From the NCBI GenBank assembly GCA_027028145.1, contig JALVJV010000021.1:1-64000 (forward strand): a stretch of 64,000 nucleotides of DNA, written 5' to 3'. The number at the start of each line of letters is the position of its first letter. The first letter of the stretch is position 1. Below the pieces are notes generated by a model. It searched no databases. It was not told the origin of the DNA and saw nothing but the letters and a program-made list of their open reading frames with translations. Shown here piece after piece: positions 1 through 64,000 of the stretch. The DNA is from Archaeoglobaceae archaeon. GTDB lineage: Archaea; Halobacteriota; Archaeoglobi; Archaeoglobales; Archaeoglobaceae. The position numbers and the translations under genes are program-made.

Positions 1-2
1 GA

Positions 3-197
3 CGATTCTACATAAGCGGAACTACTTTTGATGAGCTTAAGAAGGTTGCAGAGAGGTTGTTTAAGCAAATAGAGGAAGCTCTGGAAGATTACGCATATCT
101 CAAGCAATACATTGCCGTTTACAACAACTGCAACGGTCGTAACGGTTCGGAAGCAAGAGAAATCATGAGGAAGGTTGGAATTCCGGTTATTTCTTAA
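3..197 (+). CDS. 3' end of an unrecognised protein (5' truncated by window edge)
   Basis: The reading frame is open from the window edge and ends at TAA 195-197, giving the last 64 residues of a protein. The tail is charged and probably helical, with an Asn/Gly patch (YNNCNGRNGSE) and the ending GIPVIS. I do not recognise a family. It is the first of a run of short, AT-rich, same-strand ORFs that lead up to tRNA-Glu. Its stop codon lies inside a 16-base motif that is repeated 114 bp downstream. Function is unknown; it may belong to an integrated element. Confidence 0.5.
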   Translation, partial: RFYISGTTFDELKKVAERLFKQIEEALEDYAYLKQYIAVYNNCNGRNGSEAREIMRKVGIPVIS

Positions 198-205
198 TTT
201 TTTTT
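190..205 (+). repeat. T8-tract repeat copy 1 (probable terminator)
   Basis: TTTCTTAATTTTTTTT occurs here and again, identically, at 304-319. The copy contains the stop codon of the upstream ORF and is followed directly by a purine-rich Shine-Dalgarno region. Oligo-T runs act as intrinsic terminators in archaea, so this may partly terminate transcription between small genes. Confidence 0.4.
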
Positions 206-220
206 CCGGGGGTGATGTGA

Positions 221-301
221 ATGGTAAATTACGAAGACTGGGAAGAATTGAGAGAGTTTGTTGAGAAGATGGTTGAACAGCTTAAGGAGCTTAATTTGTG
301 A
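221..301 (+). CDS. very small acidic ORF (26 aa)
   Basis: ATG 221 follows a strong Shine-Dalgarno-like GGGGGTGAT and opens a 26-codon frame ending at TGA 299-301. The peptide is acidic and amphipathic (MVNYEDWEELREFVEKMV, then EQLKELNL), consistent with one helix. No family is recognised. The ribosome-binding site, the tight packing between two T8 tracts and the same orientation as its neighbours support a real small gene. Proteins this small are typical of archaeal viruses and plasmids, but function cannot be assigned. Confidence 0.4.
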   Translation: MVNYEDWEELREFVEKMVEQLKELNL

Positions 302-303
302 TT

Positions 304-319
304 TTTCTTAATTTTTTTT
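304..319 (+). repeat. T8-tract repeat copy 2 (probable terminator)
   Basis: This is an exact second copy of the 16-base motif at 190-205. It lies just after the stop of the 26-aa ORF and just before the GAGGAGGT ribosome-binding site of the next ORF. Confidence 0.4.
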
Positions 320-336
320 GAGGAGGTCGATGCCTG

Positions 337-492
337 ATGTCTAAGCTGATTATTAACCCGGAATACAAGGTAAAGGCTGGAAAACCTGACTGTAATCACG
401 AGAGAACGGTAATTCAGCTTGGAAATGTGATCTACGAGTTCTGCGACGAGTGTATGGTAGTTTACGTAAGGAGGGATTCCGATGCTAATTAG
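337..492 (+). CDS. small putative zinc-binding protein (51 aa)
   Basis: ATG 337 follows GAGGAGGT at about 10 bp and the frame ends at TAG 490-492. The 51-aa product has a possible metal site made of a Cys-x-His pair (PDCNHE) and a Cys-x-x-Cys pair (FCDECM) about 20 residues apart, which suggests a mini zinc finger. The gene overlaps the next gene (ATG 482) by 11 bp, implying translational coupling. No family is recognised. Small zinc-finger proteins are frequent in archaeal viruses and plasmids, so an element origin is plausible but unproven. Confidence 0.45.
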   Translation: MSKLIINPEYKVKAGKPDCNHERTVIQLGNVIYEFCDECMVVYVRRDSDAN

Positions 493-901
493 ACAAGTTC
501 CGATCTGCAAAAATTGTCCGTATCGGCCTATTGATGTCTACATGAATATCAGCGGCGTCAAGCTTAACGTCTTCGACATCGATCTGGTAATCGAAGTAGG
601 GAAGAGAATTCAAGCAATAGCAGAGCTTAAGAGGTATTCAAATGCGGCATACTACGATTACTTCGATTTTCCCGCCCACGAGCTAGTCGGTTACAAGAAA
701 GTCGCCAAGTGTTTAAAATGTAATTTATATCTTGTAGTCTTTGACGGTTGCTTTTACTATTTAGCAGAAATCGATCGATTCAAGAAATACGATACGGAAG
801 TTAATGGAAATGGTCGGAAGGTTATAAGATTTCCCAGAGAGATGTTCAAGGTTTTGACGGAATCGGAATTCCAGCAGTTCTGGGTGGATCTATACGGTTA
901 G
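482..901 (+). CDS. putative PD-(D/E)XK nuclease-like protein
   Basis: The 139-aa product has a CxxC pair at residues 9-12 (CKNC). It is followed by a segment resembling a PD-(D/E)XK core: Asp34 in DIDLVIE, then Glu48-Leu-Lys50 in AELKRY on the next predicted strand. A further CLKC pair precedes a hydrophobic strand (LYLVVFDG). This spacing fits Hjc-like resolvases and restriction-type nucleases, but the fold call is inference from motif order. The start overlaps the upstream zinc-finger-like ORF, and the stop is followed at once by the next ORF. Base composition is AT-richer than the housekeeping genes. A DNA-processing role for a mobile element is possible. Confidence 0.4.
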   Translation: MLIRQVPICKNCPYRPIDVYMNISGVKLNVFDIDLVIEVGKRIQAIAELKRYSNAAYYDYFDFPAHELVGYKKVAKCLKCNLYLVVFDGCFYYLAEIDRFKKYDTEVNGNGRKVIRFPREMFKVLTESEFQQFWVDLYG

Positions 902-910
902 GTGGGTGGT

Positions 911-1240
<330 letters not shown>

Positions 1241-1264
1241 TCAACTCATCTAATCGAACTTTTG

Positions 1265-1270
1265 TTTAAA
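1265..1270 (-). promoter_or_regulatory. TATA box of tRNA-Glu
   Basis: TTTAAA is centred about 27 bp upstream of the tRNA 5' end at 1240, the expected position for an archaeal TATA box. Confidence 0.5.
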
Positions 1271-1327
1271 ACCCTTTTGGTGTTCCAAGAGATTACCGAA
1301 TGATTATAAATAAAAAATTCAATAAAA

Positions 1328-2667
<1,340 letters not shown>

Positions 2668-2740
2668 CGCCGCCGCCAGGATTCGAACCTGGGACCATCG
2701 GCTTAACAGGCCGACGCTCTACCAGCTAAGCTACGGCGGC
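2668..2740 (-). tRNA. tRNA-Asn (GUU)
   Basis: On the minus strand the acceptor GCCGCCG pairs with CGGCGGC, the discriminator is G, and the anticodon stem-loop TCGGC-CTGTTAA-GCCGA gives anticodon GTT. No CCA is encoded. A TTTAAATT TATA box lies about 27 bp upstream (2765-2773). The gene is convergent with the HTH/zinc-ribbon gene and starts one base after its stop codon. Confidence 0.95.
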
Positions 2741-2768
2741 TCGAATTGTGTATTGTATGCATGTGAAT

Positions 2769-3179
2769 TTAAATCTTACTCTCGGTAGCGATAATCCTCC
2801 TCGCGTTTAGTTTGCCGAGCTTGGAAGCTCCGTCGACCAATATCGATTCATCAGCTTCAACAACTCCTATCACCGAACCGCTCGATATCCTAACGTTCTT
2901 GGCTTTAACCGAATAACCTACGCACTTATCTTGGATAAAAACATCCTCATCGGCTATTATAGATCTGAATTTAGTGTATGCTCCGATTACAGCCCTCCTG
3001 CATATTATATCCCCGCTTACGACACATCCCTTTGCCAAGTAAACCTCGTCAGCTTCGATGTTTCCCCAGAAGTTGGTAAACATTCCAGCCACAACCCGTC
3101 CGTTGAATCTTAGATGCCTAACGACGACACCATCCTTCTTTATTATCAAAACACCCTTCGATCTGTCCACTTTGAACAT
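2769..3179 (-). CDS. beta-rich (bactofilin-like) conserved archaeal protein
   Basis: The 136-aa product is nearly all short beta strands with repeating small-residue turns (RFNGRVVAGMF; IEADEVYLAKGCVVSG; VRISSGSVIGVVEAD). This suggests a beta-helix or solenoid like bactofilins and other polymer-forming proteins; the fold is inferred from the repeat pattern. The longest frame starts earlier, but ATG 3179 follows a clear GAGGTGATCGC ribosome-binding site and lies 4 bp after the stop of the PUA gene, so the two are probably co-transcribed. No enzymatic motif is visible. The role may be structural or cell-envelope related, but is unproven. Confidence 0.6.
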   Translation of the reverse strand: MFKVDRSKGVLIIKKDGVVVRHLRFNGRVVAGMFTNFWGNIEADEVYLAKGCVVSGDIICRRAVIGAYTKFRSIIADEDVFIQDKCVGYSVKAKNVRISSGSVIGVVEADESILVDGASKLGKLNARRIIATESKI

Positions 3180-3183
3180 GCGA

Positions 3184-3660
3184 TCACCTCTTGAGCTTTT
3201 TAACCCCCTGCCTAACGGAAACTGCGACGCCTCTGCTGAACTCGAGCATCTCCTTAGCCGACAGAACCGCTCTTCCGGTGGCAAGTAGGTTGTCGTCCTC
3301 GTCAACGACGATAACCTCATCGTTAGCCCTTATATTGGGATCGACATCCACAACGTGCTTAGCAAAAACACTTCTACCTTCGGCGATAAACTCCGCAACA
3401 TCCTTAAGCACAACAACCCTCAGCTTTGGATACTCGAAAGCCTCGTGAAGCCTTCTGGCACCTTCAATGCTTAACGTAAACCAGCCAGAATCCGCTTTGA
3501 GCGTAGCAATTCTAACGCCTCCGTCCTTTACCTGTCTTATCCTTCCCGTCGTCGGAGAGAGGACGAACTTGCAAGTTTCGGGAAAAAGAACCCTTCCGGC
3601 ACCTTTGCCGAACTGATAGTCCGCTATAACTCTGACTGTTCTAAGCATCCTATCTTCCAT
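3184..3660 (-). CDS. PUA domain-containing RNA-binding protein
   Basis: The 158-aa product ends in a PUA domain (about residues 80-155: LRVVVLKDVAEFIAEGRSVF, VVDVDPNIRANDEVIVVDED, LLATGRAVLSAKEMLEF). This is the archaeal type found at the C-terminus of archaeosine tRNA-guanine transglycosylase and ArcS. The N-terminal part resembles the domain preceding PUA in those enzymes, but no catalytic residues are visible, so it is probably a stand-alone RNA-binding protein. The ATG overlaps the upstream gene by 11 bp. A second ATG at 3648 sits 12 bp after the GGAGGT site and is an alternative start. Confidence 0.75.
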   Translation of the reverse strand: MEDRMLRTVRVIADYQFGKGAGRVLFPETCKFVLSPTTGRIRQVKDGGVRIATLKADSGWFTLSIEGARRLHEAFEYPKLRVVVLKDVAEFIAEGRSVFAKHVVDVDPNIRANDEVIVVDEDDNLLATGRAVLSAKEMLEFSRGVAVSVRQGVKKLKR

Positions 3661-4183
3661 ACCTCCTTTCCCTCCTCTGAAACTCCCTCAAACACCTTAA
3701 AAAATCTACGTATCTGAAACACCTCCAGTCTATATCGATGAAGTATAGTTCGCTGTATATGCTCTGCCAGATCAGAAATTCGGGAATCTCTTCGCCGGCT
3801 TTAACGATCAAATCCGGTGAACTCTTAATTTTGAGAAATCTTTCGATGTCACGTTCGTTAACGTCGTTCGGATCTATTTTGCCCGATTTGACGAGCTTGG
3901 CTAACTCCTTAACAGCATCGGTAATCTCATCCTTTCCCCCGTAGCCTTCTATAAGATTCAGGGTTACTTTTCCAACTTTTTCGGACTCGACCCTCTTTTT
4001 CTTCCCTCTAAAACAGACCGTAACTTCTTTAACATTAAACTTTTCACACCATTTTAAAAAATTTCTTAAACCGTTTTCGATGAAATCGTTATCGGCAACT
4101 ATCATTATATGCTTTGGAATTTTTCCAGATGAAAGCTTCTTTTCAAGTCTTCTCTCGTATATTTTTTTTATAAATTCTATCAT
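3650..4183 (-). CDS. degenerate cis-prenyltransferase (UppS) homologue
   Basis: The 177-aa product aligns by motif with undecaprenyl diphosphate synthases: GKIPKHIMIVADND at motif I, LNLIEGYGGKDEITDAVKEL at motif III, and FLIWQSIYSELYFIDIDW near the C-terminus. Key residues are altered. The DGNGRWA motif is replaced by ADNDFIE, and the RTSGE-R-SNF substrate-binding arginines appear as VKAGEEIPEF. It is also shorter than the usual 230-260 aa. Enzyme activity is doubtful; it may be a regulatory subunit such as eukaryotic NgBR. ATG 4183 is about 25 bp from a TTAATTAA TATA element. It is co-directional and overlapping with the PUA gene. Confidence 0.7.
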   Translation of the reverse strand: MIEFIKKIYERRLEKKLSSGKIPKHIMIVADNDFIENGLRNFLKWCEKFNVKEVTVCFRGKKKRVESEKVGKVTLNLIEGYGGKDEITDAVKELAKLVKSGKIDPNDVNERDIERFLKIKSSPDLIVKAGEEIPEFLIWQSIYSELYFIDIDWRCFRYVDFLRCLREFQRRERRYGR

Positions 4184-4224
4184 CGACACAAATTCTTAAA
4201 AGCATGGTTAATTAAACCTTTGCA

Positions 4225-5373
4225 ATGTTTATAGTTCCGACGATAGCGCTGGTATCCATACCGCTAAAGCCGATATACGCGATACTAATCCTGCTGATCG
4301 TTGCGATCTTATCTCGCAATAGAGACAAGGTTTTGAGGGACGTATCCATACTTTCGACGCTTTTGCTCGCCCTAACATACCTCGGACTTTCGAAGCCGAT
4401 AGTTTTGGCGTCGATGTTCGTTCTGCTCGGACACAAATTTAAAAGAAACGCCATCTGGAACATACTAATTTACACGATTTTGGGTTTTGCCTTTTTCTTA
4501 ATCTACGATCACTTCAATCATTTAAATTGGGGTTTGGAATACATAGTTTTTCTATCCCTTATGGGCGGTCTTACGGCGTCGCTAATAGAAAGCGTAGGTG
4601 GTAACGAAGTCGTCATTCTGTTAGCCGTCGCTACAGTATATACGATCTTTCACATCTACGCCATAGAAGTTTCGTTGGATCAGCTTGCCGTCGCTTTTGC
4701 AATCTCTTTCATTTTGAGTCTACTCGCTACGAAATCCGGAGTCGCTGACGAAAGCGGATTGCTGAGCGCGACGCTGATCGGAACGCTTACGATAGTTTTC
4801 TCCGACATAAGGTTCTTCGTAATCCTGCTTCTTTTCTACGGAATAGGATCTGCCGTGACGAAATACAAGTATTCCGTAAAGCTTGCGAGGGGAATCGCTG
4901 AGCAGGCTGGAGGTGCGAGGGGTTATGCGAACGTATTCAGCAACAGCCTTCCGGCTCTATTCTTCGTAATGAACTACGGAGTCTTCAAGTCCGATCTATT
5001 CTTGACAGCTTTCGTCGCATCCATAGCCACGGCTTTGGGGGATACCATGGCAAGCGAAGTCGGGAAGACGGCTGAAAAGGTTTATCTGATCACGAACTTC
5101 AAGCGCGTCGAACCGGGAGTTAGCGGAGGTATCTCACTATTGGGGGAAATCGCCGCTCTGATGGGCTGTTTAATCGTATGCATTTCCGCTGTCTTGCTCG
5201 GAGTTCTAAGCGTTAAGCTCGCGATCGTCGCATTTTTAGCCGGATTCATCGGAGTCCACGTTGACAGCATACTGGGTGCAACGTTAGAAAAAAGAGGATA
5301 TTTAAATAACGCCGGCGTTAACTTCTTAGCTACTCTCAGCTCCGGACTGTTCTGCTATCTCCTCCTAAAGTAG
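4225..5373 (+). CDS. DUF92 integral membrane protein (VTE6-like prenyl-phosphate kinase family)
   Basis: The 382-aa polytopic protein has about ten hydrophobic segments. It carries the DUF92 signature region: ATKSGVADESGLLSATLIGT, then YGIGSAVTKYKY, GGARGYANVFSNSLPAL, TALGDTMASEVGKTAE, and EPGVSGGISLLGEIAALMGC. Plant members (VTE6) phosphorylate phytyl phosphate, and archaeal members are presumed to act on isoprenoid phosphates. The N-terminal ~120 residues resemble the extra membrane domain of dolichol kinase-like relatives. The ATG at 4225 sits 25 bp from a CTTAAAAG TATA element and is divergent from the UppS-like gene, so both may belong to isoprenoid metabolism. The 3' end overlaps the convergent protease gene by 19 bp. 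Confidence 0.8.
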   Translation: MFIVPTIALVSIPLKPIYAILILLIVAILSRNRDKVLRDVSILSTLLLALTYLGLSKPIVLASMFVLLGHKFKRNAIWNILIYTILGFAFFLIYDHFNHLNWGLEYIVFLSLMGGLTASLIESVGGNEVVILLAVATVYTIFHIYAIEVSLDQLAVAFAISFILSLLATKSGVADESGLLSATLIGTLTIVFSDIRFFVILLLFYGIGSAVTKYKYSVKLARGIAEQAGGARGYANVFSNSLPALFFVMNYGVFKSDLFLTAFVASIATALGDTMASEVGKTAEKVYLITNFKRVEPGVSGGISLLGEIAALMGCLIVCISAVLLGVLSVKLAIVAFLAGFIGVHVDSILGATLEKRGYLNNAGVNFLATLSSGLFCYLLLK

Positions 5374-7172
5374 AAAGCCAAAGCCAACGCTGTTAATCCC
5401 AAAGCTAAGCTGAATCCCGGGATTTCGATGTTCGAAATCTGATGCATGTGGTGGTATGTGTGGACTCCCTCTTCCGGCGTTATCGGCGGGGCTTCGACCT
5501 TAACGAGCTTCCTTTCAGGATAGGCTTTTGCTACAACCAAGATGAGCTTCGCGAGTCTCTCCGAAAGTTTGTAGTATGATATGGCCAAAGCTACATCCTT
5601 CTGAGTTTCCGCGAATTCGTAGTATGCTATCGGTAAGATGGGCGTTACGGCTTTCTCAGCTTCAGCCAAAGCGGCTTCAGCTGACTTCTTTGCAGATTCA
5701 AGCTTATCCTTTAACATTTCATCGTTCGTGACACCTATGAACTCGATGGATAAACTTGCTTTCGTAATCGCATCTATGCATGTTATAGCCGAACCGGCAT
5801 AGAATCCCATGTCGAACTGTCTTCTCGCAAGATCCATCGTGTCTTCAGCACTGCTTATGAGGTTTGGATAACCTCCGATGGATCTCGCATAGACGATGAG
5901 CGATTCGGCTTCTCTGAAGTAGAATTCCGCTCTCTTCTTTAGTTCTTCTCTGTTTATCGGAACGTCCTCATTAATCGTGCTCAGTAGGGACAACCAAACC
6001 TTGGCGCTCTCGACTCTCTCCTTAGCTAAGGCTAAGTAGTTCAATGCCGTATCGAAGTCTCCGCAAGTTTTTGCATCGAACAAATACTCCTCAGCCCAAG
6101 CTACCCTTTCCTCGGCGGCTCCGACGATCTGGAACGATTCCACACCCAAATTCTTGATGCTCTTGAGGTATTTCACCATATCGTCTATCTCCTTGCTGAC
6201 GTTGTCGAATTCTCTGCTCAGATCATCGTAGTTGTTTATAGTATTGCGGTAATACAGGTATCTGAGTCTTATCTCCGCTTGGAAGTATTTCGAAGTTGCC
6301 GTGTAGTAGTATCCCTTCTTGTAGTAATTGTCCGCCTCGTGAATAATCTGAATCGCCTCCTGAGGTTCCGTGAATCTCTCGACTATCTTAAGCATATGAA
6401 GAGTTCTATTCTTCATGTTTATGGCGAGTATCTTTAGCAGATCCGAATACTTAGATATGTTGAACGACGGTTTCGGCTTTTCAATCGTATAGCCGGTGTA
6501 ATACCACAGAGCCTGCTCTATCGTGCTAACTTCGATGACCTTTACTCCAAGCTTCTTGCCCATTTCCACGAGATCTACGGGTGTCATCTTCGTCGTTATG
6601 ATCAGGAAGGGGCCTTGCTTTTTCACGACCCTCTCCTGAACATAAACTATCCTCTGACCCTTAGGAATTAGGAATATCTTAGCTCCAGCCTTAGCAGCTG
6701 CTTCAAGCTTATACGGAATTCCGCCTACTGGCCCAATGAAGCCGTCCGGATAGATCATTCCCGTCATAAATACGTCTTTTCTGAGCGTCAGGTTCTTCAA
6801 TGCGGCGATGGTTGCGATCGTCATAACGGCTCCAGCCGAAGGTCCTCCAACTATCGGTGCGTCGGCTTTTATCTCGTAGAAGAAGTCGTATTTTGTGAAA
6901 TCCAGCCCAAGCAGATCGCAAGCCGTCAACGCGGCAAGCTGGGCGCTACCCTGCATGTCGATTTCGGTGTAAGGCACTATGGAAACGAAGACCTTTCCCG
7001 TTCCGGGCGTAACTATCACTGTAATGTTTATGACGGCTCCTTCGGGCTTTTCGCCGGTTTTAACGGCAACTGCTTTAATATTAACAACTCTGGCGTTGAC
7101 GAATTGTCCTTTTACGGGAATCAGCGGGAGCATCAGCGTTAGGATCAGCACAAGGGAAAGCGATCGACGCAT
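5355..7172 (-). CDS. secreted Lon-like (S16) serine protease with C-terminal PGF-type anchor
   Basis: The 605-aa product begins with a signal peptide (RRSLSLVLILTLMLPLIPVKG). A Lon proteolytic domain follows, with catalytic Ser112 in GGPSAGAVMTIA and Lys155 in GPVGGIPYKLEAA, the Ser-Lys dyad of family S16. There is no AAA+ domain. Residues ~240-560 are helical, with several TPR- or coiled-coil-like segments. The C-terminus ends in IPGFSLALGLTALALAFYF followed by Arg-Arg-Arg, a tripartite signal like the archaeosortase-processed PGF-CTERM. The protein is thus predicted to face the cell exterior, anchored at its C-terminus. Substrates are unknown. It is a monocistronic gene, convergent with the DUF92 gene. 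Confidence 0.85.
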   Translation of the reverse strand: MRRSLSLVLILTLMLPLIPVKGQFVNARVVNIKAVAVKTGEKPEGAVINITVIVTPGTGKVFVSIVPYTEIDMQGSAQLAALTACDLLGLDFTKYDFFYEIKADAPIVGGPSAGAVMTIATIAALKNLTLRKDVFMTGMIYPDGFIGPVGGIPYKLEAAAKAGAKIFLIPKGQRIVYVQERVVKKQGPFLIITTKMTPVDLVEMGKKLGVKVIEVSTIEQALWYYTGYTIEKPKPSFNISKYSDLLKILAINMKNRTLHMLKIVERFTEPQEAIQIIHEADNYYKKGYYYTATSKYFQAEIRLRYLYYRNTINNYDDLSREFDNVSKEIDDMVKYLKSIKNLGVESFQIVGAAEERVAWAEEYLFDAKTCGDFDTALNYLALAKERVESAKVWLSLLSTINEDVPINREELKKRAEFYFREAESLIVYARSIGGYPNLISSAEDTMDLARRQFDMGFYAGSAITCIDAITKASLSIEFIGVTNDEMLKDKLESAKKSAEAALAEAEKAVTPILPIAYYEFAETQKDVALAISYYKLSERLAKLILVVAKAYPERKLVKVEAPPITPEEGVHTYHHMHQISNIEIPGFSLALGLTALALAFYFRRR

Positions 7173-7286
7173 AACTGAATTTTATTGCAATCGAACAAAA
7201 ATCTTTTGGAAGTTTATATCGAATCGCTTGGTGTGGCTCATATTCAAATATAAAACTAGCAGTATCTGACGGGTAGAATTCAAAAA

Positions 7287-8075
7287 TTAAATCAGGGTTT
7301 CTATGATACCGTTCATCTCTTCAGCCTTCTCCTTCAAAATCTCCAAAGCCTTCCTCATTACAGTTCTAACTGGCAAAGCTCCTGTTCCTTCGACCGTGAA
7401 GAGGTAGTTGTTCGTGTCCAAAACTTCTATCGCGTTCTCTTCGCAGTTCTTAACGCATTCCATGCACATCGAACACTCCAAGACGTTTCCAACAACTATC
7501 TTACCGTCTTCAACCTTCAAAACCTTTCTCGGACAGACTTCTACGCATCTCCCGCAGTTGTCGCAGTCGTCCTTGATAACTATTTTGGGAATTATCTTGT
7601 AAAAGCACACCGAAACGGGTTGGAATTTTGCGTGCTCTTTTCCGGTTCCCAACCTCGCAACGGCTTCTATCATCAACTGCTGTCCTTCGTATAACTCGAT
7701 AATGGGTATATTGTCGAAGACCGGCTTAACTTCTGGATCATCCGAAATCAAATCGCCGGAATATACTACCTTCGGCCCCTCAACATTCAGTCTGAACGAT
7801 ACTTGGCAGTTCGGACAGCCTTCGCCTCCGCAACTGCATTTGTCTGGCAGGTTGAACCTCTCCAAATCGGTCTTGATAGGAATCAAACCAATCCTATGAG
7901 CGATAATTTCATCATATAAGAATGACGTATTCATATAGAAATCAACATAGTCGACAGCCATGGTGGGAACTAAACTCTTCATTGCCCTTCTGAACGAATT
8001 TGCAAGGGCTATTGGAGCATCGTAAAGTATAAACTTAACCTTAAATTCGCTCTCTTCGAGTATCTCGATTTTCAT
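7287..8075 (-). CDS. rpoD: DNA-directed RNA polymerase subunit D with two ferredoxin-like clusters
   Basis: This is the archaeal counterpart of the alpha/Rpb3 assembly subunit. The 262-aa product has the alpha-type dimerisation regions at both ends (APIALANSFRRAMKSLVPTMA; GALPVRTVMRKALEILKEKA). An inserted domain carries two complete 4Fe-4S motifs: Cys171-x2-Cys-x2-Cys-x3-Cys181 (CDNCGRCVEVCP) and Cys201-x2-Cys-x2-Cys-x3-Cys211 (CSMCMECVKNC). A further Cys set (CSCGGEGCPNC) may bind zinc. ATG 8075 (MKIEILEE) is preferred to an upstream start. It lies downstream of rps11, rps4 and rps13, the usual archaeal order; rpl18e, rpl13 and rps9 do not follow here. Confidence 0.95.
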   Translation of the reverse strand: MKIEILEESEFKVKFILYDAPIALANSFRRAMKSLVPTMAVDYVDFYMNTSFLYDEIIAHRIGLIPIKTDLERFNLPDKCSCGGEGCPNCQVSFRLNVEGPKVVYSGDLISDDPEVKPVFDNIPIIELYEGQQLMIEAVARLGTGKEHAKFQPVSVCFYKIIPKIVIKDDCDNCGRCVEVCPRKVLKVEDGKIVVGNVLECSMCMECVKNCEENAIEVLDTNNYLFTVEGTGALPVRTVMRKALEILKEKAEEMNGIIETLI

Positions 8076-8126
8076 AGCTATACCCACACGAACTCTCTAT
8101 TTAAAAGTTTGGTGGAAAATAAGGGA

Positions 8127-8528
8127 TTAAACTCTCCTTCCCCTCTTACCGCCCGGCGGTCTTGTGCCGTCGTGCGGAATCGGCGTAACGTCTTCGATCC
8201 TTCCGATCTTAAGTCCGGCTCTCGCCAAAGCTCTTATCGCCGCCTGAGCACCTGGGCCAGGTGTTGTGTGCTTGTTTCCACCCGGTGCACGAACCTTTAT
8301 GTGAACGCCCTCGATACCCTTCTCTTTAGCAATTTCAGCGGCCCTAAGAGCGGCTTGCATAGCAGTGTAGGGATTTCCTTCGTCTCTGTCGGCTTTTACG
8401 ATCATTCCACCGCTGATCCTCGCAATCGTCTCGCTACCGGTTATATCGGTGATCGTAATTATGGTGTTGTTGTAACTACTGAAGATGTGCGCTATACCCC
8501 ACCTACCCTTTTTCTTCTTCTCAGCCAT
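8127..8528 (-). CDS. rps11: 30S ribosomal protein S11
   Basis: The 133-aa product matches archaeal uS11 throughout: [56 protein letters not shown], and the conserved basic tail [20 protein letters not shown]. It binds the 16S rRNA platform near the mRNA exit. It follows rps4 by 12 bp with a ribosome-binding site in the gap, and precedes rpoD in the same transcription unit. Confidence 0.98.
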
Positions 8529-8540
8529 AAATCACACCCC

Positions 8541-9071
8541 CTATGCAACTTCTACCTCTTCGGATTTCTTAGCGAAGGGCGAGTTCGGATAGTATCCGAT
8601 CTTACTTTCCTCATCCTTCTCGACGATGTAGCTTGGAGCGGTAACCCTTCTACCGTCGATCGCTATGTGGCCATGGGTTATAAGCTGTCTCGCCTGCTTG
8701 ATCGTCCTTGCCAAGCCTAGTCTGTAAACCAACGTCTGGAGTCTTCTCTCCAAGAAGTCTTCGACCGTAAGGTTCAGAATGTCATCGAGCGTTGCGTTTT
8801 CGTCGAGCACACCCATCCTCGCAAGCCTCTTTATTACCGCCTGTGCCTTAGCCCTTGCGTATTCACCCTCTTTGCCCGGCAGATTTACCTTACCCAAAAG
8901 ATCTCTCGCGACCCTTCTGTATTTTCTCAGAATGTTCTGGAATCTCCATAGCTCCCTCTTGTTTCTCAGCCCGTATTTGATTACAAGTTGAGCCTCCCTC
9001 TCAAGTCTAACTTTATCCCAAGGATGGGGAGGAGTAACATACTTCTTCCTATGCCTTTTTGGATCGCCCAT
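8541..9071 (-). CDS. rps4: 30S ribosomal protein S4
   Basis: The 176-aa product is archaeal uS4. It has an N-terminal [19 protein letters not shown] and a C-terminal S4 RNA-binding domain ([19 protein letters not shown], then [20 protein letters not shown]). It is a primary 16S rRNA binder that starts small-subunit assembly. It lies between rps13 (9 bp upstream) and rps11 (12 bp downstream) on the same strand. Confidence 0.98.
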
Positions 9072-9080
9072 TCAATCACC

Positions 9081-9527
9081 TCACTTCTTCTTCCTAACAA
9101 CTCCAACCGTCATACCCTTTCTGCCAGTAGATCTCGTCCTCTGCCCTCTAACCTTCTTACCCTTGGCATGCCTTATTCCTCTGTAGCACTTGATTCTGAT
9201 CATCCTCTCGATATCGATCATCCTCGCGAAGTCCACATCCTTAGCGAGCAGATGGAGGTCTTTGCCCGAATAAGGATCTTTTCTCCTGTTGAACATCCAA
9301 GACGGGATGTGCTGTTCAAGTTCCTCCTCGACGAACTTCCTTAGTCTCTCTATCGTTTCGTCGTCGAGCTCACCGAGCTTTTTATGGGCGTCCAAGCCCA
9401 ATGCGTTGACTATAGCCCTCGCCATCCTTAAGCCGATTCCCTTTATGCCGGTGAGAGCCACCATGACGCTCTTATTACCATCCAAATCCGTATCCGCAAT
9501 CCTGACGATATGCTTGAACTCCGTCAT
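9081..9527 (-). CDS. rps13: 30S ribosomal protein S13
   Basis: The 148-aa product is archaeal uS13: FKHIVRIADTDLDGNKSVM, ALTGIKGIGLRMARAIVNAL (the helix-hairpin-helix region), and the basic tail RGQRTRSTGRKGMTVGVVRK. It sits in the head of the small subunit and contacts tRNA and the large subunit. It is first in the rps13-rps4-rps11-rpoD unit. ATG 9527 is preceded by GGTGATGAA, and a TTTAAATA TATA box lies at 9562-9572. Confidence 0.98.
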   Translation of the reverse strand: MTEFKHIVRIADTDLDGNKSVMVALTGIKGIGLRMARAIVNALGLDAHKKLGELDDETIERLRKFVEEELEQHIPSWMFNRRKDPYSGKDLHLLAKDVDFARMIDIERMIRIKCYRGIRHAKGKKVRGQRTRSTGRKGMTVGVVRKKK

Positions 9528-9561
9528 TTCATCACCGCTAAGAGGACCGAATATTAAAACG

Positions 9562-9572
9562 ATATTTAAAAG
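9562..9572 (-). promoter_or_regulatory. TATA box of rps13-rps4-rps11-rpoD operon
   Basis: The minus strand reads TTTAAATATC about 38 bp upstream of rps13, leaving room for a short leader that holds the GGTGAT ribosome-binding site. Confidence 0.5.
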
Positions 9573-9713
9573 TTGTTGCTCGATGGTATATTAATCCGCA
9601 TATGCGAAGGGTAATGTTAGGTTACGCCTACGTTTAAAATTTCAAATTGCAATGGTTTAACTAAGCGAACTTTTTAATCAGCCAAATTACTCGACCCTAA
9701 GGGTTATTAATTT

Positions 9714-10247
9714 TTATAAAAGTCTAAAAATGCTGTCGGATGATACCGCATAGATCTCGACGTTCAACTTTTTAGTCTCGGAAATCACTTCTTTCCCTAT
9801 TCTCTCATCCGAAACTCCGAAAACTATCCTGAGCCTTCTCCCCGTTAATATCGGACTTTGGATTATCTTACTCCAAAGCTTTCTTATCTTCTTCAGCTTT
9901 CTGAGCAATCTTCTTTGATCCGTCTCTATCTCAACGAAGATAACTTCCTCATCCTTAACTATTACAGCATCCGGTCTGTATCCGATTTTTGAGAGTTTTG
10001 TCTGCTCCGACTCTAAATAGCAAGTCCCTCCGTCCTTCATCAGCTCTTCGATTAGCTTAACCTTTGCGGAGTAGTGATCTAACCCTTCCGTGCTCTTCCT
10101 CCTAAAGCTTTCGAGCTCACCAATGGCTATCTTTATCTCTTCGATCGCCCTTTCAATCGATTTGAAGTTCACTAACCTGTTAATGTTCTCCAACCTTTCG
10201 ACGATTTCTTCGAGCTCCCTCCTTAATCTTTCATTATCTCCCTGCAT
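9714..10247 (-). CDS. coiled-coil protein with PD-(D/E)XK-like domain, coupled to mutS
   Basis: The 177-aa product has a charged coiled coil (about residues 5-50) followed by an alpha/beta domain. That domain carries Arg-Pro-Asp93 (GYRPDAVIVKDEE), a hydrophobic strand ending in Glu106-Ile-Glu108 (VIFVEIETD), and then a lysine-rich helix (RRLLRKLKKIRKLWSKI). The order RPD...(V/I)E-x-E plus a basic helix resembles PD-(D/E)XK variants in which the lysine comes from a neighbouring helix; the fold is inferred. The ATG lies 25 bp inside the mutS 3' end, so translation is tightly coupled. No MutL is encoded nearby. It could supply the strand-nicking function for MutS, but an inactive or regulatory role cannot be excluded. 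Confidence 0.6.
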   Translation of the reverse strand: MQGDNERLRRELEEIVERLENINRLVNFKSIERAIEEIKIAIGELESFRRKSTEGLDHYSAKVKLIEELMKDGGTCYLESEQTKLSKIGYRPDAVIVKDEEVIFVEIETDQRRLLRKLKKIRKLWSKIIQSPILTGRRLRIVFGVSDERIGKEVISETKKLNVEIYAVSSDSIFRLL

Positions 10248-12703
10248 CTTCTCACGATCTTATCCAATTCAACCAAAGCCTGAATGGGTGTCAGGTTAAC
10301 CACATCTATCTTTGCTATCTCCCTCAAAAATGACGCGATGCTCTCATCAAAATCCGAACCCCTCATCTCAAGCAACTCGAAAGCCCTTTTTATAACTTCC
10401 TCCGGCAAATCCGCCATGCTTGCAACCTTAATCCCGTAGCTCTCGCTCGATGCACCTCTTCTAATCTTCCTATCGAATTCGATCTTACCGTTTTCTTCTT
10501 TAATTCCGAAGTGGTAATTCTTCACTCCCTCAAGCCTGTTTTCGAGCACGGAAAGCTCGTGGTAATGGGTTGCAAATAGCGTCTTAGCTCCTATTCTGTC
10601 GTGAATGTATTCCACTATTGCCCAAGCCAAACTCAAGCCGTCTTTTGTGCTCGTGCTTTTTCCAACTTCGTCGAGCAAAATTAGGCTTCTATTTGTGGCG
10701 TTTCTGAGTATCTTTGCTATCTCATCCATTTCAACCATGAAAGTGCTGTAACCTCTTGTTATGTCATCCACCGAGCCTATTCTCGTAAATATTCGATCTA
10801 CAATTCCTATAACAGCATAGCTTGCCGGAACGAAGCTTCCGATCTGAGCCAATATCGTGATCAAAGCCACCTGCCTCAGGTAAGTCGACTTTCCAGCCAT
10901 GTTTGGGCCGGTGATAATCAAAATCCTGCTTTTCTTATCTAAGGTAACGTCGTTAGGAACGAATTTGGTAGTTAGCTCTACGGTAGGATGCCTTCCGTCC
11001 CTTACGATTATGTCGTAGCCTTCGTTGACCTTCGGGCGGGTGTAGTTGTATAAAACCGCAACCTCTGCGAGAGATGCCAAAACGTCCAATTCTGCTATTC
11101 TGCTTGCGCAGTCCCTTATCCTATCAACATGCTTCGCAACCTCATTCCTAATGCTCTCGAATATCTCATATTCGAGGGATTTTATCTTCTCCTCGCAAGC
11201 CAGTATCTTCTCCTCCCTCTCCTCAAGCTCCGGAATCGTATACCTTTCGGCATTAACCAAGGTTTGCTTCCTCTTGTAATGCTTAGGAACCAATCTTATC
11301 TTCGATTTCGGAACTTCGATGTAGTATCCGAATACTGTGTTGTATCCGACCTTCAAGCTATCGATTCCAGTCTTTCTCCTTTCTCTCTCCTCTATCATCC
11401 TTATAAAGCTCTCATGCTCCTTCTTCAGATTCCTAAGCCTATCCAGTTCCTCGCTGAATCCATCCTTTATTATTCCGCCCTCCTTGACGGTTATGGGCGG
11501 ATCATCGACTATAGCGGAATCTATAAGCCTGCACACATCGTCGAGCGTGTCAAGATTCGATATTATGCTCCTAAGCTTCTTTGACGTGAAATTGAATTGC
11601 TTGAGCTTTGAAACGGCCTTTAGGGAGTTCTTCAAGGCAACCAGATCCCTTGCATTCGCAGATTTGAAGTCTATTCTGCTTACGATCCTCTCCAAATCGT
11701 AAACTTCCTTCAGTATCTCCCTTACGTTCTGCCTCAGGAAGGATTTCTCCTTAAGTTCTTCAACAGCATCGAGCCTGCTTTCGATTTCATCTATATCCAA
11801 CAGAGGTCTCTGAAGCCACTTCTTAAGCAACCTGCTACCCATAGCGGTTACGGTTCTATCCAAAACTTCGATGAGCGTCCCCCTTCTGCTTCCGTCTATT
11901 ATGTTCCTGAATATCTCCAAATTCCTTAGAGTCGTCGAATCGAGAACCATGTAATCTTGCGTTGAATACCTCTGCAATCTGAAGTTGAGGGTTTTAAGCA
12001 GAAGAGCATCCTTAACGTAGCTTAAAACAGCCCCGCAAGCTCTTATTGATGCGTTCGTAAGATCGAGATTCTTAGCTTCAGGAATCGACTCCAAAAGTTT
12101 TAGAGCATTCTCAACTGAGAACCTTTCGTTCTCAACCTTATGGACGGTCTTAACGATTTTTCTTATTTCGTTCGCAAAATCCTCATCGAAATCATCCGGA
12201 ATTATGCATTCAACAGGATTGAACTTCAAAATTTCGGCTATGACTTCATCCTTCGACGATACCGTTGTTGTGAAAAACTCACCGGTTGAAACGTCCAAAA
12301 AAGCTATTCCGTAGCCGTTATCCTCAACGACGGCCATCAGATAATTGTTTTCCTTCGTGAGAAGCTCCTCTTCGATAAGAGTTCCGGGAGTTATCACCCT
12401 TACGACTTCCCTTTTAACCAAACCCTTCGCTTTGGAAGGATCCTCAACCTGCTCGCATATCGCAACCTTGTAACCCTTCTCGATCAGCCTCTTTATGTAT
12501 GGAAACACAGAATGATGAGGAACTCCAGCCATCGGATGCTTTTTGTCTCTGGAAGTCAGAACTATGCCCAATTCCCGCGATGCAATCTCTGCATCCTCAT
12601 CGAATAGCTCGTAGAAGTCGCCTACTCTGAAAAATAGCAGGGCATCCTTATACTTTTGCTTAATTCTATAATACTGTTCCATCATTGGCGTCAGCTTTTT
12701 CAT
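10223..12703 (-). CDS. mutS: DNA mismatch repair protein MutS (bacterial MutS1 type)
   Basis: The 826-aa product has all MutS1 domains. The mismatch-binding domain carries the Phe30-Tyr-Glu32 motif (FRVGDFYELF). Connector, lever and clamp regions follow. The ATPase has Walker A GPNMAGKST at 599-607, Walker B LILLDE at 674-679, GKSTST in the signature loop, and THYHEL. Few hyperthermophilic archaea encode MutS1, so lateral acquisition is likely. The C-terminus (RCREIMKD) lacks the long tetramerisation tail of E. coli MutS. A TTTATATAG TATA element lies about 30 bp upstream. The downstream overlapping gene encodes a possible nuclease. Confidence 0.97.
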   Translation of the reverse strand: MKKLTPMMEQYYRIKQKYKDALLFFRVGDFYELFDEDAEIASRELGIVLTSRDKKHPMAGVPHHSVFPYIKRLIEKGYKVAICEQVEDPSKAKGLVKREVVRVITPGTLIEEELLTKENNYLMAVVEDNGYGIAFLDVSTGEFFTTTVSSKDEVIAEILKFNPVECIIPDDFDEDFANEIRKIVKTVHKVENERFSVENALKLLESIPEAKNLDLTNASIRACGAVLSYVKDALLLKTLNFRLQRYSTQDYMVLDSTTLRNLEIFRNIIDGSRRGTLIEVLDRTVTAMGSRLLKKWLQRPLLDIDEIESRLDAVEELKEKSFLRQNVREILKEVYDLERIVSRIDFKSANARDLVALKNSLKAVSKLKQFNFTSKKLRSIISNLDTLDDVCRLIDSAIVDDPPITVKEGGIIKDGFSEELDRLRNLKKEHESFIRMIEERERRKTGIDSLKVGYNTVFGYYIEVPKSKIRLVPKHYKRKQTLVNAERYTIPELEEREEKILACEEKIKSLEYEIFESIRNEVAKHVDRIRDCASRIAELDVLASLAEVAVLYNYTRPKVNEGYDIIVRDGRHPTVELTTKFVPNDVTLDKKSRILIITGPNMAGKSTYLRQVALITILAQIGSFVPASYAVIGIVDRIFTRIGSVDDITRGYSTFMVEMDEIAKILRNATNRSLILLDEVGKSTSTKDGLSLAWAIVEYIHDRIGAKTLFATHYHELSVLENRLEGVKNYHFGIKEENGKIEFDRKIRRGASSESYGIKVASMADLPEEVIKRAFELLEMRGSDFDESIASFLREIAKIDVVNLTPIQALVELDKIVRRCREIMKD

Positions 12704-12784
12704 TCAACTCAAGCGTTCGGCGAACAACTATATAAATGATGATTACCGAAAAGCAATTTATCTCATAAAATGGAAGTTTAAATC

Positions 12785-13225
12785 GTGCCCCGAAGAAAGA
12801 AGTGCAGATGGGTTTCGCTCGAACTGCCGAGTAAGATCGAAGGAGAGATAGAGATCTCGGCGGATGAACTTGAAGCTGTAAGGCTTGCGGATGTGGAGGG
12901 ATTGAGCCAAACCGAGGCCGCTAAACTCATGGGTATCAGTCAACCCACTTTCCACAGAATACTCAAAGAAGCGAGAAGGAAGATAGGGAAGGCTCTGATC
13001 GAGGGGCTGAATATTAGGGTTGTTGGAGGTGAGCACATAATGAGGAAGTTTAGGTGTTTCGACTGCGGATATGAGTGGGAGGAACCCTTCGGAACCGGAA
13101 GACCCGAAGCATGTCCGAAGTGCGGTAGCCCTAACATCCACAGAATAGATGCCGGAAGGGAAAGAGGTGGTGGCGGAGGTGGAAGAGGTAGAGGCTGGTG
13201 CGGGGGCAGAGGCAGGTTCGAATAG
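12785..13225 (+). CDS. DUF134 helix-turn-helix protein with zinc ribbon and Gly-rich tail
   Basis: The 146-aa product begins MPRRKKCRWVSLELP, like DUF134 proteins, and contains a sigma-70-region-4-like HTH (RLADVEGLSQTEAAKLMGIS, then TFHRILKEARRKIG). A C-terminal zinc ribbon follows (CFDCGYEW and CPKCGS), then a Gly/Arg-rich low-complexity tail. Such proteins are presumed DNA-binding regulators, and related ones often sit near dinitrogenase-iron-cofactor-type proteins, which I do not see here. The start is GTG 12785, with an AATTTATC TATA element about 26 bp upstream. It is divergent from mutS. Confidence 0.8.
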   Translation: MPRRKKCRWVSLELPSKIEGEIEISADELEAVRLADVEGLSQTEAAKLMGISQPTFHRILKEARRKIGKALIEGLNIRVVGGEHIMRKFRCFDCGYEWEEPFGTGRPEACPKCGSPNIHRIDAGRERGGGGGGRGRGWCGGRGRFE

Positions 13226-13268
13226 TCGACAACTCAAAGATTTAAATATCCGAAACCAATCTTAAGGC

Positions 13269-14087
13269 ATGTTTGAAAGGATCCTATTCGCAACCGACTT
13301 TTCGGAACCCAATCTGAAAATATTGGATTTTCTGCCGGAATTTAAAGAGATAGGAACCGAAGAGGTTGTTGTGGTTAGGGTGATTAATTTAAACAGGGTT
13401 GTAGGTGTTGCGGGCGGTATAAACATAGACGAATACGTCGAAGAGTGTAGGAGAGAGGCCGAATCTAAGCTTGCCGAGATCGTCGGCAGAATCGAGTGTT
13501 TGGGATTGAAGGCGAAGCCTGTAATTCCAATTCCCGCCGGAGATCCGGTAAACGAGATCATCAAGGCGGCTAAGGAAAGTGAGGCGAAGCTGATCCTGAT
13601 GGGTTCGAGGGGAAGGGGAATAATCAAGGAGATTCTGCTCGGTAGCGTTTCCGAAGGCGTTGCGAGGAAGTCTGACATCCCGGTGATGGTGATAAAGCAC
13701 AAGACGGAAGTTAAGAGGTTGTTCGATAAAATTCTCTACGCCCACGATCTGAAGGAACACTCCGAAAGGGTCATGAAATACGTCAAGTTCATTGCCGATA
13801 AAATCGGTAGCGAAATCGTCCTCGTCCACGTTGTTGAGAAGGGGGAGAAGTTGGCTGAGGAAAAGCTCAGATTTGTTGAGGACGAGTTGAGCGGATACAA
13901 ATTTAAAACGATTGTTCGGCACGGAACACCTCACAAGGAGATTTTGAAGGTATGCAACGAGGAGTCCGCAACATCCGTATTCATAGGAGGCGGAGTTCCG
14001 GAAACCGTAACCGAAAAACTCTTGGGAAGCACCGCCGATGCCATTTTGAGGTATTCAAAGGTTCCGGTTTTCGTCGCCAAGTCTTAA
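13269..14087 (+). CDS. tandem universal stress protein (UspA) domains
   Basis: The 272-aa product consists of two Usp folds. The first (residues 1-145: FERILFATDFSEPNLKILDF) ends with the nucleotide-binding signature GSRGRGIIKEILLGSVSE. The second (from ~150: FDKILYAHDLKEHSERVMKY) ends GGGVPETVTEKLLGSTADAI and is less complete. It is a probable ATP-binding stress protein of unknown target. The start ATG is 25 bp from a GATTTAAATATC TATA box (13238-13250), so the mRNA is probably leaderless. Confidence 0.9.
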   Translation: MFERILFATDFSEPNLKILDFLPEFKEIGTEEVVVVRVINLNRVVGVAGGINIDEYVEECRREAESKLAEIVGRIECLGLKAKPVIPIPAGDPVNEIIKAAKESEAKLILMGSRGRGIIKEILLGSVSEGVARKSDIPVMVIKHKTEVKRLFDKILYAHDLKEHSERVMKYVKFIADKIGSEIVLVHVVEKGEKLAEEKLRFVEDELSGYKFKTIVRHGTPHKEILKVCNEESATSVFIGGGVPETVTEKLLGSTADAILRYSKVPVFVAKS

Positions 14088-14119
14088 CCTTTTTATTTCC
14101 ATAATTCTTAATTTGGTGG

Positions 14120-16435
14120 ATGACCGTAAAGCAACTTATAGAAGAGGTCGAAAAAGCCACTGCAACCGCTGTTGAGAATAGGCACAGGTTTTTGGTGATG
14201 ATATGCTCGGAAAATGCGGAAGATCGAATCTTCAGACTTGCAAAGAGAGTCTACAGAAGATACTCCAAGGTGAAGGCTAAACTCGGGAAGGAGGATGAAG
14301 AAAGAGAAATTCTAATCGCCGGAAGGTCATCCTTCTTGGAAAAAGCTCAGAAGTTTTTTTCCGGTAAGTTCGTTCACTATAAGGAATCACCTTCCGTCTT
14401 GGGCGAAACTTATTCTTCCCTTCTAATCGACTTCACCGAAGGCTTTCACCCCAACGATTTGGGGATAATAGTTGAAACGATAGCCGAAGGTGGAATTATA
14501 ATCGCCATTTCGCCTCCCATTCATGCTTGGAACAATTTGGTAAGCAAGTGGCACGAAGAACTGGTTAGCGAGCCTTACAGCGTTGAGGATGTGGTTCCCC
14601 GATTCTACAGACGTTTCATAAGAAGGACTCTGCAGGCTGAGGGAATAATAGTTTTTGATGCGGACAAGAGGGAGGTCGTAAAGGGATACGAATTCAGAAA
14701 GGTCGAGGAATCGAGAGAAGAGATAAGGATTCCTGAAGAGGAAAGGGAGATAAACAGGAAGCTATACAAGCTATGTGCAACTCAGGATCAGGTTAGGGTG
14801 CTCGAGCTGTTCGAACACTTCTTCGACAGAAAAAGGGATAGGAAGGCTGTTGTTATTACGGCAGATAGGGGAAGAGGTAAAACGGCAGTTCTCGGAATCG
14901 TAACGCCATACCTAATATGGCGAATGTATAAGGTTCTGAAAAGACCCGTTAGGATTATGGTCGTTGCTCCCACCCCCTATGCTGTCCAAACATTCTTCAA
15001 GTTCCTGAAGAGGGGGTTGGTTCGCTACGGAATCAAATACAGAGTTAAGGAATCGAACGGGCTAACCACGGTTGTAAACTCGAAGTTTGCGAGGGTTGAA
15101 TATGTAGTTCCAAGGAGGGCTATAGTTGAAAAGGATTTAGCTGACATAGTGATAGTCGACGAAGCCGCCGGAATAGACGTTCCGGTTTTGTGGAAGATCT
15201 CCGAGGGTGTGAAATATATTATCTTCTCGACAACGATCCACGGATACGAAGGAGCAGGAAGGGGGTTCAGCATCAGATTTCTGAGAAAGCTTGAGAAGGA
15301 TGAGACTATAGAGATCGAAAAGATACATCTGACCGAACCTATCAGATACGGAAAGGGTGATCCGATCGAGAAGTGGCTATACGATGTTCTACTGCTGGAT
15401 GCACAGCCCGCCGAGTTGACGGAGGAAGATGTAAACGCAATAAGGGAAGGAAGGCTAGAGTTCGAGTTCTTGGATAAGGATAAGCTGTTTGCGGATGAGA
15501 ATTTGCTCAGGGAGTTCTTCGGAATATACGTCTTAGCACATTACAGGAACAGACCTTCAGACATAGTTATCTTAGCGGATATGCCGAACCACTTAGCCTT
15601 CAGGGTTGCAGTGAACGGCAAAACAGTTTGTTCTCTGCATGTAGCGGTTGAAGGCAGGATGGACGATGAGACGATAAAAAAGATGGCTGAAGGCTACAAG
15701 CCGAGAGGTCAGATAATTCCCGATATCATTCTGAAGCACTATTGGGATTACGAGTTTCCGAAGCTTGTCGGAATAAGAATAGTCAGAATTGCCACTCATC
15801 CGAGCGTAATGAACATGGGAATCGGAAGCTTCGCCCTGCAGAAGATCGTGGAATGGGCGCAATCGAAGGATATGGACTGGGTAGGTTCGGGTTTCGGAGT
15901 TTCGCCCGAGTTGATGAGATTCTGGATAAAGAACGGATTTTATCCGGTTCACATAACACCGCAGAGAAACGAAGTTTCCGGAGAGCATACGCTCGTAGTC
16001 ATAAGGCCTTTGAAGCCCCACGTATACAGCAAGGTTGAGGATATAAATGCGGACTTCACGAGAAGGCTGATCGAATACTTAAGCGATGAGCTTAGCGATT
16101 TGGAAACCGAAACCGCTGTGGGCTTGCTCAGGAGTCTCATGAAGGATGCGAACATTCCTAAGCCGGAATTCGGAAAGGTTGAGAAGAAGAGGATAAAGAA
16201 GTATTTCCACGGGATGAGCCTCTACGAATACGTGTCGGATGTCATAAGACCTCTCGTGAGGTATTACTACTCGAAGACGGATCGAGTCGATCTGAGCGAT
16301 GAGGAAGAGATATTGGTGGTCGGCAAGTGCCTTCAGCTTAAGAAGTGGAGGGAGTTCGGAGAGAACTTCAAGGTCTACAAGGCTTTGCTCAAAGCTCTGA
16401 AGAAGATATGGGAGTGGTTCAGCGAAGAGGCATGA
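14120..16435 (+). CDS. tmcA: tRNA(Met) cytidine acetyltransferase
   Basis: TmcA makes N4-acetylcytidine in RNA using acetyl-CoA and ATP; archaeal homologues act on tRNA and more widely at CCG sites. The 771-aa product shows the expected modules: an N-terminal DUF1726-like domain, an RNA helicase-type ATPase (Walker A ADRGRGKTAV, Walker B VIVDEAAGIDV), a GNAT acetyltransferase core (IRIVRIATHPSVMNMGIGSF), and a C-terminal tRNA-binding tail. ATG 14120 follows GGTGG. The TGA stop lies against the TATA box of argJ. Confidence 0.95.
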   Translation: MTVKQLIEEVEKATATAVENRHRFLVMICSENAEDRIFRLAKRVYRRYSKVKAKLGKEDEEREILIAGRSSFLEKAQKFFSGKFVHYKESPSVLGETYSSLLIDFTEGFHPNDLGIIVETIAEGGIIIAISPPIHAWNNLVSKWHEELVSEPYSVEDVVPRFYRRFIRRTLQAEGIIVFDADKREVVKGYEFRKVEESREEIRIPEEEREINRKLYKLCATQDQVRVLELFEHFFDRKRDRKAVVITADRGRGKTAVLGIVTPYLIWRMYKVLKRPVRIMVVAPTPYAVQTFFKFLKRGLVRYGIKYRVKESNGLTTVVNSKFARVEYVVPRRAIVEKDLADIVIVDEAAGIDVPVLWKISEGVKYIIFSTTIHGYEGAGRGFSIRFLRKLEKDETIEIEKIHLTEPIRYGKGDPIEKWLYDVLLLDAQPAELTEEDVNAIREGRLEFEFLDKDKLFADENLLREFFGIYVLAHYRNRPSDIVILADMPNHLAFRVAVNGKTVCSLHVAVEGRMDDETIKKMAEGYKPRGQIIPDIILKHYWDYEFPKLVGIRIVRIATHPSVMNMGIGSFALQKIVEWAQSKDMDWVGSGFGVSPELMRFWIKNGFYPVHITPQRNEVSGEHTLVVIRPLKPHVYSKVEDINADFTRRLIEYLSDELSDLETETAVGLLRSLMKDANIPKPEFGKVEKKRIKKYFHGMSLYEYVSDVIRPLVRYYYSKTDRVDLSDEEEILVVGKCLQLKKWREFGENFKVYKALLKALKKIWEWFSEEA

Positions 16436-16446
16436 TTTAAAAATAC
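16435..16446 (+). promoter_or_regulatory. TATA box of argJ, abutting the tmcA stop codon
   Basis: ATTTAAAAATAC begins on the last base of the tmcA TGA. Its centre is about 25 bp from argJ ATG 16465, consistent with a leaderless mRNA. Confidence 0.6.
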
Positions 16447-16464
16447 GTAGTGGTATCGTCTATC

Positions 16465-17619
16465 ATGATCACGGCAGTAGAAGGAGTTAAATGCTACGGA
16501 ATTAAGGAGGGAAAGAACGGATTGGGGATAGTAGTTTGCAAGGGGAAGGTTGCGGGGGTTTTTACGAAAAACAGGTTTAAAGCGGCTCCGGTTATAATCA
16601 CTCAGGAGCACGTTAAATCGGGGGAAATAGAAGGGATAATCGTAAACAGCGGGAATGCTAACGCTTTTACCGGAGAAGAGGGCTTGAGAAATGCAAAGAG
16701 GATGGCCGAACTCCTCGCGAAAAAGCTTAAAGTTCCGATTCACAAGATCGCGGTAGCTTCGACGGGCGTAATAGGTGTTCAGTTGGACATGGAATGGATA
16801 GAAAGTAAGTTCGAAGAGGTTTTTGCAAACCTTGGAACGAGCAGAGATCATGCTTTAAGCTTTGCAAAATCAATCATGACGACCGATTCCTTTCCGAAGG
16901 AATGTTTGATTAGAGATCAGTTTACGATAGCGGGTGTTGCCAAGGGGGCTGGAATGATAGCACCGAACATGGCTACGATGCTCGCTTTCATATTCACGGA
17001 TGCAGATTTTGAGCCTGAGGAGCTTCGCGATATGCTTAGGAGAGCCGTGGACAGATCTTTCAACGTCACTGTTGTGGACGGAGACACTTCAACTAACGAC
17101 ATGGTTTTGCTAATAGCAACCGGAAAAAAGAAGGTCGATAGGAGGATTTTCGAGAAAAGGCTGACTGAAGTTTGCATAGATCTTGCGAAGAAGATCGCAA
17201 GGGATGGAGAAGGAGCAACGAAGTTTATGGAGGTTAGAGTCGAAGGAGCTAAGAACGATGAAGAAGCTTTTAAAGCGGCGAAAACCGTGGCATCTTCTTT
17301 GCTCGTAAAAACCGCTATATTCGGAAACGATCCGAATTGGGGTAGGATCGTAGCGGCTTTGGGTTATTCCGGCGTTGAGGTTAGCGAGAATCTCGATCTT
17401 TCGATTGAGGGCTTTAAAGATGGAAACGCTGTGGGTAGCGTCGATCTCGTTAGAAACGGAAGATCGATGACGAACGAGGATAAGGCGAGAAAGATAATGG
17501 AGAAGAGCGATGAAATATTGCTTAAAATAGATCTTAAGGTTGGAAAGGGCAAGGGCTATGCGTTCGGATGCGATTTGAGCTACGAATACGTAAGAATAAA
17601 CTCCGAATACACCACCTGA
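16465..17619 (+). CDS. argJ: glutamate N-acetyltransferase / ornithine acetyltransferase
   Basis: ArgJ transfers the acetyl group from N-acetylornithine to glutamate in the cyclic arginine pathway; bifunctional forms also use acetyl-CoA. The 384-aa precursor cleaves itself before the Thr in the conserved KGAGMIAPNMATMLAFI segment to give alpha and beta chains. Other family motifs are NSGNANAFTGEEG, ASTGVIG and NDPNWGRIVAALGYSG. ATG 16465 (MITAVEGVKCYG) is preferred over an upstream GTG because of TATA spacing. The downstream hydrolase gene begins 11 bp after the stop. Confidence 0.96.
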   Translation: MITAVEGVKCYGIKEGKNGLGIVVCKGKVAGVFTKNRFKAAPVIITQEHVKSGEIEGIIVNSGNANAFTGEEGLRNAKRMAELLAKKLKVPIHKIAVASTGVIGVQLDMEWIESKFEEVFANLGTSRDHALSFAKSIMTTDSFPKECLIRDQFTIAGVAKGAGMIAPNMATMLAFIFTDADFEPEELRDMLRRAVDRSFNVTVVDGDTSTNDMVLLIATGKKKVDRRIFEKRLTEVCIDLAKKIARDGEGATKFMEVRVEGAKNDEEAFKAAKTVASSLLVKTAIFGNDPNWGRIVAALGYSGVEVSENLDLSIEGFKDGNAVGSVDLVRNGRSMTNEDKARKIMEKSDEILLKIDLKVGKGKGYAFGCDLSYEYVRINSEYTT

Positions 17620-17630
17620 GAGGTGTCGGT

Positions 17631-18368
17631 ATGCAGTTCGATTTAAACGTCGGAAGGAACTTCGTTAGAGTTTACGCTGAGAACGTGGTAGTCATCTGCC
17701 ACGGATTGCCTTACGAACCATCTTCGGTAATTGCCAAGGGTTACGATAAGCTCGCGGAATTCTTTGCATGTAAAGGATTAAATTCCGTTATCTTCGACTT
17801 CTCCGGAACGGGCTTGAGCAAGGGATCGTTCAGCATCTCAAACTGGGTAGAAGACCTCCTAAATTTAATCGAGAGGTTTAAATCCGTTCACTTGGTTGCG
17901 TTCAGCTTGGGCGGTGTGCCTGCAGTTTATTCAGCCCAGCTAAATAACGTGAAGAGCTTGGTGCTTGTTGCAGTCCCATGTAGCTTTGAAATGCTTAGGG
18001 AGGATATGCTTGTTCAAGCACATGCCAACGCGAAGCTCAGGGGTAGTTTGAAGGGCGTCGGAGATCTTGAGGAGTTCTTGGAGAAATTTAGGCGGGATAT
18101 GGAAGAATTCGAACCTAAGAGGTGGATAGAGGAAATAAGAAAGCCCGTTCTGTTCGTTCACGGGACTGATGACGATATAGTGCCATTCGAAAGCAGTAAG
18201 ATGATGTTTGAGATAGCTAAGGAGCCGAAGTATTTTGTGAAGGTGATAGGCGGTCATCACAGGCTGAGGGAGTATGAGAATGTCATGGATACTATTGCCA
18301 ACTGGATCGCCGTGCATTACGCCGGCGGGAGGTTTGAAGGTAAGATTTTGGAATTAGAGCAGAAATAG
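17631..18368 (+). CDS. alpha/beta hydrolase
   Basis: The 245-aa product is an alpha/beta-hydrolase. The oxyanion region is VVICHGLPYEPSS, the nucleophile elbow AFSLGG supplies Ser, the acid is in HGTDDDIVPF, and the catalytic His is in IGGHHRLRE. A probable lid of charged helices (FLEKFRRDMEEFEPKRW) lies between strands. The substrate is unknown. Start ATG 17631 follows GAGGTGTCGG just after the argJ stop, so it may be read from the argJ promoter; the longer frame overlapping argJ is rejected. The 3' end overlaps the convergent DUF1614 gene by 15 bp. Confidence 0.8.
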   Translation: MQFDLNVGRNFVRVYAENVVVICHGLPYEPSSVIAKGYDKLAEFFACKGLNSVIFDFSGTGLSKGSFSISNWVEDLLNLIERFKSVHLVAFSLGGVPAVYSAQLNNVKSLVLVAVPCSFEMLREDMLVQAHANAKLRGSLKGVGDLEEFLEKFRRDMEEFEPKRWIEEIRKPVLFVHGTDDDIVPFESSKMMFEIAKEPKYFVKVIGGHHRLREYENVMDTIANWIAVHYAGGRFEGKILELEQK

Positions 18369-19043
18369 GGAAAATAAGACGGCGAAAACGCCGGTAAGAA
18401 ATATTCCGTCGAAGGTTCCGGCGCCACCTATGCTTACAACGCCGCTACCTATCTTTTCTATGTCCCTCAAGTGAAGTATATCCGCACCGAACAGAGCGGA
18501 TAGAACTCCGGCAGAGAAGGCCATTTTCGGCAGAAGCCATATCGGAAGTTTGAATGCCAAAACGACCAAGTAGCTCATGCATGCGGATAGGAGGGGAGGT
18601 ATGAACATCGGAACCGCTATACCCAATCCGGGAACCGGCTTTGCGTAGAAGTATATTAAGATCGAGCATACGAGGAACGTTATCAGCCACGGAATTATCG
18701 GCAATTCCGTCAGAAGCTTTAGAGCCAAGATCGAAGGCAGGATACATCCGCCCAAGTTTACCGCTATAACTATCCTCTGTCTTTCCGCAATCGTATAATA
18801 AATGGAGCCGAAAATGTAGTATCGACTTACTACAACCTTCCCCTCCTTTTCGTATATGGGAATATTTATAAAACTGCCCAAGATTATCAGCGTAAAAACC
18901 GTAACCGCATCGAGGTAGTTCAGTCCGAACACTATCTGAAATACCTTGGGCGTGGTTAGAACGAACAAAAGCGTGAAGAAGGGTAAAACTATGAAGAGGA
19001 GGAAAAATGGAAGGAGTAACGGCGGAAAAACGTATCTCCTCAT
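18354..19043 (-). CDS. DUF1614 family membrane protein
   Basis: The 229-aa product has about seven hydrophobic segments and the DUF1614 hallmarks: LNYLDAVTVFTLIILGSFIN, AVNLGGCILPSILALKLL, and a Gly-rich C-terminal segment SIGGAGTFDGIFLTGVFAVL. The function of this archaeal and bacterial family is unknown. The ATG overlaps the stop of the PRC-barrel gene as ATGA, so the two are translationally coupled. Confidence 0.8.
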   Translation of the reverse strand: MRRYVFPPLLLPFFLLFIVLPFFTLLFVLTTPKVFQIVFGLNYLDAVTVFTLIILGSFINIPIYEKEGKVVVSRYYIFGSIYYTIAERQRIVIAVNLGGCILPSILALKLLTELPIIPWLITFLVCSILIYFYAKPVPGLGIAVPMFIPPLLSACMSYLVVLAFKLPIWLLPKMAFSAGVLSALFGADILHLRDIEKIGSGVVSIGGAGTFDGIFLTGVFAVLFSLFLL

Positions 19044-19276
19044 TTGATCTTCCTCTTGTCTATAACTATGTAGTCGCTTATAGCCTTTACACTGTCGAAC
19101 GGTATCACGTAAAGTCCGTCTTCCATCTTCAGCCCGGGAATCTCCCTCATCGGCTTAACGAGCAAATGAAGAAGAGTTCCGGTCTTCAGATCCACCATGA
19201 TGTTGTAAAGCTGACCTACAACCGTTCCGTCCGAAAGCGTTACGGTCTTCTTCGCTAAAGACCTTGCAGTGATCAT
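19040..19276 (-). CDS. PRC-barrel domain protein
   Basis: The 78-aa product is a single PRC barrel (ARSLAKKTVTLSDGTVVGQL, YNIMVDLKTGTLLHLLVKP, GLYVIPFDSVKAISDYIVID). Archaeal stand-alone PRC-barrel proteins include the cell-division factors CdpB1/B2 and relatives of RimM-type barrels. This one cannot be placed more exactly without a search. ATG 19276 follows GGTGATTGTT. It is coupled to the DUF1614 gene by a 4-bp overlap, a pairing that suggests a membrane-associated complex. Confidence 0.85.
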   Translation of the reverse strand: MITARSLAKKTVTLSDGTVVGQLYNIMVDLKTGTLLHLLVKPMREIPGLKMEDGLYVIPFDSVKAISDYIVIDKRKIK

Positions 19277-19317
19277 AACAATCACCGAAGATGACTTAAG
19301 CAGAAAAATATTTAAAT

Positions 19318-21744
19318 TTAGCCATATCCTATGAAAGTCTTCGCGGAAACCTTAGCCCTATCCCTCCTAGCCTTCTCTTCGAATCTCTCGTAGAAGCTGA
19401 GCATCGACTCGTTGACGCTCGGCTTTATCTTCTTCAAAGCTTCGAGGAAGTGCCTCATCTCAACCTTCTCAGCGTTTATGTTCTCCCTCAAAGCGAGCAT
19501 CACCGCCTCTCTGCACACCGCTTCGATATCCGCTCCAACGTAGCCTTCCGTAAGCTCGGCGAGTTCCTCCAAATCGACATCATCAGCTAGGGGCATGTTC
19601 CTCGTGTGGATCTTGAATATCGCCAACCTGCTCTTCTTGTCCGGAGGCCTGACGTAAACGAGTCTGTCGAATCTTCCCGGTCTGAGCAAAGCGGGATCGA
19701 GGATGTCGGGTCTGTTAGTCGCTCCGATTACAACTACGCCCTCAAGCTCCTCCAAACCGTCCATTTCCGTCAGCAACTGATTTACAACCCTCTCAACGGC
19801 CCTGTTTCCTTCATCGAGCCCTCTCATCTGTGCTATTGCATCTATCTCATCGAAGAAGATTATGCACGGAGCAACCTGCCTTGCCTTCTTGAATATCTTT
19901 CTAACAGCTTTCTCGCTCTCTCCAAGCCACTTATTCAGCAGTTCAGGACCCTTAACGCTTATGAAGTTCGCTTCGGCTTCATTCGCAACGGCTTTAGCTA
20001 TGAGGGTTTTACCTGTTCCCGGTGGGCCGTAAAGAAGAACTCCCTTAGGCGGCTTGATTCCGAACTTCTTGAACTTCTCGGGATACTTAAGCGGCCATTC
20101 CACGGCTTCGATTATCTCCCTCTTTATGTCTTCAAGTCCGCCGACGTCGTTCCAAGTAACCTTCGGCACCTCAACGAGCACCTCCCTCATCGCAGAAGGC
20201 TCGATCTCCTTCAATGCTTCCTTGAAGTCGTCCATCGTAACCTTGATGGATTCGAGAACTTCTACCGGAATTTCATCGCTGTTTAAGTCGATCTTCGGCA
20301 GATACCTCCTCAAAGCCTTCATTGCCGCCTCCTTGCAAAGAGCTTCGATGTCCGCTCCGACGAAGCCGTGGGTCTGATCCGCTAAATACTTCAGCATGGC
20401 TTTGGTTATTTCCCTCTCAAGCTCGGTAATTACTTCCGACGGTAGCAACCTCTCGACTATCTTCTTTATCTCATCCTTCTTCTCGGCATCCTTAACTTCA
20501 TCGTAGGCTATCTCCAACTTCTCAAGGATTTCCTTGTTGCCGTCTTCGCTGTAAGTTCTGTGCAAGCTCCTCAGAGCTTCCAACACGAAATCTCTGTCGT
20601 ATTCCGGTTCCAAAGGCATGTTCCTCGTGTGAATCTGGAGAATCTCGAATCTGCCTTCTCTGTCCGGAACTCCGATTTCGATCTCCCTATCGAATCTTCC
20701 CGGTCTTCTCAAAGCTGGATCGATCGCATCTATTCTGTTCGTAGCTCCGATGACTATCACTTGCCCTCTTTCTTCGAGACCGTCCATCAAAGCGAGTAGC
20801 TGAGCAACAACCCTTCTTTCCACCTCTCCAGTAACTTCATCCCTTCTCGGAGCGATGGCATCGATTTCATCTATGAATATTATCGAAGGAGCGTTTTCCT
20901 TAGCTTCTTCGAATATCTCTCTTAACCTCTGCTCCGATTCTCCGTAGAACTTGCTCATGATCTCCGGACCGTTTATCGTGAAGAACGACGCCCCTATTTC
21001 ATTCGCAACTGCTTTAGCAATTAGAGTTTTTCCTGTTCCCGGTGGGCCGTAAAGAAGAACACCTTTGGGCGGATCTATGCCGAGCCTCTGGAAAAGCTCT
21101 GGATACCTCAGCGGTAGCTCTATTATCTCCCTCACCTTCTGCAATTCCTCCTTAAGACCGCCAATGTCTTCATATGTAACTCCAGCCTTCCCGAATCTCT
21201 CGAATCCCTTAGCGGGGCGATCTCTGTAGATGACCTTCGTCATCTCATCTATTATAACCGGTCCCTTGGGCTCGGTCTTAACCGCAACGAAAACCAAAGC
21301 CTGATTCTGGTTGTATCTTCCGAATCCCGCTAAAGCCGGAGCGCTAACCAAGGGGACGAGATCGCCCTCAACGACGGGTCTCTTCAAAAGCTGATGCTTT
21401 AGATATTCGCCGATATCCATTCCGTAAACTCTGAAATCCATCTTTCGAAGGGGTGCGAGAATAACAACCTTAGCGAGTTGATAATCCGCACGGCGAACCT
21501 TAACTATATCTCCAACGCCGACACCGGCATTTTCTCTGATGAATCGATCGATCCTAATTATGCTCTTGCCCCAATCCCTCTTCGGAGCCCTCCAAACCTT
21601 AGCGACGGTCTTCCTCCTACCCTCAATTTCTATGATGTCTCCGGGGGATATTCTAAGCTTTAACATCGCATCCGGGTCGAGTCTTGCGATTCCCCTCCCC
21701 GAATCGCTCGGATAAGCTTGATTTACTTTGAGCGTTATTTCCAT
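19318..21744 (-). CDS. cdc48: Cdc48/VCP-type AAA+ ATPase
   Basis: The 808-aa product has the full archaeal VAT/Cdc48 layout: an N-terminal substrate domain ([20 protein letters not shown]), then D1 and D2 AAA modules. Each module has Walker A GPPGTGKT and Walker [10 protein letters not shown] or IIFFDEIDA, plus arginine fingers ([25 protein letters not shown]). It unfolds proteins, probably feeding the proteasome. The longest frame extends far into the divergent gene, but ATG 21744 (MEITLKVN) gives the family N-terminus and follows GGTGGT. Confidence 0.97.
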
Positions 21745-21793
21745 GGCTACCACCCTACAATATCTTAAAATTCGCACAACTATAAAAAGACTT

Positions 21794-22645
21794 ATGGTGC
21801 GATTAGTTCTGTTCGATATCGAACGAATATCGCTCGATGACTTTACATCAGCATTGATCGAGATCGCTCCAGACTGTCGGGAAGATGATGGCGTGGTTGA
21901 TGAAATTTCCGCCGATCTTAGGGATTTGGGAATTGAATTCGATCGAGAGAAGATCGGAAAAGCCTGCGGAATTTTAAACTGCTTGAAGAGGTTGGGCTTC
22001 GAGTTGTTCGTCAATCCGATTCCGATGCCGAATGATCGCTTAGCACTAAAGGTTCTGGAGAAATCGGAAATAGAGGTGATTCCGGCCAAGAGATCGGATA
22101 TTTCTGCTGAAGTCGTTGCGATACTTTCTAAGTTCTGCAAAACGTTAAGACATCCCTTTAAGATCGTCAAAGTCCGCGATTTTGGAGGATTCAGCGTAAT
22201 ATTCGGAGAGTTTTTCGATTTCGATAGGATTGCTGTTCTTGAAACGAACGTCGATGATGTAAGCGGGGAAATATTAGGCAACGCTCTCAATAGGCTTTCC
22301 GAAATTTGCTTGGACGTTTCGGCGATTCAGTGCGTGGGGAAGAAAGGCAGACCGGCGGTCATAATCAGGGCCTTGTGTAGGCTGGACGATGTAGAAAGGG
22401 TGGCAAAAGTCATGATGGAAGAAACCGGAAGCTTGGGAGTTAGAATAGTTCCGATGAACAGAATAATCGAGCGGAGAAGAATCGAAGATAGGGAGGTCGA
22501 AATCTTCGGAAGAACGTTTAAACTCAGAGTCAAGTATTCGTCGTCTTCTATTTTAAAGCCCGAGTTCGAAGACGTCAAGAAAATCGCTGAGGAGTTAAAT
22601 CTACCGCTTTTGGCTGTTTATAAGGAGGTTCTCAGAAAACTCTAA
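21794..22645 (+). CDS. short LarC/DUF111-like protein (nickel cofactor family)
   Basis: LarC inserts nickel into the pincer nucleotide cofactor of lactate racemase. The C-terminal half matches Lar[54 protein letters not shown]. The N-terminus ([20 protein letters not shown]) corresponds to the LarC start, but the usual DCFSGISGDM motif is lost. At 283 aa it is about 100 residues shorter than typical LarC, lacking much of the middle including the His-rich region. No larA, larB or larE is nearby, so the function may have diverged. ATG 21794 lies about 25 bp from CTTAAAATTC. Confidence 0.75.
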
Positions 22646-22677
22646 CGTTTATTTACAGCCCGAAAAATTGATCACCG

Positions 22678-23337
22678 ATGAAACTTCCGACCGGCAGTAA
22701 GTGCTTGGATTCTTTGCTCGACGGTGGTGTCGAAACCGGCACAATTACGCAGATTTACGGTTCAAGCGGGACGGGTAAGACTTCTATATGCCTCATGCTC
22801 GCTTACAACACCGCCCAATCGGGCTTAAAGGTGGCTTATATCGATACCGAAGGGATTTCGCCGGAAAGGGTGTCTCAGATTTTCCAGAACAAGGAAGCGT
22901 TGAAGAACGTATTCATATACGACGTCATAGACTTCAAACAGCAGAGTTCCGCAATCAAGGAGTTAGCGAAGCTCTGCAAGGATGAGGATATCAAGCTCAT
23001 AATCGTCGATTCATTCACGTTTCTCTATAGAAGCGAGCTTGAGGATGTTGAGAGGCAGATCAAGATAAAGCGTGAGCTCATCGCTCAGCTGACTTTTCTA
23101 TTAGGCTTGGCGAGAAAGTTCGATTTGGCTGTGGTTATCACAAATCAGGTTTTTACGGACGTAAAGACCGGAGAGGAGAAACCGTTGGGAGGGCCGAGCA
23201 TAGATCATATATCGAAGGTTATAATAGGCTTGGAAAGGTTAAACAAGCATAGGAGGGCCGTTTTGGTTAAACATAGATCTAAGCCGGAAGGTATGAGTTG
23301 CACCTTCATGATTACGGATAGAGGTATAGAACCTTGA
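22678..23337 (+). CDS. radB: DNA repair and recombination protein RadB
   Basis: RadB is the euryarchaeal RadA/Rad51 paralogue that helps recombination. The 219-aa product is only the RecA core, without the N-terminal helix-hairpin-helix domain of RadA. It has Walker A GSSGTGKTS, Walker B LIIVDSFTFLYR, VITNQVFTD (L2 region), and PLGGPSIDHISKVIIGLER. ATG 22678 follows shortly after the LarC-like gene. Confidence 0.95.
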   Translation: MKLPTGSKCLDSLLDGGVETGTITQIYGSSGTGKTSICLMLAYNTAQSGLKVAYIDTEGISPERVSQIFQNKEALKNVFIYDVIDFKQQSSAIKELAKLCKDEDIKLIIVDSFTFLYRSELEDVERQIKIKRELIAQLTFLLGLARKFDLAVVITNQVFTDVKTGEEKPLGGPSIDHISKVIIGLERLNKHRRAVLVKHRSKPEGMSCTFMITDRGIEP

Positions 23338-23443
23338 ACGGACTGCCGGTTTTGCGTATTCGATATTCCAAATTTTCAGCATAATCGTATGTTTCTTTAA
23401 AAAATCCGTTTGTGGGCACTACCTCAACAATCTTTTGGCAAAA

Positions 23444-23454
23444 TCTTTAAATAT
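23444..23454 (+). promoter_or_regulatory. TATA box of 5S rRNA
   Basis: CTTTAAATATC is centred about 26 bp upstream of the 5S 5' end. The rest of the 137-bp gap between radB and the 5S gene shows no ORF or clear structure. Confidence 0.65.
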
Positions 23455-23474
23455 CTGACCCCATTCAACTAATT

Positions 23475-23600
23475 CTGCCGACGGCCATAGGGATCGGGGA
23501 AACACCCGGACTCATTCCGAACCCGGAAGTTAAGCCCGATCCCGTTCCGCGTTGTACTGTGCTCCGAGAGGGCACGGGAAGCGCGGAAGCTGTCGGCACC
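23475..23600 (+). rRNA. rrf: 5S ribosomal RNA
   Basis: The sequence has the archaeal 5S layout: helix I arms TGCCGAC and GTCGGCA, the conserved ATTCCGAACCCGGAAGTTAA segment of loops B/C, and the helix IV/V region GTACTGTGCTCCGAGAGGG. No 16S or 23S sequence adjoins it, so this is an unlinked 5S gene with its own TATA box. Confidence 0.95.
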
Positions 23601-23667
23601 TCTACACTTCTTATAAAATTAAAAATGACAAAACATTAATACTACTTAATCACCACTCTCTGATGCA

Positions 23668-24453
23668 ATGAAGAACGTTGAGAAGGCTGTGGTCGTATTC
23701 GTTATGCTCATCGGTTTTGGTATGCTGATACTCTCGTTGGTTTCGATGTATAACGATCTTTCTAACGGAAAACCGCCGGAATACTATGCCGTCGACTTCC
23801 TGTTTTTCTCATTTAGCCTGGTGTTGATTGGAGGAGGTCTGAGGCTATACAAAAGGATACTCGCGTATGAGGCTTTGGCAGATTCCGTGTTTGACGAAAT
23901 CCTTTACAATCGGCTTAAGCCACTTTTGGAGCAGGTTGCATTCAGCACGGCTGAGATAGACGAGGTCAAGACTAAGCTATCGGAAATTGAAAGTGAAATT
24001 AGAAGTATCGAGGAGAGAGTGGCGAAGGGTCCTACGCCGGGCGAAACGTTGCTGATCCGTAAGGTTACATTTTACGTTAAAACCATAATGGTCGCCATGT
24101 TCTTCTTCGGAATATACCTGTTCATGATAAACTTCATACTGCCTTACGAAGTTTTCCTATACGTCGTTCTATACGTGATATGGTGGGTATTCATAACGGG
24201 TGAGTTTAACATATTCGATAAAATGGATGCGTGGATAATACTGTGCATTCCCATACTGATAGTTCCATCCGCGGCGATAATCTTAAATTCGGTTTTCGGC
24301 ATCGTGACAGCCAGAGTGGTTGTATTTTGGACGGCCCTCCTTTACGCTTACCTTTACTACCGCTACGCCAAAAAGATCGCAGTATTGCCGAAGGAGGAGG
24401 AGTGGGATTTCTCAGCCAAGGCAAGAGAGATCATGAAAAAGATAATGAAGTAG
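23668..24453 (+). CDS. multi-pass membrane protein with cytoplasmic coiled coil
   Basis: I do not recognise the family. The 261-aa product has two N-terminal membrane helices (AVVVFVMLIGFGMLILSLV and FLFFSFSLVLIGGGL). A coiled coil follows (about residues 95-130: EIDEVKTKLSEIESEIRSIE), then four more membrane helices and a charged tail. It is followed on the same strand by a long coiled-coil protein and a K+ channel-like protein. A sensing or scaffold role at the membrane is possible, but nothing catalytic is visible. Confidence 0.65.
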   Translation: MKNVEKAVVVFVMLIGFGMLILSLVSMYNDLSNGKPPEYYAVDFLFFSFSLVLIGGGLRLYKRILAYEALADSVFDEILYNRLKPLLEQVAFSTAEIDEVKTKLSEIESEIRSIEERVAKGPTPGETLLIRKVTFYVKTIMVAMFFFGIYLFMINFILPYEVFLYVVLYVIWWVFITGEFNIFDKMDAWIILCIPILIVPSAAIILNSVFGIVTARVVVFWTALLYAYLYYRYAKKIAVLPKEEEWDFSAKAREIMKKIMK

Positions 24454-24587
24454 TGTGTTATGCCAAAACAGTGTTAAAATTCATGATATTTCTAATCTCG
24501 AAAAGTTTTTAAATTGATTTCGTGCTATCATTCGTGCCGGTAGCAGATTCACCAGTTCAACGAACAAAAAATGGCTGTTGTGAGACC

Positions 24588-25448
24588 ATGACGTTAGATA
24601 AATTGGAGGAGAGGAAGGAGCAGTTAGAGAAAGAATTGCAGGAGTATATTGAAAAAAGAGACCAACTGAATAAGGCCGCTAAGGAGTTCAAGTCGAAGAG
24701 GGACCAACTGAATCAGGAAGTGAAGGAATTGATTGCCAAAGCCAAGGAACTGAAAGCTAAGAGAGATGAATTCAACGCTAAGGCGAGGGAGCTTAAAAAT
24801 CAGAAGAACGAGCTTTACAAGGAGATCGACGCCCTCTACAAGGAACTCGATAAACTCAGAAAGAGCATAGATAAGGGCGGAAGACCGCTCGGAGAGATAG
24901 AAAAGGAAATTAGGAGGCTCGAATTCAAACAGCAGACATCCGTTCTGACTATCGAAAAGGAGAGAATTCTGGTAGAGAGAATTGCAAGGTTGAGAAGGGA
25001 ACTCGAAGAGAGAAAGCAACAACTCGAAAAGCATGAGGAATTTAAGAAGCTGATCGCGAGGATAAGGGAACTGAAAGCGAAGGTTAGAGAGATTCATCAG
25101 GAGATGATGAAGTTCGTAGAAGAGGCCGATAAGTATCACGAAGAGATGGTCAAGGTTTTCGACGAGGTAGATCAGAAGAGGAAGCTCGCGGACGAGATGC
25201 ACGAGAAGTTCTTGGAAAGCAAGAGGGAAGCGGACAGATGCCATGCCGAGATTCTGAGAATCAGGAGAGATCTCAGAGATCTCGACAAGGTCATCAAAGC
25301 GCTAAAGGCGAGGATGGCAAAGAGCAAGGAGGAAAGAGAGAAAGAGGAGCTTATCAGAAAGGCGAAGGAAATCTACGAAATGTTCAAGAGAGGAGAGAAG
25401 ATCGAGACGGAGGATCTACTATTGCTTCAGAGGGCTGGATTAATATAA
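24588..25448 (+). CDS. long coiled-coil protein (COG1340-like)
   Basis: The 286-aa product is almost entirely coiled coil, with heptads running from TLDKLEERKEQLEKELQEY to about residue 265, a Gly/Pro break (DKGGRPLGEIEKE), and a conserved-looking end (IYEMFKRGEKIETEDLLLL, then QRAGLI). Archaeal COG1340-type coiled-coil proteins have this form; their function is unknown. ATG 24588 is chosen. A GTG at 24534 lies 26 bp from a TTTTTAAATT TATA box and would add 18 residues as a leaderless start, so the N-terminus is uncertain. Confidence 0.75.
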   Translation: MTLDKLEERKEQLEKELQEYIEKRDQLNKAAKEFKSKRDQLNQEVKELIAKAKELKAKRDEFNAKARELKNQKNELYKEIDALYKELDKLRKSIDKGGRPLGEIEKEIRRLEFKQQTSVLTIEKERILVERIARLRRELEERKQQLEKHEEFKKLIARIRELKAKVREIHQEMMKFVEEADKYHEEMVKVFDEVDQKRKLADEMHEKFLESKREADRCHAEILRIRRDLRDLDKVIKALKARMAKSKEEREKEELIRKAKEIYEMFKRGEKIETEDLLLLQRAGLI

Positions 25449-25515
25449 TTGTTTTTAATATTTATTATCCTTACTCAGGCATTAAAGATTTATTTGAGAA
25501 TATCGACATAAATCC

Positions 25516-26481
25516 GTGCACAGCGAAGATATCAGATACGATATACTCCGAATATTAGTCCTACTCATCGGAATTATAATCTTCGGAACGTTTGCTTATC
25601 ATTTTCTCGAAGGCTGGCCCCTTTTCGACTGCCTTTACATGACCGTAATAACGATCACAACCACCGGTTACAGAGAAGTCGGTAAGATGGGTGTTTATGG
25701 AAAGATATTATCGATGTTCCTGATGTTTTTCGGTGTCGGAATCTTCATGTATAGTATCAACGTTTTGGTTCCCGCTCTTGTCGAAAGAAGGATCAGAAGG
25801 TGGGAAAAGATGCTTGAAAAGATTAAGGATCATTACATCATCTGCGGATTCGGTTTGATGGGGAGGGAAATCGCAAAGGAGCTCGGAAGGGATAGGGTGG
25901 TCATCATCGACAGAGACATAAACAAGGTCGAATCTGCGAGGATGAAGGGATATATAGCGATCCACGGTGATGCGACGGATGAGGACATACTCGAAAAAGC
26001 CGGAGTTAGGAGGGCTAAGGTCATAGTCGGGTGTATGACGGACGTTTGCAACGCTTTCGCGCTATTGGCGGCGAAGGATCTAAATCCGAACATATACACT
26101 ATAGCGGTTTTGAGGAATCCGGACGCTGAGAGGAAGTTGAGGAGGGTCGGAGTCGATCTTATACTATCGCCATACAAGGACGTTGCGAGGAAGGTGTTCG
26201 CCATGCTCATGAGACCGGCAACGGTGGAGTTCATAGAGACGATAATGGGAAGAAAGGGGGATTCCTTCTTGCTCGAGAAGATAGTCCTCGAAAGAGGCGA
26301 ACTAATAGGAAAAACCCTCAAGGAGTTGGATCTGAGAAGGAAGTTCGGATGCATGGTCGTAGCGATCGCGAGAAACGGAAATTTAATCCTTCCCGATCCG
26401 AACATAAGGCTTGAGAAGGGAGACGTTCTGTTCGTTATAGGAAAGGAAAAAGATTTGAGGAAACTCGACAAGCTGATATGA
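25516..26481 (+). CDS. 2-TM potassium channel-like protein with RCK (TrkA-N/TrkA-C) domains
   Basis: The 321-aa product has two membrane helices around a pore loop, then a Rossmann RCK domain (GFGLMG at 111-116) and a TrkA-C domain (LERGELIGKTLKELDLRRKF). This is the MthK layout for ligand-gated K+ flux across the cell membrane. The selectivity filter reads TTTGYR (residues 48-53) rather than TVGYGD, so the third filter residue is Arg in place of Gly and K+ selectivity is uncertain. The start is GTG 25516, with GATTTATTTG about 26 bp upstream. The stop overlaps the next gene as ATGA. Confidence 0.88.
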   Translation: MHSEDIRYDILRILVLLIGIIIFGTFAYHFLEGWPLFDCLYMTVITITTTGYREVGKMGVYGKILSMFLMFFGVGIFMYSINVLVPALVERRIRRWEKMLEKIKDHYIICGFGLMGREIAKELGRDRVVIIDRDINKVESARMKGYIAIHGDATDEDILEKAGVRRAKVIVGCMTDVCNAFALLAAKDLNPNIYTIAVLRNPDAERKLRRVGVDLILSPYKDVARKVFAMLMRPATVEFIETIMGRKGDSFLLEKIVLERGELIGKTLKELDLRRKFGCMVVAIARNGNLILPDPNIRLEKGDVLFVIGKEKDLRKLDKLI

Positions 26482-26867
26482 AGCTGAAGATCGAAGCCTA
26501 TCTGAAGCTGAAAGCAACCATAGACGAGTTGATAGAGAGATCAAAAGAGGGAGCGGTTATTATCGTTGAAGGCAAAAACGATATAAGATCTCTGAGAATG
26601 CTGGGAGTCAAGGGGGAGATTCTGGCATCATCGAATCATTCCAACGCCGAGCTGGTTGATCTGGTGGGATGCAGGGAGGTCATAATACTGACGGATTGGG
26701 ACAAGAAGGGCGAAGCTCTGAAGGACGATTTGGTGATGAAGTTCTCTTCTTGGGGCGTGATTCCGAACGTCGAAATTAGGAGGAGAATTTTTTCGATAAT
26801 CGGCAGAGAAGTTACGGAAGTCGAAGATTTAGCGGATTTCATGTTTAAGCTTGAGCATCAATTTTAA
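26478..26867 (+). CDS. TOPRIM domain protein (UPF0292 type)
   Basis: The 129-aa product is a stand-alone TOPRIM fold. The metal-binding glutamate is in VIIVEGKNDIRSL and the DxD-like motif in VIILTDWDKKGEAL. Archaeal UPF0292 proteins resemble RNase M5 and the DnaG primase TOPRIM core; their substrate is unknown, with RNA or DNA cleavage or ligation suspected. It overlaps the channel gene by 4 bp. Its TAA stop lies inside the TATA box of ahbC. Confidence 0.85.
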   Translation: MKLKIEAYLKLKATIDELIERSKEGAVIIVEGKNDIRSLRMLGVKGEILASSNHSNAELVDLVGCREVIILTDWDKKGEALKDDLVMKFSSWGVIPNVEIRRRIFSIIGREVTEVEDLADFMFKLEHQF

Positions 26868-26870
26868 TAT
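26862..26870 (+). promoter_or_regulatory. TATA box of ahbC containing the upstream stop codon
   Basis: TTTTAATAT spans the TAA stop (26865-26867) of the TOPRIM gene. Its centre is 25 bp from ATG 26891. Confidence 0.6.
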
Positions 26871-26890
26871 CTCGAAATCTAACGATCGGC

Positions 26891-28066
26891 ATGATCAGCA
26901 TAACCAAGATGGTAACCGGTGAGGCTACGGTATCGGGAAGGATCACGTATGAGGGCGACGGAAGTCACGTTCCAAAGAAGCTTGTAGAGCTGAGCAAAAG
27001 CTTCAGGCCGGTTGTGGTTTGGAATATCACAAAAGCCTGCAACTTGAGATGCGTTCACTGCTACGCTTCCGCAGATTCGGGCACGAGCGGTGAGCTTACG
27101 ACTGAAGAGTGCAAAGCCGTTATAGACGATTTAGCCAACATGAAGGTTCCCCTAATCTTATTCAGCGGTGGAGAACCTCTGCTCAGGAAGGATCTTTTCG
27201 AACTCGCAAGTTATGCAAAGGAGAAGGGACTCAAGTGCGCTCTATCAACGAACGGAACGCTGATAACTCCGGAAGTTGCAGAAAGGATTAGGGAAGCGGG
27301 ATTCGTTTACGTGGGAGTTAGCATAGACGGTATGCCTGAAACAAACGACAAGTTCAGGGGCGTTAAGGGTGCTTTTGAAAAAGCTTTTGAAGGGCTTTTG
27401 AATGCAAGAGATGCCGGATTGCTTACGGGGATAAGGTTTACCGTTACGAAGTTCAACATCAAAGATATACCGGCGGTTTTGAATCTGCTCGCAGAAAACG
27501 AGATTCCGAGGTTTTGCCTCTATCACTTGGTTCCTTCGGGAAGGGCTGATTTCAGCTACGATATAAGCCTGAAGGAAAGGAGGGAGCTTTTGGACTGGCT
27601 TTTTGATAAGGCTATTGAATTGCACGACGAAGGTTGCAAAACCGAGATTCTGACCGTCGATAACCCGTGCGATGGAGTTTACGTCTGCCTTAAGCTTAAG
27701 GAGATGGATGAAGATCTCGCATCGAAAGCCTTCGAATTTCTTAAGTTTAGAGGTGGGGATAGAAGCGGGGCACAGCTTGCGAACATAGATATGCATGGAA
27801 ATGTCCATCCGAATCAGTTCTGGTGGGATCATACGTGCGGAAACGTTAGGAAAGAGAGGTTCAGCGAAATCTGGCTGAATCCGAGGGACGAGCTTCTGAT
27901 AAAGCTTAGGAACAAGACGAAGTATCTTAGAGGTAAATGCGGGCGCTGTGCCTACAAGGATGTCTGCGGAGGATTCAGGCTAAGAGCCTTAAGGGCTGGA
28001 GATCTCTGGGGAGACGATCCAGATTGCTATTTGAGGGAGGAGGAAATCCGCCATCGTATGATTTAA
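26891..28066 (+). CDS. ahbC: radical SAM heme-pathway enzyme, AhbC-like
   Basis: AhbC removes acetate side chains of 12,18-didecarboxysiroheme to give Fe-coproporphyrin III in the siroheme-dependent heme route used by archaea and sulfate reducers. The 391-aa product has the radical SAM CxxxCxxC (CNLRCVHC), LFSGGEPLLRKDLFELASYA, and a SPASM-like C-terminal Cys set (CGRCAYKDVCGG). It also has the NPNQFWWDHTCGN-type region (here HPNQFWWDHTCGNVR) shared by AhbC/AhbD. I favour AhbC over AhbD from the N-terminus (MISITKMVTG) and overall pattern. The start is leaderless relative to its TATA box. Confidence 0.75.
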   Translation: MISITKMVTGEATVSGRITYEGDGSHVPKKLVELSKSFRPVVVWNITKACNLRCVHCYASADSGTSGELTTEECKAVIDDLANMKVPLILFSGGEPLLRKDLFELASYAKEKGLKCALSTNGTLITPEVAERIREAGFVYVGVSIDGMPETNDKFRGVKGAFEKAFEGLLNARDAGLLTGIRFTVTKFNIKDIPAVLNLLAENEIPRFCLYHLVPSGRADFSYDISLKERRELLDWLFDKAIELHDEGCKTEILTVDNPCDGVYVCLKLKEMDEDLASKAFEFLKFRGGDRSGAQLANIDMHGNVHPNQFWWDHTCGNVRKERFSEIWLNPRDELLIKLRNKTKYLRGKCGRCAYKDVCGGFRLRALRAGDLWGDDPDCYLREEEIRHRMI

Positions 28067-28070
28067 ATAC
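28061..28070 (+). promoter_or_regulatory. TATA box of eif2g containing the ahbC stop codon
   Basis: ATTTAAATAC includes the ahbC TAA (28064-28066). Its centre is about 28 bp from ATG 28094. Confidence 0.55.
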
Positions 28071-28093
28071 ATCGCCGGACTTCTTAAAACATC

Positions 28094-29323
28094 ATGATAG
28101 ATGAAGACGCTCCGCTTCCGGAAGTTAATATAGGATTGGTTGGTCACGTTGATCACGGTAAAACGACGCTGGTTGCCGCTTTGAGCGGTGTTTGGACTGA
28201 CAGGCACAGTGAGGAGATCAAAAGGGGTATTACTATAAGGTTGGGTTACGCGGACGCAACCTTTAGAAAATGCCCAGAATGCGAGCCCCCTCAGGCTTAC
28301 ACGACGGAAAGGATATGCCCGATTCATGGCGTTAAGACCGAAATTCTTAGGACTGTAAGCTTCGTTGACAGCCCGGGACATGAAATGCTTATGGCTACCA
28401 TGCTCAGCGGTGCCGCGCTGATGGACGGTGCGATTTTGGTAATAGCGGCGAACGAGAAGTGCCCAAGACCGCAGACGAAGGAGCATTTGATGGCTCTGGA
28501 GATTATAGGCGTGGATAAAATCGTTATAGCTCAGAATAAAATTGATACAGTTCCGAAGGAGAGGATTTTGGAGAACTACCGCGAGATCAAGGAATTCATT
28601 AAAGGGACGATTGCCGAGAACGCTCCGATAATTCCGATCTCCGCCCAGCAGAAGGTCAACATCGATGCGCTGATCGAGGCGATAGAGGAGACGATCCCGA
28701 CTCCAGAAAGGGACCTGGATTCCCCACCCCTTATGCACATAGCGAGGAGCTTCGACGTTAACAAACCCGGCACGAAGCCAGAAAATCTAATTGGTGGTGT
28801 AGTCGGAGGATCTTTGGCGAGAGGTAGGCTCAGGGTTGGAGATGAGATCGAGATAAGGCCGGGGATAAAGGATGAAAGGGGAAATTGGCAACCCCTTCAT
28901 TCTGAAGTCGTTAGCATAATGGCTTCCGGTAGGAAGGTTGAAGAGGCAACGCCCGGCGGGCTTATAGGAGTCTCGACGAAGCTCGATCCTGCTTTGACCA
29001 AAAGCGACGGATTGGTTGGTAACGTATTGGGACACCCGAACGAACTGCCTGACATTCTTACGGAGTTCACGATGGATGTTCAGTTGCTTGAGAGGGTTGT
29101 GGGAGTTGAGAAGGAGATAAAGGTCGAAAAGATAAAGATGAACGAGCCGCTGATGCTCGTAATCGGAACTGCCGTAACGTTGGGAACGGTAACATCAGCC
29201 AGAGATGACGTGGTTGAAGTCAAGCTAAAGAGACCGGTCTGCGCTGAGTCGGGCTGGAGAGTTGCTGTAAGCAGAAGAGTCGGCGGGAGATGGAGACTGA
29301 TAGGCGCGGGAACGATAAGGTAA
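28094..29323 (+). CDS. eif2g: translation initiation factor 2 subunit gamma
   Basis: aIF2-gamma is the GTPase that carries initiator Met-tRNA to the small subunit. The 409-aa product has G1 GHVDHGKTT, a zinc-knuckle insertion ([10 protein letters not shown] and ICPIHG), G3 DSPGHE, G4 NKID and domains II/III. It ends in the usual [13 protein letters not shown]. The downstream PIN gene starts 34 bp inside its 3' end, so the two are coupled. Confidence 0.98.
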
Positions 29324-29703
29324 GGTGCGCGGTTTTGGATACGAACGTTCTAATGTATATTTTTACCGAGAGAGTTGACGTCTTTTCCCAGCTTAGAGAA
29401 TTGGGCTTCAACAAATTTGTAGTTCCGTCGAAGGTCGTTAAAGAGCTTAGAAATCTGTCCGTTTCTTTGACCGGCAAGGAAAGGCAAGCGGCAAGATTCG
29501 CGTTGAGCTTGGTCGAGAAATTTTGTGAAGTCGTTGAGGTCGAAGCCGTGGGAACGGACATAGCTCTGCTCGAGACCGCCAGAAGGTTCGGTTGCGTTTT
29601 GATCACGAACGACAAGATGCTAAAAAAGAAGGCTAAGCGGGAGGGTATTCCGGTGGGCTACCTTAGGGAGATGAAATACGTAGCGATCGAGTCTGACATT
29701 TGA
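29290..29703 (+). CDS. PIN-domain ribonuclease-like protein
   Basis: The 137-aa product has a PIN fold with acidic residues in [11 protein letters not shown], the helix [10 protein letters not shown], and [20 protein letters not shown]. The pattern is that of the archaeal Fcf1/VapC9-like family usually linked to rRNA or tRNA processing. ATG 29290 lies 34 bp within eif2g, and no later in-frame start precedes the first catalytic Asp sensibly. Location after aIF2-gamma suggests a translation-related role. No antitoxin-like partner is adjacent, which argues against a toxin. Confidence 0.85.
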
Positions 29704-29715
29704 TAGTTTTAAGCT

Positions 29716-30240
29716 ATGGAGAGTTACAATTGCACAGAGAATGTGGATGAAGACACAATCGACAAATTAAAAAAATTAAATTTAAGACAGTTCAATGAAA
29801 TTTTAAAAGAGGTTGATCAGCTTGTTGTTATATTTTCAGTATTAATTGTCGCCGGATCTATTTTATTGAATATTGATAAGTTTATCTTCATGTATGCCGG
29901 TGCTCGCATGTTTTATGCGGGATTTTCTGGAATTATATGGGTTTTATTGAGAGCACTTTCTATATGTTTAGTAAAATCAGCCGGATGGTCCGAAGTTCAC
30001 GTTAAGAGAATCAATATCGTGCTATTCGTTGTGTTTGGCATTGGAATTATAATGATTAATACATTATCCAGCATTCAAAGTCTATACCTACTAGAACCGA
30101 CAGAAATCCCAATTAAAATCTTTAAATATGATGTGCTGTATTGGACTGTTAGAGATTGGATTCCAATCCCGTTTTATTTTATAGTTGGTATTATTTTGGC
30201 ATTTATTATATATCCTCCGAAAACACGATTAAAAATTTAA
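29716..30240 (+). CDS. AT-rich orphan membrane protein (4 TM)
   Basis: The 174-aa product has a soluble acidic N-terminus (residues 1-35) and four predicted membrane helices (VVIFSVLIVAGSILLNI; YAGFSGIIWVLLRALSICLV; INIVLFVVFGIGIIMINTL; FYFIVGIILAFIIYP). I do not recognise a family. Codon use and base composition are clearly more AT-rich than in neighbouring genes, and the same composition continues through the following noncoding stretch, suggesting transferred DNA. Confidence 0.5.
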   Translation: MESYNCTENVDEDTIDKLKKLNLRQFNEILKEVDQLVVIFSVLIVAGSILLNIDKFIFMYAGARMFYAGFSGIIWVLLRALSICLVKSAGWSEVHVKRINIVLFVVFGIGIIMINTLSSIQSLYLLEPTEIPIKIFKYDVLYWTVRDWIPIPFYFIVGIILAFIIYPPKTRLKI

Positions 30241-30568
30241 ATCCTCAATCTGTATCTTCAGATATCCAATTATTTTAAGCTTTCCTTCTTGGATATACCT
30301 CTTAAATCTTGTCTAGTCTATTATAATGAGTATTTTCTCTTTCTTAGGATTTTTAGCCTTCTTTTGGCTTCTCGTTTTGGGTTAACACATTATCCAGATT
30401 ATCCTACTCTTATCTTTCATTAGAACTTCCAAATTTCGATCCGAAAATATGTCAGAAGTAAAATACTCACCCAGCATGTATATTTCAGCATTACCACCAA
30501 CAAGAACAGAAATTATACCTTTTTTCAATGCTTTTTAGCTTTTTAATTTTGCAGAAATAATAAAAATT
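30241..30568. other. AT-rich intergenic stretch with decayed coding traces
   Basis: This 328-bp gap between the orphan membrane protein and fusA has no intact gene. It is AT-rich like the preceding ORF. The minus strand keeps a ~50-codon open stretch without a start (30382-30533) and, further on, a short basic open stretch (YIQEGKLKIIGYLKIQ). I see no tRNA, repeat array or strong promoter. It looks like decayed foreign DNA. Confidence 0.45.
30382..30533 (-). pseudogene. possible C-terminal gene remnant
   Basis: The minus strand is open for 50 codons, ending at TAA 30382-30384, with no ATG at its 5' end because a stop lies just upstream. The translation (SVLVGGNAEIYMLGEYFTSD, then IFSDRNLEVLMK) has a protein-like pattern rather than random AT-rich sequence. 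The parent family is not recognised. Confidence 0.25.
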
Positions 30569-32758
30569 TTAAGGCAGGAAGTCCTCCGGCTTCGGCAACT
30601 CCAACTTCATTCCCTTTCTCTTTCTTACTTCCATTATGAAGTTCTCAAGCAACGCTTGCGGAACCGGCTCGAATCCGGCGTGCTCAACGCTCCACATTGC
30701 CTTACCGGCTGTAGCCGATCTGATTGCTCCGGCGAATCCGAACATCTCCTTGACCGGAGCCTTAGCTACGATTGTAACTAGATCCCCCTCAGTCCTCATC
30801 TCCAATATCTGACCTCTCCTTCCCTGAATCTCCCTCGTAACGTTACCGAGCATATCCTGCGGCACGGTTATGAACACCTTCTGATACGGCTCAAGCAGAG
30901 TCGGATTAGCCTGTAGCATAGCCGCGTATATCGCTCCCTTAACAGCCGGAATTACCTGAGCTGGACCTCTGTGGACGGCATCCTCATGCAATTTACAGTC
31001 GACGAGCTTAACCTTAACACCCATGCAAGGCTCCTTGGCTAAAGGCCCAGCACTCATAGCTTCCCTGAATCCTTGAACGATCAGATCCATCGTCTCGTTC
31101 AGATACTGGATACCCTTCGTAACATCGCACAGCACGTTGCCTTCGTAGTAGTCAACGATACCAGCCGCTTCTTCCTTGCTCAAGCCAGCATCTACGAGCT
31201 TCTTTCTCAACTCCTTCTTGTCAGCCTTTCTTATGTCGATGTTCTCCTCCTTGAAGAGCATGATGACCTCATGCGGCAAAGGCTCGACTACGATGTAGAA
31301 CTTGTTGTGCCTGTTCGGAGATTTGCCTTCGACAACCGGAGAAGTCGTCGTAACCGTCTCTCTGAAAACTACGATCGGCGGTGACGTTATAACTTCGATG
31401 CCCTTCTCCCTCCTTATCTTCTCAACCTTAACCTCCAAGTGCAGTTCTCCCATTCCGCTGATCAAATGTTCTCCAGTCTCTTCGTTAAGCGTTACGTGCA
31501 GAGTAGGATCCTCCTTAGCCAGCTGTCTTAGAACCTCTATCAGCTTCGGCAGATCTCTCGGGTTCTTAGCTTCGATAGCCATCGTAACAACCGGTTCGCT
31601 GATGTGCTTGATCTCTTCAAACGGCTCGAAGTTCTCGAGCGTTGAGCACGTCGAACCTGCTACCGCATCCCTCAACCCAACTACCGCTACGATGTTACCC
31701 GCCGGAACCTCCGGCACCTCGACCCTCTTCGGACCCATGAACAAGCCAACCGTCTGAACCCTGTTCTTAGCCTTCCTGTCAACGATATACAACTCCATTC
31801 CCGGCTTGAGCGTTCCGCTGAACAGCCTTCCTACCGCAACCTCTCCGGCATGAGGATCGACGATTATCTTCGTGATCATGAGAGCTACCGGCCCCTTCGG
31901 ATCGCAGTTAACCATGGCCTGCCCTTCTGGGCTGTTGACGTCTCCCTTCCATATTATCTTGATTCTCTCCTTCTGAGCCTCGATTGGATTCGGAAGGTGT
32001 TTGATAACCATGTCGAGCACAACTTTGTGCAACGGCGACCTCTTAGCCAGTTCCTTCCAATTGTCGTCCTTCAGATACTGGTAAACCTCCTTGAAACCTA
32101 TGCCTGTCTCTTTCATCGCCGGAACGCTGACTGCCCACTTGTAAAGAGCAGAACCGAAGGCTACGCTACCGTCTTCAACCCTCAGCATCCACTCCTTGTA
32201 TTTCTCCGGCTTCATAGCCTTGATGAGCTTGTTTACCTCCAAGATTACTTTCATCAGCTTTTCCTGCATCTGATCTGGTGTGAGCTCGAGCTCTCTGATG
32301 AGCCTGTCGACTTTGTTGATGAAAAGCACGGGCTTAACGTTCTCCCTCAACGCCTGCCTTAACACGGTTTCCGTCTGCGGCATCACACCTTCGACAGCAT
32401 CGACGACGACTATCACACCGTCGACAGCCCTCATCGCTCTCGTTACGTCTCCTCCGAAGTCAACGTGACCGGGGGTATCGATGAGGTTTATCAGATACTC
32501 CTTGCCCTTATACTCGTGAACCATCGAAACGTTTGCGGCGTTTATCGTGATACCCCTCTCCTTCTCCTGCTCATCGAAGTCCAAGTATAGCTGTTGTCCC
32601 GCAAGCTCTTCGCTGATCATTCCAGCTCCAGCCAACAGGTTATCGCTCAAAGTCGTCTTTCCGTGATCGATGTGCGCAACTATTCCCATGTTTCTGATCT
32701 GCTCGGGTTTCCACATCAACTCTTTAATCTTATCGATCATTTTCTTTGCCCTTACCAT
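30569..32758 (-). CDS. fusA: translation elongation factor 2
   Basis: EF-2 is the GTPase that drives ribosomal translocation. The 729-aa product has G1 [15 protein letters not shown], the switch region [13 protein letters not shown]3 DTPGHVDF, G4 NKVDRL and all five domains. Domain IV carries the diphthamide loop ([19 protein letters not shown]), where the second His (in HRG) would be modified. It closes the rps12-rps7-fusA unit. The usual downstream EF-1alpha and rps10 genes are absent; AT-rich DNA follows instead. Confidence 0.98.
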
Positions 32759-32810
32759 AAATTATCACCTCATATATAATCAATTTATAAAAATGGACGT
32801 TAAAAAATGG

Positions 32811-33395
32811 TTACCTCGCAGACTTAGCCACTCTCTCAACTTCCTCCTTCTTAGCAACCGCGTAGCTCTTCGGATCGTTGTTGGCTGCGGCAATCAGCTC
32901 ATCAGCCAAACATTCCGCTATGCTCTTCTTTGATTTGAAAGCCGCCAAACGAGCACCTTCGGCAAGATTTCTCAAAGCCACGTCAACCCTTCTGAGCGAT
33001 GAGGTGTCGACCGACTTAGGAACTGCGATACCACCGTATTTAAGCCTAACCACTTCCTCTCTCGGCCCAGCGTTAATTATGGCATCCACGAGCACTTGAA
33101 GAGGATTCTTCTTGGTCTTGCGGTGAATTATCTCGAAAGCCTCCCTTACGATATCGTAGGCGAGCATCTTCTTGCCGGTATTCTTACCCTTTCTCATAAC
33201 CTTGTTTATGAGCCTCTCAACGATGAACACGTTTTGCTTGGCAAACGGAATGTTCGCATGCCTTCCGTGCGTGTGTATCACGTATCTTGGCTCCAAGCAG
33301 ATGTAGTTTTTCAATGCTGGATCCTTTACTTCGACTTCCTCCGGATCCCACTTTCCGAATACCAGCAATTCCTCCTTTGTGAATCCGTATTTCAT
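32811..33395 (-). CDS. rps7: 30S ribosomal protein S7
   Basis: The 194-aa product is archaeal uS7: [60 protein letters not shown] and the C-terminal basic helix. It organises the 3' domain of 16S rRNA at the E and P sites. ATG 33395 follows GGTGATACC, 4 bp after the rps12 stop. Confidence 0.98.
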
Positions 33396-33399
33396 GGTA

Positions 33400-33828
33400 T
33401 CACCTGAGCGGTTTCTCCTTTCTACCCCTTACGAGTTCCTTAAGCGATACACCGTTTACCATCACTACCTTGTATCTTACACCCGGAATGTCACCCATCG
33501 ACCTACCCATTCTTCCGCCGATACCTTCGATTATTACCTCATCGTGCTCGTCGATGAAGTTTATGGCTCCGTCTCCCGGGCAGAATGCGGTTACCTGCCT
33601 ACCGTTCTTAATCAGCTGAACTCTGACGGCTTTTCTGATAGCCGAGTTCGGCTGTCTCGCTTCGATTCCGATCTTCTCGAGCACTATTCCTCTCGCCTGC
33701 GGAGCTCCCTCCAAAGGATCGGATTTCTCCTTAAGTTCGAGTATTCTTCTGACGTATCTCCTATCGCTCCATCTGAACTTCTTCCTGTTTTCTATCAGCT
33801 TTCTCGCGGCAAATAATCCCCTACCCAT
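33400..33828 (-). CDS. rps12: 30S ribosomal protein S12
   Basis: The 142-aa product is archaeal uS12, with the decoding-centre motif [19 protein letters not shown] and [21 protein letters not shown] 33828 ([11 protein letters not shown]) follows GGAGGTGACGCTC and is preferred to the upstream GTG. A TATTTATACC element (33892-33901) and a TTTAAAAA element (33866-33874) upstream on this strand suggest a promoter of its own inside the long string. Confidence 0.97.
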
Positions 33829-33964
33829 GAGCGTCACCTCCTAACAATTAGGGTGGTTCTGATTTTTTAAACTTTATCTCGGAAGTTGGGTGGTATAAAT
33901 AGCCTTCGGCATTCGATGGCGGAGAAGAGGTAGATAACCCCGCATGCAAAAATAATAAATGAAC

Positions 33965-34384
33965 TTACTTAACGATTATATCGTCAATATCGTGATGCCT
34001 TCTCGCCAACTCTTTAGCTTTGTTGATGTTCTTTCCGCCTTTACCTATTATCAAACCCTTATATTGAGGATTTACACTAACCTGAGCTATCTTCTTTCCT
34101 CCCCTCTCGATGATCTTGACGTTCACCTTAATAGGCTTAAAAATGTTGGTTATAAATTCAACCGGATCGTCCGAATGCTCGATTATCTCGATCTTCTTAC
34201 CTATGAGTTCCCTCGCCCTTTCTACGTTTATACCTCCTTTGCCTATCGCAATGCCCATGTCCCCCTTTCTGACTACGAATATCACCTTGTCATCCTGCAC
34301 TATGCAGTCCTTGACGCTCGCTCCCGTTAAGCTCTCAAAAAGGGTAAGATAGCGAATGCTCTCCGCCGAGAGCTTCACCTCCAT
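33965..34384 (-). CDS. nusA: NusA-like KH-domain transcription factor
   Basis: The 139-aa archaeal NusA has two KH domains, each with the GxxG loop (MGIAIGKGGINVERARELIG and KGLIIGKGGKNINKAKELA), and lacks the S1 domain of bacterial NusA. It is presumed to bind RNA during elongation or termination. It lies between rpl30e and rps12 as in most euryarchaea. ATG 34384 (MEVKLSAESI) follows GAGGTT; ATG 34399, overlapping the rpl30e stop as ATGA, is the alternative. Confidence 0.93.
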   Translation of the reverse strand: MEVKLSAESIRYLTLFESLTGASVKDCIVQDDKVIFVVRKGDMGIAIGKGGINVERARELIGKKIEIIEHSDDPVEFITNIFKPIKVNVKIIERGGKKIAQVSVNPQYKGLIIGKGGKNINKAKELARRHHDIDDIIVK

Positions 34385-34395
34385 GATACCAAACC

Positions 34396-34692
34396 TCATT
34401 CAACGCTGAGTATCTCGGACTCGCCGGCTTCTATTATAGCCAACGCGGCAACGCTGAAGGGTTTACCGCATATTGCTCCCAATTCCATGTTCGTTCCGTT
34501 GTAAACCAAAATCGGCACCTTCGCCCTATTCGCCTTGTTGATCTTCTCCCTAATTTCCTTCGGGCAGTTCATAGCCACTATGACCATCTTGGCTTCGCCC
34601 TTCCTCAAAGCCTTTATCGTTCTCTTACTTCCCAAGTAGACCTTTCCCGTTCTTAAAGCCTTTCTCAAAGCCTTCTCCAGATCGACCTTCAT
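34396..34692 (-). CDS. rpl30e: 50S ribosomal protein L30e
   Basis: The 98-aa product is eL30 of the L7Ae/L30e RNA-binding fold (LRTGKVYLGSKRTIKALRKG, VIVAMNCPKEIREKINKANR, NGTNMELGAICGKPFSVAAL). It overlaps the end of rpoA2 by 4 bp and the alternative nusA start by 4 bp, as expected for its place in the polymerase string. Confidence 0.96.
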   Translation of the reverse strand: MKVDLEKALRKALRTGKVYLGSKRTIKALRKGEAKMVIVAMNCPKEIREKINKANRAKVPILVYNGTNMELGAICGKPFSVAALAIIEAGESEILSVE

Positions 34693-37217
34693 TTCCTACC
34701 CCCCAATTTCATTACAAGCTCAACATCACCCGTTCCAAGCTTTATGGGCTGACCTACGATTATATTTTCGGTAATACCCTTCAACTCGTCAACTTCACCT
34801 TTAACGGCGGCTTCGAGCAAATTGTTCACCGTCATTTCGAATGCCGCTCTCGCAAGTATGCTCTGCTTCTCTCCGGCAACTCCGTGTCTTCCAATCTGCT
34901 TTAACTCTCCGTCAGCGGTCATGACATCCGCTACGAGCATTATATGCCTTATATCAACTTCAAGACCCTGCTCTTCAAGTGTGGCGACAGCTTCCCTAAT
35001 CACGGCATTTCTCGCGGCTTCGATTCCGAGAACTTCGTATATCTCGTAGATGTTGTTTGTCAGAGTTCTTGTGAAGTCGACGCCCTTAACCTTCATTACC
35101 TTCTTGAGGTTCGAGCCTTCCGTGTAGAGCACGTATTCGTCGCCCTCCTTTCTTATTATCACTCTCTTGATCTCTTTTATTCCGGCTATTACCTCCTTCT
35201 TCAATTTATCGAACGTATCCATTAGGGTCTTGTATGGCTTGTCAACGTCAGGTGGGATTTGGATTATAAGCTTTCCGTCCTCCTCTATTACCTCCATCTT
35301 GAGCTTCTTCTCAAGCTTCTTCTTGACTTCACCCAGCGTTAGCCCCTTATCCTCCAAAGCCTTCGGATCCGGATTTATGACGATTCTGAGGCGTCTGATG
35401 TCGGTCGTAACGTCCGCGATGTCGAGGATGTAGGTAGCTTCAATTCTGTTAGCCACCTCTCTCGCCTTCTCTCTGCTCTTCGCGTATTCCGGCAACAATC
35501 TGATCGTCATCATCGGCGTTGAGGGATGCTTTCTGACGTCCAAAATTTCTATGAGTCTTGGTAAACCAAGCGTAACGTCTATCTCAGCAACTCCAGCGTA
35601 GTGGAACGTTCTCATCGTGTTGTGCGTAATCAAGCCTTCGGCTGTTGTGAACGTCTCCAAACCCTCGACGCTCAAATCGTATACGTAGCCGTCGTAATCA
35701 ACATATTCTATCGATACTATCTCATCCCAGACAACGTCGGATTCAACCGCCCTTCTGAGAACGTTCAGCTCTTCCACTTCAATTCCTCTAACCTTAGCAA
35801 GCTCTTCGAGTCTCGCAAGATGCCTCTGCAGAGTTGCCCTTCCGATCTTCTGCTTTCTTACGAACTTCCTCGCATAGTGCAACGGATATCCAAGCTTCTT
35901 TGAGGCATCCAAAAGTGCAGAGCCTATCGAAGGTATCATGTCTATCAGATCGTATGTAGTCTTAGAGTCAAGTGATTCAGCGAGCTTCTCAAGCTTCTTA
36001 GCCTTTTCCGGCAAAGATGAGCCGATTTCCTCCGCGAATCTCTTGGCGTATCTGTAGGATATCTCAATTCCATACTGCCCCTTCATTCTCCTCTTAACGC
36101 CGAATATACCAAACCTCGTTAGTAACAGAGCTATTCCGTCTATAAGCTCCTTGGAAGACGAAAAAGCTCTTATGGTCTTTCTTTCAACGCTTACGCTTCC
36201 ATTTCCATCGAAGTAACCCTGCAAAAGACCTCTAACGAACTCCCTTTCAGCACCGAATACGAAATCCGGTATCCTCTTATCCTTGGCGTTGCTACCGAAG
36301 TTTTTAACGAACTCGCTCAGAACCGAAGAGTAAAGCCTTACATCGCGACTCTCCGGGAATCCGCTACGATTATCGTATTCTGCTATCTTAATTCCGAGTT
36401 TATCTGCGAACCTTTTGACGATTTCTATGACTTCTTCGCTCGTGTTCGAGATCGAAACAAAGTGTTTGGTTGAGTAGCCGTCCGCAAGGTATATCCCCAA
36501 GAAGTATCCGAGATCGAAGTCCAACTCAAGAACTTTTGGAATAGCCTTGCCGTTGATGGGCTTTATGACATCTCCAACGACAGGATAGCTGACGAATTCG
36601 GCGAGATCGATTGCGGATATGCAGTTCAACGGCATATACCTCACTGCCGGAATTCTATCTCCGACCTTCAACTTCCTTCCTTCGACCGGAACGATTCTGT
36701 TGTTTTGCCTGACAACGAAGGAATGGTAGGGTGTTGCTGTGATTACCCTCCCAGATCTCGTCCTAATCCTTATCAGTTTTCCGCCGAACTTATGCCTTAT
36801 AACGCTCGTAACCCTCTTCCATCTAACTCTCTCGTCCTGATCCAAGCTTAGCGCGTAGATTTCTACCGGCAAATCGCATATTTCGTGAATTCCCTGCCTA
36901 ACGAATCCGAACTTCTCCATGCACTCATCGACGAACCTACCGATCTCAACTACTCTAACGTTTTCTCCTTCCCTCACTATTATCTTCTCATCCCAAGGCA
37001 GTGACATCTGGGTTCCCGGCTCGCCTATGGACTGGGCGGCAACTATGCCGGCAGCCTCTCCGGGCTCCATCAGATTCTTGAAATATGCTTGAACGCATCT
37101 CTCAACTATCTTCTTTGCAAGTTTTTCGTCAGCTTTTATCTCCTCAAGCTTCTTCTTTATTTCCTCCTTAACCTTCTGGGGAAGAGGTTGATCTTTAAGC
37201 AGGTCATCGTAATTCAT
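34689..37217 (-). CDS. rpoA2: RNA polymerase subunit A'' with intein
   Basis: The 842-aa precursor is the C-terminal part of the largest RNA polymerase subunit. N-extein residues 1-71 end in AAQSIGEPGTQM, and the C-extein (309 aa) resumes TMRTFHYAGVAEIDVTLGLP; splicing gives a 380-aa A''. The join rebuilds the family-conserved GEPGTQMTMRTFHYAGV around the trigger-loop/F-bridge region, so activity needs splicing. Residues 72-533 are the intein. It overlaps rpl30e at its 3' end and follows rpoA1 by 7 bp, with GAGGTGAT as ribosome-binding site. Confidence 0.97.
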   Translation of the reverse strand: MNYDDLLKDQPLPQKVKEEIKKKLEEIKADEKLAKKIVERCVQAYFKNLMEPGEAAGIVAAQSIGEPGTQMSLPWDEKIIVREGENVRVVEIGRFVDECMEKFGFVRQGIHEICDLPVEIYALSLDQDERVRWKRVTSVIRHKFGGKLIRIRTRSGRVITATPYHSFVVRQNNRIVPVEGRKLKVGDRIPAVRYMPLNCISAIDLAEFVSYPVVGDVIKPINGKAIPKVLELDFDLGYFLGIYLADGYSTKHFVSISNTSEEVIEIVKRFADKLGIKIAEYDNRSGFPESRDVRLYSSVLSEFVKNFGSNAKDKRIPDFVFGAEREFVRGLLQGYFDGNGSVSVERKTIRAFSSSKELIDGIALLLTRFGIFGVKRRMKGQYGIEISYRYAKRFAEEIGSSLPEKAKKLEKLAESLDSKTTYDLIDMIPSIGSALLDASKKLGYPLHYARKFVRKQKIGRATLQRHLARLEELAKVRGIEVEELNVLRRAVESDVVWDEIVSIEYVDYDGYVYDLSVEGLETFTTAEGLITHNTMRTFHYAGVAEIDVTLGLPRLIEILDVRKHPSTPMMTIRLLPEYAKSREKAREVANRIEATYILDIADVTTDIRRLRIVINPDPKALEDKGLTLGEVKKKLEKKLKMEVIEEDGKLIIQIPPDVDKPYKTLMDTFDKLKKEVIAGIKEIKRVIIRKEGDEYVLYTEGSNLKKVMKVKGVDFTRTLTNNIYEIYEVLGIEAARNAVIREAVATLEEQGLEVDIRHIMLVADVMTADGELKQIGRHGVAGEKQSILARAAFEMTVNNLLEAAVKGEVDELKGITENIIVGQPIKLGTGDVELVMKLGGRK
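35619..37004 (-). mobile_element. intein with LAGLIDADG homing endonuclease in rpoA2
   Basis: The 462-residue insertion begins SLPWDEKIIV and ends GLITHN, followed by Thr at +1. It has splicing block B (ATPYHSFVV) and C-terminal block F-like YVYDLSVEGLETFTTAEGLI. Two DOD/LAGLIDADG helices are present, LGYFLGIYLADGYS and FVRGLLQGYFDGNGS, both with Asp. Residue 1 is Ser rather than Cys, the C-terminal Asn is preceded by His, and the +1 residue is Thr, all compatible with splicing. The endonuclease motifs look intact. Confidence 0.95.
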
Positions 37218-37224
37218 AAAAAAA

Positions 37225-39849
37225 TCACCTCCTCTCTTCAGCCAAAACCTCCTTAATAATCCTGTCTATGTCAACAGATTTACCTCTAAAGCTCTTCATC
37301 GGATCCACACCGTCTTCACCGTATCTGAACTGAACGAGTGTTCCAGATGTCTGCTCTTTGACAGTTCCGTCGTATTCGACCTTCAGGTCTTGGAGGGCGT
37401 TGATGAGTCTTCTCTGGAGGTAACCGGACTGCGAAGTTCTAACTGCTGTGTCAACCAGTCCTTCCCTACCTCCCATGGCATGGAAGAAGAACTCTATCGG
37501 GTTCAAACCTCGCTTGTAGCTACTTTCAACGAATCCCCTCGCTTTAGCGCTCAGATCTCCGGGCTTGAAGTGTGGAAGCGTTCTGTTTGTGTATGTGTAT
37601 CCTCTCTTAATCCTCTCTCCTCTTACGGACTGCTGTCCGATGCATGCCGCCATCTGAGTTAGGTTTAGCATCGAACCCCTCGCACCGCTCACAGCCATGA
37701 TCACGGCCGGATTGTTATAACCCAGGAACTTTCCGGCAATTTTACCAGCTTGATCTCTCGCCTTACCCAACTCTCGCATGATCATCATTTCAAGCGTTTC
37801 CTCCAAGCTCCTTCCCGGCATCGGCTCCAAGTTTCCTTCCCTGTAAGCTTTGATTAGCTCCTCAACCCTCTTTTCAGCTTCTGCTATAACCTCTTTGATC
37901 TGCTCGATAGCCTCCTGCGGTATATCTTCATCATCTATTCCGATCGTGAAACCGGTGAACATTATCGCTCTGATCGCCAGATGGGTCATCTGATCGATGA
38001 ACTCCCTAGCTTTTTCTGTTCCATACTTTCTAACGATCTCATCGATTACAATACCCTTGAAAGCTCCTACAGCCTTCTCATCTATCGTTCCCCTAACCAA
38101 TTCGCCGTTCTTTATGATTACGTAAGCGTCATACGGACACTCCTCCTTCTTGCACTCGTCGCATCCCTGACAGATCTCTGCTTTGAATTCGAGCGTTATG
38201 TCCGGCAGAATCAGGCTGAATATCTGCTTTCCAGTCCAGTATTCCTTACCATCCTCAACGTATTTCGGTGGCGGAAGATCTTTGATGTTGAGCGGTCTGA
38301 TTATCGACATGACCTCCTCTCTCGTAAACTTCCTCTCTCCCCTCGTAAGCAGGTATAAGCCTGAGATGTGATCGTGAATACCTCCGATTATTGGCCCACC
38401 GAATCTCGGGCTTAATATATGCTCCTGAACTGCCATCAGAATCTTCGCCTCAGCCTGAGCTTCCAAACTCTGAGGGACGTGAAGGTTCATCTCATCTCCG
38501 TCGAAGTCAGCGTTGTAAGGCGGGCAAACGGCTGGATTAAGCCTGAAGGTCTTGTATGGCAGAACTCTAACGTAATGAGCCATAATGCTCATTCTGTGCA
38601 GTGAGGGCTGTCTGTTGAAGAGGACTATGTCTCCATCCTTTAGCTGTCTTTCTACAATCCAACCCGGCTCGATCTTCTCCGCAAGTTCTTCCCTGTTCGT
38701 ATCCATTACTCTAATTCTTCTGCCATCTGGTCTGATTACGTAGTTAGCCTTGGGATGTTCAGTTCTTAGTATGTATTCCCTCGCCTCGTCTATGTTCCTC
38801 TCCGTTACATACAGCGGAACGGTGAGCTCTTCAGCTATGACCTTCGGAACTCCCACCTCATTTATGCTCAAGCACGGATCCGGGCTGATTACGGTTCTCG
38901 CGGAGAAGTTCACTCTCTTTCCGGACAAAGATCCTCTGAATCTGCCTTCCTTGCCCTTAAGTCTTTGGGCAAGCGTTTTGAGGGGTCTTCCGCTTCTATG
39001 CCTCGCCGGAGGAATTCCGCTTACCTCGTTGTCCAAATAAGTGGTTACGTGATACTGCAACAGTTCCCAAAGATCCTCCAAGATGAGCTGAGGAGCCCCA
39101 GCTTCCTTGTTCTCCAAGAACCTCTGGTTGATCCTTATGATGTCTACGAGCTTGTGCGTTAGATCGTCTTCGCTCCTCTGTCCGGTTTCGAGGATGATGG
39201 AAGGTCTAACCGTAACCGGCGGAACGGGCAAAACGGTAAGCACGAACCACTCCGGTCTTACGGCTTTAGGATTCAAGCCCAAAGCGGGCAGATCTTCGTC
39301 CGGAATCTTCTCCAACCTCTCCCTGATGTCTTTGGGAGTCAGCCTATGATCTCCTTCGTAGTAGAACGTCGGTTTCTCGAATTTGACCTCTATCTGATCG
39401 GCACCGCAGTGAGGACACTTCTTTACGGCTTTAGCCCTTCTGTATACCTCCTTCACGATTTCCTCGTAATCCTGACCGAGCCTTTTGCGGTTCTCGATCT
39501 CCTCGATAAACTTGTCCCTGATCTTATCCTTGAGCAACAATCTACCGCATTCCCTACAAGTAGCGTTCAGAAGCTTGGCTATGAGCTTAGCGTAACCAAC
39601 ATGGATAACCGGAGCGGCGAGCTCTATGTGCCCGAAGTGTCCGGGGCATTCACCAGCCTTACCACCGCAAGTCTTACACCTAAGCCCGGGATCTATAACT
39701 CCCAACCTTAGATCCATTAGACCTCCGTCTATCGGAAAACCGTCATCATCGTAAGTTTCCGGAGTGATTATCTTGGCAACACTCATTCTCCTAATTTCTT
39801 GAGGGCTCAAAACCTCGAACTTGATGGCCGCAATCCTTTTGGGAATCAT
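37225..39849 (-). CDS. rpoA1: RNA polymerase subunit A'
   Basis: The 874-aa N-terminal part of the largest subunit has the zinc sites CKTCGGKAGECPGHFGHIEL and CRECG/CPHCGAD. It has the catalytic NADFDGDEMNLHVPQS with three Asp that bind the active-site magnesium, and the funnel/bridge regions. It contains an extra Cys cluster (CQGCDECKKEECPYD), as in some euryarchaeal A'. ATG 39849 (MIPKRIAAIKF) follows GAGGTGATCGTG and is preferred to the upstream GTG. It lies 10 bp after rpoB1. Confidence 0.97.
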   Translation of the reverse strand: MIPKRIAAIKFEVLSPQEIRRMSVAKIITPETYDDDGFPIDGGLMDLRLGVIDPGLRCKTCGGKAGECPGHFGHIELAAPVIHVGYAKLIAKLLNATCRECGRLLLKDKIRDKFIEEIENRKRLGQDYEEIVKEVYRRAKAVKKCPHCGADQIEVKFEKPTFYYEGDHRLTPKDIRERLEKIPDEDLPALGLNPKAVRPEWFVLTVLPVPPVTVRPSIILETGQRSEDDLTHKLVDIIRINQRFLENKEAGAPQLILEDLWELLQYHVTTYLDNEVSGIPPARHRSGRPLKTLAQRLKGKEGRFRGSLSGKRVNFSARTVISPDPCLSINEVGVPKVIAEELTVPLYVTERNIDEAREYILRTEHPKANYVIRPDGRRIRVMDTNREELAEKIEPGWIVERQLKDGDIVLFNRQPSLHRMSIMAHYVRVLPYKTFRLNPAVCPPYNADFDGDEMNLHVPQSLEAQAEAKILMAVQEHILSPRFGGPIIGGIHDHISGLYLLTRGERKFTREEVMSIIRPLNIKDLPPPKYVEDGKEYWTGKQIFSLILPDITLEFKAEICQGCDECKKEECPYDAYVIIKNGELVRGTIDEKAVGAFKGIVIDEIVRKYGTEKAREFIDQMTHLAIRAIMFTGFTIGIDDEDIPQEAIEQIKEVIAEAEKRVEELIKAYREGNLEPMPGRSLEETLEMMIMRELGKARDQAGKIAGKFLGYNNPAVIMAVSGARGSMLNLTQMAACIGQQSVRGERIKRGYTYTNRTLPHFKPGDLSAKARGFVESSYKRGLNPIEFFFHAMGGREGLVDTAVRTSQSGYLQRRLINALQDLKVEYDGTVKEQTSGTLVQFRYGEDGVDPMKSFRGKSVDIDRIIKEVLAEERR

Positions 39850-39859
39850 CACGATCACC

Positions 39860-41683
39860 TCACGCCTTATCTCCTAAAATCAATCTTGGGGCGATCATCA
39901 TAGATTTTAGCTCATCCAAAAGCAGTTTGAACGCGTAGCTCATCTCGACCTTATGTATGTTGCTGTCGTCATCGCAAACGTGACAGTATGCCACGCCTCT
40001 CCTGTAATCGAAAGTCGCTATATGCCCGCAGTTTCCGCAAACGTAGACCTCTATCTTGTCCGATTCCTCAAGCAATCTATCCTTAAGAAGTAGAGCCGCT
40101 CCGTGTCCTATAAGCACATCCCTCTCCATCTCTCCAAACCTCAAACCACCTTTCCTCGCTCTTCCTTCCGTAGGTTGCCTCGTGAGAATCTGCACCGGCC
40201 CTCTGCTCCTCGCATGAATCTTGCTTGAGACCATGTGGTAGAGTTTCTGGTAGTATATAACTCCGACGAATATGTCTACGACATACCTCTTTCCTGTTAT
40301 TCCATCATACATGACTTCCTTGCCCGTGTGAACGAATCCGAACTTCTCCAAAGCCTTCCTAAGATCCCACTCCTTTTCGCCGTGGAATATCGTTCCGTCT
40401 ATTCTTCTTCCCTCTAAACAACCGACCTTACCGCCTATCATCTCCAGAACGTGACCGACCGTCATTCTCGACGGAATCGCATGCGGGTTGATGATCATAT
40501 CCGGAACTATTCCCGATTCCGTCCAAGGCATGTCTTCTTCCGGCACGATCAAACCTATTACACCCTTCTGCCCGTGTCTCGATGCGAACTTGTCTCCGAG
40601 CTCCGGAATTCTCAGATCCCTAACCCTAACCTTTGCAAGCTTCGAACCGCTTTCCGATTGCATCAAAAACACGGCATCCACTATTCCCTTCTCGTTACTT
40701 CTCATGCATACCGACGTCTCCCTTCTTTTCTGTGGGCTTATTCCCAATTTGGGCTCTTCAAGGAATCTCGGCGGAGAAGTTTTACCGATCAGAACGTCAT
40801 CCGGCCCTACCTCGGTTTCCGGAAAAACGAGTCCGTCCTCATCCAAGTGCATGTATGCTTCTGCTCCTCTGTAACCGGAAACGTCTGCCGGAGGAATTTC
40901 GAACCTATCCTCCTGACCTCCGGGGTATCGTATTTCTTCAGCCTCATACGTTCTGAAGAAGTGCGATCTCGCCAAACCCCTATCTATACTACCCTTGTTG
41001 AAGATAAGCGCATCTTCGATGTTGTATCCTTCGTAGCTCAAAACGGCAACGACGAAGTTCTGTCCGGACGGTCTTTCGTCGTATTTGATTTCTCTCTGCG
41101 TATCCGTCGTTACGATGGGAACCTGCGGATAGTGTAAGAGATGCCCTCTCGTGTCGGCCCTCCACGAAAGATTCGCATACGGCAAGCCGAGGCTCTGCTT
41201 GATCATTGCCGCACCCATCGTGTTCCTCGGAGATGCGTTGTGTTCTGGATAAGGAATCGAACCCAAGCAGATTCCGGCTATCAGCGAAGGATCCAATTCG
41301 AGATGCGTATGTTCTGGAGTTAGGTCTTCCTCATTTACGGCAATGTAAGCGTTCTCTTCTTCCTCGGCATCCAAAAACTCGATCTTTCCTTGCTTAACGA
41401 GATCCTCGAAGGTTATCTCCCCATTCTTGAGTTTCTCGATATCTTCTTCGGTAACGAGCGGTTTTCCATCCTTAACAACTATAAGGGGTCTTCTCGCTCT
41501 ACCGGCGTCGGTGTTTATCCTAACCTCATTTGAGTCGGGATAGTAAGCGACGTTAACCTGAATCGAAATCTTACCGTTCCTCCTAAGCTCTCTTATCTGT
41601 TCAGCCAACTTTTGACCGTCATCGACAAATCCGATAAGAGCACCGTTAACGTAAACTCTACACTTCCTCTCCAATTCAACCAC
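39860..41683 (-). CDS. rpoB1: RNA polymerase subunit B'
   Basis: The 607-aa product is the C-terminal half of the second-largest subunit, split as in methanogens and Archaeoglobus. It has [20 protein letters not shown], the catalytic-region [28 protein letters not shown], and a C-terminal zinc ribbon ([20 protein letters not shown], then VC). The start is GTG 41683, 8 bp inside rpoB2. Confidence 0.97.
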
Positions 41684-43151
41684 CCCTTATCGGTTCTACA
41701 CCCAAATTGAAGAGTATCCTCTTGACCTCCTCTTCATTCGTTCCAACACTAACCTCAGCATACTGCGCGAAATTCTTAACCAATCCACAGTTCGGCCCTT
41801 CCGGAGTCTCGTTCGGACAAACCCTACCCCACTGAGTCGGATGCAGATCTCTCGCCTCGAAATGAGGTTGTGATCTTGAAAGCGGAGAGATAACCCTCCT
41901 CAGGTGGGAAAGGACCGACATGTAGTTGTGCCTGTCTATGAGCTGGGAAACTCCAGTCCTTCCGCCGACCCAATTTCCGGTAGCCATCGGATGCATTATT
42001 CTGTCCGTAAGAACGTCGGCCCTTACGGCTGTAGCCATCTTGAGAGGTCTGCCTCTCGCTTTAGCCCTTTCGAGCTGATACTTTACATCCTTTATGAGTC
42101 TGAGGAGCGCAACTCTGAATATCTCCTCCATAAGATCTCCGGCCAACTTCAACCTCTTGTTCGCGTAGTGATCTTTGTCGTCTTCCCTCCTCAATCCTAA
42201 AGCGAGCTCGAAAACCATCTCAGCCATCCTTGCCAAGAAGAACGCTTTAGCCCTCCTCGCTTCAGGTTCAACGCCCAAATGGGGGAGGAAGTATTGATCC
42301 AGAACCTGATTAGCCCTCTGAATTCTGTATTCTTTGCTCTGCCCCGGAGCAACTCTTCTTCCGATGTATTCTATAGCCTCCTCCTGCGTTTCGACTTCCG
42401 CAACTTCAACGTTTTCGAGCATGAATTTCATGATCTCTGGATTAGTGCTGACCATCTCGATGATCTCCTGATCAGTCTCCACACCCAAAGCCTTCATTAG
42501 AACGACGAATTGTATCGGCTTGGGCAGTTGAGGGAAGGTAACTTCGAGTATGTTGCTTTTCGTTCTTTCTACAACCACAAGCGCCCTGTAACCGGCTCTC
42601 TGACTGAAGCACTTCGCAACCTCTATTTCCTCACCGTATCTCTCCTCCTTTTCGAGAAGAATCTTGTTCGGAGCGAGGTCTTCCAAAGTCATTAAAGCCC
42701 TTTCACTTCCGTTTATTATGAAGTATCCGCCCGGATCAAGAGGATCTTCTCCGACCTTAGTTACATCGTCGACCTCGTTGAGGTTACACGCTTTGGACTT
42801 GAGCATGATCGGAAGCATCCCTATCTCAACTACCTCTTCCTCCAATTCTCTGCCCTCATCTACAATTTGGGCTTCCAAGTATATCGGTGCGGCGTAAGTC
42901 AGATTCCTGAGCCTTGCTTCAGCCGGGAAAAGCTTTCTCCTCGAACCGTCTGCCTCCTTTACTATAGGTTTTCCAACCCAAACCTTGCCGAGTTTGACGT
43001 AGGTATCGGGAATGTCCAACTCGATGATCTTCTGCTCGTCTATTACCCTCTGCAGACCCTCATCTAAGAATCTGTTAAACGAATCTATCTGATGCTTGAC
43101 GAGCCTTTCGTGGGTGAAGTAGGCTCTCGCCAAAACCCTCCTATCTAACAT
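41676..43151 (-). CDS. rpoB2: RNA polymerase subunit B''
   Basis: The 491-aa product is the N-terminal half of the second-largest subunit: [40 protein letters not shown], and the fork-loop region [19 protein letters not shown], ending [20 protein letters not shown] and the junction with B'. ATG 43151 ([12 protein letters not shown]) follows GGTGGTT. Confidence 0.97.
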
Positions 43152-43229
43152 AACCACCACCCGAAGTAGGCTAAGTTAAAAGTTCGGTAATTTAAACTTA
43201 TTCGTGAAAAACTGTCATGTTTCATAATT

Positions 43230-43541
43230 TTAAACTTCTTCCTCCTCTTCAACTTCGGACTCAACCTCTTCCTTCTCCTCCTTCACGAGCTTTGAGGTTT
43301 TTATCGAAGGCGGAATTACAAGCCTGTAAGCGATGGATTTCCCAGCCGTTGGACTCTCTCTGATAATCCTGACTATGTCTCCGACTTTGGCACCGATCTC
43401 CTTGGCTATAGGATCGTCGGCTCTAATCTTAGGTAACTGCTCCGGTTTAACGCCGAGAGTCTTCAAAACCTCTTCAGCTTCCTCCTTACTCAAAACCTCG
43501 TGCTTCGGAACGAGTATGTGATCCTGCAACCTGATCTTCAT
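43230..43541 (-). CDS. rpoH: RNA polymerase subunit H
   Basis: The 103-aa product is the archaeal Rpb5 C-terminal-domain homologue (DHILVPKHEVLSKEEAEEVL, LPKIRADDPIAKEIGAKVGD, RIIRESPTAGKSIAYRLVI). It also has an unusually acidic 25-residue tail of Lys/Glu/Val repeats. It is first in the polymerase string. ATG 43541 follows GGTGGTAAAC. Confidence 0.93.
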   Translation of the reverse strand: MKIRLQDHILVPKHEVLSKEEAEEVLKTLGVKPEQLPKIRADDPIAKEIGAKVGDIVRIIRESPTAGKSIAYRLVIPPSIKTSKLVKEEKEEVESEVEEEEEV

Positions 43542-43567
43542 GTTTACCACCGAATAGTATGGGATAG

Positions 43568-43641
43568 CGGGCTCGACGGGATTTGAACCCGCGACCGACG
43601 GGTTAAAAGCCCGTCGCTCTACCTGGCTGAGCTACGAGCCC
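43568..43641 (-). tRNA. tRNA-Lys (UUU)
   Basis: On the minus strand the acceptor GGGCTCG pairs with CGAGCCC, the discriminator is G, the anticodon arm is ACGGG-CTTTTAA-CCCGT with anticodon TTT, and the T arm is CGGG-TTCAAAT-CCCG. No CCA is encoded. A TTTATATC TATA box lies about 25 bp upstream (43661-43670). It sits just upstream of rpoH, and co-transcription is possible. Confidence 0.95.
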
Positions 43642-43711
43642 TCAGCTTAATGATGGCAATTCGATATAAATCTTTTTCGTGGACTTCAGCAGAGTCTTCA
43701 TCGCATACAAT

Positions 43712-43725
43712 TGGGATCGTTCCCA
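43712..43725. promoter_or_regulatory. inverted repeat upstream of trp promoter, possible operator
   Basis: TGGGA-tcgt-TCCCA is a perfect 5-bp inverted repeat about 28 bp upstream of the trpC TATA box. No second copy was seen in the window's other promoters that I checked. The regulator is unknown and it may be chance. Confidence 0.25.
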
Positions 43726-43752
43726 TTATACGGAATCGATCTCAATGAAAAT

Positions 43753-43762
43753 GCTTAAATAC
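43753..43762 (+). promoter_or_regulatory. TATA box of trp operon
   Basis: GCTTAAATAC is centred about 23 bp from the ATG of a six-codon ORF at 43780 and 43 bp from trpC ATG 43800. Transcription probably starts at or next to 43780. Confidence 0.55.
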
Positions 43763-43779
43763 AGATTTTGGAATCAGGC

Positions 43780-43800
43780 ATGTATGGTGAAGATGGGTGA
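43780..43800 (+). CDS. six-codon leader ORF upstream of trpC
   Basis: ATG 43780 opens MYGEDG and stops at TGA 43798-43800, sharing its last base with trpC ATG 43800 (TGATG). The ATG falls where the transcript is expected to begin, so it could be a leaderless start that loads ribosomes and passes them to trpC by termination-reinitiation. It has no Trp codon, so it is not a classic attenuator peptide. Confidence 0.35.
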   Translation: MYGEDG

Positions 43801-44486
43801 TGGACTTTGGACTGAGCAGAGCGATTAGAGATTGCAAGAAGAACGCTGTTATCGCTGAGATTAAGGTTTACTCTCCAAAATACGGTGATTTGTTGAGGAA
43901 TAGGGATCCGATCGAAATTTTAAGGGCTTACGAGAGGGCTGGCGCTATAGGAATTTCATACATAACGGAGCCTAAATACTTTAAGGGCGATTTCGATCTT
44001 TTTAGGCGTATATGCGCGGAAACGGATCTACCGGTTTTAAGAAAAGACTTCATAACGACGAAGGATGAAATAGAAAGAACGGCTGAAGCCGAAGCATCTG
44101 CCGTTTTGATAATAACGAGAATTTTAAGGGATAAGACCGCAGAGTTCGTCGATTTCGCTTTGGAGCACGGACTCGATACGCTCGTTGAAGTTCACAGCGA
44201 GGAGGAGCTTGCAATAGCTATCGAAACGAACTCAACTATGATCGGCATAAACAATAGGGATATAGGAAGGCTTGAAAAGGATGACGGCAACGTATCCCTT
44301 ACAGCAAAGCTTGCCCCGATGATTCCGAATAAGTTCGTGAAGGTTAGCGAGAGCGGGATCTCATCTCTTCAGGATTTGAAGATTGCCTTAACTCATGCCG
44401 ATGCTGTTCTGATCGGAACAGCCTTTATGAAAGCTGACGATCCCGAGAAGATCGTTAGGGAATTTGTGGAGGCGAAATTATGCTGA
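43800..44486 (+). CDS. trpC: indole-3-glycerol phosphate synthase
   Basis: TrpC closes the indole ring in tryptophan synthesis. The 228-aa TIM barrel has the family motifs AEIKVYSPKYGDL, PVLRKDFI, ASAVLIITRIL, LVEVHSEEEL, IGINNRDIGRLE and VSESGISS. The catalytic Lys is in VLRKDF and the Glu in VEVH. ATG 43800 is chosen over the GTG one codon upstream. It is first in the trp operon and overlaps trpD by 7 bp. Confidence 0.96.
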   Translation: MDFGLSRAIRDCKKNAVIAEIKVYSPKYGDLLRNRDPIEILRAYERAGAIGISYITEPKYFKGDFDLFRRICAETDLPVLRKDFITTKDEIERTAEAEASAVLIITRILRDKTAEFVDFALEHGLDTLVEVHSEEELAIAIETNSTMIGINNRDIGRLEKDDGNVSLTAKLAPMIPNKFVKVSESGISSLQDLKIALTHADAVLIGTAFMKADDPEKIVREFVEAKLC

Positions 44487-45454
44487 GCAAGATAGTTGAA
44501 CGCAAAAATTTGAGTTTTGAGGAGGCATACGAGCTCTACGGAATTCTGCTCAACGAGACGGATATCAGGATCGCCGGTTATCTTGCGGCGTTGCAGACCA
44601 AAGGCTATACGGCTGAAGAGCTGGCTGGATTCGCTAAGGCTATGAGAGACAATGCGGTAAGGCTCGATCTCGGCGAGGTCTGCGATACGTGCGGAACCGG
44701 CGGTGACGGAGCATCGACCATAAACGTAAGCACGGCGAGCGCAATAATATTATCGTGCTTCGCCAAGGTTGCAAAGCACGGAAACGTTTCTATAACGTCA
44801 AAAAGCGGTTCCGCAAACGTTCTTGATGCGTTCGGAATGAAGATAGATCTGAAGCCCGAGGAAGTGAAATCGGTAATAGAGAAGACTAATTTCGCATTTC
44901 TCTTCGCTCCTCTCTATCACCCGACGCTGAAAAGGATTATGCCCGTTAGGAAGGAGCTGAAGATCAAAACGATCTTTAACGTCTTGGGTCCTTTAGCGAA
45001 TCCAGCTGAGCCTGTTTATCAGATAGTCGGAGTAAGTTCGTTGGATTTGGTGGATAAGGTTGCTGAAGCCCTGAGCTTCTTGGGAGTCAAGAAGGCTTTG
45101 GTCATCCACGGAAGTGGCTTGGATGAAGTTAATCCGGCTAAAGAGACCGTAGTCGCGGAAGTCGGAAGGGACGGAATCGAGAAGTATAAGGTTGAGCCCG
45201 AAGATTTCGGATTGAAGCCCGCGAAGATAGTTCCCTGCGAAAGCCCAAAGGAGAGTGCCGAAAGGATAAAAGCCGTTTTTACCGGTAGAGGAAGAGAAGA
45301 AGACAGAGCTTTCATAATAGCCAATGCAAGCTTAGCCCTTTACTCAGCAGACGTTGCTGATTTCGATGAATGCGTTGAGCTCGTAAAGTCCGTTTTGGGT
45401 GGTAAAGCTTTAAAAAAGTTGGAGGAGATAGTAAATGCGTGCCCGAAAGCTTGA
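44480..45454 (+). CDS. trpD: anthranilate phosphoribosyltransferase
   Basis: TrpD joins anthranilate to PRPP. The 324-aa product has the PRPP loop DTCGTGGDGASTINVST, KHGNVSITSKSGSANVLDA and the anthranilate-site FAPLYHPTLKRIMPVRKEL. ATG 44480 lies inside trpC, and trpE begins 20 bp before its end, so all three are translationally coupled. Confidence 0.97.
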   Translation: MLSKIVERKNLSFEEAYELYGILLNETDIRIAGYLAALQTKGYTAEELAGFAKAMRDNAVRLDLGEVCDTCGTGGDGASTINVSTASAIILSCFAKVAKHGNVSITSKSGSANVLDAFGMKIDLKPEEVKSVIEKTNFAFLFAPLYHPTLKRIMPVRKELKIKTIFNVLGPLANPAEPVYQIVGVSSLDLVDKVAEALSFLGVKKALVIHGSGLDEVNPAKETVVAEVGRDGIEKYKVEPEDFGLKPAKIVPCESPKESAERIKAVFTGRGREEDRAFIIANASLALYSADVADFDECVELVKSVLGGKALKKLEEIVNACPKA

Positions 45455-46733
45455 ATACGTCGATCCCCTGAAGCTATACGCCGTCCTTAGGTATGAATGC
45501 GATTTTCCTTTTATTCTCGAATCCGCCGGAAAGCACGAAACAAAGGCCCGTTACACATACATCTCGGCGAATCCCGAGTTCGTTGTTGAGGTGGACGGAA
45601 GAGGAACTAGGATAGATGGTAAGATCGTTTCGAAAGAAACGAATCCGTTCAAAGCCCTTAAAGATCTGTTTGAATTCGAAGAAGATGGGGAAAGGTTCGT
45701 CGGAGGCTTTGTGGGCTACGTAGCTTACGATGCCGTTCATAACTTTATAGACGGCAGTATCGACGAGCCTTCGGTCTTCGGATATTATAGAGAAGTCTTC
45801 GTTTACGATCACATATCGAACCGATTCTACTTCCTCGGTAACTCAGAAAGGGATGCGGAGAGGATGGTTGAGAAGGCCAAGAGATTCGAGTTCGATGATG
45901 AAGAGGGCGGTTCGGAAATATTGCGATGCGATGCGGATAGGGATGAATTCGAGGATATGGTTTTAAAAGCCAAGGAATACATATTTGCCGGCGACGCCTT
46001 TCAGATAGTCCTTTCGAGGGAATACGAGATCAATACCGATTATTCCCCGTTCCAGATTTATAGAAATCTCAGAGCGATAAATCCGAGTCCATATATGTTC
46101 TGCTTGGAGTTCGGTAAAGACATCGTCGGAGCTTCTCCGGAAACCATGGCATCCGTTGAAGGAAGAATCGTCAAGATAAATCCAATAGCCGGAACGGCTC
46201 CGAGGGGGAAGGATGAGGAGGAAGACAGAAGAATAGCTGAAGTTTTACTTTCCGATGAGAAGGAGAGGGCGGAGCACGTTATGCTTGTCGATTTGGCGAG
46301 AAACGATGTCAGAAGGGTGAGCAAACCCGGAAGCGTCAGGGTTACGATGTTCATGGAGGTGATAAGATACAGTCACGTCCAGCACATAGAGAGCGAAGTC
46401 GTAGGGGAAATGGAAGACGACAAAACGGCATTCGATGCGATGGAGGCGGCATTTCCGGCCGGAACTTTAACGGGGGCACCTAAAATCAGGGCTATGGAGA
46501 TTATAGATGAGCTTGAGAAGTCGAAGAGGAGGGTTTACGGCGGTTGCGTAGGATACTTCTCAATCAATGGTTGGGCTGACATGGCGATAGCGATAAGGAT
46601 GGTCGAAATTGACGATGTATGTAGAGTTAGGGCTGGTGCGGGCATCGTTGCGGATTCGAAGCCGGAGAAGGAGTTCATGGAGACGGAAAGAAAGATGTCA
46701 GCCGTTCTGAAGGCGTTGGAGGTGGTAGAATGA
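45435..46733 (+). CDS. trpE: anthranilate synthase component I
   Basis: TrpE makes anthranilate from chorismate with ammonia from TrpG. The 432-aa product has the feedback-site ILES motif near the N-terminus (FPFILESAGKHETKARY). It also has the chorismate-binding core (FQIVLSREYEI, SPYMFCLEFG, SPETMASVEG, INPIAGTAPRG, MLVDLARNDV, AAFPAGTLTGAPKIRAMEII). The ILES region suggests sensitivity to tryptophan. It overlaps trpG by 4 bp (ATGA). Confidence 0.97.
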   Translation: MRARKLEYVDPLKLYAVLRYECDFPFILESAGKHETKARYTYISANPEFVVEVDGRGTRIDGKIVSKETNPFKALKDLFEFEEDGERFVGGFVGYVAYDAVHNFIDGSIDEPSVFGYYREVFVYDHISNRFYFLGNSERDAERMVEKAKRFEFDDEEGGSEILRCDADRDEFEDMVLKAKEYIFAGDAFQIVLSREYEINTDYSPFQIYRNLRAINPSPYMFCLEFGKDIVGASPETMASVEGRIVKINPIAGTAPRGKDEEEDRRIAEVLLSDEKERAEHVMLVDLARNDVRRVSKPGSVRVTMFMEVIRYSHVQHIESEVVGEMEDDKTAFDAMEAAFPAGTLTGAPKIRAMEIIDELEKSKRRVYGGCVGYFSINGWADMAIAIRMVEIDDVCRVRAGAGIVADSKPEKEFMETERKMSAVLKALEVVE

Positions 46734-47311
46734 TTCTGCTTGTCGATAATAGGGATTCCTTCGTTTGGAACTTAGCCGAATACGCTTCGATTTTCGATGA
46801 AGTCAAAGTTGTGCCCAACACGATTACGCTTGCCGAAGTCAGGAAGATAGATCCAGATGGAATAATTATTTCTCCCGGCCCCGGCTCGCCAGAAAGCAAG
46901 AGGGATGTTGGAAACAGTCCGGAGATAGTTCTGGAGATTGAAGTTCCGATATTGGGCGTTTGCTTGGGGCATCAGATAATAGGGCACGTTTTCGGCGGGA
47001 AGGTTGGTAGGGTGAAGCCTTTACATGGCAAATCGAGCCTTGTGAAGCACGATGGAAAAACGATATTCAGCGGAGTTAAGAATCCGCTCGAAGCCGGAAG
47101 ATACCATTCCCTTGCGGTTCTGGAAGTTCCGAGGGGATTCGAGGTTTCGGCAGTATCGCTGAGCGATGGGGTAATCATGGGTATAAGACACAAGAGCAAG
47201 CCGATTGAAGGTGTCCAATTCCATCCCGAAAGCGTTCTTACGGAATATCACAGCGGAGAAGGTTTGAAGATTATAAAGAATTTTGTGGACTTGTGCAAAG
47301 GTCAAATATGA
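46730..47311 (+). CDS. trpG: anthranilate synthase component II (glutamine amidotransferase)
   Basis: The 193-aa class I amidotransferase supplies ammonia to TrpE. It has the oxyanion loop SPGPGSPE, the nucleophile Cys in LGVCLGHQIIG, and the His/Glu pair in VQFHPESVLTE. It starts within the trpE stop (ATGA). Its own TGA shares its last base with a 22-codon ORF (TGATG). Confidence 0.97.
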   Translation: MILLVDNRDSFVWNLAEYASIFDEVKVVPNTITLAEVRKIDPDGIIISPGPGSPESKRDVGNSPEIVLEIEVPILGVCLGHQIIGHVFGGKVGRVKPLHGKSSLVKHDGKTIFSGVKNPLEAGRYHSLAVLEVPRGFEVSAVSLSDGVIMGIRHKSKPIEGVQFHPESVLTEYHSGEGLKIIKNFVDLCKGQI

Positions 47312-47379
47312 TGTGTGGCGGTCTTCAAAAGGGCATTTCAGAGATGAAGACGATCGATAAAGCTAGAGAGGAGGTCTAA
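47311..47379 (+). CDS. 22-codon ORF coupled to trpG
   Basis: ATG 47311 overlaps the trpG stop as TGATG and opens a 22-aa peptide (MCGGLQKGISEMKTIDKARE, then EV) ending at TAA 47377-47379. No family is recognised. It fills most of the only sizeable gap (97 bp) in the trp operon. It may be a real small protein, a translation relay to trpF, or a remnant of a lost gene. Confidence 0.3.
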   Translation: MCGGLQKGISEMKTIDKAREEV

Positions 47380-47408
47380 AATACGCCGGTGGCGGATGGG
47401 GTGATGGC

Positions 47409-48032
47409 ATGTTCGTGAAGATCTGCGGAATTAGGGATTTGAACGATCTAAGAATAGTCGAAAGATACGCCGACGCTACCGGAGTAGTCGTCGAATGCGA
47501 ATCGAAGCGTCGCATAAGTTTGGATGAAGCGAAGGCGATCGTGGAAAATGCTGAAATTCCGGTATTTGTCGTTTCAACCTTAAGCGACTTCGGAGGATGG
47601 AGGTGGGTTGTCGAAAAAACTAACGCTGAATACGTTCAGATACATACCGATTCGATAAATCCCAAAGACGTGGAGAGTATAAAGTCCGAATTCGGTGTTT
47701 TCATCATGAAGGCTTTTAAAGTTCCCAAGAAGAGCGAAGATCCGATTAAAGATGCCGAGAAACTGATCGAACAAATAGAGCAGTTCGAGGTCGATAGAAT
47801 TTTGCTCGACACCGGCAAGGGCTCTGGCATAACTCACGACCATCGCGTCAGCAAAATTGTTGCCGAAAAATTCGATGTAATACTTGCTGGCGGCTTAAAT
47901 CCGCGAAACGTGGCTGAAATTGTAGACTTCGTCAAGCCGTTCGGCGTTGATGTTTCGAGCGGGGTTGAGAGAAACGGTAGGAAGGATGAAGATTTGATCA
48001 GGGAATTCGTGAGCGTGGTGAAAGGATTATGA
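47409..48032 (+). CDS. trpF: phosphoribosylanthranilate isomerase
   Basis: TrpF performs the Amadori rearrangement before TrpC. The 207-aa TIM barrel has the active-site Cys in VKICGIRDLNDL, VQIHTDSIN, the Asp in ILLDTGKGSGITHDH, and the phosphate site LAGGLNPRNV and GVDVSSGVE. ATG 47409 follows GGGGTGATGGC. Its stop overlaps the ACT gene by 4 bp. Confidence 0.95.
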   Translation: MFVKICGIRDLNDLRIVERYADATGVVVECESKRRISLDEAKAIVENAEIPVFVVSTLSDFGGWRWVVEKTNAEYVQIHTDSINPKDVESIKSEFGVFIMKAFKVPKKSEDPIKDAEKLIEQIEQFEVDRILLDTGKGSGITHDHRVSKIVAEKFDVILAGGLNPRNVAEIVDFVKPFGVDVSSGVERNGRKDEDLIREFVSVVKGL

Positions 48033-48397
48033 GAGTTGTTCTGCATCCCGATAGCTTTGCGGTGATAAAAGTTGGAGAAATGCCGGAATTAGATTTCTTC
48101 GCAATCGTTAGAGATGGCAACGGCATAACGGTAGTCCTACCCGAATCCGAGTTGGAAAAAATTGATGCGGTTGAATGCGAAAGGGGTTTTAGGCTTTTTA
48201 CGTTCGATGCGATTTTGCCCTTCGATTTGGTCGGATTTATATCTAAGATCTTGACGGCTTTAGCGGATGCCGGAATCAGCGTTTTGGTGTTTTCGTCCTA
48301 TTCGACGGATCACATCCTCGTTAGAGACGGGGATGTCGAGAATGCCGTTGAAGTTTTGGAAGATTTGAGTTTTGAAGTCGGGAAGGTGATCCCATGA
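48029..48397 (+). CDS. ACT-domain protein inside the trp operon (COG3603-like)
   Basis: The 122-aa product has two ACT-like halves. An N-terminal strand-rich part ([20 protein letters not shown]) is followed by a C-terminal ACT fold ([56 protein letters not shown]). Such two-ACT proteins of the COG3603/CASTOR type are presumed amino-acid sensors. It overlaps trpF and trpB by 4 bp at each end, so it is made with the pathway enzymes. It may sense tryptophan or modulate a pathway enzyme; this is inference. Confidence 0.8.
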
Positions 48398-49572
48398 AAT
48401 TCGGAGAATTCGGCGGGCAGTTCGTGCCGGAAGTGTTGATTCCACCGCTGAAGGAGTTGGAAAAAGCATACAACGAGTTGAAGGACGACGAAGAATTTAA
48501 GAGCGAACTCGATTACTATCTTAGAAACTACGCCGGAAGACCTACGCCCCTATATTTCGCTAAGAATCTGACGGAGAAACTGGGCGGAGCCAAGATCTAC
48601 CTAAAGAGGGAAGATCTGTTGCACAGCGGTGCACACAAGATAAACAACACCATAGGACAGGCTTTGCTTGCGAAGAAGATGGGCAAAAACCGATTGATAG
48701 CCGAAACCGGAGCCGGACAGCACGGAGTTGCTACGGCTATAGCCGGAGCTTTGCTCGGGCTTAAGGTTGAAGTTTACATGGGTGCTGAAGATGTCGAAAG
48801 GCAGAAGATGAACGTTTTCAGGATGAAACTGCTCGGAGCCGAAGTTATCCCCGTGCACAGCGGAAGTAAAACTCTGAAGGATGCAATAAACGAAGCCCTT
48901 CGAGACTGGGTTGCAACGTTCGAATACACCCACTACCTAATCGGTTCAGTTGTCGGCCCTCATCCTTATCCGACGATGGTTCGTGATTTTCAGTCGGTGA
49001 TCGGCAGGGAAACGAAGAGGCAGATTCTCGAGATCGAAGGAGCGTTGCCGGACGTAATCGTTGCATGCGTCGGCGGGGGGAGCAATGCTATAGGAATATT
49101 CCACCCGTTCATAGAGGATAGATCGGTCAGACTGATCGGCGTTGAAGCCGCTGGCAAGGGCATCGAAACCGGAAAGCACTCCGCATCGCTTTGCGCTGGA
49201 GAAAAAGGAGTTCTACATGGGATGCTGTCATACTTCTTGCAGGATGAAGACGGACAGATAGCAACTACGCACAGCATCGCCGCCGGCTTGGACTATCCGG
49301 GAGTCGGGCCTGAACACGCTTGGTTAAAGGAGTCGGGAAGGGCCGAATACGTCGCCGTTACCGACGATCAAGCTTTAAAAGCGTTCGTGGAGCTTTCTAA
49401 AACAGAAGGAATTTTACCTGCTTTGGAATCCGCTCACGCTCTGGCTTACGCAATGGAGATAGCCAAAGAAATGAGTAAGGACGAAATAGTGGTCGTTAAT
49501 CTTTCGGGAAGGGGAGATAAGGATTTGGGAATTGTTATGGAGGCTTTGACATGTTCCGCAAGCCGGCTTTGA
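48394..49572 (+). CDS. trpB: tryptophan synthase beta chain
   Basis: TrpB condenses indole with serine using PLP. The 392-aa product is the TrpB1 type that pairs with Trp[18 protein letters not shown], the PLP Lys in [25 protein letters not shown], the phosphate loop [10 protein letters not shown], and [12 protein letters not shown]. trpA begins 22 bp before its end, as expected for subunits of one complex. Confidence 0.98.
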
Positions 49573-50306
49573 TAACGTTCATAACAGCCGGAGATCCGAA
49601 CGTTAAGGCGACGCTCGATTTCATGCTGACTTTGGACAAGTATTCGGATGTCATAGAACTGGGAATTCCGTTCAGCGATCCCATGGCTGACGGAAAGGCA
49701 ATTCAGAAGGCGAACGTTAGGGCACTTAAAGCGGGAACGAGGGTTAGGGATGTTTTCAACTTAGTTAGGGAGTTCAGGGAGTATTCCGATACTCCCGTCG
49801 TCTTGATGACCTACTACAATCCGGTATACAGAAGGGGAGTTGAGAGGTTCGTTGCAGAAGCCAAGGAAAACGGTGCTAATGCTATGATCGTAGTGGATCT
49901 ACCTCTCGAGGAAGCTGGCGAATACCTCAACGTTTGCGAGAAATACGATATGGGAACGGTGTTTTTAGCCGCTCCAAACACACCCGACGATCGATTGAGG
50001 ATGATCGATGAAGCGAGCTCAGCTTTCGTCTATCTCATCTCCCTATACGGAACCACCGGAGCGAGGGAAAAGCTATCTCAGCTTGCCTTCGATCTGCTTA
50101 AAAGGGCTAAGAGGATATGCTCGAAGCCGTTGGCAGTGGGTTTCGGAGTTTCGAAAGCCGAACACGTTAGAGAGCTCGTTAAGGCTGGAGCAGACGGAGT
50201 GGTTGTCGGAAGCGCTATAGTCGATATAATCGGTAAATACGGCGAAGATGCAATAGATCCGCTCGAAGAAAAGCTCAAGGAGCTTAGAAGCGGTCTGATT
50301 TTCTAA
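49551..50306 (+). CDS. trpA: tryptophan synthase alpha chain
   Basis: TrpA cleaves indole-3-glycerol phosphate and channels indole to TrpB. The 251-aa TIM barrel has the catalytic Glu in [15 protein letters not shown], the Asp loop [12 protein letters not shown], and the phosphate site [10 protein letters not shown] and GVVVGSAIV. It is last in the trp operon. An oligo-T tract follows 12 bp after the stop. Confidence 0.97.
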
Positions 50307-50316
50307 ATTAGTAACG

Positions 50317-50343
50317 ATTTTTTTTAATTATTAATTTTCATTT
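50317..50343 (+). terminator. oligo-T terminator after trpA
   Basis: A run of eight or more T, followed by further T-rich segments, occurs 12-40 bp after the trpA stop, without a strong hairpin. This matches archaeal intrinsic termination. Confidence 0.55.
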
Positions 50344-50370
50344 TTATTAAATTAAAGAATTAAAATTAAC

Positions 50371-50394
50371 GCACCTGCATAAGCACCTGCGTAA
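50371..50394 (+). repeat. tandem 12-bp repeat upstream of archaellum operon
   Basis: GCACCTGCATAA is followed at once by GCACCTGCGTAA, two copies differing by one base. The pair lies about 65-90 bp upstream of the probable flaB TATA box and could be a regulator site. Confidence 0.4.
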
Positions 50395-50457
50395 GTAGTG
50401 ATCCATACAGATACAACTGTTTTTACACTTGCAAATCGGATTATATACGCAAAAAAT

Positions 50458-50472
50458 TGTTAAATATAATCG
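50458..50472 (+). promoter_or_regulatory. probable TATA box of archaellum operon
   Basis: TTGTTAAATATAATC lies about 40 bp upstream of flaB GTG 50506, leaving a short leader with a strong AAGGAGGTGA ribosome-binding site (50491-50501). A second TATA-like GGATTATATACG at 50436-50447 is an alternative. Confidence 0.45.
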
Positions 50473-50505
50473 TCATCACAACAACGATTGTAAGGAGGTG
50501 AGACG

Positions 50506-51180
50506 GTGGGTTGGTTGAAGGGGTTGAAGAGAGATAAGAAAGGAGCCATAGGTATAGAGATACTGATAGTGTTCATAGCTATCGTCTTGGTTGCAGCGGT
50601 CAGTGCGGCGGTGCTGATACAGACCGTCGGCTACCTCCAGCAGAAAGCAACGGCAACTGGAAGAGAGACGACGAAGGAAGTTGCAAGCGGTATAAAGGTC
50701 GTTAGAGTCCTCGGTTACGATCCCAGCGCTCCAGGTGGGACGATCGATAAGCTCGCGATTTACGTAGAAACGAACACCGGAGGTCAGCCGATCGATCTCA
50801 GCAAGACGATCGTAGCTTTGAGTGTTAATGGTAATACCTCAGAGCTGACATATAACAGCACAGCGTATTCGGATCTTACAACTGGTAGCAACAACATATT
50901 TAATTCATCATTAGGTGCCTGGAAGAACCTTACAGCCGAGAACTTCGGTATAATCGTTCTGCAGGACGCTGACGGATCTATCACAAGAAACACAGCAAAC
51001 CCAACACTTGACAGCGGTGACAAGGTCATATTGACGGTTGATCTTACAAAGGTGTTCGGTAGCGGATTAGGAAACAGAGTGCCTGTTACGGGATCGGTTA
51101 CACCGGAGTTCGGTGCTCCGGGTATAATCCAGTTCACGACACCGCCGGCGTTCACCGAAAAGGTAATCGAACTGCAGTAA
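50506..51180 (+). CDS. flaB: archaellin (major archaellum filament protein)
   Basis: The 224-aa archaellin begins with a type IV prepilin-like signal: a positively charged leader LKRDKKG, predicted cleavage after Gly13, then the hydrophobic N-helix AIGIEILIVFIAIVLVAAV that packs in the filament core. The Ser/Thr/Asn-rich C-terminal domain contains several N-x-S/T sites for N-glycosylation. The start is GTG 50506 after AAGGAGGTGAGACG. Only one archaellin is present, where many euryarchaea have several. T-rich sequence follows the stop. Confidence 0.95.
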   Translation: MGWLKGLKRDKKGAIGIEILIVFIAIVLVAAVSAAVLIQTVGYLQQKATATGRETTKEVASGIKVVRVLGYDPSAPGGTIDKLAIYVETNTGGQPIDLSKTIVALSVNGNTSELTYNSTAYSDLTTGSNNIFNSSLGAWKNLTAENFGIIVLQDADGSITRNTANPTLDSGDKVILTVDLTKVFGSGLGNRVPVTGSVTPEFGAPGIIQFTTPPAFTEKVIELQ

Positions 51181-51187
51181 TCTTCCA

Positions 51188-51208
51188 ATTTTTCCCTTAT
51201 TTTTTTCA
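51188..51208 (+). terminator. T-rich partial terminator between flaB and flaC
   Basis: Two T runs (ATTTTTCCC and TTATTTTTTTC) follow the flaB stop within 30 bp. A leaky terminator here would give more filament protein than motor components, a common pattern in archaellum operons. Confidence 0.45.
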
Positions 51209-51260
51209 GCAATAACATAAGAAAATTTAATAATTTTACATAAAAACAGAGGTGATGTTT

Positions 51261-51725
51261 ATGCTGAAGATTCCGAAGCCGAAGGTCAAGAAAAAGAAGG
51301 AAAGCGAAGAAGAAGGAAAAGAGGAAGAGGACAAGATAGAGAAGGAGCTCGAAGAGGAGATTAAGAAAGAAGAGAAGGAAGAAACTAAGCCGAGAGAGGA
51401 TTCAGATTTAACTACCAAGCTCATGGAAAGGATAAACGAAATCGAGAACAGACTACCGAGGATAGACGTATCGATAGACAACCTGAAGAGGGAGATCGAC
51501 GATATAAAATCGAAATTGCAGAAGGTGGACGACACGCTTAAGGATGTTATGGTTTTGTATGAGGTGGTTTCATCTCAGATCAATCCTTTCGTTTCATCAT
51601 CTGGTGTTGTAGACGTGGGAGAATTAAAGAAGAAGGTTGACGATCTCGAAAAAGATCTCAAGCTTATTATTAATATCGATTTAGATAAAATTATTGATGA
51701 AATTCTTTACGAGGAGGTGATGTGA
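51261..51725 (+). CDS. flaC: archaellum accessory protein FlaC
   Basis: The 154-aa product has a Lys/Glu-rich N-terminal half and a coiled-coil C-terminal FlaC domain (ENRLPRIDVSIDNLKREIDD, TLKDVMVLYEVVSSQINPFV). In euryarchaea FlaC/D/E form the cytoplasmic ring that links the archaellum motor to chemotaxis through CheF. ATG 51261 lies 6 bp after GAGGTG. The stop is followed one base later by the next gene's TTG start. Confidence 0.9.
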   Translation: MLKIPKPKVKKKKESEEEGKEEEDKIEKELEEEIKKEEKEETKPREDSDLTTKLMERINEIENRLPRIDVSIDNLKREIDDIKSKLQKVDDTLKDVMVLYEVVSSQINPFVSSSGVVDVGELKKKVDDLEKDLKLIINIDLDKIIDEILYEEVM

Positions 51726-51726
51726 C

Positions 51727-52515
51727 TTGGAAGATAACCGAAACATAATACGCCTCGATGAGCTTGACGATAACGAACTTAAGGAATACCTGAACAAGTT
51801 TCGAGGACGGATACCGTCGGTTCTGCTGGACGATCTATACAACAAGCTGAAGGGTAAGAACGTAACGAAGGAGCAGGTTGATAAAATAATAAAGAAGATC
51901 GAGGAAAATTTGACGAACGCGAGGAAGATCGATGAAATCTTCAGAAAGCTTGAGAACATCGAATCTCTTTTGAGGCAAAGAACGAAACCCGAAGTTCAGA
52001 CTCAACAAGCGGCGGTGGAACAACCAACCCAAAAAGCATCCGAAGCTACTCAACAGATATCGCAACCCGTAGAATCCGTTCAGCCGATTCAAGTCCAGCC
52101 GACAGCCGTTCAGCCTCAGCCCAGACTTGAAGTCCTGCCTACTCCATCAGAACCTCGCCTAAAGCAGATCCCGAACGATGCGAAGAGCATCATGATTCTG
52201 CTCAAGTGGATAGAGTTCATGATCGAAAGGGTGGGCTACGACGGACTTGAGGAACTTTTGAACTACTACGTGGACATAAACTGGATCAGCGACAACGTTC
52301 TGTTCACCATTCTAAGATACGCCAAGGGCATAAGGCTGTATCATCAGAACTCCGATTGGAGACCGGTCGGTTACATGAACGTCCAAGACCACATAACGTC
52401 ACTTCTGTTCATCGAAGCCCTCAGGACTGGTAGATTCAACAAGGAGCTTTTGATGGAGGTGGAGAGGGAGATATACAAGATAAAGAAGGAGGTAGCGGAG
52501 ATCCATGGGGTTTAG
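51727..52515 (+). CDS. flaD: archaellum accessory protein FlaD/E
   Basis: The 262-aa product has an N-terminal helical part with a coiled coil, a Gln/Pro-rich linker (about residues 95-145), and a C-terminal FlaD/E domain (MILLKWIEFMIERVGYDGLE, LNYYVDINWISDNVLFTILR, MNVQDHITSLLFIEALRTGR). With FlaC it should form the motor-associated ring. The start is TTG 51727, set by the strong GAGGAGGTGATG ribosome-binding site. It overlaps flaF by 11 bp. Confidence 0.9.
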   Translation: MEDNRNIIRLDELDDNELKEYLNKFRGRIPSVLLDDLYNKLKGKNVTKEQVDKIIKKIEENLTNARKIDEIFRKLENIESLLRQRTKPEVQTQQAAVEQPTQKASEATQQISQPVESVQPIQVQPTAVQPQPRLEVLPTPSEPRLKQIPNDAKSIMILLKWIEFMIERVGYDGLEELLNYYVDINWISDNVLFTILRYAKGIRLYHQNSDWRPVGYMNVQDHITSLLFIEALRTGRFNKELLMEVEREIYKIKKEVAEIHGV

Positions 52516-52942
52516 CACCACCGCCGGCTTCGCACTGCTGTTTATAGCCGGATTGATAGCTTTCGGAGTCGTCGCAACCGTAACGATTAACGAGGTTAAG
52601 GAGTTAAACAAAATTGTGAAACTTAGAAATAAAGAAGAAATTGAGCTAAAAACTTCAGACTTCAAAATAGTGAACGTTACCGCTGTTAACGTTACGCTAA
52701 CTGAATACAACCTAACTGTCATAATCGAAAACACGGGATCAACTACTTTCGACTGCACGAAGTTTACGTTGCTCGTCGATGGAAAGCTGATCAACGCCAC
52801 ATGCAACGTTTCGATGCTCTACCCTTTGGAATACGCCGAGTTCAAAGCCGGAAACTTACCCGGAACCGTTGGAAGTTCACACAGGCTGAAGGTCGTTTCG
52901 GACAACGGAATTGAAAGATACGCAACCTTCGTCGTGGGGTGA
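52505..52942 (+). CDS. flaF: archaellum stator protein FlaF
   Basis: The 145-aa product has an N-terminal membrane helix (TAGFALLFIAGLIAFGVVAT) and an external beta-sandwich domain (LTEYNLTVIIENTGSTTFDC) that in studied archaea binds S-layer protein and acts as stator with FlaG. It has several N-x-S/T sequons and a possible Cys pair. It overlaps flaD upstream. Confidence 0.85.
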   Translation: MGFSTTAGFALLFIAGLIAFGVVATVTINEVKELNKIVKLRNKEEIELKTSDFKIVNVTAVNVTLTEYNLTVIIENTGSTTFDCTKFTLLVDGKLINATCNVSMLYPLEYAEFKAGNLPGTVGSSHRLKVVSDNGIERYATFVVG

Positions 52943-52947
52943 TCGTT

Positions 52948-53397
52948 ATGGCTGGGGAAAGCGCCGCGCACATGATACTTTTCATAGCGACGATACTAAT
53001 AGCCAGCTCCGTTTCAGCGGTGATGATAGTCACTATAGAGAAGATGTCCATAGAGATAAAGAATCAGGGTGAATTTATCGGGAAAGTATTGTCCACGAAC
53101 TTCGAAATCATAAACGATCCTTTAAAGATTCCGACCAAAACGATAGGAACGAATACTGCTTATGTGTTCTACATCAAGAACATCGGCGATACGTCCTTCG
53201 CCTTCACGAACGATACAATCACGGTTTTGATAGACGGTTGGATAATTCCGAAGCAGAACGTAACAACGAATCCTTCGGTTTTAAACCCCGGAGAAGTTGG
53301 AGAGTTGGACGTAATCACTTCACTCAGTCCCGGAAACCACAGAATTACGGTTATACTCGAAAACGGAGTTTCCGACTCTCTAGACTTCACGATCTGA
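52948..53397 (+). CDS. flaG: archaellum stator protein FlaG
   Basis: The 149-aa product has an N-terminal membrane helix (AHMILFIATILIASSVSAVM) and an external immunoglobulin-like domain (AYVFYIKNIGDTSFAFTNDT, LSPGNHRITVILENGVSDSL). It pairs with FlaF in the periplasm-like space. ATG 52948 follows GGGGTGATCGTT, 5 bp after the flaF stop. Confidence 0.87.
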   Translation: MAGESAAHMILFIATILIASSVSAVMIVTIEKMSIEIKNQGEFIGKVLSTNFEIINDPLKIPTKTIGTNTAYVFYIKNIGDTSFAFTNDTITVLIDGWIIPKQNVTTNPSVLNPGEVGELDVITSLSPGNHRITVILENGVSDSLDFTI

Positions 53398-53407
53398 GGT
53401 GATCGAT

Positions 53408-54100
53408 ATGGCGAGGATTTTCTCGGTTCAGCTTGCGAACGACGAATTTCACAAGAAGCTCGGAGGTGGTATTCCGGCTGGAACTATAGGACTGATTATG
53501 GGAGAGCACGGAAGCGGGAAATCGATAGTTTGTCAGAGAATAACCTACGGACTGCTGAAGAACGACGTTTCCGTAACTTACATCTCGACACAGCTTACGA
53601 CGATCGACTTCATAAAGCAGATGTCTTCGCTTGGCTACGATATCGCACGTGACGTAATCAGGAGGAAGCTACTCTTCATCACAGTTTACCCACTTCTGCA
53701 AGAGCCGAAGAAGAGGATGGATTACTCCGAGAAGCTCATGAGCGCGAGGCAACTCTTTGAAAACGACGTGATTATCATAGACTGCTTTACATCGCTCGTA
53801 AAGTTCGATATAGATCCTAATTCCGCAATAAAGCTTATGGGCTTCTTCAAAAGGTTGTCAGCGCTCGGGAAGGCTATAATTTTGACGGCTTTGGACGAGC
53901 TCGAAAGGAGCGTCATGGAGGAGATAGAATCGACGTGCTCGTTCATAGCTGAAACCACCATAAAGAAGTTCGGAACGGATCTGAAAAACCTGATGGTTAT
54001 AAAGAAATTCAATTTGGCCGCCGGTCAGTATTCGAAGCAGATCGCGTTTAGGGTTGAGCCGAAGATAGGTTTGGTAGTTGAAATCGCCGCGGTAGCATGA
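53408..54100 (+). CDS. flaH: archaellum ATP-binding protein FlaH
   Basis: The 230-aa RecA/KaiC-like protein has Walker A GEHGSGKSI and Walker B DVIIIDCFTSLVKF. FlaH binds ATP and forms a ring that stabilises the FlaI hexamer beneath FlaJ. ATG 53408 follows GAGGTGATCGAT. The stop overlaps flaI by 4 bp (ATGA). Confidence 0.93.
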   Translation: MARIFSVQLANDEFHKKLGGGIPAGTIGLIMGEHGSGKSIVCQRITYGLLKNDVSVTYISTQLTTIDFIKQMSSLGYDIARDVIRRKLLFITVYPLLQEPKKRMDYSEKLMSARQLFENDVIIIDCFTSLVKFDIDPNSAIKLMGFFKRLSALGKAIILTALDELERSVMEEIESTCSFIAETTIKKFGTDLKNLMVIKKFNLAAGQYSKQIAFRVEPKIGLVVEIAAVA

Positions 54101-55743
54101 AGGTCGTAAAGTCTGATACGCTGGAAGACGCTCTGAAGAGGAATCCTCATCTCAGGAAATATATAGAGGAGTTCAAGAAGAGGGAAGGGGTAGTCCCGAC
54201 TTTCGTCCCGGCTTTGAGCAGAGATATGAAATCCCTCCCGAGACCCAATCTCATATACCCCGTCGGAGATCCGATATTCATCCACATATACACTGATAAA
54301 GACGGAAACAGACGTTACATAGCGATAGAGCCGAGGTTGACTCCGGATGAGGAGCCCAAGTTTCAGGCTTTGATGGACAAGATGCTCGAACTCGCTCCTC
54401 AGGAGAAGATTCCAAAGGATGACGAGGAGTTGAGCCAGCTTATAGACGTTCTGATGGATAAGATCGTCGAAATCGTGCCCGAAAAGGTTCCGCTTGAGAA
54501 GAAGAGGAAGTTTCTGAGTTTGGGATTTGAAAAGCTCAAGTTAACCGAAGAGGAAGTTTACAAGTTCAGATACCTTATAAAGAGGGAAGTTATAGGAGTA
54601 GGCCCTCTCGAGCCCCTTATAAGAGACCCATACATCGAGGATATCCATGTAATAGGACCCCACAACACGCACATAGTTCACAAGATATTCGACATGCTTC
54701 CGACGAACATAGACTTCAAGGACGAGCTATACATGGCTGAGTATCTTAAGAACCTCGGAGAGAGAATCGGAAGACCGGTTAGCGAGAGAAATCCGATAGT
54801 CGATGGATCGTTGCCCGATGGAAGCAGAATAAACATAATCTTCAGCACGGATGTGAGCCTTAAAGGCCCATCTTTCACCATAAGAAAGTTCACCGCAGTT
54901 CCTCTAAGCATAACACAGCTTATAGCTTGGGGAACCCTTTCGGCTGAGGTTGCCGCTTACCTCTGGCTCTGCTTGGAGTATGGAATGAGCATATGGGTTA
55001 GCGGAGAAACCGCCAGCGGTAAGACGACGACGCTTAATGCTATGATCCCGTTCATAAAGCCGCAGTCCAAGATATTCACCGCCGAGGACACTCCTGAAGT
55101 TCAGGTTCCACATCCCGTTTGGCAGCAACTCTGCACGAGGGAAAGGGGAACCGAAGGCAAAGTAGATCTTTTCGATCTGCTTAAAGCGGCTCTGAGAAGC
55201 AGACCGAACTACATCATAGTCGGTGAGATCAGAGGTAAGGAAGGTGCAGTTGCGTTCCAAGCTATGCAGACAGGTCATCCGGTTCTGGCAACTTTCCACG
55301 CCGGTAGCGTCAAGAAGCTGATTCAGAGGTTGACGGGCGATCCGATAAACGTCCCTATTACGTTCATAGACAACCTAAACGTCGTTCTGATTCAGCAGGC
55401 TGTTTATAGAAGGGGACAGTTCCTAAGGCGATGTTTGGTCGTTGAGGAGATAGAGGGTTACTATGAAGAAGTCGGAGGTGTCGTTACGAGAACGGTCTTC
55501 GAATGGGATTCCGTAACCGACAAGCACATCTTCAGAGGATTGTATAACTCGTATATACTCGAAAATAAGATCGCCCAAACAGCCGGTTTTGAGGATCCGA
55601 GGCAGATATATGAGGAGATGTTTCTTAGGGCGAGGATTCTGCAGAGGATGGTCGAGCTTAAGATATTCAACTACTACGAGGTTACGAAGATAATCTGGGC
55701 TTTTTACAAGAAGGGTCTGCAGGGGTTGCCGTTCAGGCTGTGA
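54097..55743 (+). CDS. flaI: archaellum assembly and rotation ATPase FlaI
   Basis: The 548-aa GspE/VirB11-type ATPase has Walker A GETASGKTTTLNA, an Asp box (FTAEDTPEVQVPH), Walker B IIVGEIRGKEGAVAFQAMQT, and His box ATFHAGSVKKLIQRL. It powers both filament assembly and rotation. It is followed one base later by flaJ's ribosome-binding site. Confidence 0.97.
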   Translation: MKVVKSDTLEDALKRNPHLRKYIEEFKKREGVVPTFVPALSRDMKSLPRPNLIYPVGDPIFIHIYTDKDGNRRYIAIEPRLTPDEEPKFQALMDKMLELAPQEKIPKDDEELSQLIDVLMDKIVEIVPEKVPLEKKRKFLSLGFEKLKLTEEEVYKFRYLIKREVIGVGPLEPLIRDPYIEDIHVIGPHNTHIVHKIFDMLPTNIDFKDELYMAEYLKNLGERIGRPVSERNPIVDGSLPDGSRINIIFSTDVSLKGPSFTIRKFTAVPLSITQLIAWGTLSAEVAAYLWLCLEYGMSIWVSGETASGKTTTLNAMIPFIKPQSKIFTAEDTPEVQVPHPVWQQLCTRERGTEGKVDLFDLLKAALRSRPNYIIVGEIRGKEGAVAFQAMQTGHPVLATFHAGSVKKLIQRLTGDPINVPITFIDNLNVVLIQQAVYRRGQFLRRCLVVEEIEGYYEEVGGVVTRTVFEWDSVTDKHIFRGLYNSYILENKIAQTAGFEDPRQIYEEMFLRARILQRMVELKIFNYYEVTKIIWAFYKKGLQGLPFRL

Positions 55744-55753
55744 GGTGGTGGAT

Positions 55754-57403
55754 ATGTATGTGAACATGCAGAAATACGTAAGGTTTGTTCTGATCCCGTC
55801 CACGATATTCTCGCTGATCTACTTCCTACTGCTGTTAACGATGCTCAGATCCCTCCTGATATCTTTAGGACTGTTCGCGATCTTGCTCTACATAATTCCG
55901 ATGTTCGTCATCCTTACCGCACTGTTATATCCGAAGATCGTTAAAGGAAGAGTGAGAAGAGAGATAGAAGACAACATACACTTCTACATAACCCATTTGG
56001 GAGCTTTGGCAACATCTGAAGTCAGCAGAAAGGAAATGATGAAGATGCTTTCCGAAAGGAAGGAGTATAAGGCTTTGGCTGAGGAAACGAAGAAGATCTA
56101 TCTTCTAATGGAGAAGTGGAACAAAAACCTCGCCCAAGCGTGTAGGTTCTTAGCAAGGAGGACGCCAAGTAAGATATTCGCGGACTTCTTAGATAGAATG
56201 GCGCACGAGCTCGACAGCGGTGAGGAATTCGGAGAGTTCATAAAGAGAGAGCAGGAGACGGTTATGAACGCATTCTCTAACCTGTATCAAGGAAAACTTT
56301 ACAGTGTGGACGTCTTCAAGGAGGTTTACGTTTCCCTCGTCCTCTCGCTTTCATTCTTCGCGGCTTTCGCGATAATAGCTCCGTTCCTAACCGGTTTAAG
56401 TGTAAAGTTGATACTGAATATAATCGTTCTGTTTTTCGTAATAGTCGAAATTGCGATATTGGTGTATCTGAAAGCAGTGGCTCCCGTCGATCCGATTTGG
56501 CAGACATCCGGAGAACTTACACCAACGGATTGGAAGCTCTACAAGTCTTTCTACATTTCATGTGCGTTGTGCTTGGTCGTGTTCACGATCTCACTTTTCG
56601 TCACATACGTTTGGGGAACAGTCAAGATTCCGCCGCCTTTCATAATAGCTCTCTCGGTCACACCGCTAATAATTCCGGGATACCTGTCGAAGAAGGAGGA
56701 AGCGGTAATTAAGGACAAGGACAAGAACGCGCCGTCGTTCATAATGAGCTTAGGAGCTTCCGCTTCCGCAAGGGGAGGTGATATACTCGAATCCCTCAAG
56801 TTCCTAACGGCCCACGATTTCGGAGCGCTGACGGAAGATGTTAAAGCTCTATATAAGAGGTTGTGCACGAGGATAAACAAAAGGAGAGCCTGGGAGAAGT
56901 TCAGCATCGACACCGGTAGCAATCTGATCTACAGGTTCATAGACATGTTCGTCGAAGCCATATCTTTGGGTAGCGATCCGAAGGAGGTTGCCGAGATAGT
57001 TTCCAAGAACTTTTCGGTAATAAACAGCCTCAGAGAGAGAAGAGACAGAAGTGCGAGTTCATTCGTCGGCATATGCTACGGAGTCATAATAGGTATCGCG
57101 TTCTCGCTCTACGTATCTTTCGGAGTCGTGGAAGCTATGAACAAGATGTTCTCTTCACTCAAGATTCCGGGAAACTTCCTGCAAGGCTTGTTGCATACCG
57201 TATCCGGCTTGGATTTAGCTTATTTAAATGCCGCAATCCTGTTCATCCTGTTCTTCCACGCCATAATTGCGTCCATTGCAATTAAGATGGTGGATGGCGG
57301 GCGGTGGATGAGCGGTTTCGTGCATTTGGTTGGAATGATCTGGCTTGCGGCGATTTCCGGATACGTTTCCCAGCTCGTGATAATGCATCTTTTAGGTATA
57401 TAA
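55754..57403 (+). CDS. flaJ: archaellum platform membrane protein FlaJ
   Basis: The 549-aa polytopic protein is the TadC/GspF-family membrane platform, with two GspF-like cytoplasmic regions (ITHLGALATSEVSRKEMMKM; IMSLGASASARGGDILESLK) and about nine membrane helices. ATG 55754 follows GAGGTGGTG; ATG 55766 is a possible alternative. It is the last motor gene in the operon; no prepilin peptidase (flaK) gene is present here. Confidence 0.95.
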   Translation: MYVNMQKYVRFVLIPSTIFSLIYFLLLLTMLRSLLISLGLFAILLYIIPMFVILTALLYPKIVKGRVRREIEDNIHFYITHLGALATSEVSRKEMMKMLSERKEYKALAEETKKIYLLMEKWNKNLAQACRFLARRTPSKIFADFLDRMAHELDSGEEFGEFIKREQETVMNAFSNLYQGKLYSVDVFKEVYVSLVLSLSFFAAFAIIAPFLTGLSVKLILNIIVLFFVIVEIAILVYLKAVAPVDPIWQTSGELTPTDWKLYKSFYISCALCLVVFTISLFVTYVWGTVKIPPPFIIALSVTPLIIPGYLSKKEEAVIKDKDKNAPSFIMSLGASASARGGDILESLKFLTAHDFGALTEDVKALYKRLCTRINKRRAWEKFSIDTGSNLIYRFIDMFVEAISLGSDPKEVAEIVSKNFSVINSLRERRDRSASSFVGICYGVIIGIAFSLYVSFGVVEAMNKMFSSLKIPGNFLQGLLHTVSGLDLAYLNAAILFILFFHAIIASIAIKMVDGGRWMSGFVHLVGMIWLAAISGYVSQLVIMHLLGI

Positions 57404-57498
57404 CTAAATTTTTCATTAATGGGATATCGAAAGACTTTTAAAGCTTGAAGAACAATAATTTTACTGATAATAACGATAATCATCATGAGGTGACGACG

Positions 57499-57834
57499 AT
57501 GTTCGAGTCGTGCATCTTAACGATCGACCCGCACATCCTAAGATCTATAAACAAAAGTTCTCTTAGAAAAAAAGTTCTTTTATATTTGGATTCGATATAT
57601 CCCAATGCCGATTACCTCACTAACATCGCCAGAATGATAGGTAGCGATCCCTCGAACGTTTTGGGATGTCTCAAAGGTATGGGCAACCGTTACAACGGCA
57701 ACAGCTCGCTGATAGAATTAGGGCTCGTCGAAGTAGTTGAGAGGGAAGGCTACAAGTATTACCGAATAACGGAGTTGGGCAGGAAAGTTGCGAAGCACGT
57801 GAGGGAGGTTTACAGGGGGTTCATCCATGCTTAA
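57499..57834 (+). CDS. earA: EarA-like winged-helix archaellum regulator
   Basis: The 111-aa product has a winged helix (RSINKSSLRKKVLLYLDSIY, NADYLTNIARMIGSDPSNVL, LGLVEVVEREGYKYYRITEL) close in pattern to EarA, the euryarchaeal activator of archaellum genes studied in Methanococcus maripaludis. ATG 57499 follows GAGGTGACGACG. It lies 95 bp after flaJ and overlaps the methyltransferase gene by 8 bp. Position and family suggest it regulates the upstream operon. Confidence 0.75.
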   Translation: MFESCILTIDPHILRSINKSSLRKKVLLYLDSIYPNADYLTNIARMIGSDPSNVLGCLKGMGNRYNGNSSLIELGLVEVVEREGYKYYRITELGRKVAKHVREVYRGFIHA

Positions 57835-58714
57835 GAGTATGAACGTAAACGACATGGACTTCGTTTACGGATACATGATACTGAAGTCCTACTTCTTCAA
57901 GATAAAGACCAACGTCGAGAGTATGGAGTATCCAAACTCGGAATACGCGAGGCGGTGGAGGGAATTTTGCAGTAAGATCGACTTCGAGTCGATGCTGAGA
58001 AAGGCTTTCGAACTCATCTCCGCACAGCCGTCTTCGGATTGCCTAAACTTATTCGACTGCTTGGATAGGTCATCCTACTTCGCGCTGATACACAGGGATC
58101 ATCCGAACATAACTTTGGGATTCATCAAGGATGCCGACCTCTGGGATCTGTGGCTCAGGGAGGGAATATTCAGACTTGCAAGGGAAAGGATTGCTGAGAT
58201 CCTTTCGCTTTCGGATGGTGATAAGGTCGTCGATTTCGGTTGCGGAAGCGCATCGCCGGTATTCTACGGCGAAGTAATCGGACCGAACGGGATATATTCC
58301 GGAATAGACTTTTCGAAACCCCTCCTGAACTTAGCCAAGATAAGGGTTAGGGAAAACAGACTGGACTGGGTGAATCTGAGGCAGGAATACGTTGATTCCA
58401 AGCTTATATTCAGAAGGAGATACGATTACGTAATATGTTCATCCATCCTTCAGTATGCGGACGTTAGAGCCGTTTTAAGAAACGCTGTTGAAGCGTTGGG
58501 AGGGAACGGTGTTATAGTTATATTCTCCGAAGTCTTCGCAGATCTTGAACCGGAAAAAGCCGAATTGTTCGAGCTTTATTACACCCTCATCCCGCAGTTC
58601 AAGGGATTTCCAAGATTGTCTGAGATCCTGAACTACCTATCGCAGTTCTGCGAGTTCAAGTATGATCTTATCGATAAAAATTTTGTGAAAATAGAGATTT
58701 CGGACGTCATTTAG
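57827..58714 (+). CDS. class I SAM-dependent methyltransferase with unusual N-terminal domain
   Basis: The 295-aa product has a Rossmann methyltransferase core with motif I VVDFGCG (134-140), motif II region GIYSGIDFSKPLLNLAKIRV, motif IV-like YDYVICSSILQYAD, and NGVIVIFSEV. About 110 residues of mostly helical sequence precede it, a region I do not recognise. The start overlaps the EarA-like gene by 8 bp, so the two are coupled. The 3' end overlaps convergent rbcL by 8 bp. The target is unknown; possible substrates are archaellin, a glycan or a chemotaxis component. Confidence 0.75.
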   Translation: MLKSMNVNDMDFVYGYMILKSYFFKIKTNVESMEYPNSEYARRWREFCSKIDFESMLRKAFELISAQPSSDCLNLFDCLDRSSYFALIHRDHPNITLGFIKDADLWDLWLREGIFRLARERIAEILSLSDGDKVVDFGCGSASPVFYGEVIGPNGIYSGIDFSKPLLNLAKIRVRENRLDWVNLRQEYVDSKLIFRRRYDYVICSSILQYADVRAVLRNAVEALGGNGVIVIFSEVFADLEPEKAELFELYYTLIPQFKGFPRLSEILNYLSQFCEFKYDLIDKNFVKIEISDVI

Positions 58715-59954
58715 GCTTGAGATGACCCCACTTCTCCAGCGCTTCCTTCAACTCTCTATGGCTTTCAGCGTAATCTTCCAAGCTTATTCCCTGAAGGGTT
58801 GCGTCTATCGCCTGTCTCAATGCTTTGGCACCGGCGTAAGTTCCCTTAGGATGCCCGTGGACTCCTCCGCCGGCTTGGATTATAACATCCACGCCGAAGA
58901 GGTTTATTATGTCCGGAACAAGTCCGGGGTGAAGTCCTCCGGAGGAAACGGGAAATACCGGCTTCAGATGGAACCAATCGTTTCTGCACAGATCTCTAAG
59001 TCTCCTTACTTCATCGGCTTTTCCCACCATCTTTCCCACTCCCGTTCCTACGTGCATGTTGTCAACTCCAACCAGTCTCGCTAGCTTGACTATGACATCT
59101 AAAGAAATTCCGTGCTTCGGATTTCTCGTAAAAGCGGCATGCATAGCCCTATGAGCATGGATCGCAAGCTTCAGATCCTCGCATTCTTCTCTCACAGTCT
59201 GCAAAGCCGACCAGCCGGCGGTAATTATGTCCACCATCACGTATTCGTTACCGTAATCGGCAACCAACTTGGCTCTTTTCAGCATCTCCCTGCATTCAGC
59301 TGTGATGTTTACGAGGTAGCTTTTCCTTTCCCCGGTTTCAGCCTCAACCTTATCCCTTACCTTCATAACCTTTTCAATCCTCTTCTCAAAGCGGATGAAG
59401 TTCTGGCTCGTCAGATTCTCGTCATCTTTAAGCAGATCGATTCCCCCCATCCAAGCCTCCTTAGCCACTTCGGCGTATTCATCGACATCGAATCCGACCT
59501 TCGGCTTTGGAACCGTAGCTGTTAAGGGTCGATCTCTTATCTTCAGTCTTTCTCTGATTCCCTCTATCCCGAACTGCGGACCTTTGAAGTTTCGAACGTA
59601 TTCTTCCGGAAATATTACATCTTCAAGCCTAAGATTCTTCAAAGCTCGCATTCCGAATATGTTTCCGGCGATCGAACTCAAAAGTTGCGGAATGTTTCCC
59701 TCTTCGAAAAGATCGAGCGGATAGGCGATTTTGACTACATCTCCGTTGATCTCAAATACTTTAGCCATCAGGTTCTTTATCCTGTCCGGCAACTTTGCTA
59801 AAGTCGTCCAAGTTCCGACTGAACTTTCGGATGCAACCCTTCCAGCCGCCTCCTCCATGGAAATTCCGTCCGGTTCAACCCTAAAAATGCAGATCATTTC
59901 GTTCTCTTTCGGCTCGTAGCCTATTTGGACGAAGTCGAGATACCATTCGGACAT
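58707..59954 (-). CDS. rbcL: ribulose-1,5-bisphosphate carboxylase, form III
   Basis: Form III RuBisCO fixes CO2 on RuBP made from AMP in the archaeal nucleotide-salvage pathway. The 415-aa product has catalytic Lys in TVPKPKVG, the carbamylated Lys176 with metal ligands Asp178/Glu179 in GGIDLLKDDEN, His in HAHRAMHAAFTR, and loop-6 Lys in HVGTGVGKMVG. A GTG at 60020 would extend it, but the TATTTATCC TATA element (59977-59985) sits inside that extension, about 28 bp from ATG 59954, so the shorter leaderless start is preferred. Confidence 0.96.
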   Translation of the reverse strand: MSEWYLDFVQIGYEPKENEMICIFRVEPDGISMEEAAGRVASESSVGTWTTLAKLPDRIKNLMAKVFEINGDVVKIAYPLDLFEEGNIPQLLSSIAGNIFGMRALKNLRLEDVIFPEEYVRNFKGPQFGIEGIRERLKIRDRPLTATVPKPKVGFDVDEYAEVAKEAWMGGIDLLKDDENLTSQNFIRFEKRIEKVMKVRDKVEAETGERKSYLVNITAECREMLKRAKLVADYGNEYVMVDIITAGWSALQTVREECEDLKLAIHAHRAMHAAFTRNPKHGISLDVIVKLARLVGVDNMHVGTGVGKMVGKADEVRRLRDLCRNDWFHLKPVFPVSSGGLHPGLVPDIINLFGVDVIIQAGGGVHGHPKGTYAGAKALRQAIDATLQGISLEDYAESHRELKEALEKWGHLKPK

Positions 59955-60028
59955 ACCATCGAATTTACGTCGCTCGGATAAATACCTTTTTGGGATAACC
60001 TTATATTTTTGAGGTTTCACTGTCGGTT

Positions 60029-60292
60029 ATGGACGATCTCATATGCAAATACGTCATAAAAAATGGCAAGAAGATCGGGGAAAGCATAGACGTTTATGAG
60101 AACAACCTCATCGTCAAGGTCGGTGACAAGTTCATAGCGATTCCGAAGAGTTGCATAGTCAAAGTTGAAGCCGAAAACATCCACGTATCCGACTTCGATG
60201 AGAAAACGGCCGAAGAGTTGGGCGAGGTTTGGGTTGTGGAGAAATCCAAGCCGGTTACGTTGGAAGAACTTGAAAGAATGAAGTATGAGTGA
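60029..60292 (+). CDS. small conserved archaeal beta-rich protein of unknown function
   Basis: The 87-aa product has alternating beta strands ([40 protein letters not shown]) and an acidic C-terminal helix. It resembles a PRC- or SH3-like small barrel, but I cannot name the family. ATG 60029 is 26 bp from a CTTATATTTT TATA element, so it is probably leaderless. It overlaps pth2 by 8 bp, suggesting a shared translation-related role. Confidence 0.7.
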
Positions 60293-60635
60293 GTTCAAGC
60301 AGGTTATAATCGTCAGAGAAGATCTTAAACTTTCGAGGGGAAAGCTGGCTGTTCAGGTAGCCCATGCGGCTATAATAGGATACGAGAGAGCGGATAGGAG
60401 GATAGTAGAAGCTTGGAAGTTGCAGGGGCAGAAGAAGATAGTTCTGAAGGTTCCAGATCTGAAAAAGCTTATGGAATTGAAGGAGAAGGCGGAAAGACTT
60501 GGCTTACCGACCGGAGTTGTAATTGATGCCGGCTTAACCGAAATACCACCGGGAACGGTTACAGCGGTTGTGATAGGGCCTGATGAGGCTAAGAAGATAG
60601 ATAAGGTGACGGGCAACTTGCCCTTGCTGAAATAG
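60285..60635 (+). CDS. pth2: peptidyl-tRNA hydrolase, Pth2 type
   Basis: Pth2 recycles peptidyl-tRNAs released from stalled ribosomes. The 116-aa product has the full family pattern: [88 protein letters not shown]. The start overlaps the upstream small gene. The stop is 1 bp from the convergent mqnE stop. Confidence 0.97.
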
Positions 60636-60636
60636 C

Positions 60637-61662
60637 TCATGCGTAAACCTTCAGGATGTTGTAGAACGTGTCCCTCTCAGCCGGAATTTTTCCAGCACCC
60701 CTTATTATCCTTAAGATCTTCTCAGTTGGGAGATACACCGGCGTCTCTGCTCCGGCTGAATGCGTAATTTTTTCTTCCATTAAAGTTCCGTCTATGTCGT
60801 TCGCACCGTAATTTAAGGCTATCTGGGCGAGCTTTTCCCCGAGCATGACCCAGTATGCCCTAACGCTCTTGAAGTTGCTGAGAACTATTCTCGAAACCGC
60901 TATCGTTTTAAGTATGTCTACCGGATCGGTTTTATCCCCAACTACGTTCTCAAGCTTCGTGTTCTTCGGATGGAAGACTAAAGGAATGAACGCTAAGAAT
61001 CCGTTCGTCTTGCACTGAAGTTTCCACAGCTTATAAAGATGTATCGCCCTATGCCTATAGCTCTCGATATGTCCAAAAAGCATCGTAGCGTTGCTCTTAA
61101 TTCCCAAACCGTGGGCTATCTCCATAACCTTTAACCATTCATCAGCCTTAGCCTTATTCGGGCATATCTTCTTCCTTATATCGTCCACGAGTATTTCAGC
61201 ACCTCCCCCGGGCATAGCCTTCAATCCAGCATCCTTAAGCCTACTTAGGATTTCCCTGACGCTCATCTTTTCCTTCTTAGCTAAGAAGTGTATCTCCGTA
61301 GCCGTAAGAGCCTTTATTACCACATCTGGAAATCTCTTATTTATTTCGGAAAAAATCTCCTCGAAGTATTCCACCGTTACATCCGGATTGTGGGAGCCCA
61401 CGATGTGCAACTCCTTTGCACCGAGCTTAACGGCCTCGCAAGCCTTTTTTACTACTTCTTCAACTGACATGAGGTATGCATCATCATCCCCCTTGTTTCT
61501 GTGAAAAGCACACAGCGGGCACTTCGAAACGCAGATGTTAGTGTAGTTTATGTGCCGATTTACGACGAACGTGACGATGTTATTATTCAGCGAGTTCGCC
61601 CTCATTCCCAATTCGTGCAGATCCTGATAAAATAATTCTTCAATCTTTTTTGGAGTCCACAT
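60637..61662 (-). CDS. mqnE: aminodeoxyfutalosine synthase
   Basis: MqnE is the radical SAM enzyme that adds the adenosyl group to chorismate-derived enolpyruvate in the futalosine route to menaquinone. The 341-aa product has the cluster motif CVSKCPLC, MPGGGAEILVDDIRKKICP, SNATMLFGHIESYRHRAIHL, YWVMLGEKLAQIALNYGAND and the C-terminal PAERDTFYN typical of MqnE. It differs from its relatives MqnC and CofH in these motifs. The start overlaps the glycosyltransferase gene by 23 bp. Confidence 0.85.
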   Translation of the reverse strand: MWTPKKIEELFYQDLHELGMRANSLNNNIVTFVVNRHINYTNICVSKCPLCAFHRNKGDDDAYLMSVEEVVKKACEAVKLGAKELHIVGSHNPDVTVEYFEEIFSEINKRFPDVVIKALTATEIHFLAKKEKMSVREILSRLKDAGLKAMPGGGAEILVDDIRKKICPNKAKADEWLKVMEIAHGLGIKSNATMLFGHIESYRHRAIHLYKLWKLQCKTNGFLAFIPLVFHPKNTKLENVVGDKTDPVDILKTIAVSRIVLSNFKSVRAYWVMLGEKLAQIALNYGANDIDGTLMEEKITHSAGAETPVYLPTEKILRIIRGAGKIPAERDTFYNILKVYA

Positions 61663-62575
61663 ACTCCCTCAACCTTCTGATCTCGTTTTTAACCGCTATA
61701 AGCTCCTTTCTAACTTCGGCATTACTTTTGAATACGAAGTCGCTCATAACTCCGAATATCAGAACCTGCATACCGGAAATTATAAGCAGAGCCGTCAGAA
61801 TGGCGAGCAGATAGTGAGTTATGTGCCTAAACCAGTCACGAACGACTATTATGCCCAAAAATATTCCGAGAATGATCATTATCAGTCCGAGGAAGTAGAA
61901 GTATCTTCCCGGGCTGTATCTCTTTAAAAGCTCGTAGATCGTTAGAGCTATTCTGAAACCGTCTCTGAAAGGTTTCAGCTTCGTCCTTCCGGCGCGTCTC
62001 TTGTATGTTATCGGAACCTCAACTATCCTGAATCCCCTCGCAAGAGTTTCGATCGTCAGTTCAGTCTCGATTTCAAATCCGTGCTTTTTCAATTCCACGT
62101 TTTTGTAGACATCCCTCGTAAGGGCTCTATAGCCAGAAAGAATGTCGTGCAGTTCGACTCCATACATCATCCTGAAGAAGAAGTTGAGTATCTTGTTACC
62201 GATTAAGTTTAACCTCGTGAAAGCTCCCTTCTCGAAGTTTGCGAATCTGTTTCCGATCACGTGATCCGCTATGCCCTTCTTTATAGGCTCAAGGAGAGCG
62301 TGGACTTCTTCCGGCAGGTAAGTTCCGTCCCCGTCGATCATGACGACTACTTCGTTGTCCAAGATCTGGAAAGCTTCTATTATCGCCTGTCCCTTCCCCT
62401 TCCCGCTCTGAAGAACTACTCTTGCTCCCTTGCTCTTCGCAATTTCAACGGTTCTGTCGGTGCTGTGTCCGTCGATTACGAGGATGTTGTCGAATCCCAA
62501 ACGCTTGAATCCGTCTATCACGCTACCTATACTTTTCTCCTCATTCAGCGTTGGAATTAAAATGCAAACATCCAT
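61640..62575 (-). CDS. family 2 glycosyltransferase (dolichol-phosphate sugar transferase-like)
   Basis: The 311-aa product has a GT2 domain (CILIPTLNEEKSIGSVIDGF, NILVIDGHSTDRTVEIAKSK, VVMIDGDGTYLPEEVHALLE, ILSGYRALTRDVY) like dolichyl-phosphate mannose or glucose synthases. Two C-terminal membrane helices follow (YFYFLGLIMIILGIFLGIIV; YLLAILTALLIISGMQVLIF). It probably charges a lipid carrier for N-glycosylation of surface proteins such as archaellin. It lies between the PRTase-type gene and mqnE on the same strand, with overlap or 1-bp spacing. Confidence 0.88.
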   Translation of the reverse strand: MDVCILIPTLNEEKSIGSVIDGFKRLGFDNILVIDGHSTDRTVEIAKSKGARVVLQSGKGKGQAIIEAFQILDNEVVVMIDGDGTYLPEEVHALLEPIKKGIADHVIGNRFANFEKGAFTRLNLIGNKILNFFFRMMYGVELHDILSGYRALTRDVYKNVELKKHGFEIETELTIETLARGFRIVEVPITYKRRAGRTKLKPFRDGFRIALTIYELLKRYSPGRYFYFLGLIMIILGIFLGIIVVRDWFRHITHYLLAILTALLIISGMQVLIFGVMSDFVFKSNAEVRKELIAVKNEIRRLREYVDSKKD

Positions 62576-62576
62576 G

Positions 62577-63167
62577 TTACAGCCTTACTATTCTGAATAT
62601 GCTCAAAACCGGAAATCCGTCCATCTCATCTATCCCCTTCTTGTCTATTATCACAGCCGCGCAGAGAACCTTGCCCCCTCTCTTGTTTATCTGCTCGGCA
62701 GTCTCCTTAATCGTGCTTCCGGTCGTTATCACGTTATCGACTATTACACACTTCTTTTCATCAACCTTAGCGAAGTTCTCGCTGAAGAGTCCTCCAACCC
62801 TCTGTTCCTCTCCTTCCCACTTGAGCTTCTTCGGATAATACATGCTCAAATCCGCTCCGAGTTCCTCAGCAACGAGCGTTGCGATAGGGATTCCACTCGT
62901 AGCTATTCCTACAACTACATCCGGCGTTTCGTTCAACCTTTCCATTATCATATCCGTCATAGCGCTCGCGATGCACTTCATTCTGAACGGATTCGCGATG
63001 TTTCTGAGATCTACGTAAACGTCCGACGGAGGAGCCTCAGCCCTCTTAGCCTTTGCAAGAAGCCACATCGCCGTTTCCTTAGAAACGTTCAACTCCGCGG
63101 CAATCTCGCCAGTAGTAAGCCCCTTCTCCTTCAACTTCTTAGCCTTTTCAATAAGATCCTCTATCAC
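62577..63167 (-). CDS. PRTase-fold transcription regulator (orotate PRTase-like, GfcR type)
   Basis: The 196-aa product has an N-terminal HTH (EKGLTTGEIAAELNVSKETA) fused to a phosphoribosyltransferase domain with the PRPP loop CVIVDNVITTGSTIKET. These fusions are often labelled orotate phosphoribosyltransferase-like. The haloarchaeal member GfcR is a regulator of sugar metabolism, so regulation by a PRPP-like ligand is likelier than PyrE activity. It overlaps nob1 by 4 bp. Confidence 0.87.
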   Translation of the reverse strand: MIEDLIEKAKKLKEKGLTTGEIAAELNVSKETAMWLLAKAKRAEAPPSDVYVDLRNIANPFRMKCIASAMTDMIMERLNETPDVVVGIATSGIPIATLVAEELGADLSMYYPKKLKWEGEEQRVGGLFSENFAKVDEKKCVIVDNVITTGSTIKETAEQINKRGGKVLCAAVIIDKKGIDEMDGFPVLSIFRIVRL

Positions 63168-63634
63168 TTCTTAACCCTCCTCAATACGGCTTCACTACCA
63201 CACACCGGGCATACGTCACCTTCAATCCTTCTCCCACATCCCCTACAGACCTTGATCCATTTAAATGCTTTGGATATCGTGGGCTGTATGATGTTTTCAA
63301 TCTTCAATCCCAAAAACATTGCGACGTTCTGAATTGAATAGTCGTCGGTAACCAAAACGACCTCATGACCTTTCTTCATTTCATCCAAAGTTTTGGCGAG
63401 CAACTTTATATCCGTATTCGAAAGCTTGTGAATGTCCCCGGTCTTTTTGGCAGTTCTAATGACCTTTTCAACGCTCTCGTTCGACGCCTCCTCAACTCTG
63501 ATGTCGAGTAGGGAGAGATACAAGCGGGAATTCTCATCCTTTATTTCGTCAACTACCTCCGGAATCGTTACCATCCTTCCGTAATGAGCCTTCCTTAGAA
63601 ATATCACACTCGAATCTATTACGTATACCTTCAT
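63164..63634 (-). CDS. nob1: rRNA endonuclease Nob1
   Basis: Nob1 cuts at the 3' end of pre-16S rRNA during small-subunit maturation. The 156-aa product has a PIN domain (KVYVIDSSVIFLR, TIPEVVDEIKDENSR, LSNTDIKLLAKTLDEM, VVLVTDDYSIQNVA) and a C-terminal zinc ribbon (CRGCGRR and CPVCGSEA). ATG 63634 (MKVYVIDSS) is chosen because it gives the family start. Confidence 0.92.
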   Translation of the reverse strand: MKVYVIDSSVIFLRKAHYGRMVTIPEVVDEIKDENSRLYLSLLDIRVEEASNESVEKVIRTAKKTGDIHKLSNTDIKLLAKTLDEMKKGHEVVLVTDDYSIQNVAMFLGLKIENIIQPTISKAFKWIKVCRGCGRRIEGDVCPVCGSEAVLRRVKK

Positions 63635-63690
63635 CGACAATATCGATGTTGAACCAAACAATAGATAAGCTTTCCTGCCGAGCTTGGCTC

Positions 63691-63918
63691 ATGGTGAAGG
63701 ACGAAATAATAACCGCTTTGAAGAAATTCTTTGAAGAGGTTATGGAGAAAGACGTTGATGTTAGGAGGATCGAATGGGAGCTCGACAACATCATATATCC
63801 GCACATAGGCTCCTACATCGCGAGCGGAGAACTCAGCAAGGAAGATGGCAAGGAGATCTTCGAGTTTTGTGAGAGAAAACTGAAGGAGCTGAAGGAACGT
63901 TTAGCCCGCAGAAGTTAA
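63691..63918 (+). CDS. small helical archaeal protein of unknown function
   Basis: The 75-aa product is mostly helical and charged (MVKDEIITALKKFFEEVMEK, WELDNIIYPHIGSYIASGEL, GKEIFEFCERKLKELKERLA). I do not recognise the family. An ATG at 63646 would add 15 residues, but ATG 63691 starts at the natural helix. Its TAA stop lies inside the TATA box of pdxS. Confidence 0.6.
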   Translation: MVKDEIITALKKFFEEVMEKDVDVRRIEWELDNIIYPHIGSYIASGELSKEDGKEIFEFCERKLKELKERLARRS

Positions 63919-63923
63919 ATATC
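63914..63923 (+). promoter_or_regulatory. TATA box of pdxS containing the upstream stop codon
   Basis: GTTAAATATC includes the TAA stop at 63916-63918. Its centre is 25 bp from ATG 63944. Confidence 0.6.
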
Positions 63924-63943
63924 AGTCGATCCATCTCTAAACG

Positions 63944-64000
63944 ATGAAGCTTGAGGAACTCAGATTCGGAACCGAGCTCATAAAGAGGGGATTCGCTAAG
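63944..64000 (+). CDS. pdxS: pyridoxal 5'-phosphate synthase subunit PdxS (5' end only)
   Basis: The first 19 codons read MKLEELRFGTELIKRGFAK, the strongly conserved N-terminus of PdxS, which builds PLP from ribose 5-phosphate, glyceraldehyde 3-phosphate and ammonia together with PdxT. The gene continues past the window edge. The start is probably leaderless. Apart from its TATA box the short gap upstream shows nothing. Confidence 0.88.
   Translation, partial: MKLEELRFGTELIKRGFAK

Follow-up and report, generated by a model that had tools for sequence, protein, structure and literature searches.

We report that, in a member of the Archaeoglobaceae, the gene for the mismatch-repair protein MutS1 overlaps a gene whose 177-aa product probably has the PD-(D/E)XK nuclease fold, and that in two genomes of a second archaeal family (G166 and G322) the same partner domain is the C-terminal part of MutS1 itself, within one reading frame that exceeds 1,000 codons. 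We give an even chance to the reading that the two genes constitute a MutL-independent MutS1-nuclease module, in which the partner docks on MutS and nicks DNA. The pairing, together with the fusion, points to a route, not described so far, by which repair of replication errors may be initiated.

The window, that is, the whole stretch of 64,000 nt analysed here, is part of an Archaeoglobaceae genome of 1.52 Mb in 24 contigs, with a completeness of 99.9%. The features of the pair within the window are collected in Table 1. mutS is preceded by a divergent gene (12785-13225, + strand), and downstream of the partner a ribosomal protein S13-like reading frame has its 5' side at 9527, which leaves a gap of about 186 bp. 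Because the two genes overlap, and because of the divergent gene on one side and this gap on the other, mutS and its partner look like one transcription unit. A TATA-like element, read by eye, is a possible promoter of the pair.

Table 1. Positions in the window of the mutS1 gene, its partner gene and the motifs discussed in the text.
Feature	Position	Strand	Basis
mutS1 gene, 826 aa, MutS domains I-V	10223..12703	-	Pfam MutS_I to MutS_V and TIGR01070
Partner gene (177 aa), N-terminal helix pair followed by PD-(D/E)XK-like core	9714..10247	-	ORF, homologues, AlphaFold2/Foldseek
25-bp overlap of mutS and partner, partner ATG inside mutS	10223..10247	-	22 or 25 bp in all nine pair genomes
Partner codons 2-50, helical hairpin, putative MutS docking element	10098..10244	-	AlphaFold2 helices 2-26 and 29-50
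Partner codons 91-93, R-P-D	9969..9977	-	Invariant in 11 sequences, including fusions
Partner codons 106-108, E-x-E at the D/E-x-K position	9924..9932	-	Invariant in 11 sequences
Partner codon 117, Lys, on helix 111-129 after the E-x-E strand	9897..9899	-	Invariant in 11 sequences
mutS codons 30-32, F-Y-E, presumed mismatch-reading motif	12608..12616	-	Conserved GDFYELF
mutS codons 599-607, Walker A GPNMAGKST	10883..10909	-	Sequence motif
TATA-like TTTATATA, 3' end 26 bp before the mutS ATG, candidate promoter of the pair	12729..12736	-	By-eye reading

The mutS gene is intact, and all five of its domains are matched in Pfam (PF01624, PF05188, PF05192, PF05190 and PF00488). Its product scores 998 bits against the NCBIfam mutS1 model TIGR01070, for which the cut-off is 641.7; against TIGR01069 it reaches 222.6 bits, under the cut-off of 400 for that model, and it possesses domains I and II, so that it is not a MutS2. 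The motifs of mismatch binding and ATP hydrolysis are in place (GDFYELF, GPNMAGKST and LLDEVG), and the F-Y-E within the first of these we take to be the mismatch reader, following established knowledge of MutS. The ratio dN/dS is about 0.02-0.06 for mutS and about 0.05-0.14 for the partner. Given such low values, both genes are under purifying selection and neither is decaying. A scan for PCNA-binding motifs returned nothing conserved, and no other strand-discrimination signal was found. As a separate observation, the D-loop region of the window MutS (10631-10678, codons 674-689) carries the variant GKSTSTKDG. The Archaeoglobaceae proteins have GKST(S/G)TK(D/E)G after Walker B, where GRGTSTxDG is usual, and the fusion proteins retain GKGTSTYDG.

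How closely is the partner tied to mutS? Among 55 Archaeoglobaceae genomes, in which mutS was scored by MutS domain IV, the partner is present in nine of the ten genomes that bear mutS and in none of the 45 that do not, and it always stands beside mutS. In the tenth mutS-bearing genome (G016), mutS reaches the end of a 4.7-kb contig and the position of the partner is missing. The hypergeometric probability of this co-occurrence is about 2e-9, a naive figure that overstates the case since the genomes are related. The first-pass annotation, which had reported the 25-bp overlap from the window, had also suggested looking for the pair in other archaea. Both points are borne out: the partner ATG lies 22 or 25 bp inside mutS in all nine genomes with the pair, and, far from being lacking in relatives, the pair is kept in three genera although the flanking genes differ between them. 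Specifically, the pair is flanked by ribosomal-protein and RNA-polymerase genes in most genomes of the genus to which the window belongs; in the second genus an N-acetyltransferase-like gene lies upstream of it, and in the third still other genes are found. The neighbourhoods hold some smaller features as well. Two small HicB/HicA-like (toxin-antitoxin) genes lie directly downstream of the partner in one genome (G017, locus L030, 6868-7392), and in another (G038, locus L026, 7444-8940) the partner is separated from ribosomal-protein genes of the window type by an AAA-type ATPase gene and a small companion gene.

To extend the comparison beyond the family, we ran a profile (A1) built from the nine partner sequences over 394 genomes of the phylum. 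Eleven genomes were matched at E<=0.001, and every match lay beside MutS or was fused to it, that is, the nine pairs together with G166 and G322. A match in G063 (E 0.009) was rejected as unrelated; it is a helicase-like protein by a DNA methyltransferase-like gene. A peptide-pattern scan of the genome contigs matched only Archaeoglobaceae, with a pattern that did not fit the fusions. Overlaps between genes are common in compact archaeal genomes, and one might suppose that a short nuclease-like gene has come to overlap mutS by chance; we find this scarcely credible, given that the co-occurrence is exclusive, that the overlap is kept despite different flanks, and that a fusion in another family already contradicts it.

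The fusion occurs in only two of the 51 genomes of the second family. In the fused proteins the usual C-terminal helix motif of the TPxxAL type is gone, the nuclease-like domain follows a variable linker instead, and the mismatch-reading motif is F-F-E where the MutS of the pairs has F-Y-E. Of all the evidence for direct cooperation between the partner and MutS, this 'Rosetta stone' fusion is the strongest, and it strengthens the idea of a direct partner, which had been put forward from the gene overlap in the window. In a tree of 27 MutS proteins, the fusion MutS is sister to the MutS of the Archaeoglobaceae (98/98). The alternative that it is its own family's ordinary MutS with a domain added was rejected, since forcing that grouping gave an AU p-value of 0.0014. 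Two motifs are also common to the fusion and the Archaeoglobaceae proteins: TRIG[xx]D, which replaces the TRVGAxD of the other MutS, and DEVGK, in contrast to the DE[IV]GR found in most of the others. Because of this sister relationship and these common motifs, the pairing probably has a single origin, after which fusion or fission and transfer between lineages took place.

The two genomes with the fusion differ in what else they hold. G166 (89% complete) has the fusion only and no MutL, whereas G322 (79% complete, 6% contamination) has the fusion, a frameshifted ordinary MutS and a complete MutL. We asked whether the second MutS and the MutL could stem from contamination; the three pieces match in tetranucleotide composition, with r of 0.93-0.96, and are probably from one organism. 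The ordinary mutS of G322 lies in two overlapping frames through the frameshift (locus L106, contig C7, 2981-5621), and the same locus contains, at 5754-9017, a reading frame of 1087 aa that resembles Cdc48/AAA ATPases and carries an intein-like insertion after its P-loop motif.

Patchy distribution and transfer between families are also what one might expect of a defence system, in which MutS would sense mismatched or aberrant DNA of an invader and the nuclease would destroy it, and mobile or defence-like genes do lie beside the pair in G017 and G038. We nevertheless regard this as very improbable, for a PADLOC scan gave no match for the partner and a search of viral contigs gave no relatives, and thus no sign of a viral gene, while inheritance is otherwise stable and mutS is under strong purifying selection. 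A PHROGs scan of the partner yielded nothing useful.

We turn to the partner protein itself. The first-pass annotation had described a coiled coil followed by a PD-(D/E)XK-like core. The AlphaFold2 model of the window partner (pLDDT 83, pTM 0.63) places two helices at the N-terminus, residues 2-26 and 29-50, in the position of the supposed coiled coil, and then elements in a PD-(D/E)XK-like order; the model of the fusion domain (pLDDT 84, pTM 0.76) has the same order, a-b-b-b-a-b. When the partner model was compared with the PDB by Foldseek, PD-(D/E)XK enzymes came out on top, namely the nickase Nt.BspD6I, the R2 retrotransposon endonuclease, Card1/Cdn1/Can2, Bax1, Ecl18kI, EcoRII and Hjc, with a best E of 4e-3 and none passing E 0.001. 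The corresponding search with the fusion domain was noisier, with Nt.BspD6I again first and noise behind it. Over the same region of the partner there are recurrent sub-threshold Pfam matches to PDDEXK_10, AHJR-like, Hjc and SduA_C; the curated cut-offs are not reached by PDDEXK_10 (15.7-17.4 bits, cut-off 21.2) or by AHJR-like (up to 17.8, cut-off 26.1). Thus AlphaFold2, Foldseek and Pfam all point to the fold first proposed, although no single match is significant, and we regard a PD-(D/E)XK fold as probable from these models and profiles. Among the seven partner domains scanned, NucS_C (PF01939) gave no match at E<=1. No match to HNH was found, and MutS domains II and IV are present, so that the window MutS is not a MutS7. 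A sequence search of the PDB with the partner returned only the designed protein OR280 (0.0013), a match that we judged to be chance, as it consists of two weak repeated stretches.

Among 11 homologues, the fusions included, whose identity to the window protein goes down to about 30%, no change is seen at E54, H58, E79, R91-P92-D93, E106, E108 or K117. The R-P-D and E-I-E residues therefore stand where they had been placed, but they do not make up a canonical motif: D93 and E106 are in position, the Lys of (D/E)-x-K is replaced by E108, and an invariant Lys, K117, is found on the following helix. An E-x-E is unusual for the PD-(D/E)XK superfamily. Since it stands where E-x-K is expected, nuclease activity is not assured; from the conserved residues it is plausible that the partner is an active nuclease. 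A different possibility is that the partner has the fold alone and acts as an inactive, DNA-binding or clamp-stabilising subunit of MutS that recruits another nuclease. We think this rather improbable, as D93, E106, E108, E79, E54 and K117 stay invariant at identities as low as about 30%, in paired and fused forms alike, which would be unexpected after a loss of catalysis, and as E-x-E occurs in active enzymes, for example BamHI. What speaks for an inactive subunit is the substitution itself and the precedent of Cyanophora MutS1, whose PD-(D/E)XK-type extension is thought inactive (PMC12292046).

The absence of mutL next to mutS, on which the idea of a MutL-free unit was first based, extends to the whole window genome by both PF01119 and TIGR00585. 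PF01119 is in fact matched in none of the 55 Archaeoglobaceae genomes, that is, neither in the window genome nor in the 54 other members of the family, while it is positive in 11 of 14 controls and in 287 of the 394 genomes of the phylum. With TIGR00585, partial matches of only 21-24 bits (cut-off 180) occur in three of the ten mutS-bearing Archaeoglobaceae, and the other seven, like G166, give none. When the genomes matched by the MutS profile are set against those matched by the MutL profile, MutL is absent from 22 of the 301 MutS-bearing genomes of the phylum: the ten Archaeoglobaceae, nine incomplete members of the family with the fusion, and also G166, G122 and G354. The last two, near-complete genomes from other families (f10 and f5, respectively), have MutS with neither a MutL match nor a partner match, which reflects either another route or missing sequence.

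NucS, for which a check had likewise been advised, is absent from the window genome (NucS_C) and from all pair-bearing Archaeoglobaceae except for an interrupted copy in G038. This NucS/EndoMS-like gene (locus L020, contig C34, about 1471-2200, - strand) contains one in-frame stop, owing to decay of NucS or to an assembly error. Most Archaeoglobaceae are without MutS, MutL or a clear NucS, and therefore high-temperature life is possible without the module. Nor is it confined to cells without MutL, because G322 has the fusion beside an ordinary, frameshifted MutS and a MutL. The notion of a MutL-free unit is thus supported in part.

Under the mechanism that we propose for the two-gene form, MutS1 would find a mismatch or small loop and turn into an ATP-bound clamp. 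The 177-aa partner would then dock on MutS by its N-terminal helices, near the C-terminus of MutS, a site suggested by the covalent attachment of the same domain there in the fusions. The putative active site of the partner (D93, E106 and E108, with E54, E79 and K117) would nick the DNA, rather than cleave both strands, and would thereby take the place that MutL or MutH has in other systems, bypassing MutL. The presumed purpose would be mismatch repair. G322, however, holds the fusion alongside a frameshifted ordinary MutS and a MutL, so the module may serve another purpose. In the main rival to our proposal it is an anti-recombination or junction-processing system: MutS would bind heteroduplexes or branched DNA for the nuclease to cut, and the chief task would be to reject recombination intermediates that are diverged or aberrant, not to correct replication errors. 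The coexistence in G322 is consistent with this, as is the appearance of Hjc, a Holliday junction resolvase, among both the fold and the profile matches, and MutS2-Smr and plant MSH1-GIY-YIG have been discussed in such terms (PMC12292046). Yet domain I and F-Y-E (F-F-E in the fusions) are retained, unlike in MutS2, which is without domains I and II, and we consider junction cleavage unlikely as the role of the module.

If our proposed module is real, the role of MutL can pass to a nuclease coupled directly to MutS. Hyperthermophilic archaea have been described as being without MutS/MutL (PMC7343888), and some prokaryotes are without both MutS-MutL and NucS, so that more repair routes are thought possible (PMC5290159); the MutS1-nuclease module is a concrete candidate for such a route. 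We tentatively suggest, with somewhat less than even confidence, that prokaryotes have, next to MutS-MutL and NucS, a third kind of mismatch repair: a MutS1 with its own PD-(D/E)XK nickase, as two proteins in hyperthermophilic archaea without MutL and NucS, and fused in other archaea. Joins of MutS to nucleases are already known, namely MutS7-HNH, MSH1-GIY-YIG, MutS2-Smr, DPD1-MutS1 and Cyanophora MutS1 (PMC3166940, PMC12292046). Among the open-access papers searched, none describes an archaeal MutS1 paired with or fused to a PD-(D/E)XK protein; the module would add one more nuclease fold to those joined to MutS. It also offers heat-stable proteins for studies of signalling from MutS to a nuclease, with two proteins or with one.

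Compared with MutS-MutL-MutH, or with MutS and an endonuclease MutL, the sensor is the same, MutS1, and MutH too is a nickase of the PD-(D/E)XK fold; the pair-bearing Archaeoglobaceae, however, are without MutL or MutH, and couple MutS directly to the putative nuclease. NucS/EndoMS is likewise a PD-(D/E)XK enzyme for mismatch repair in archaea without MutS-MutL, but it reads the mismatch itself, whereas the partner has no NucS_C match, has E-x-E, and would rely on MutS for recognition. MutS2 also joins a MutS ATPase to an endonuclease, yet that endonuclease has the Smr fold, MutS2 is without the mismatch-binding domain I and domain II, and it acts on recombination intermediates or ribosomes. 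Closer in plan is MutS7, the mtMutS of octocorals, a MutS with a C-terminal endonuclease that has been proposed to be self-contained without MutL (PMC3166940); it differs in its HNH nuclease, in the absence of domains II and IV and in being usually fused, whereas here we have a full MutS1 with domains I-V, mainly in two genes. Plant MSH1, likewise a MutS, also carries a nuclease at its C-terminus, and this domain has been proposed to cut where a mismatch is recognised (PMC12292046), but the nuclease is of the GIY-YIG type and the protein is organellar and of another MutS subfamily. The nearest architectural precedent, within the PD-(D/E)XK superfamily, is the MutS1 of Cyanophora with its Mrr_cat-like C-terminal extension (PMC12292046). 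That extension is known from a single lineage and lacks the catalytic residues, whereas in the archaeal module the putative catalytic residues are invariant and the domain exists as a separate gene as well.
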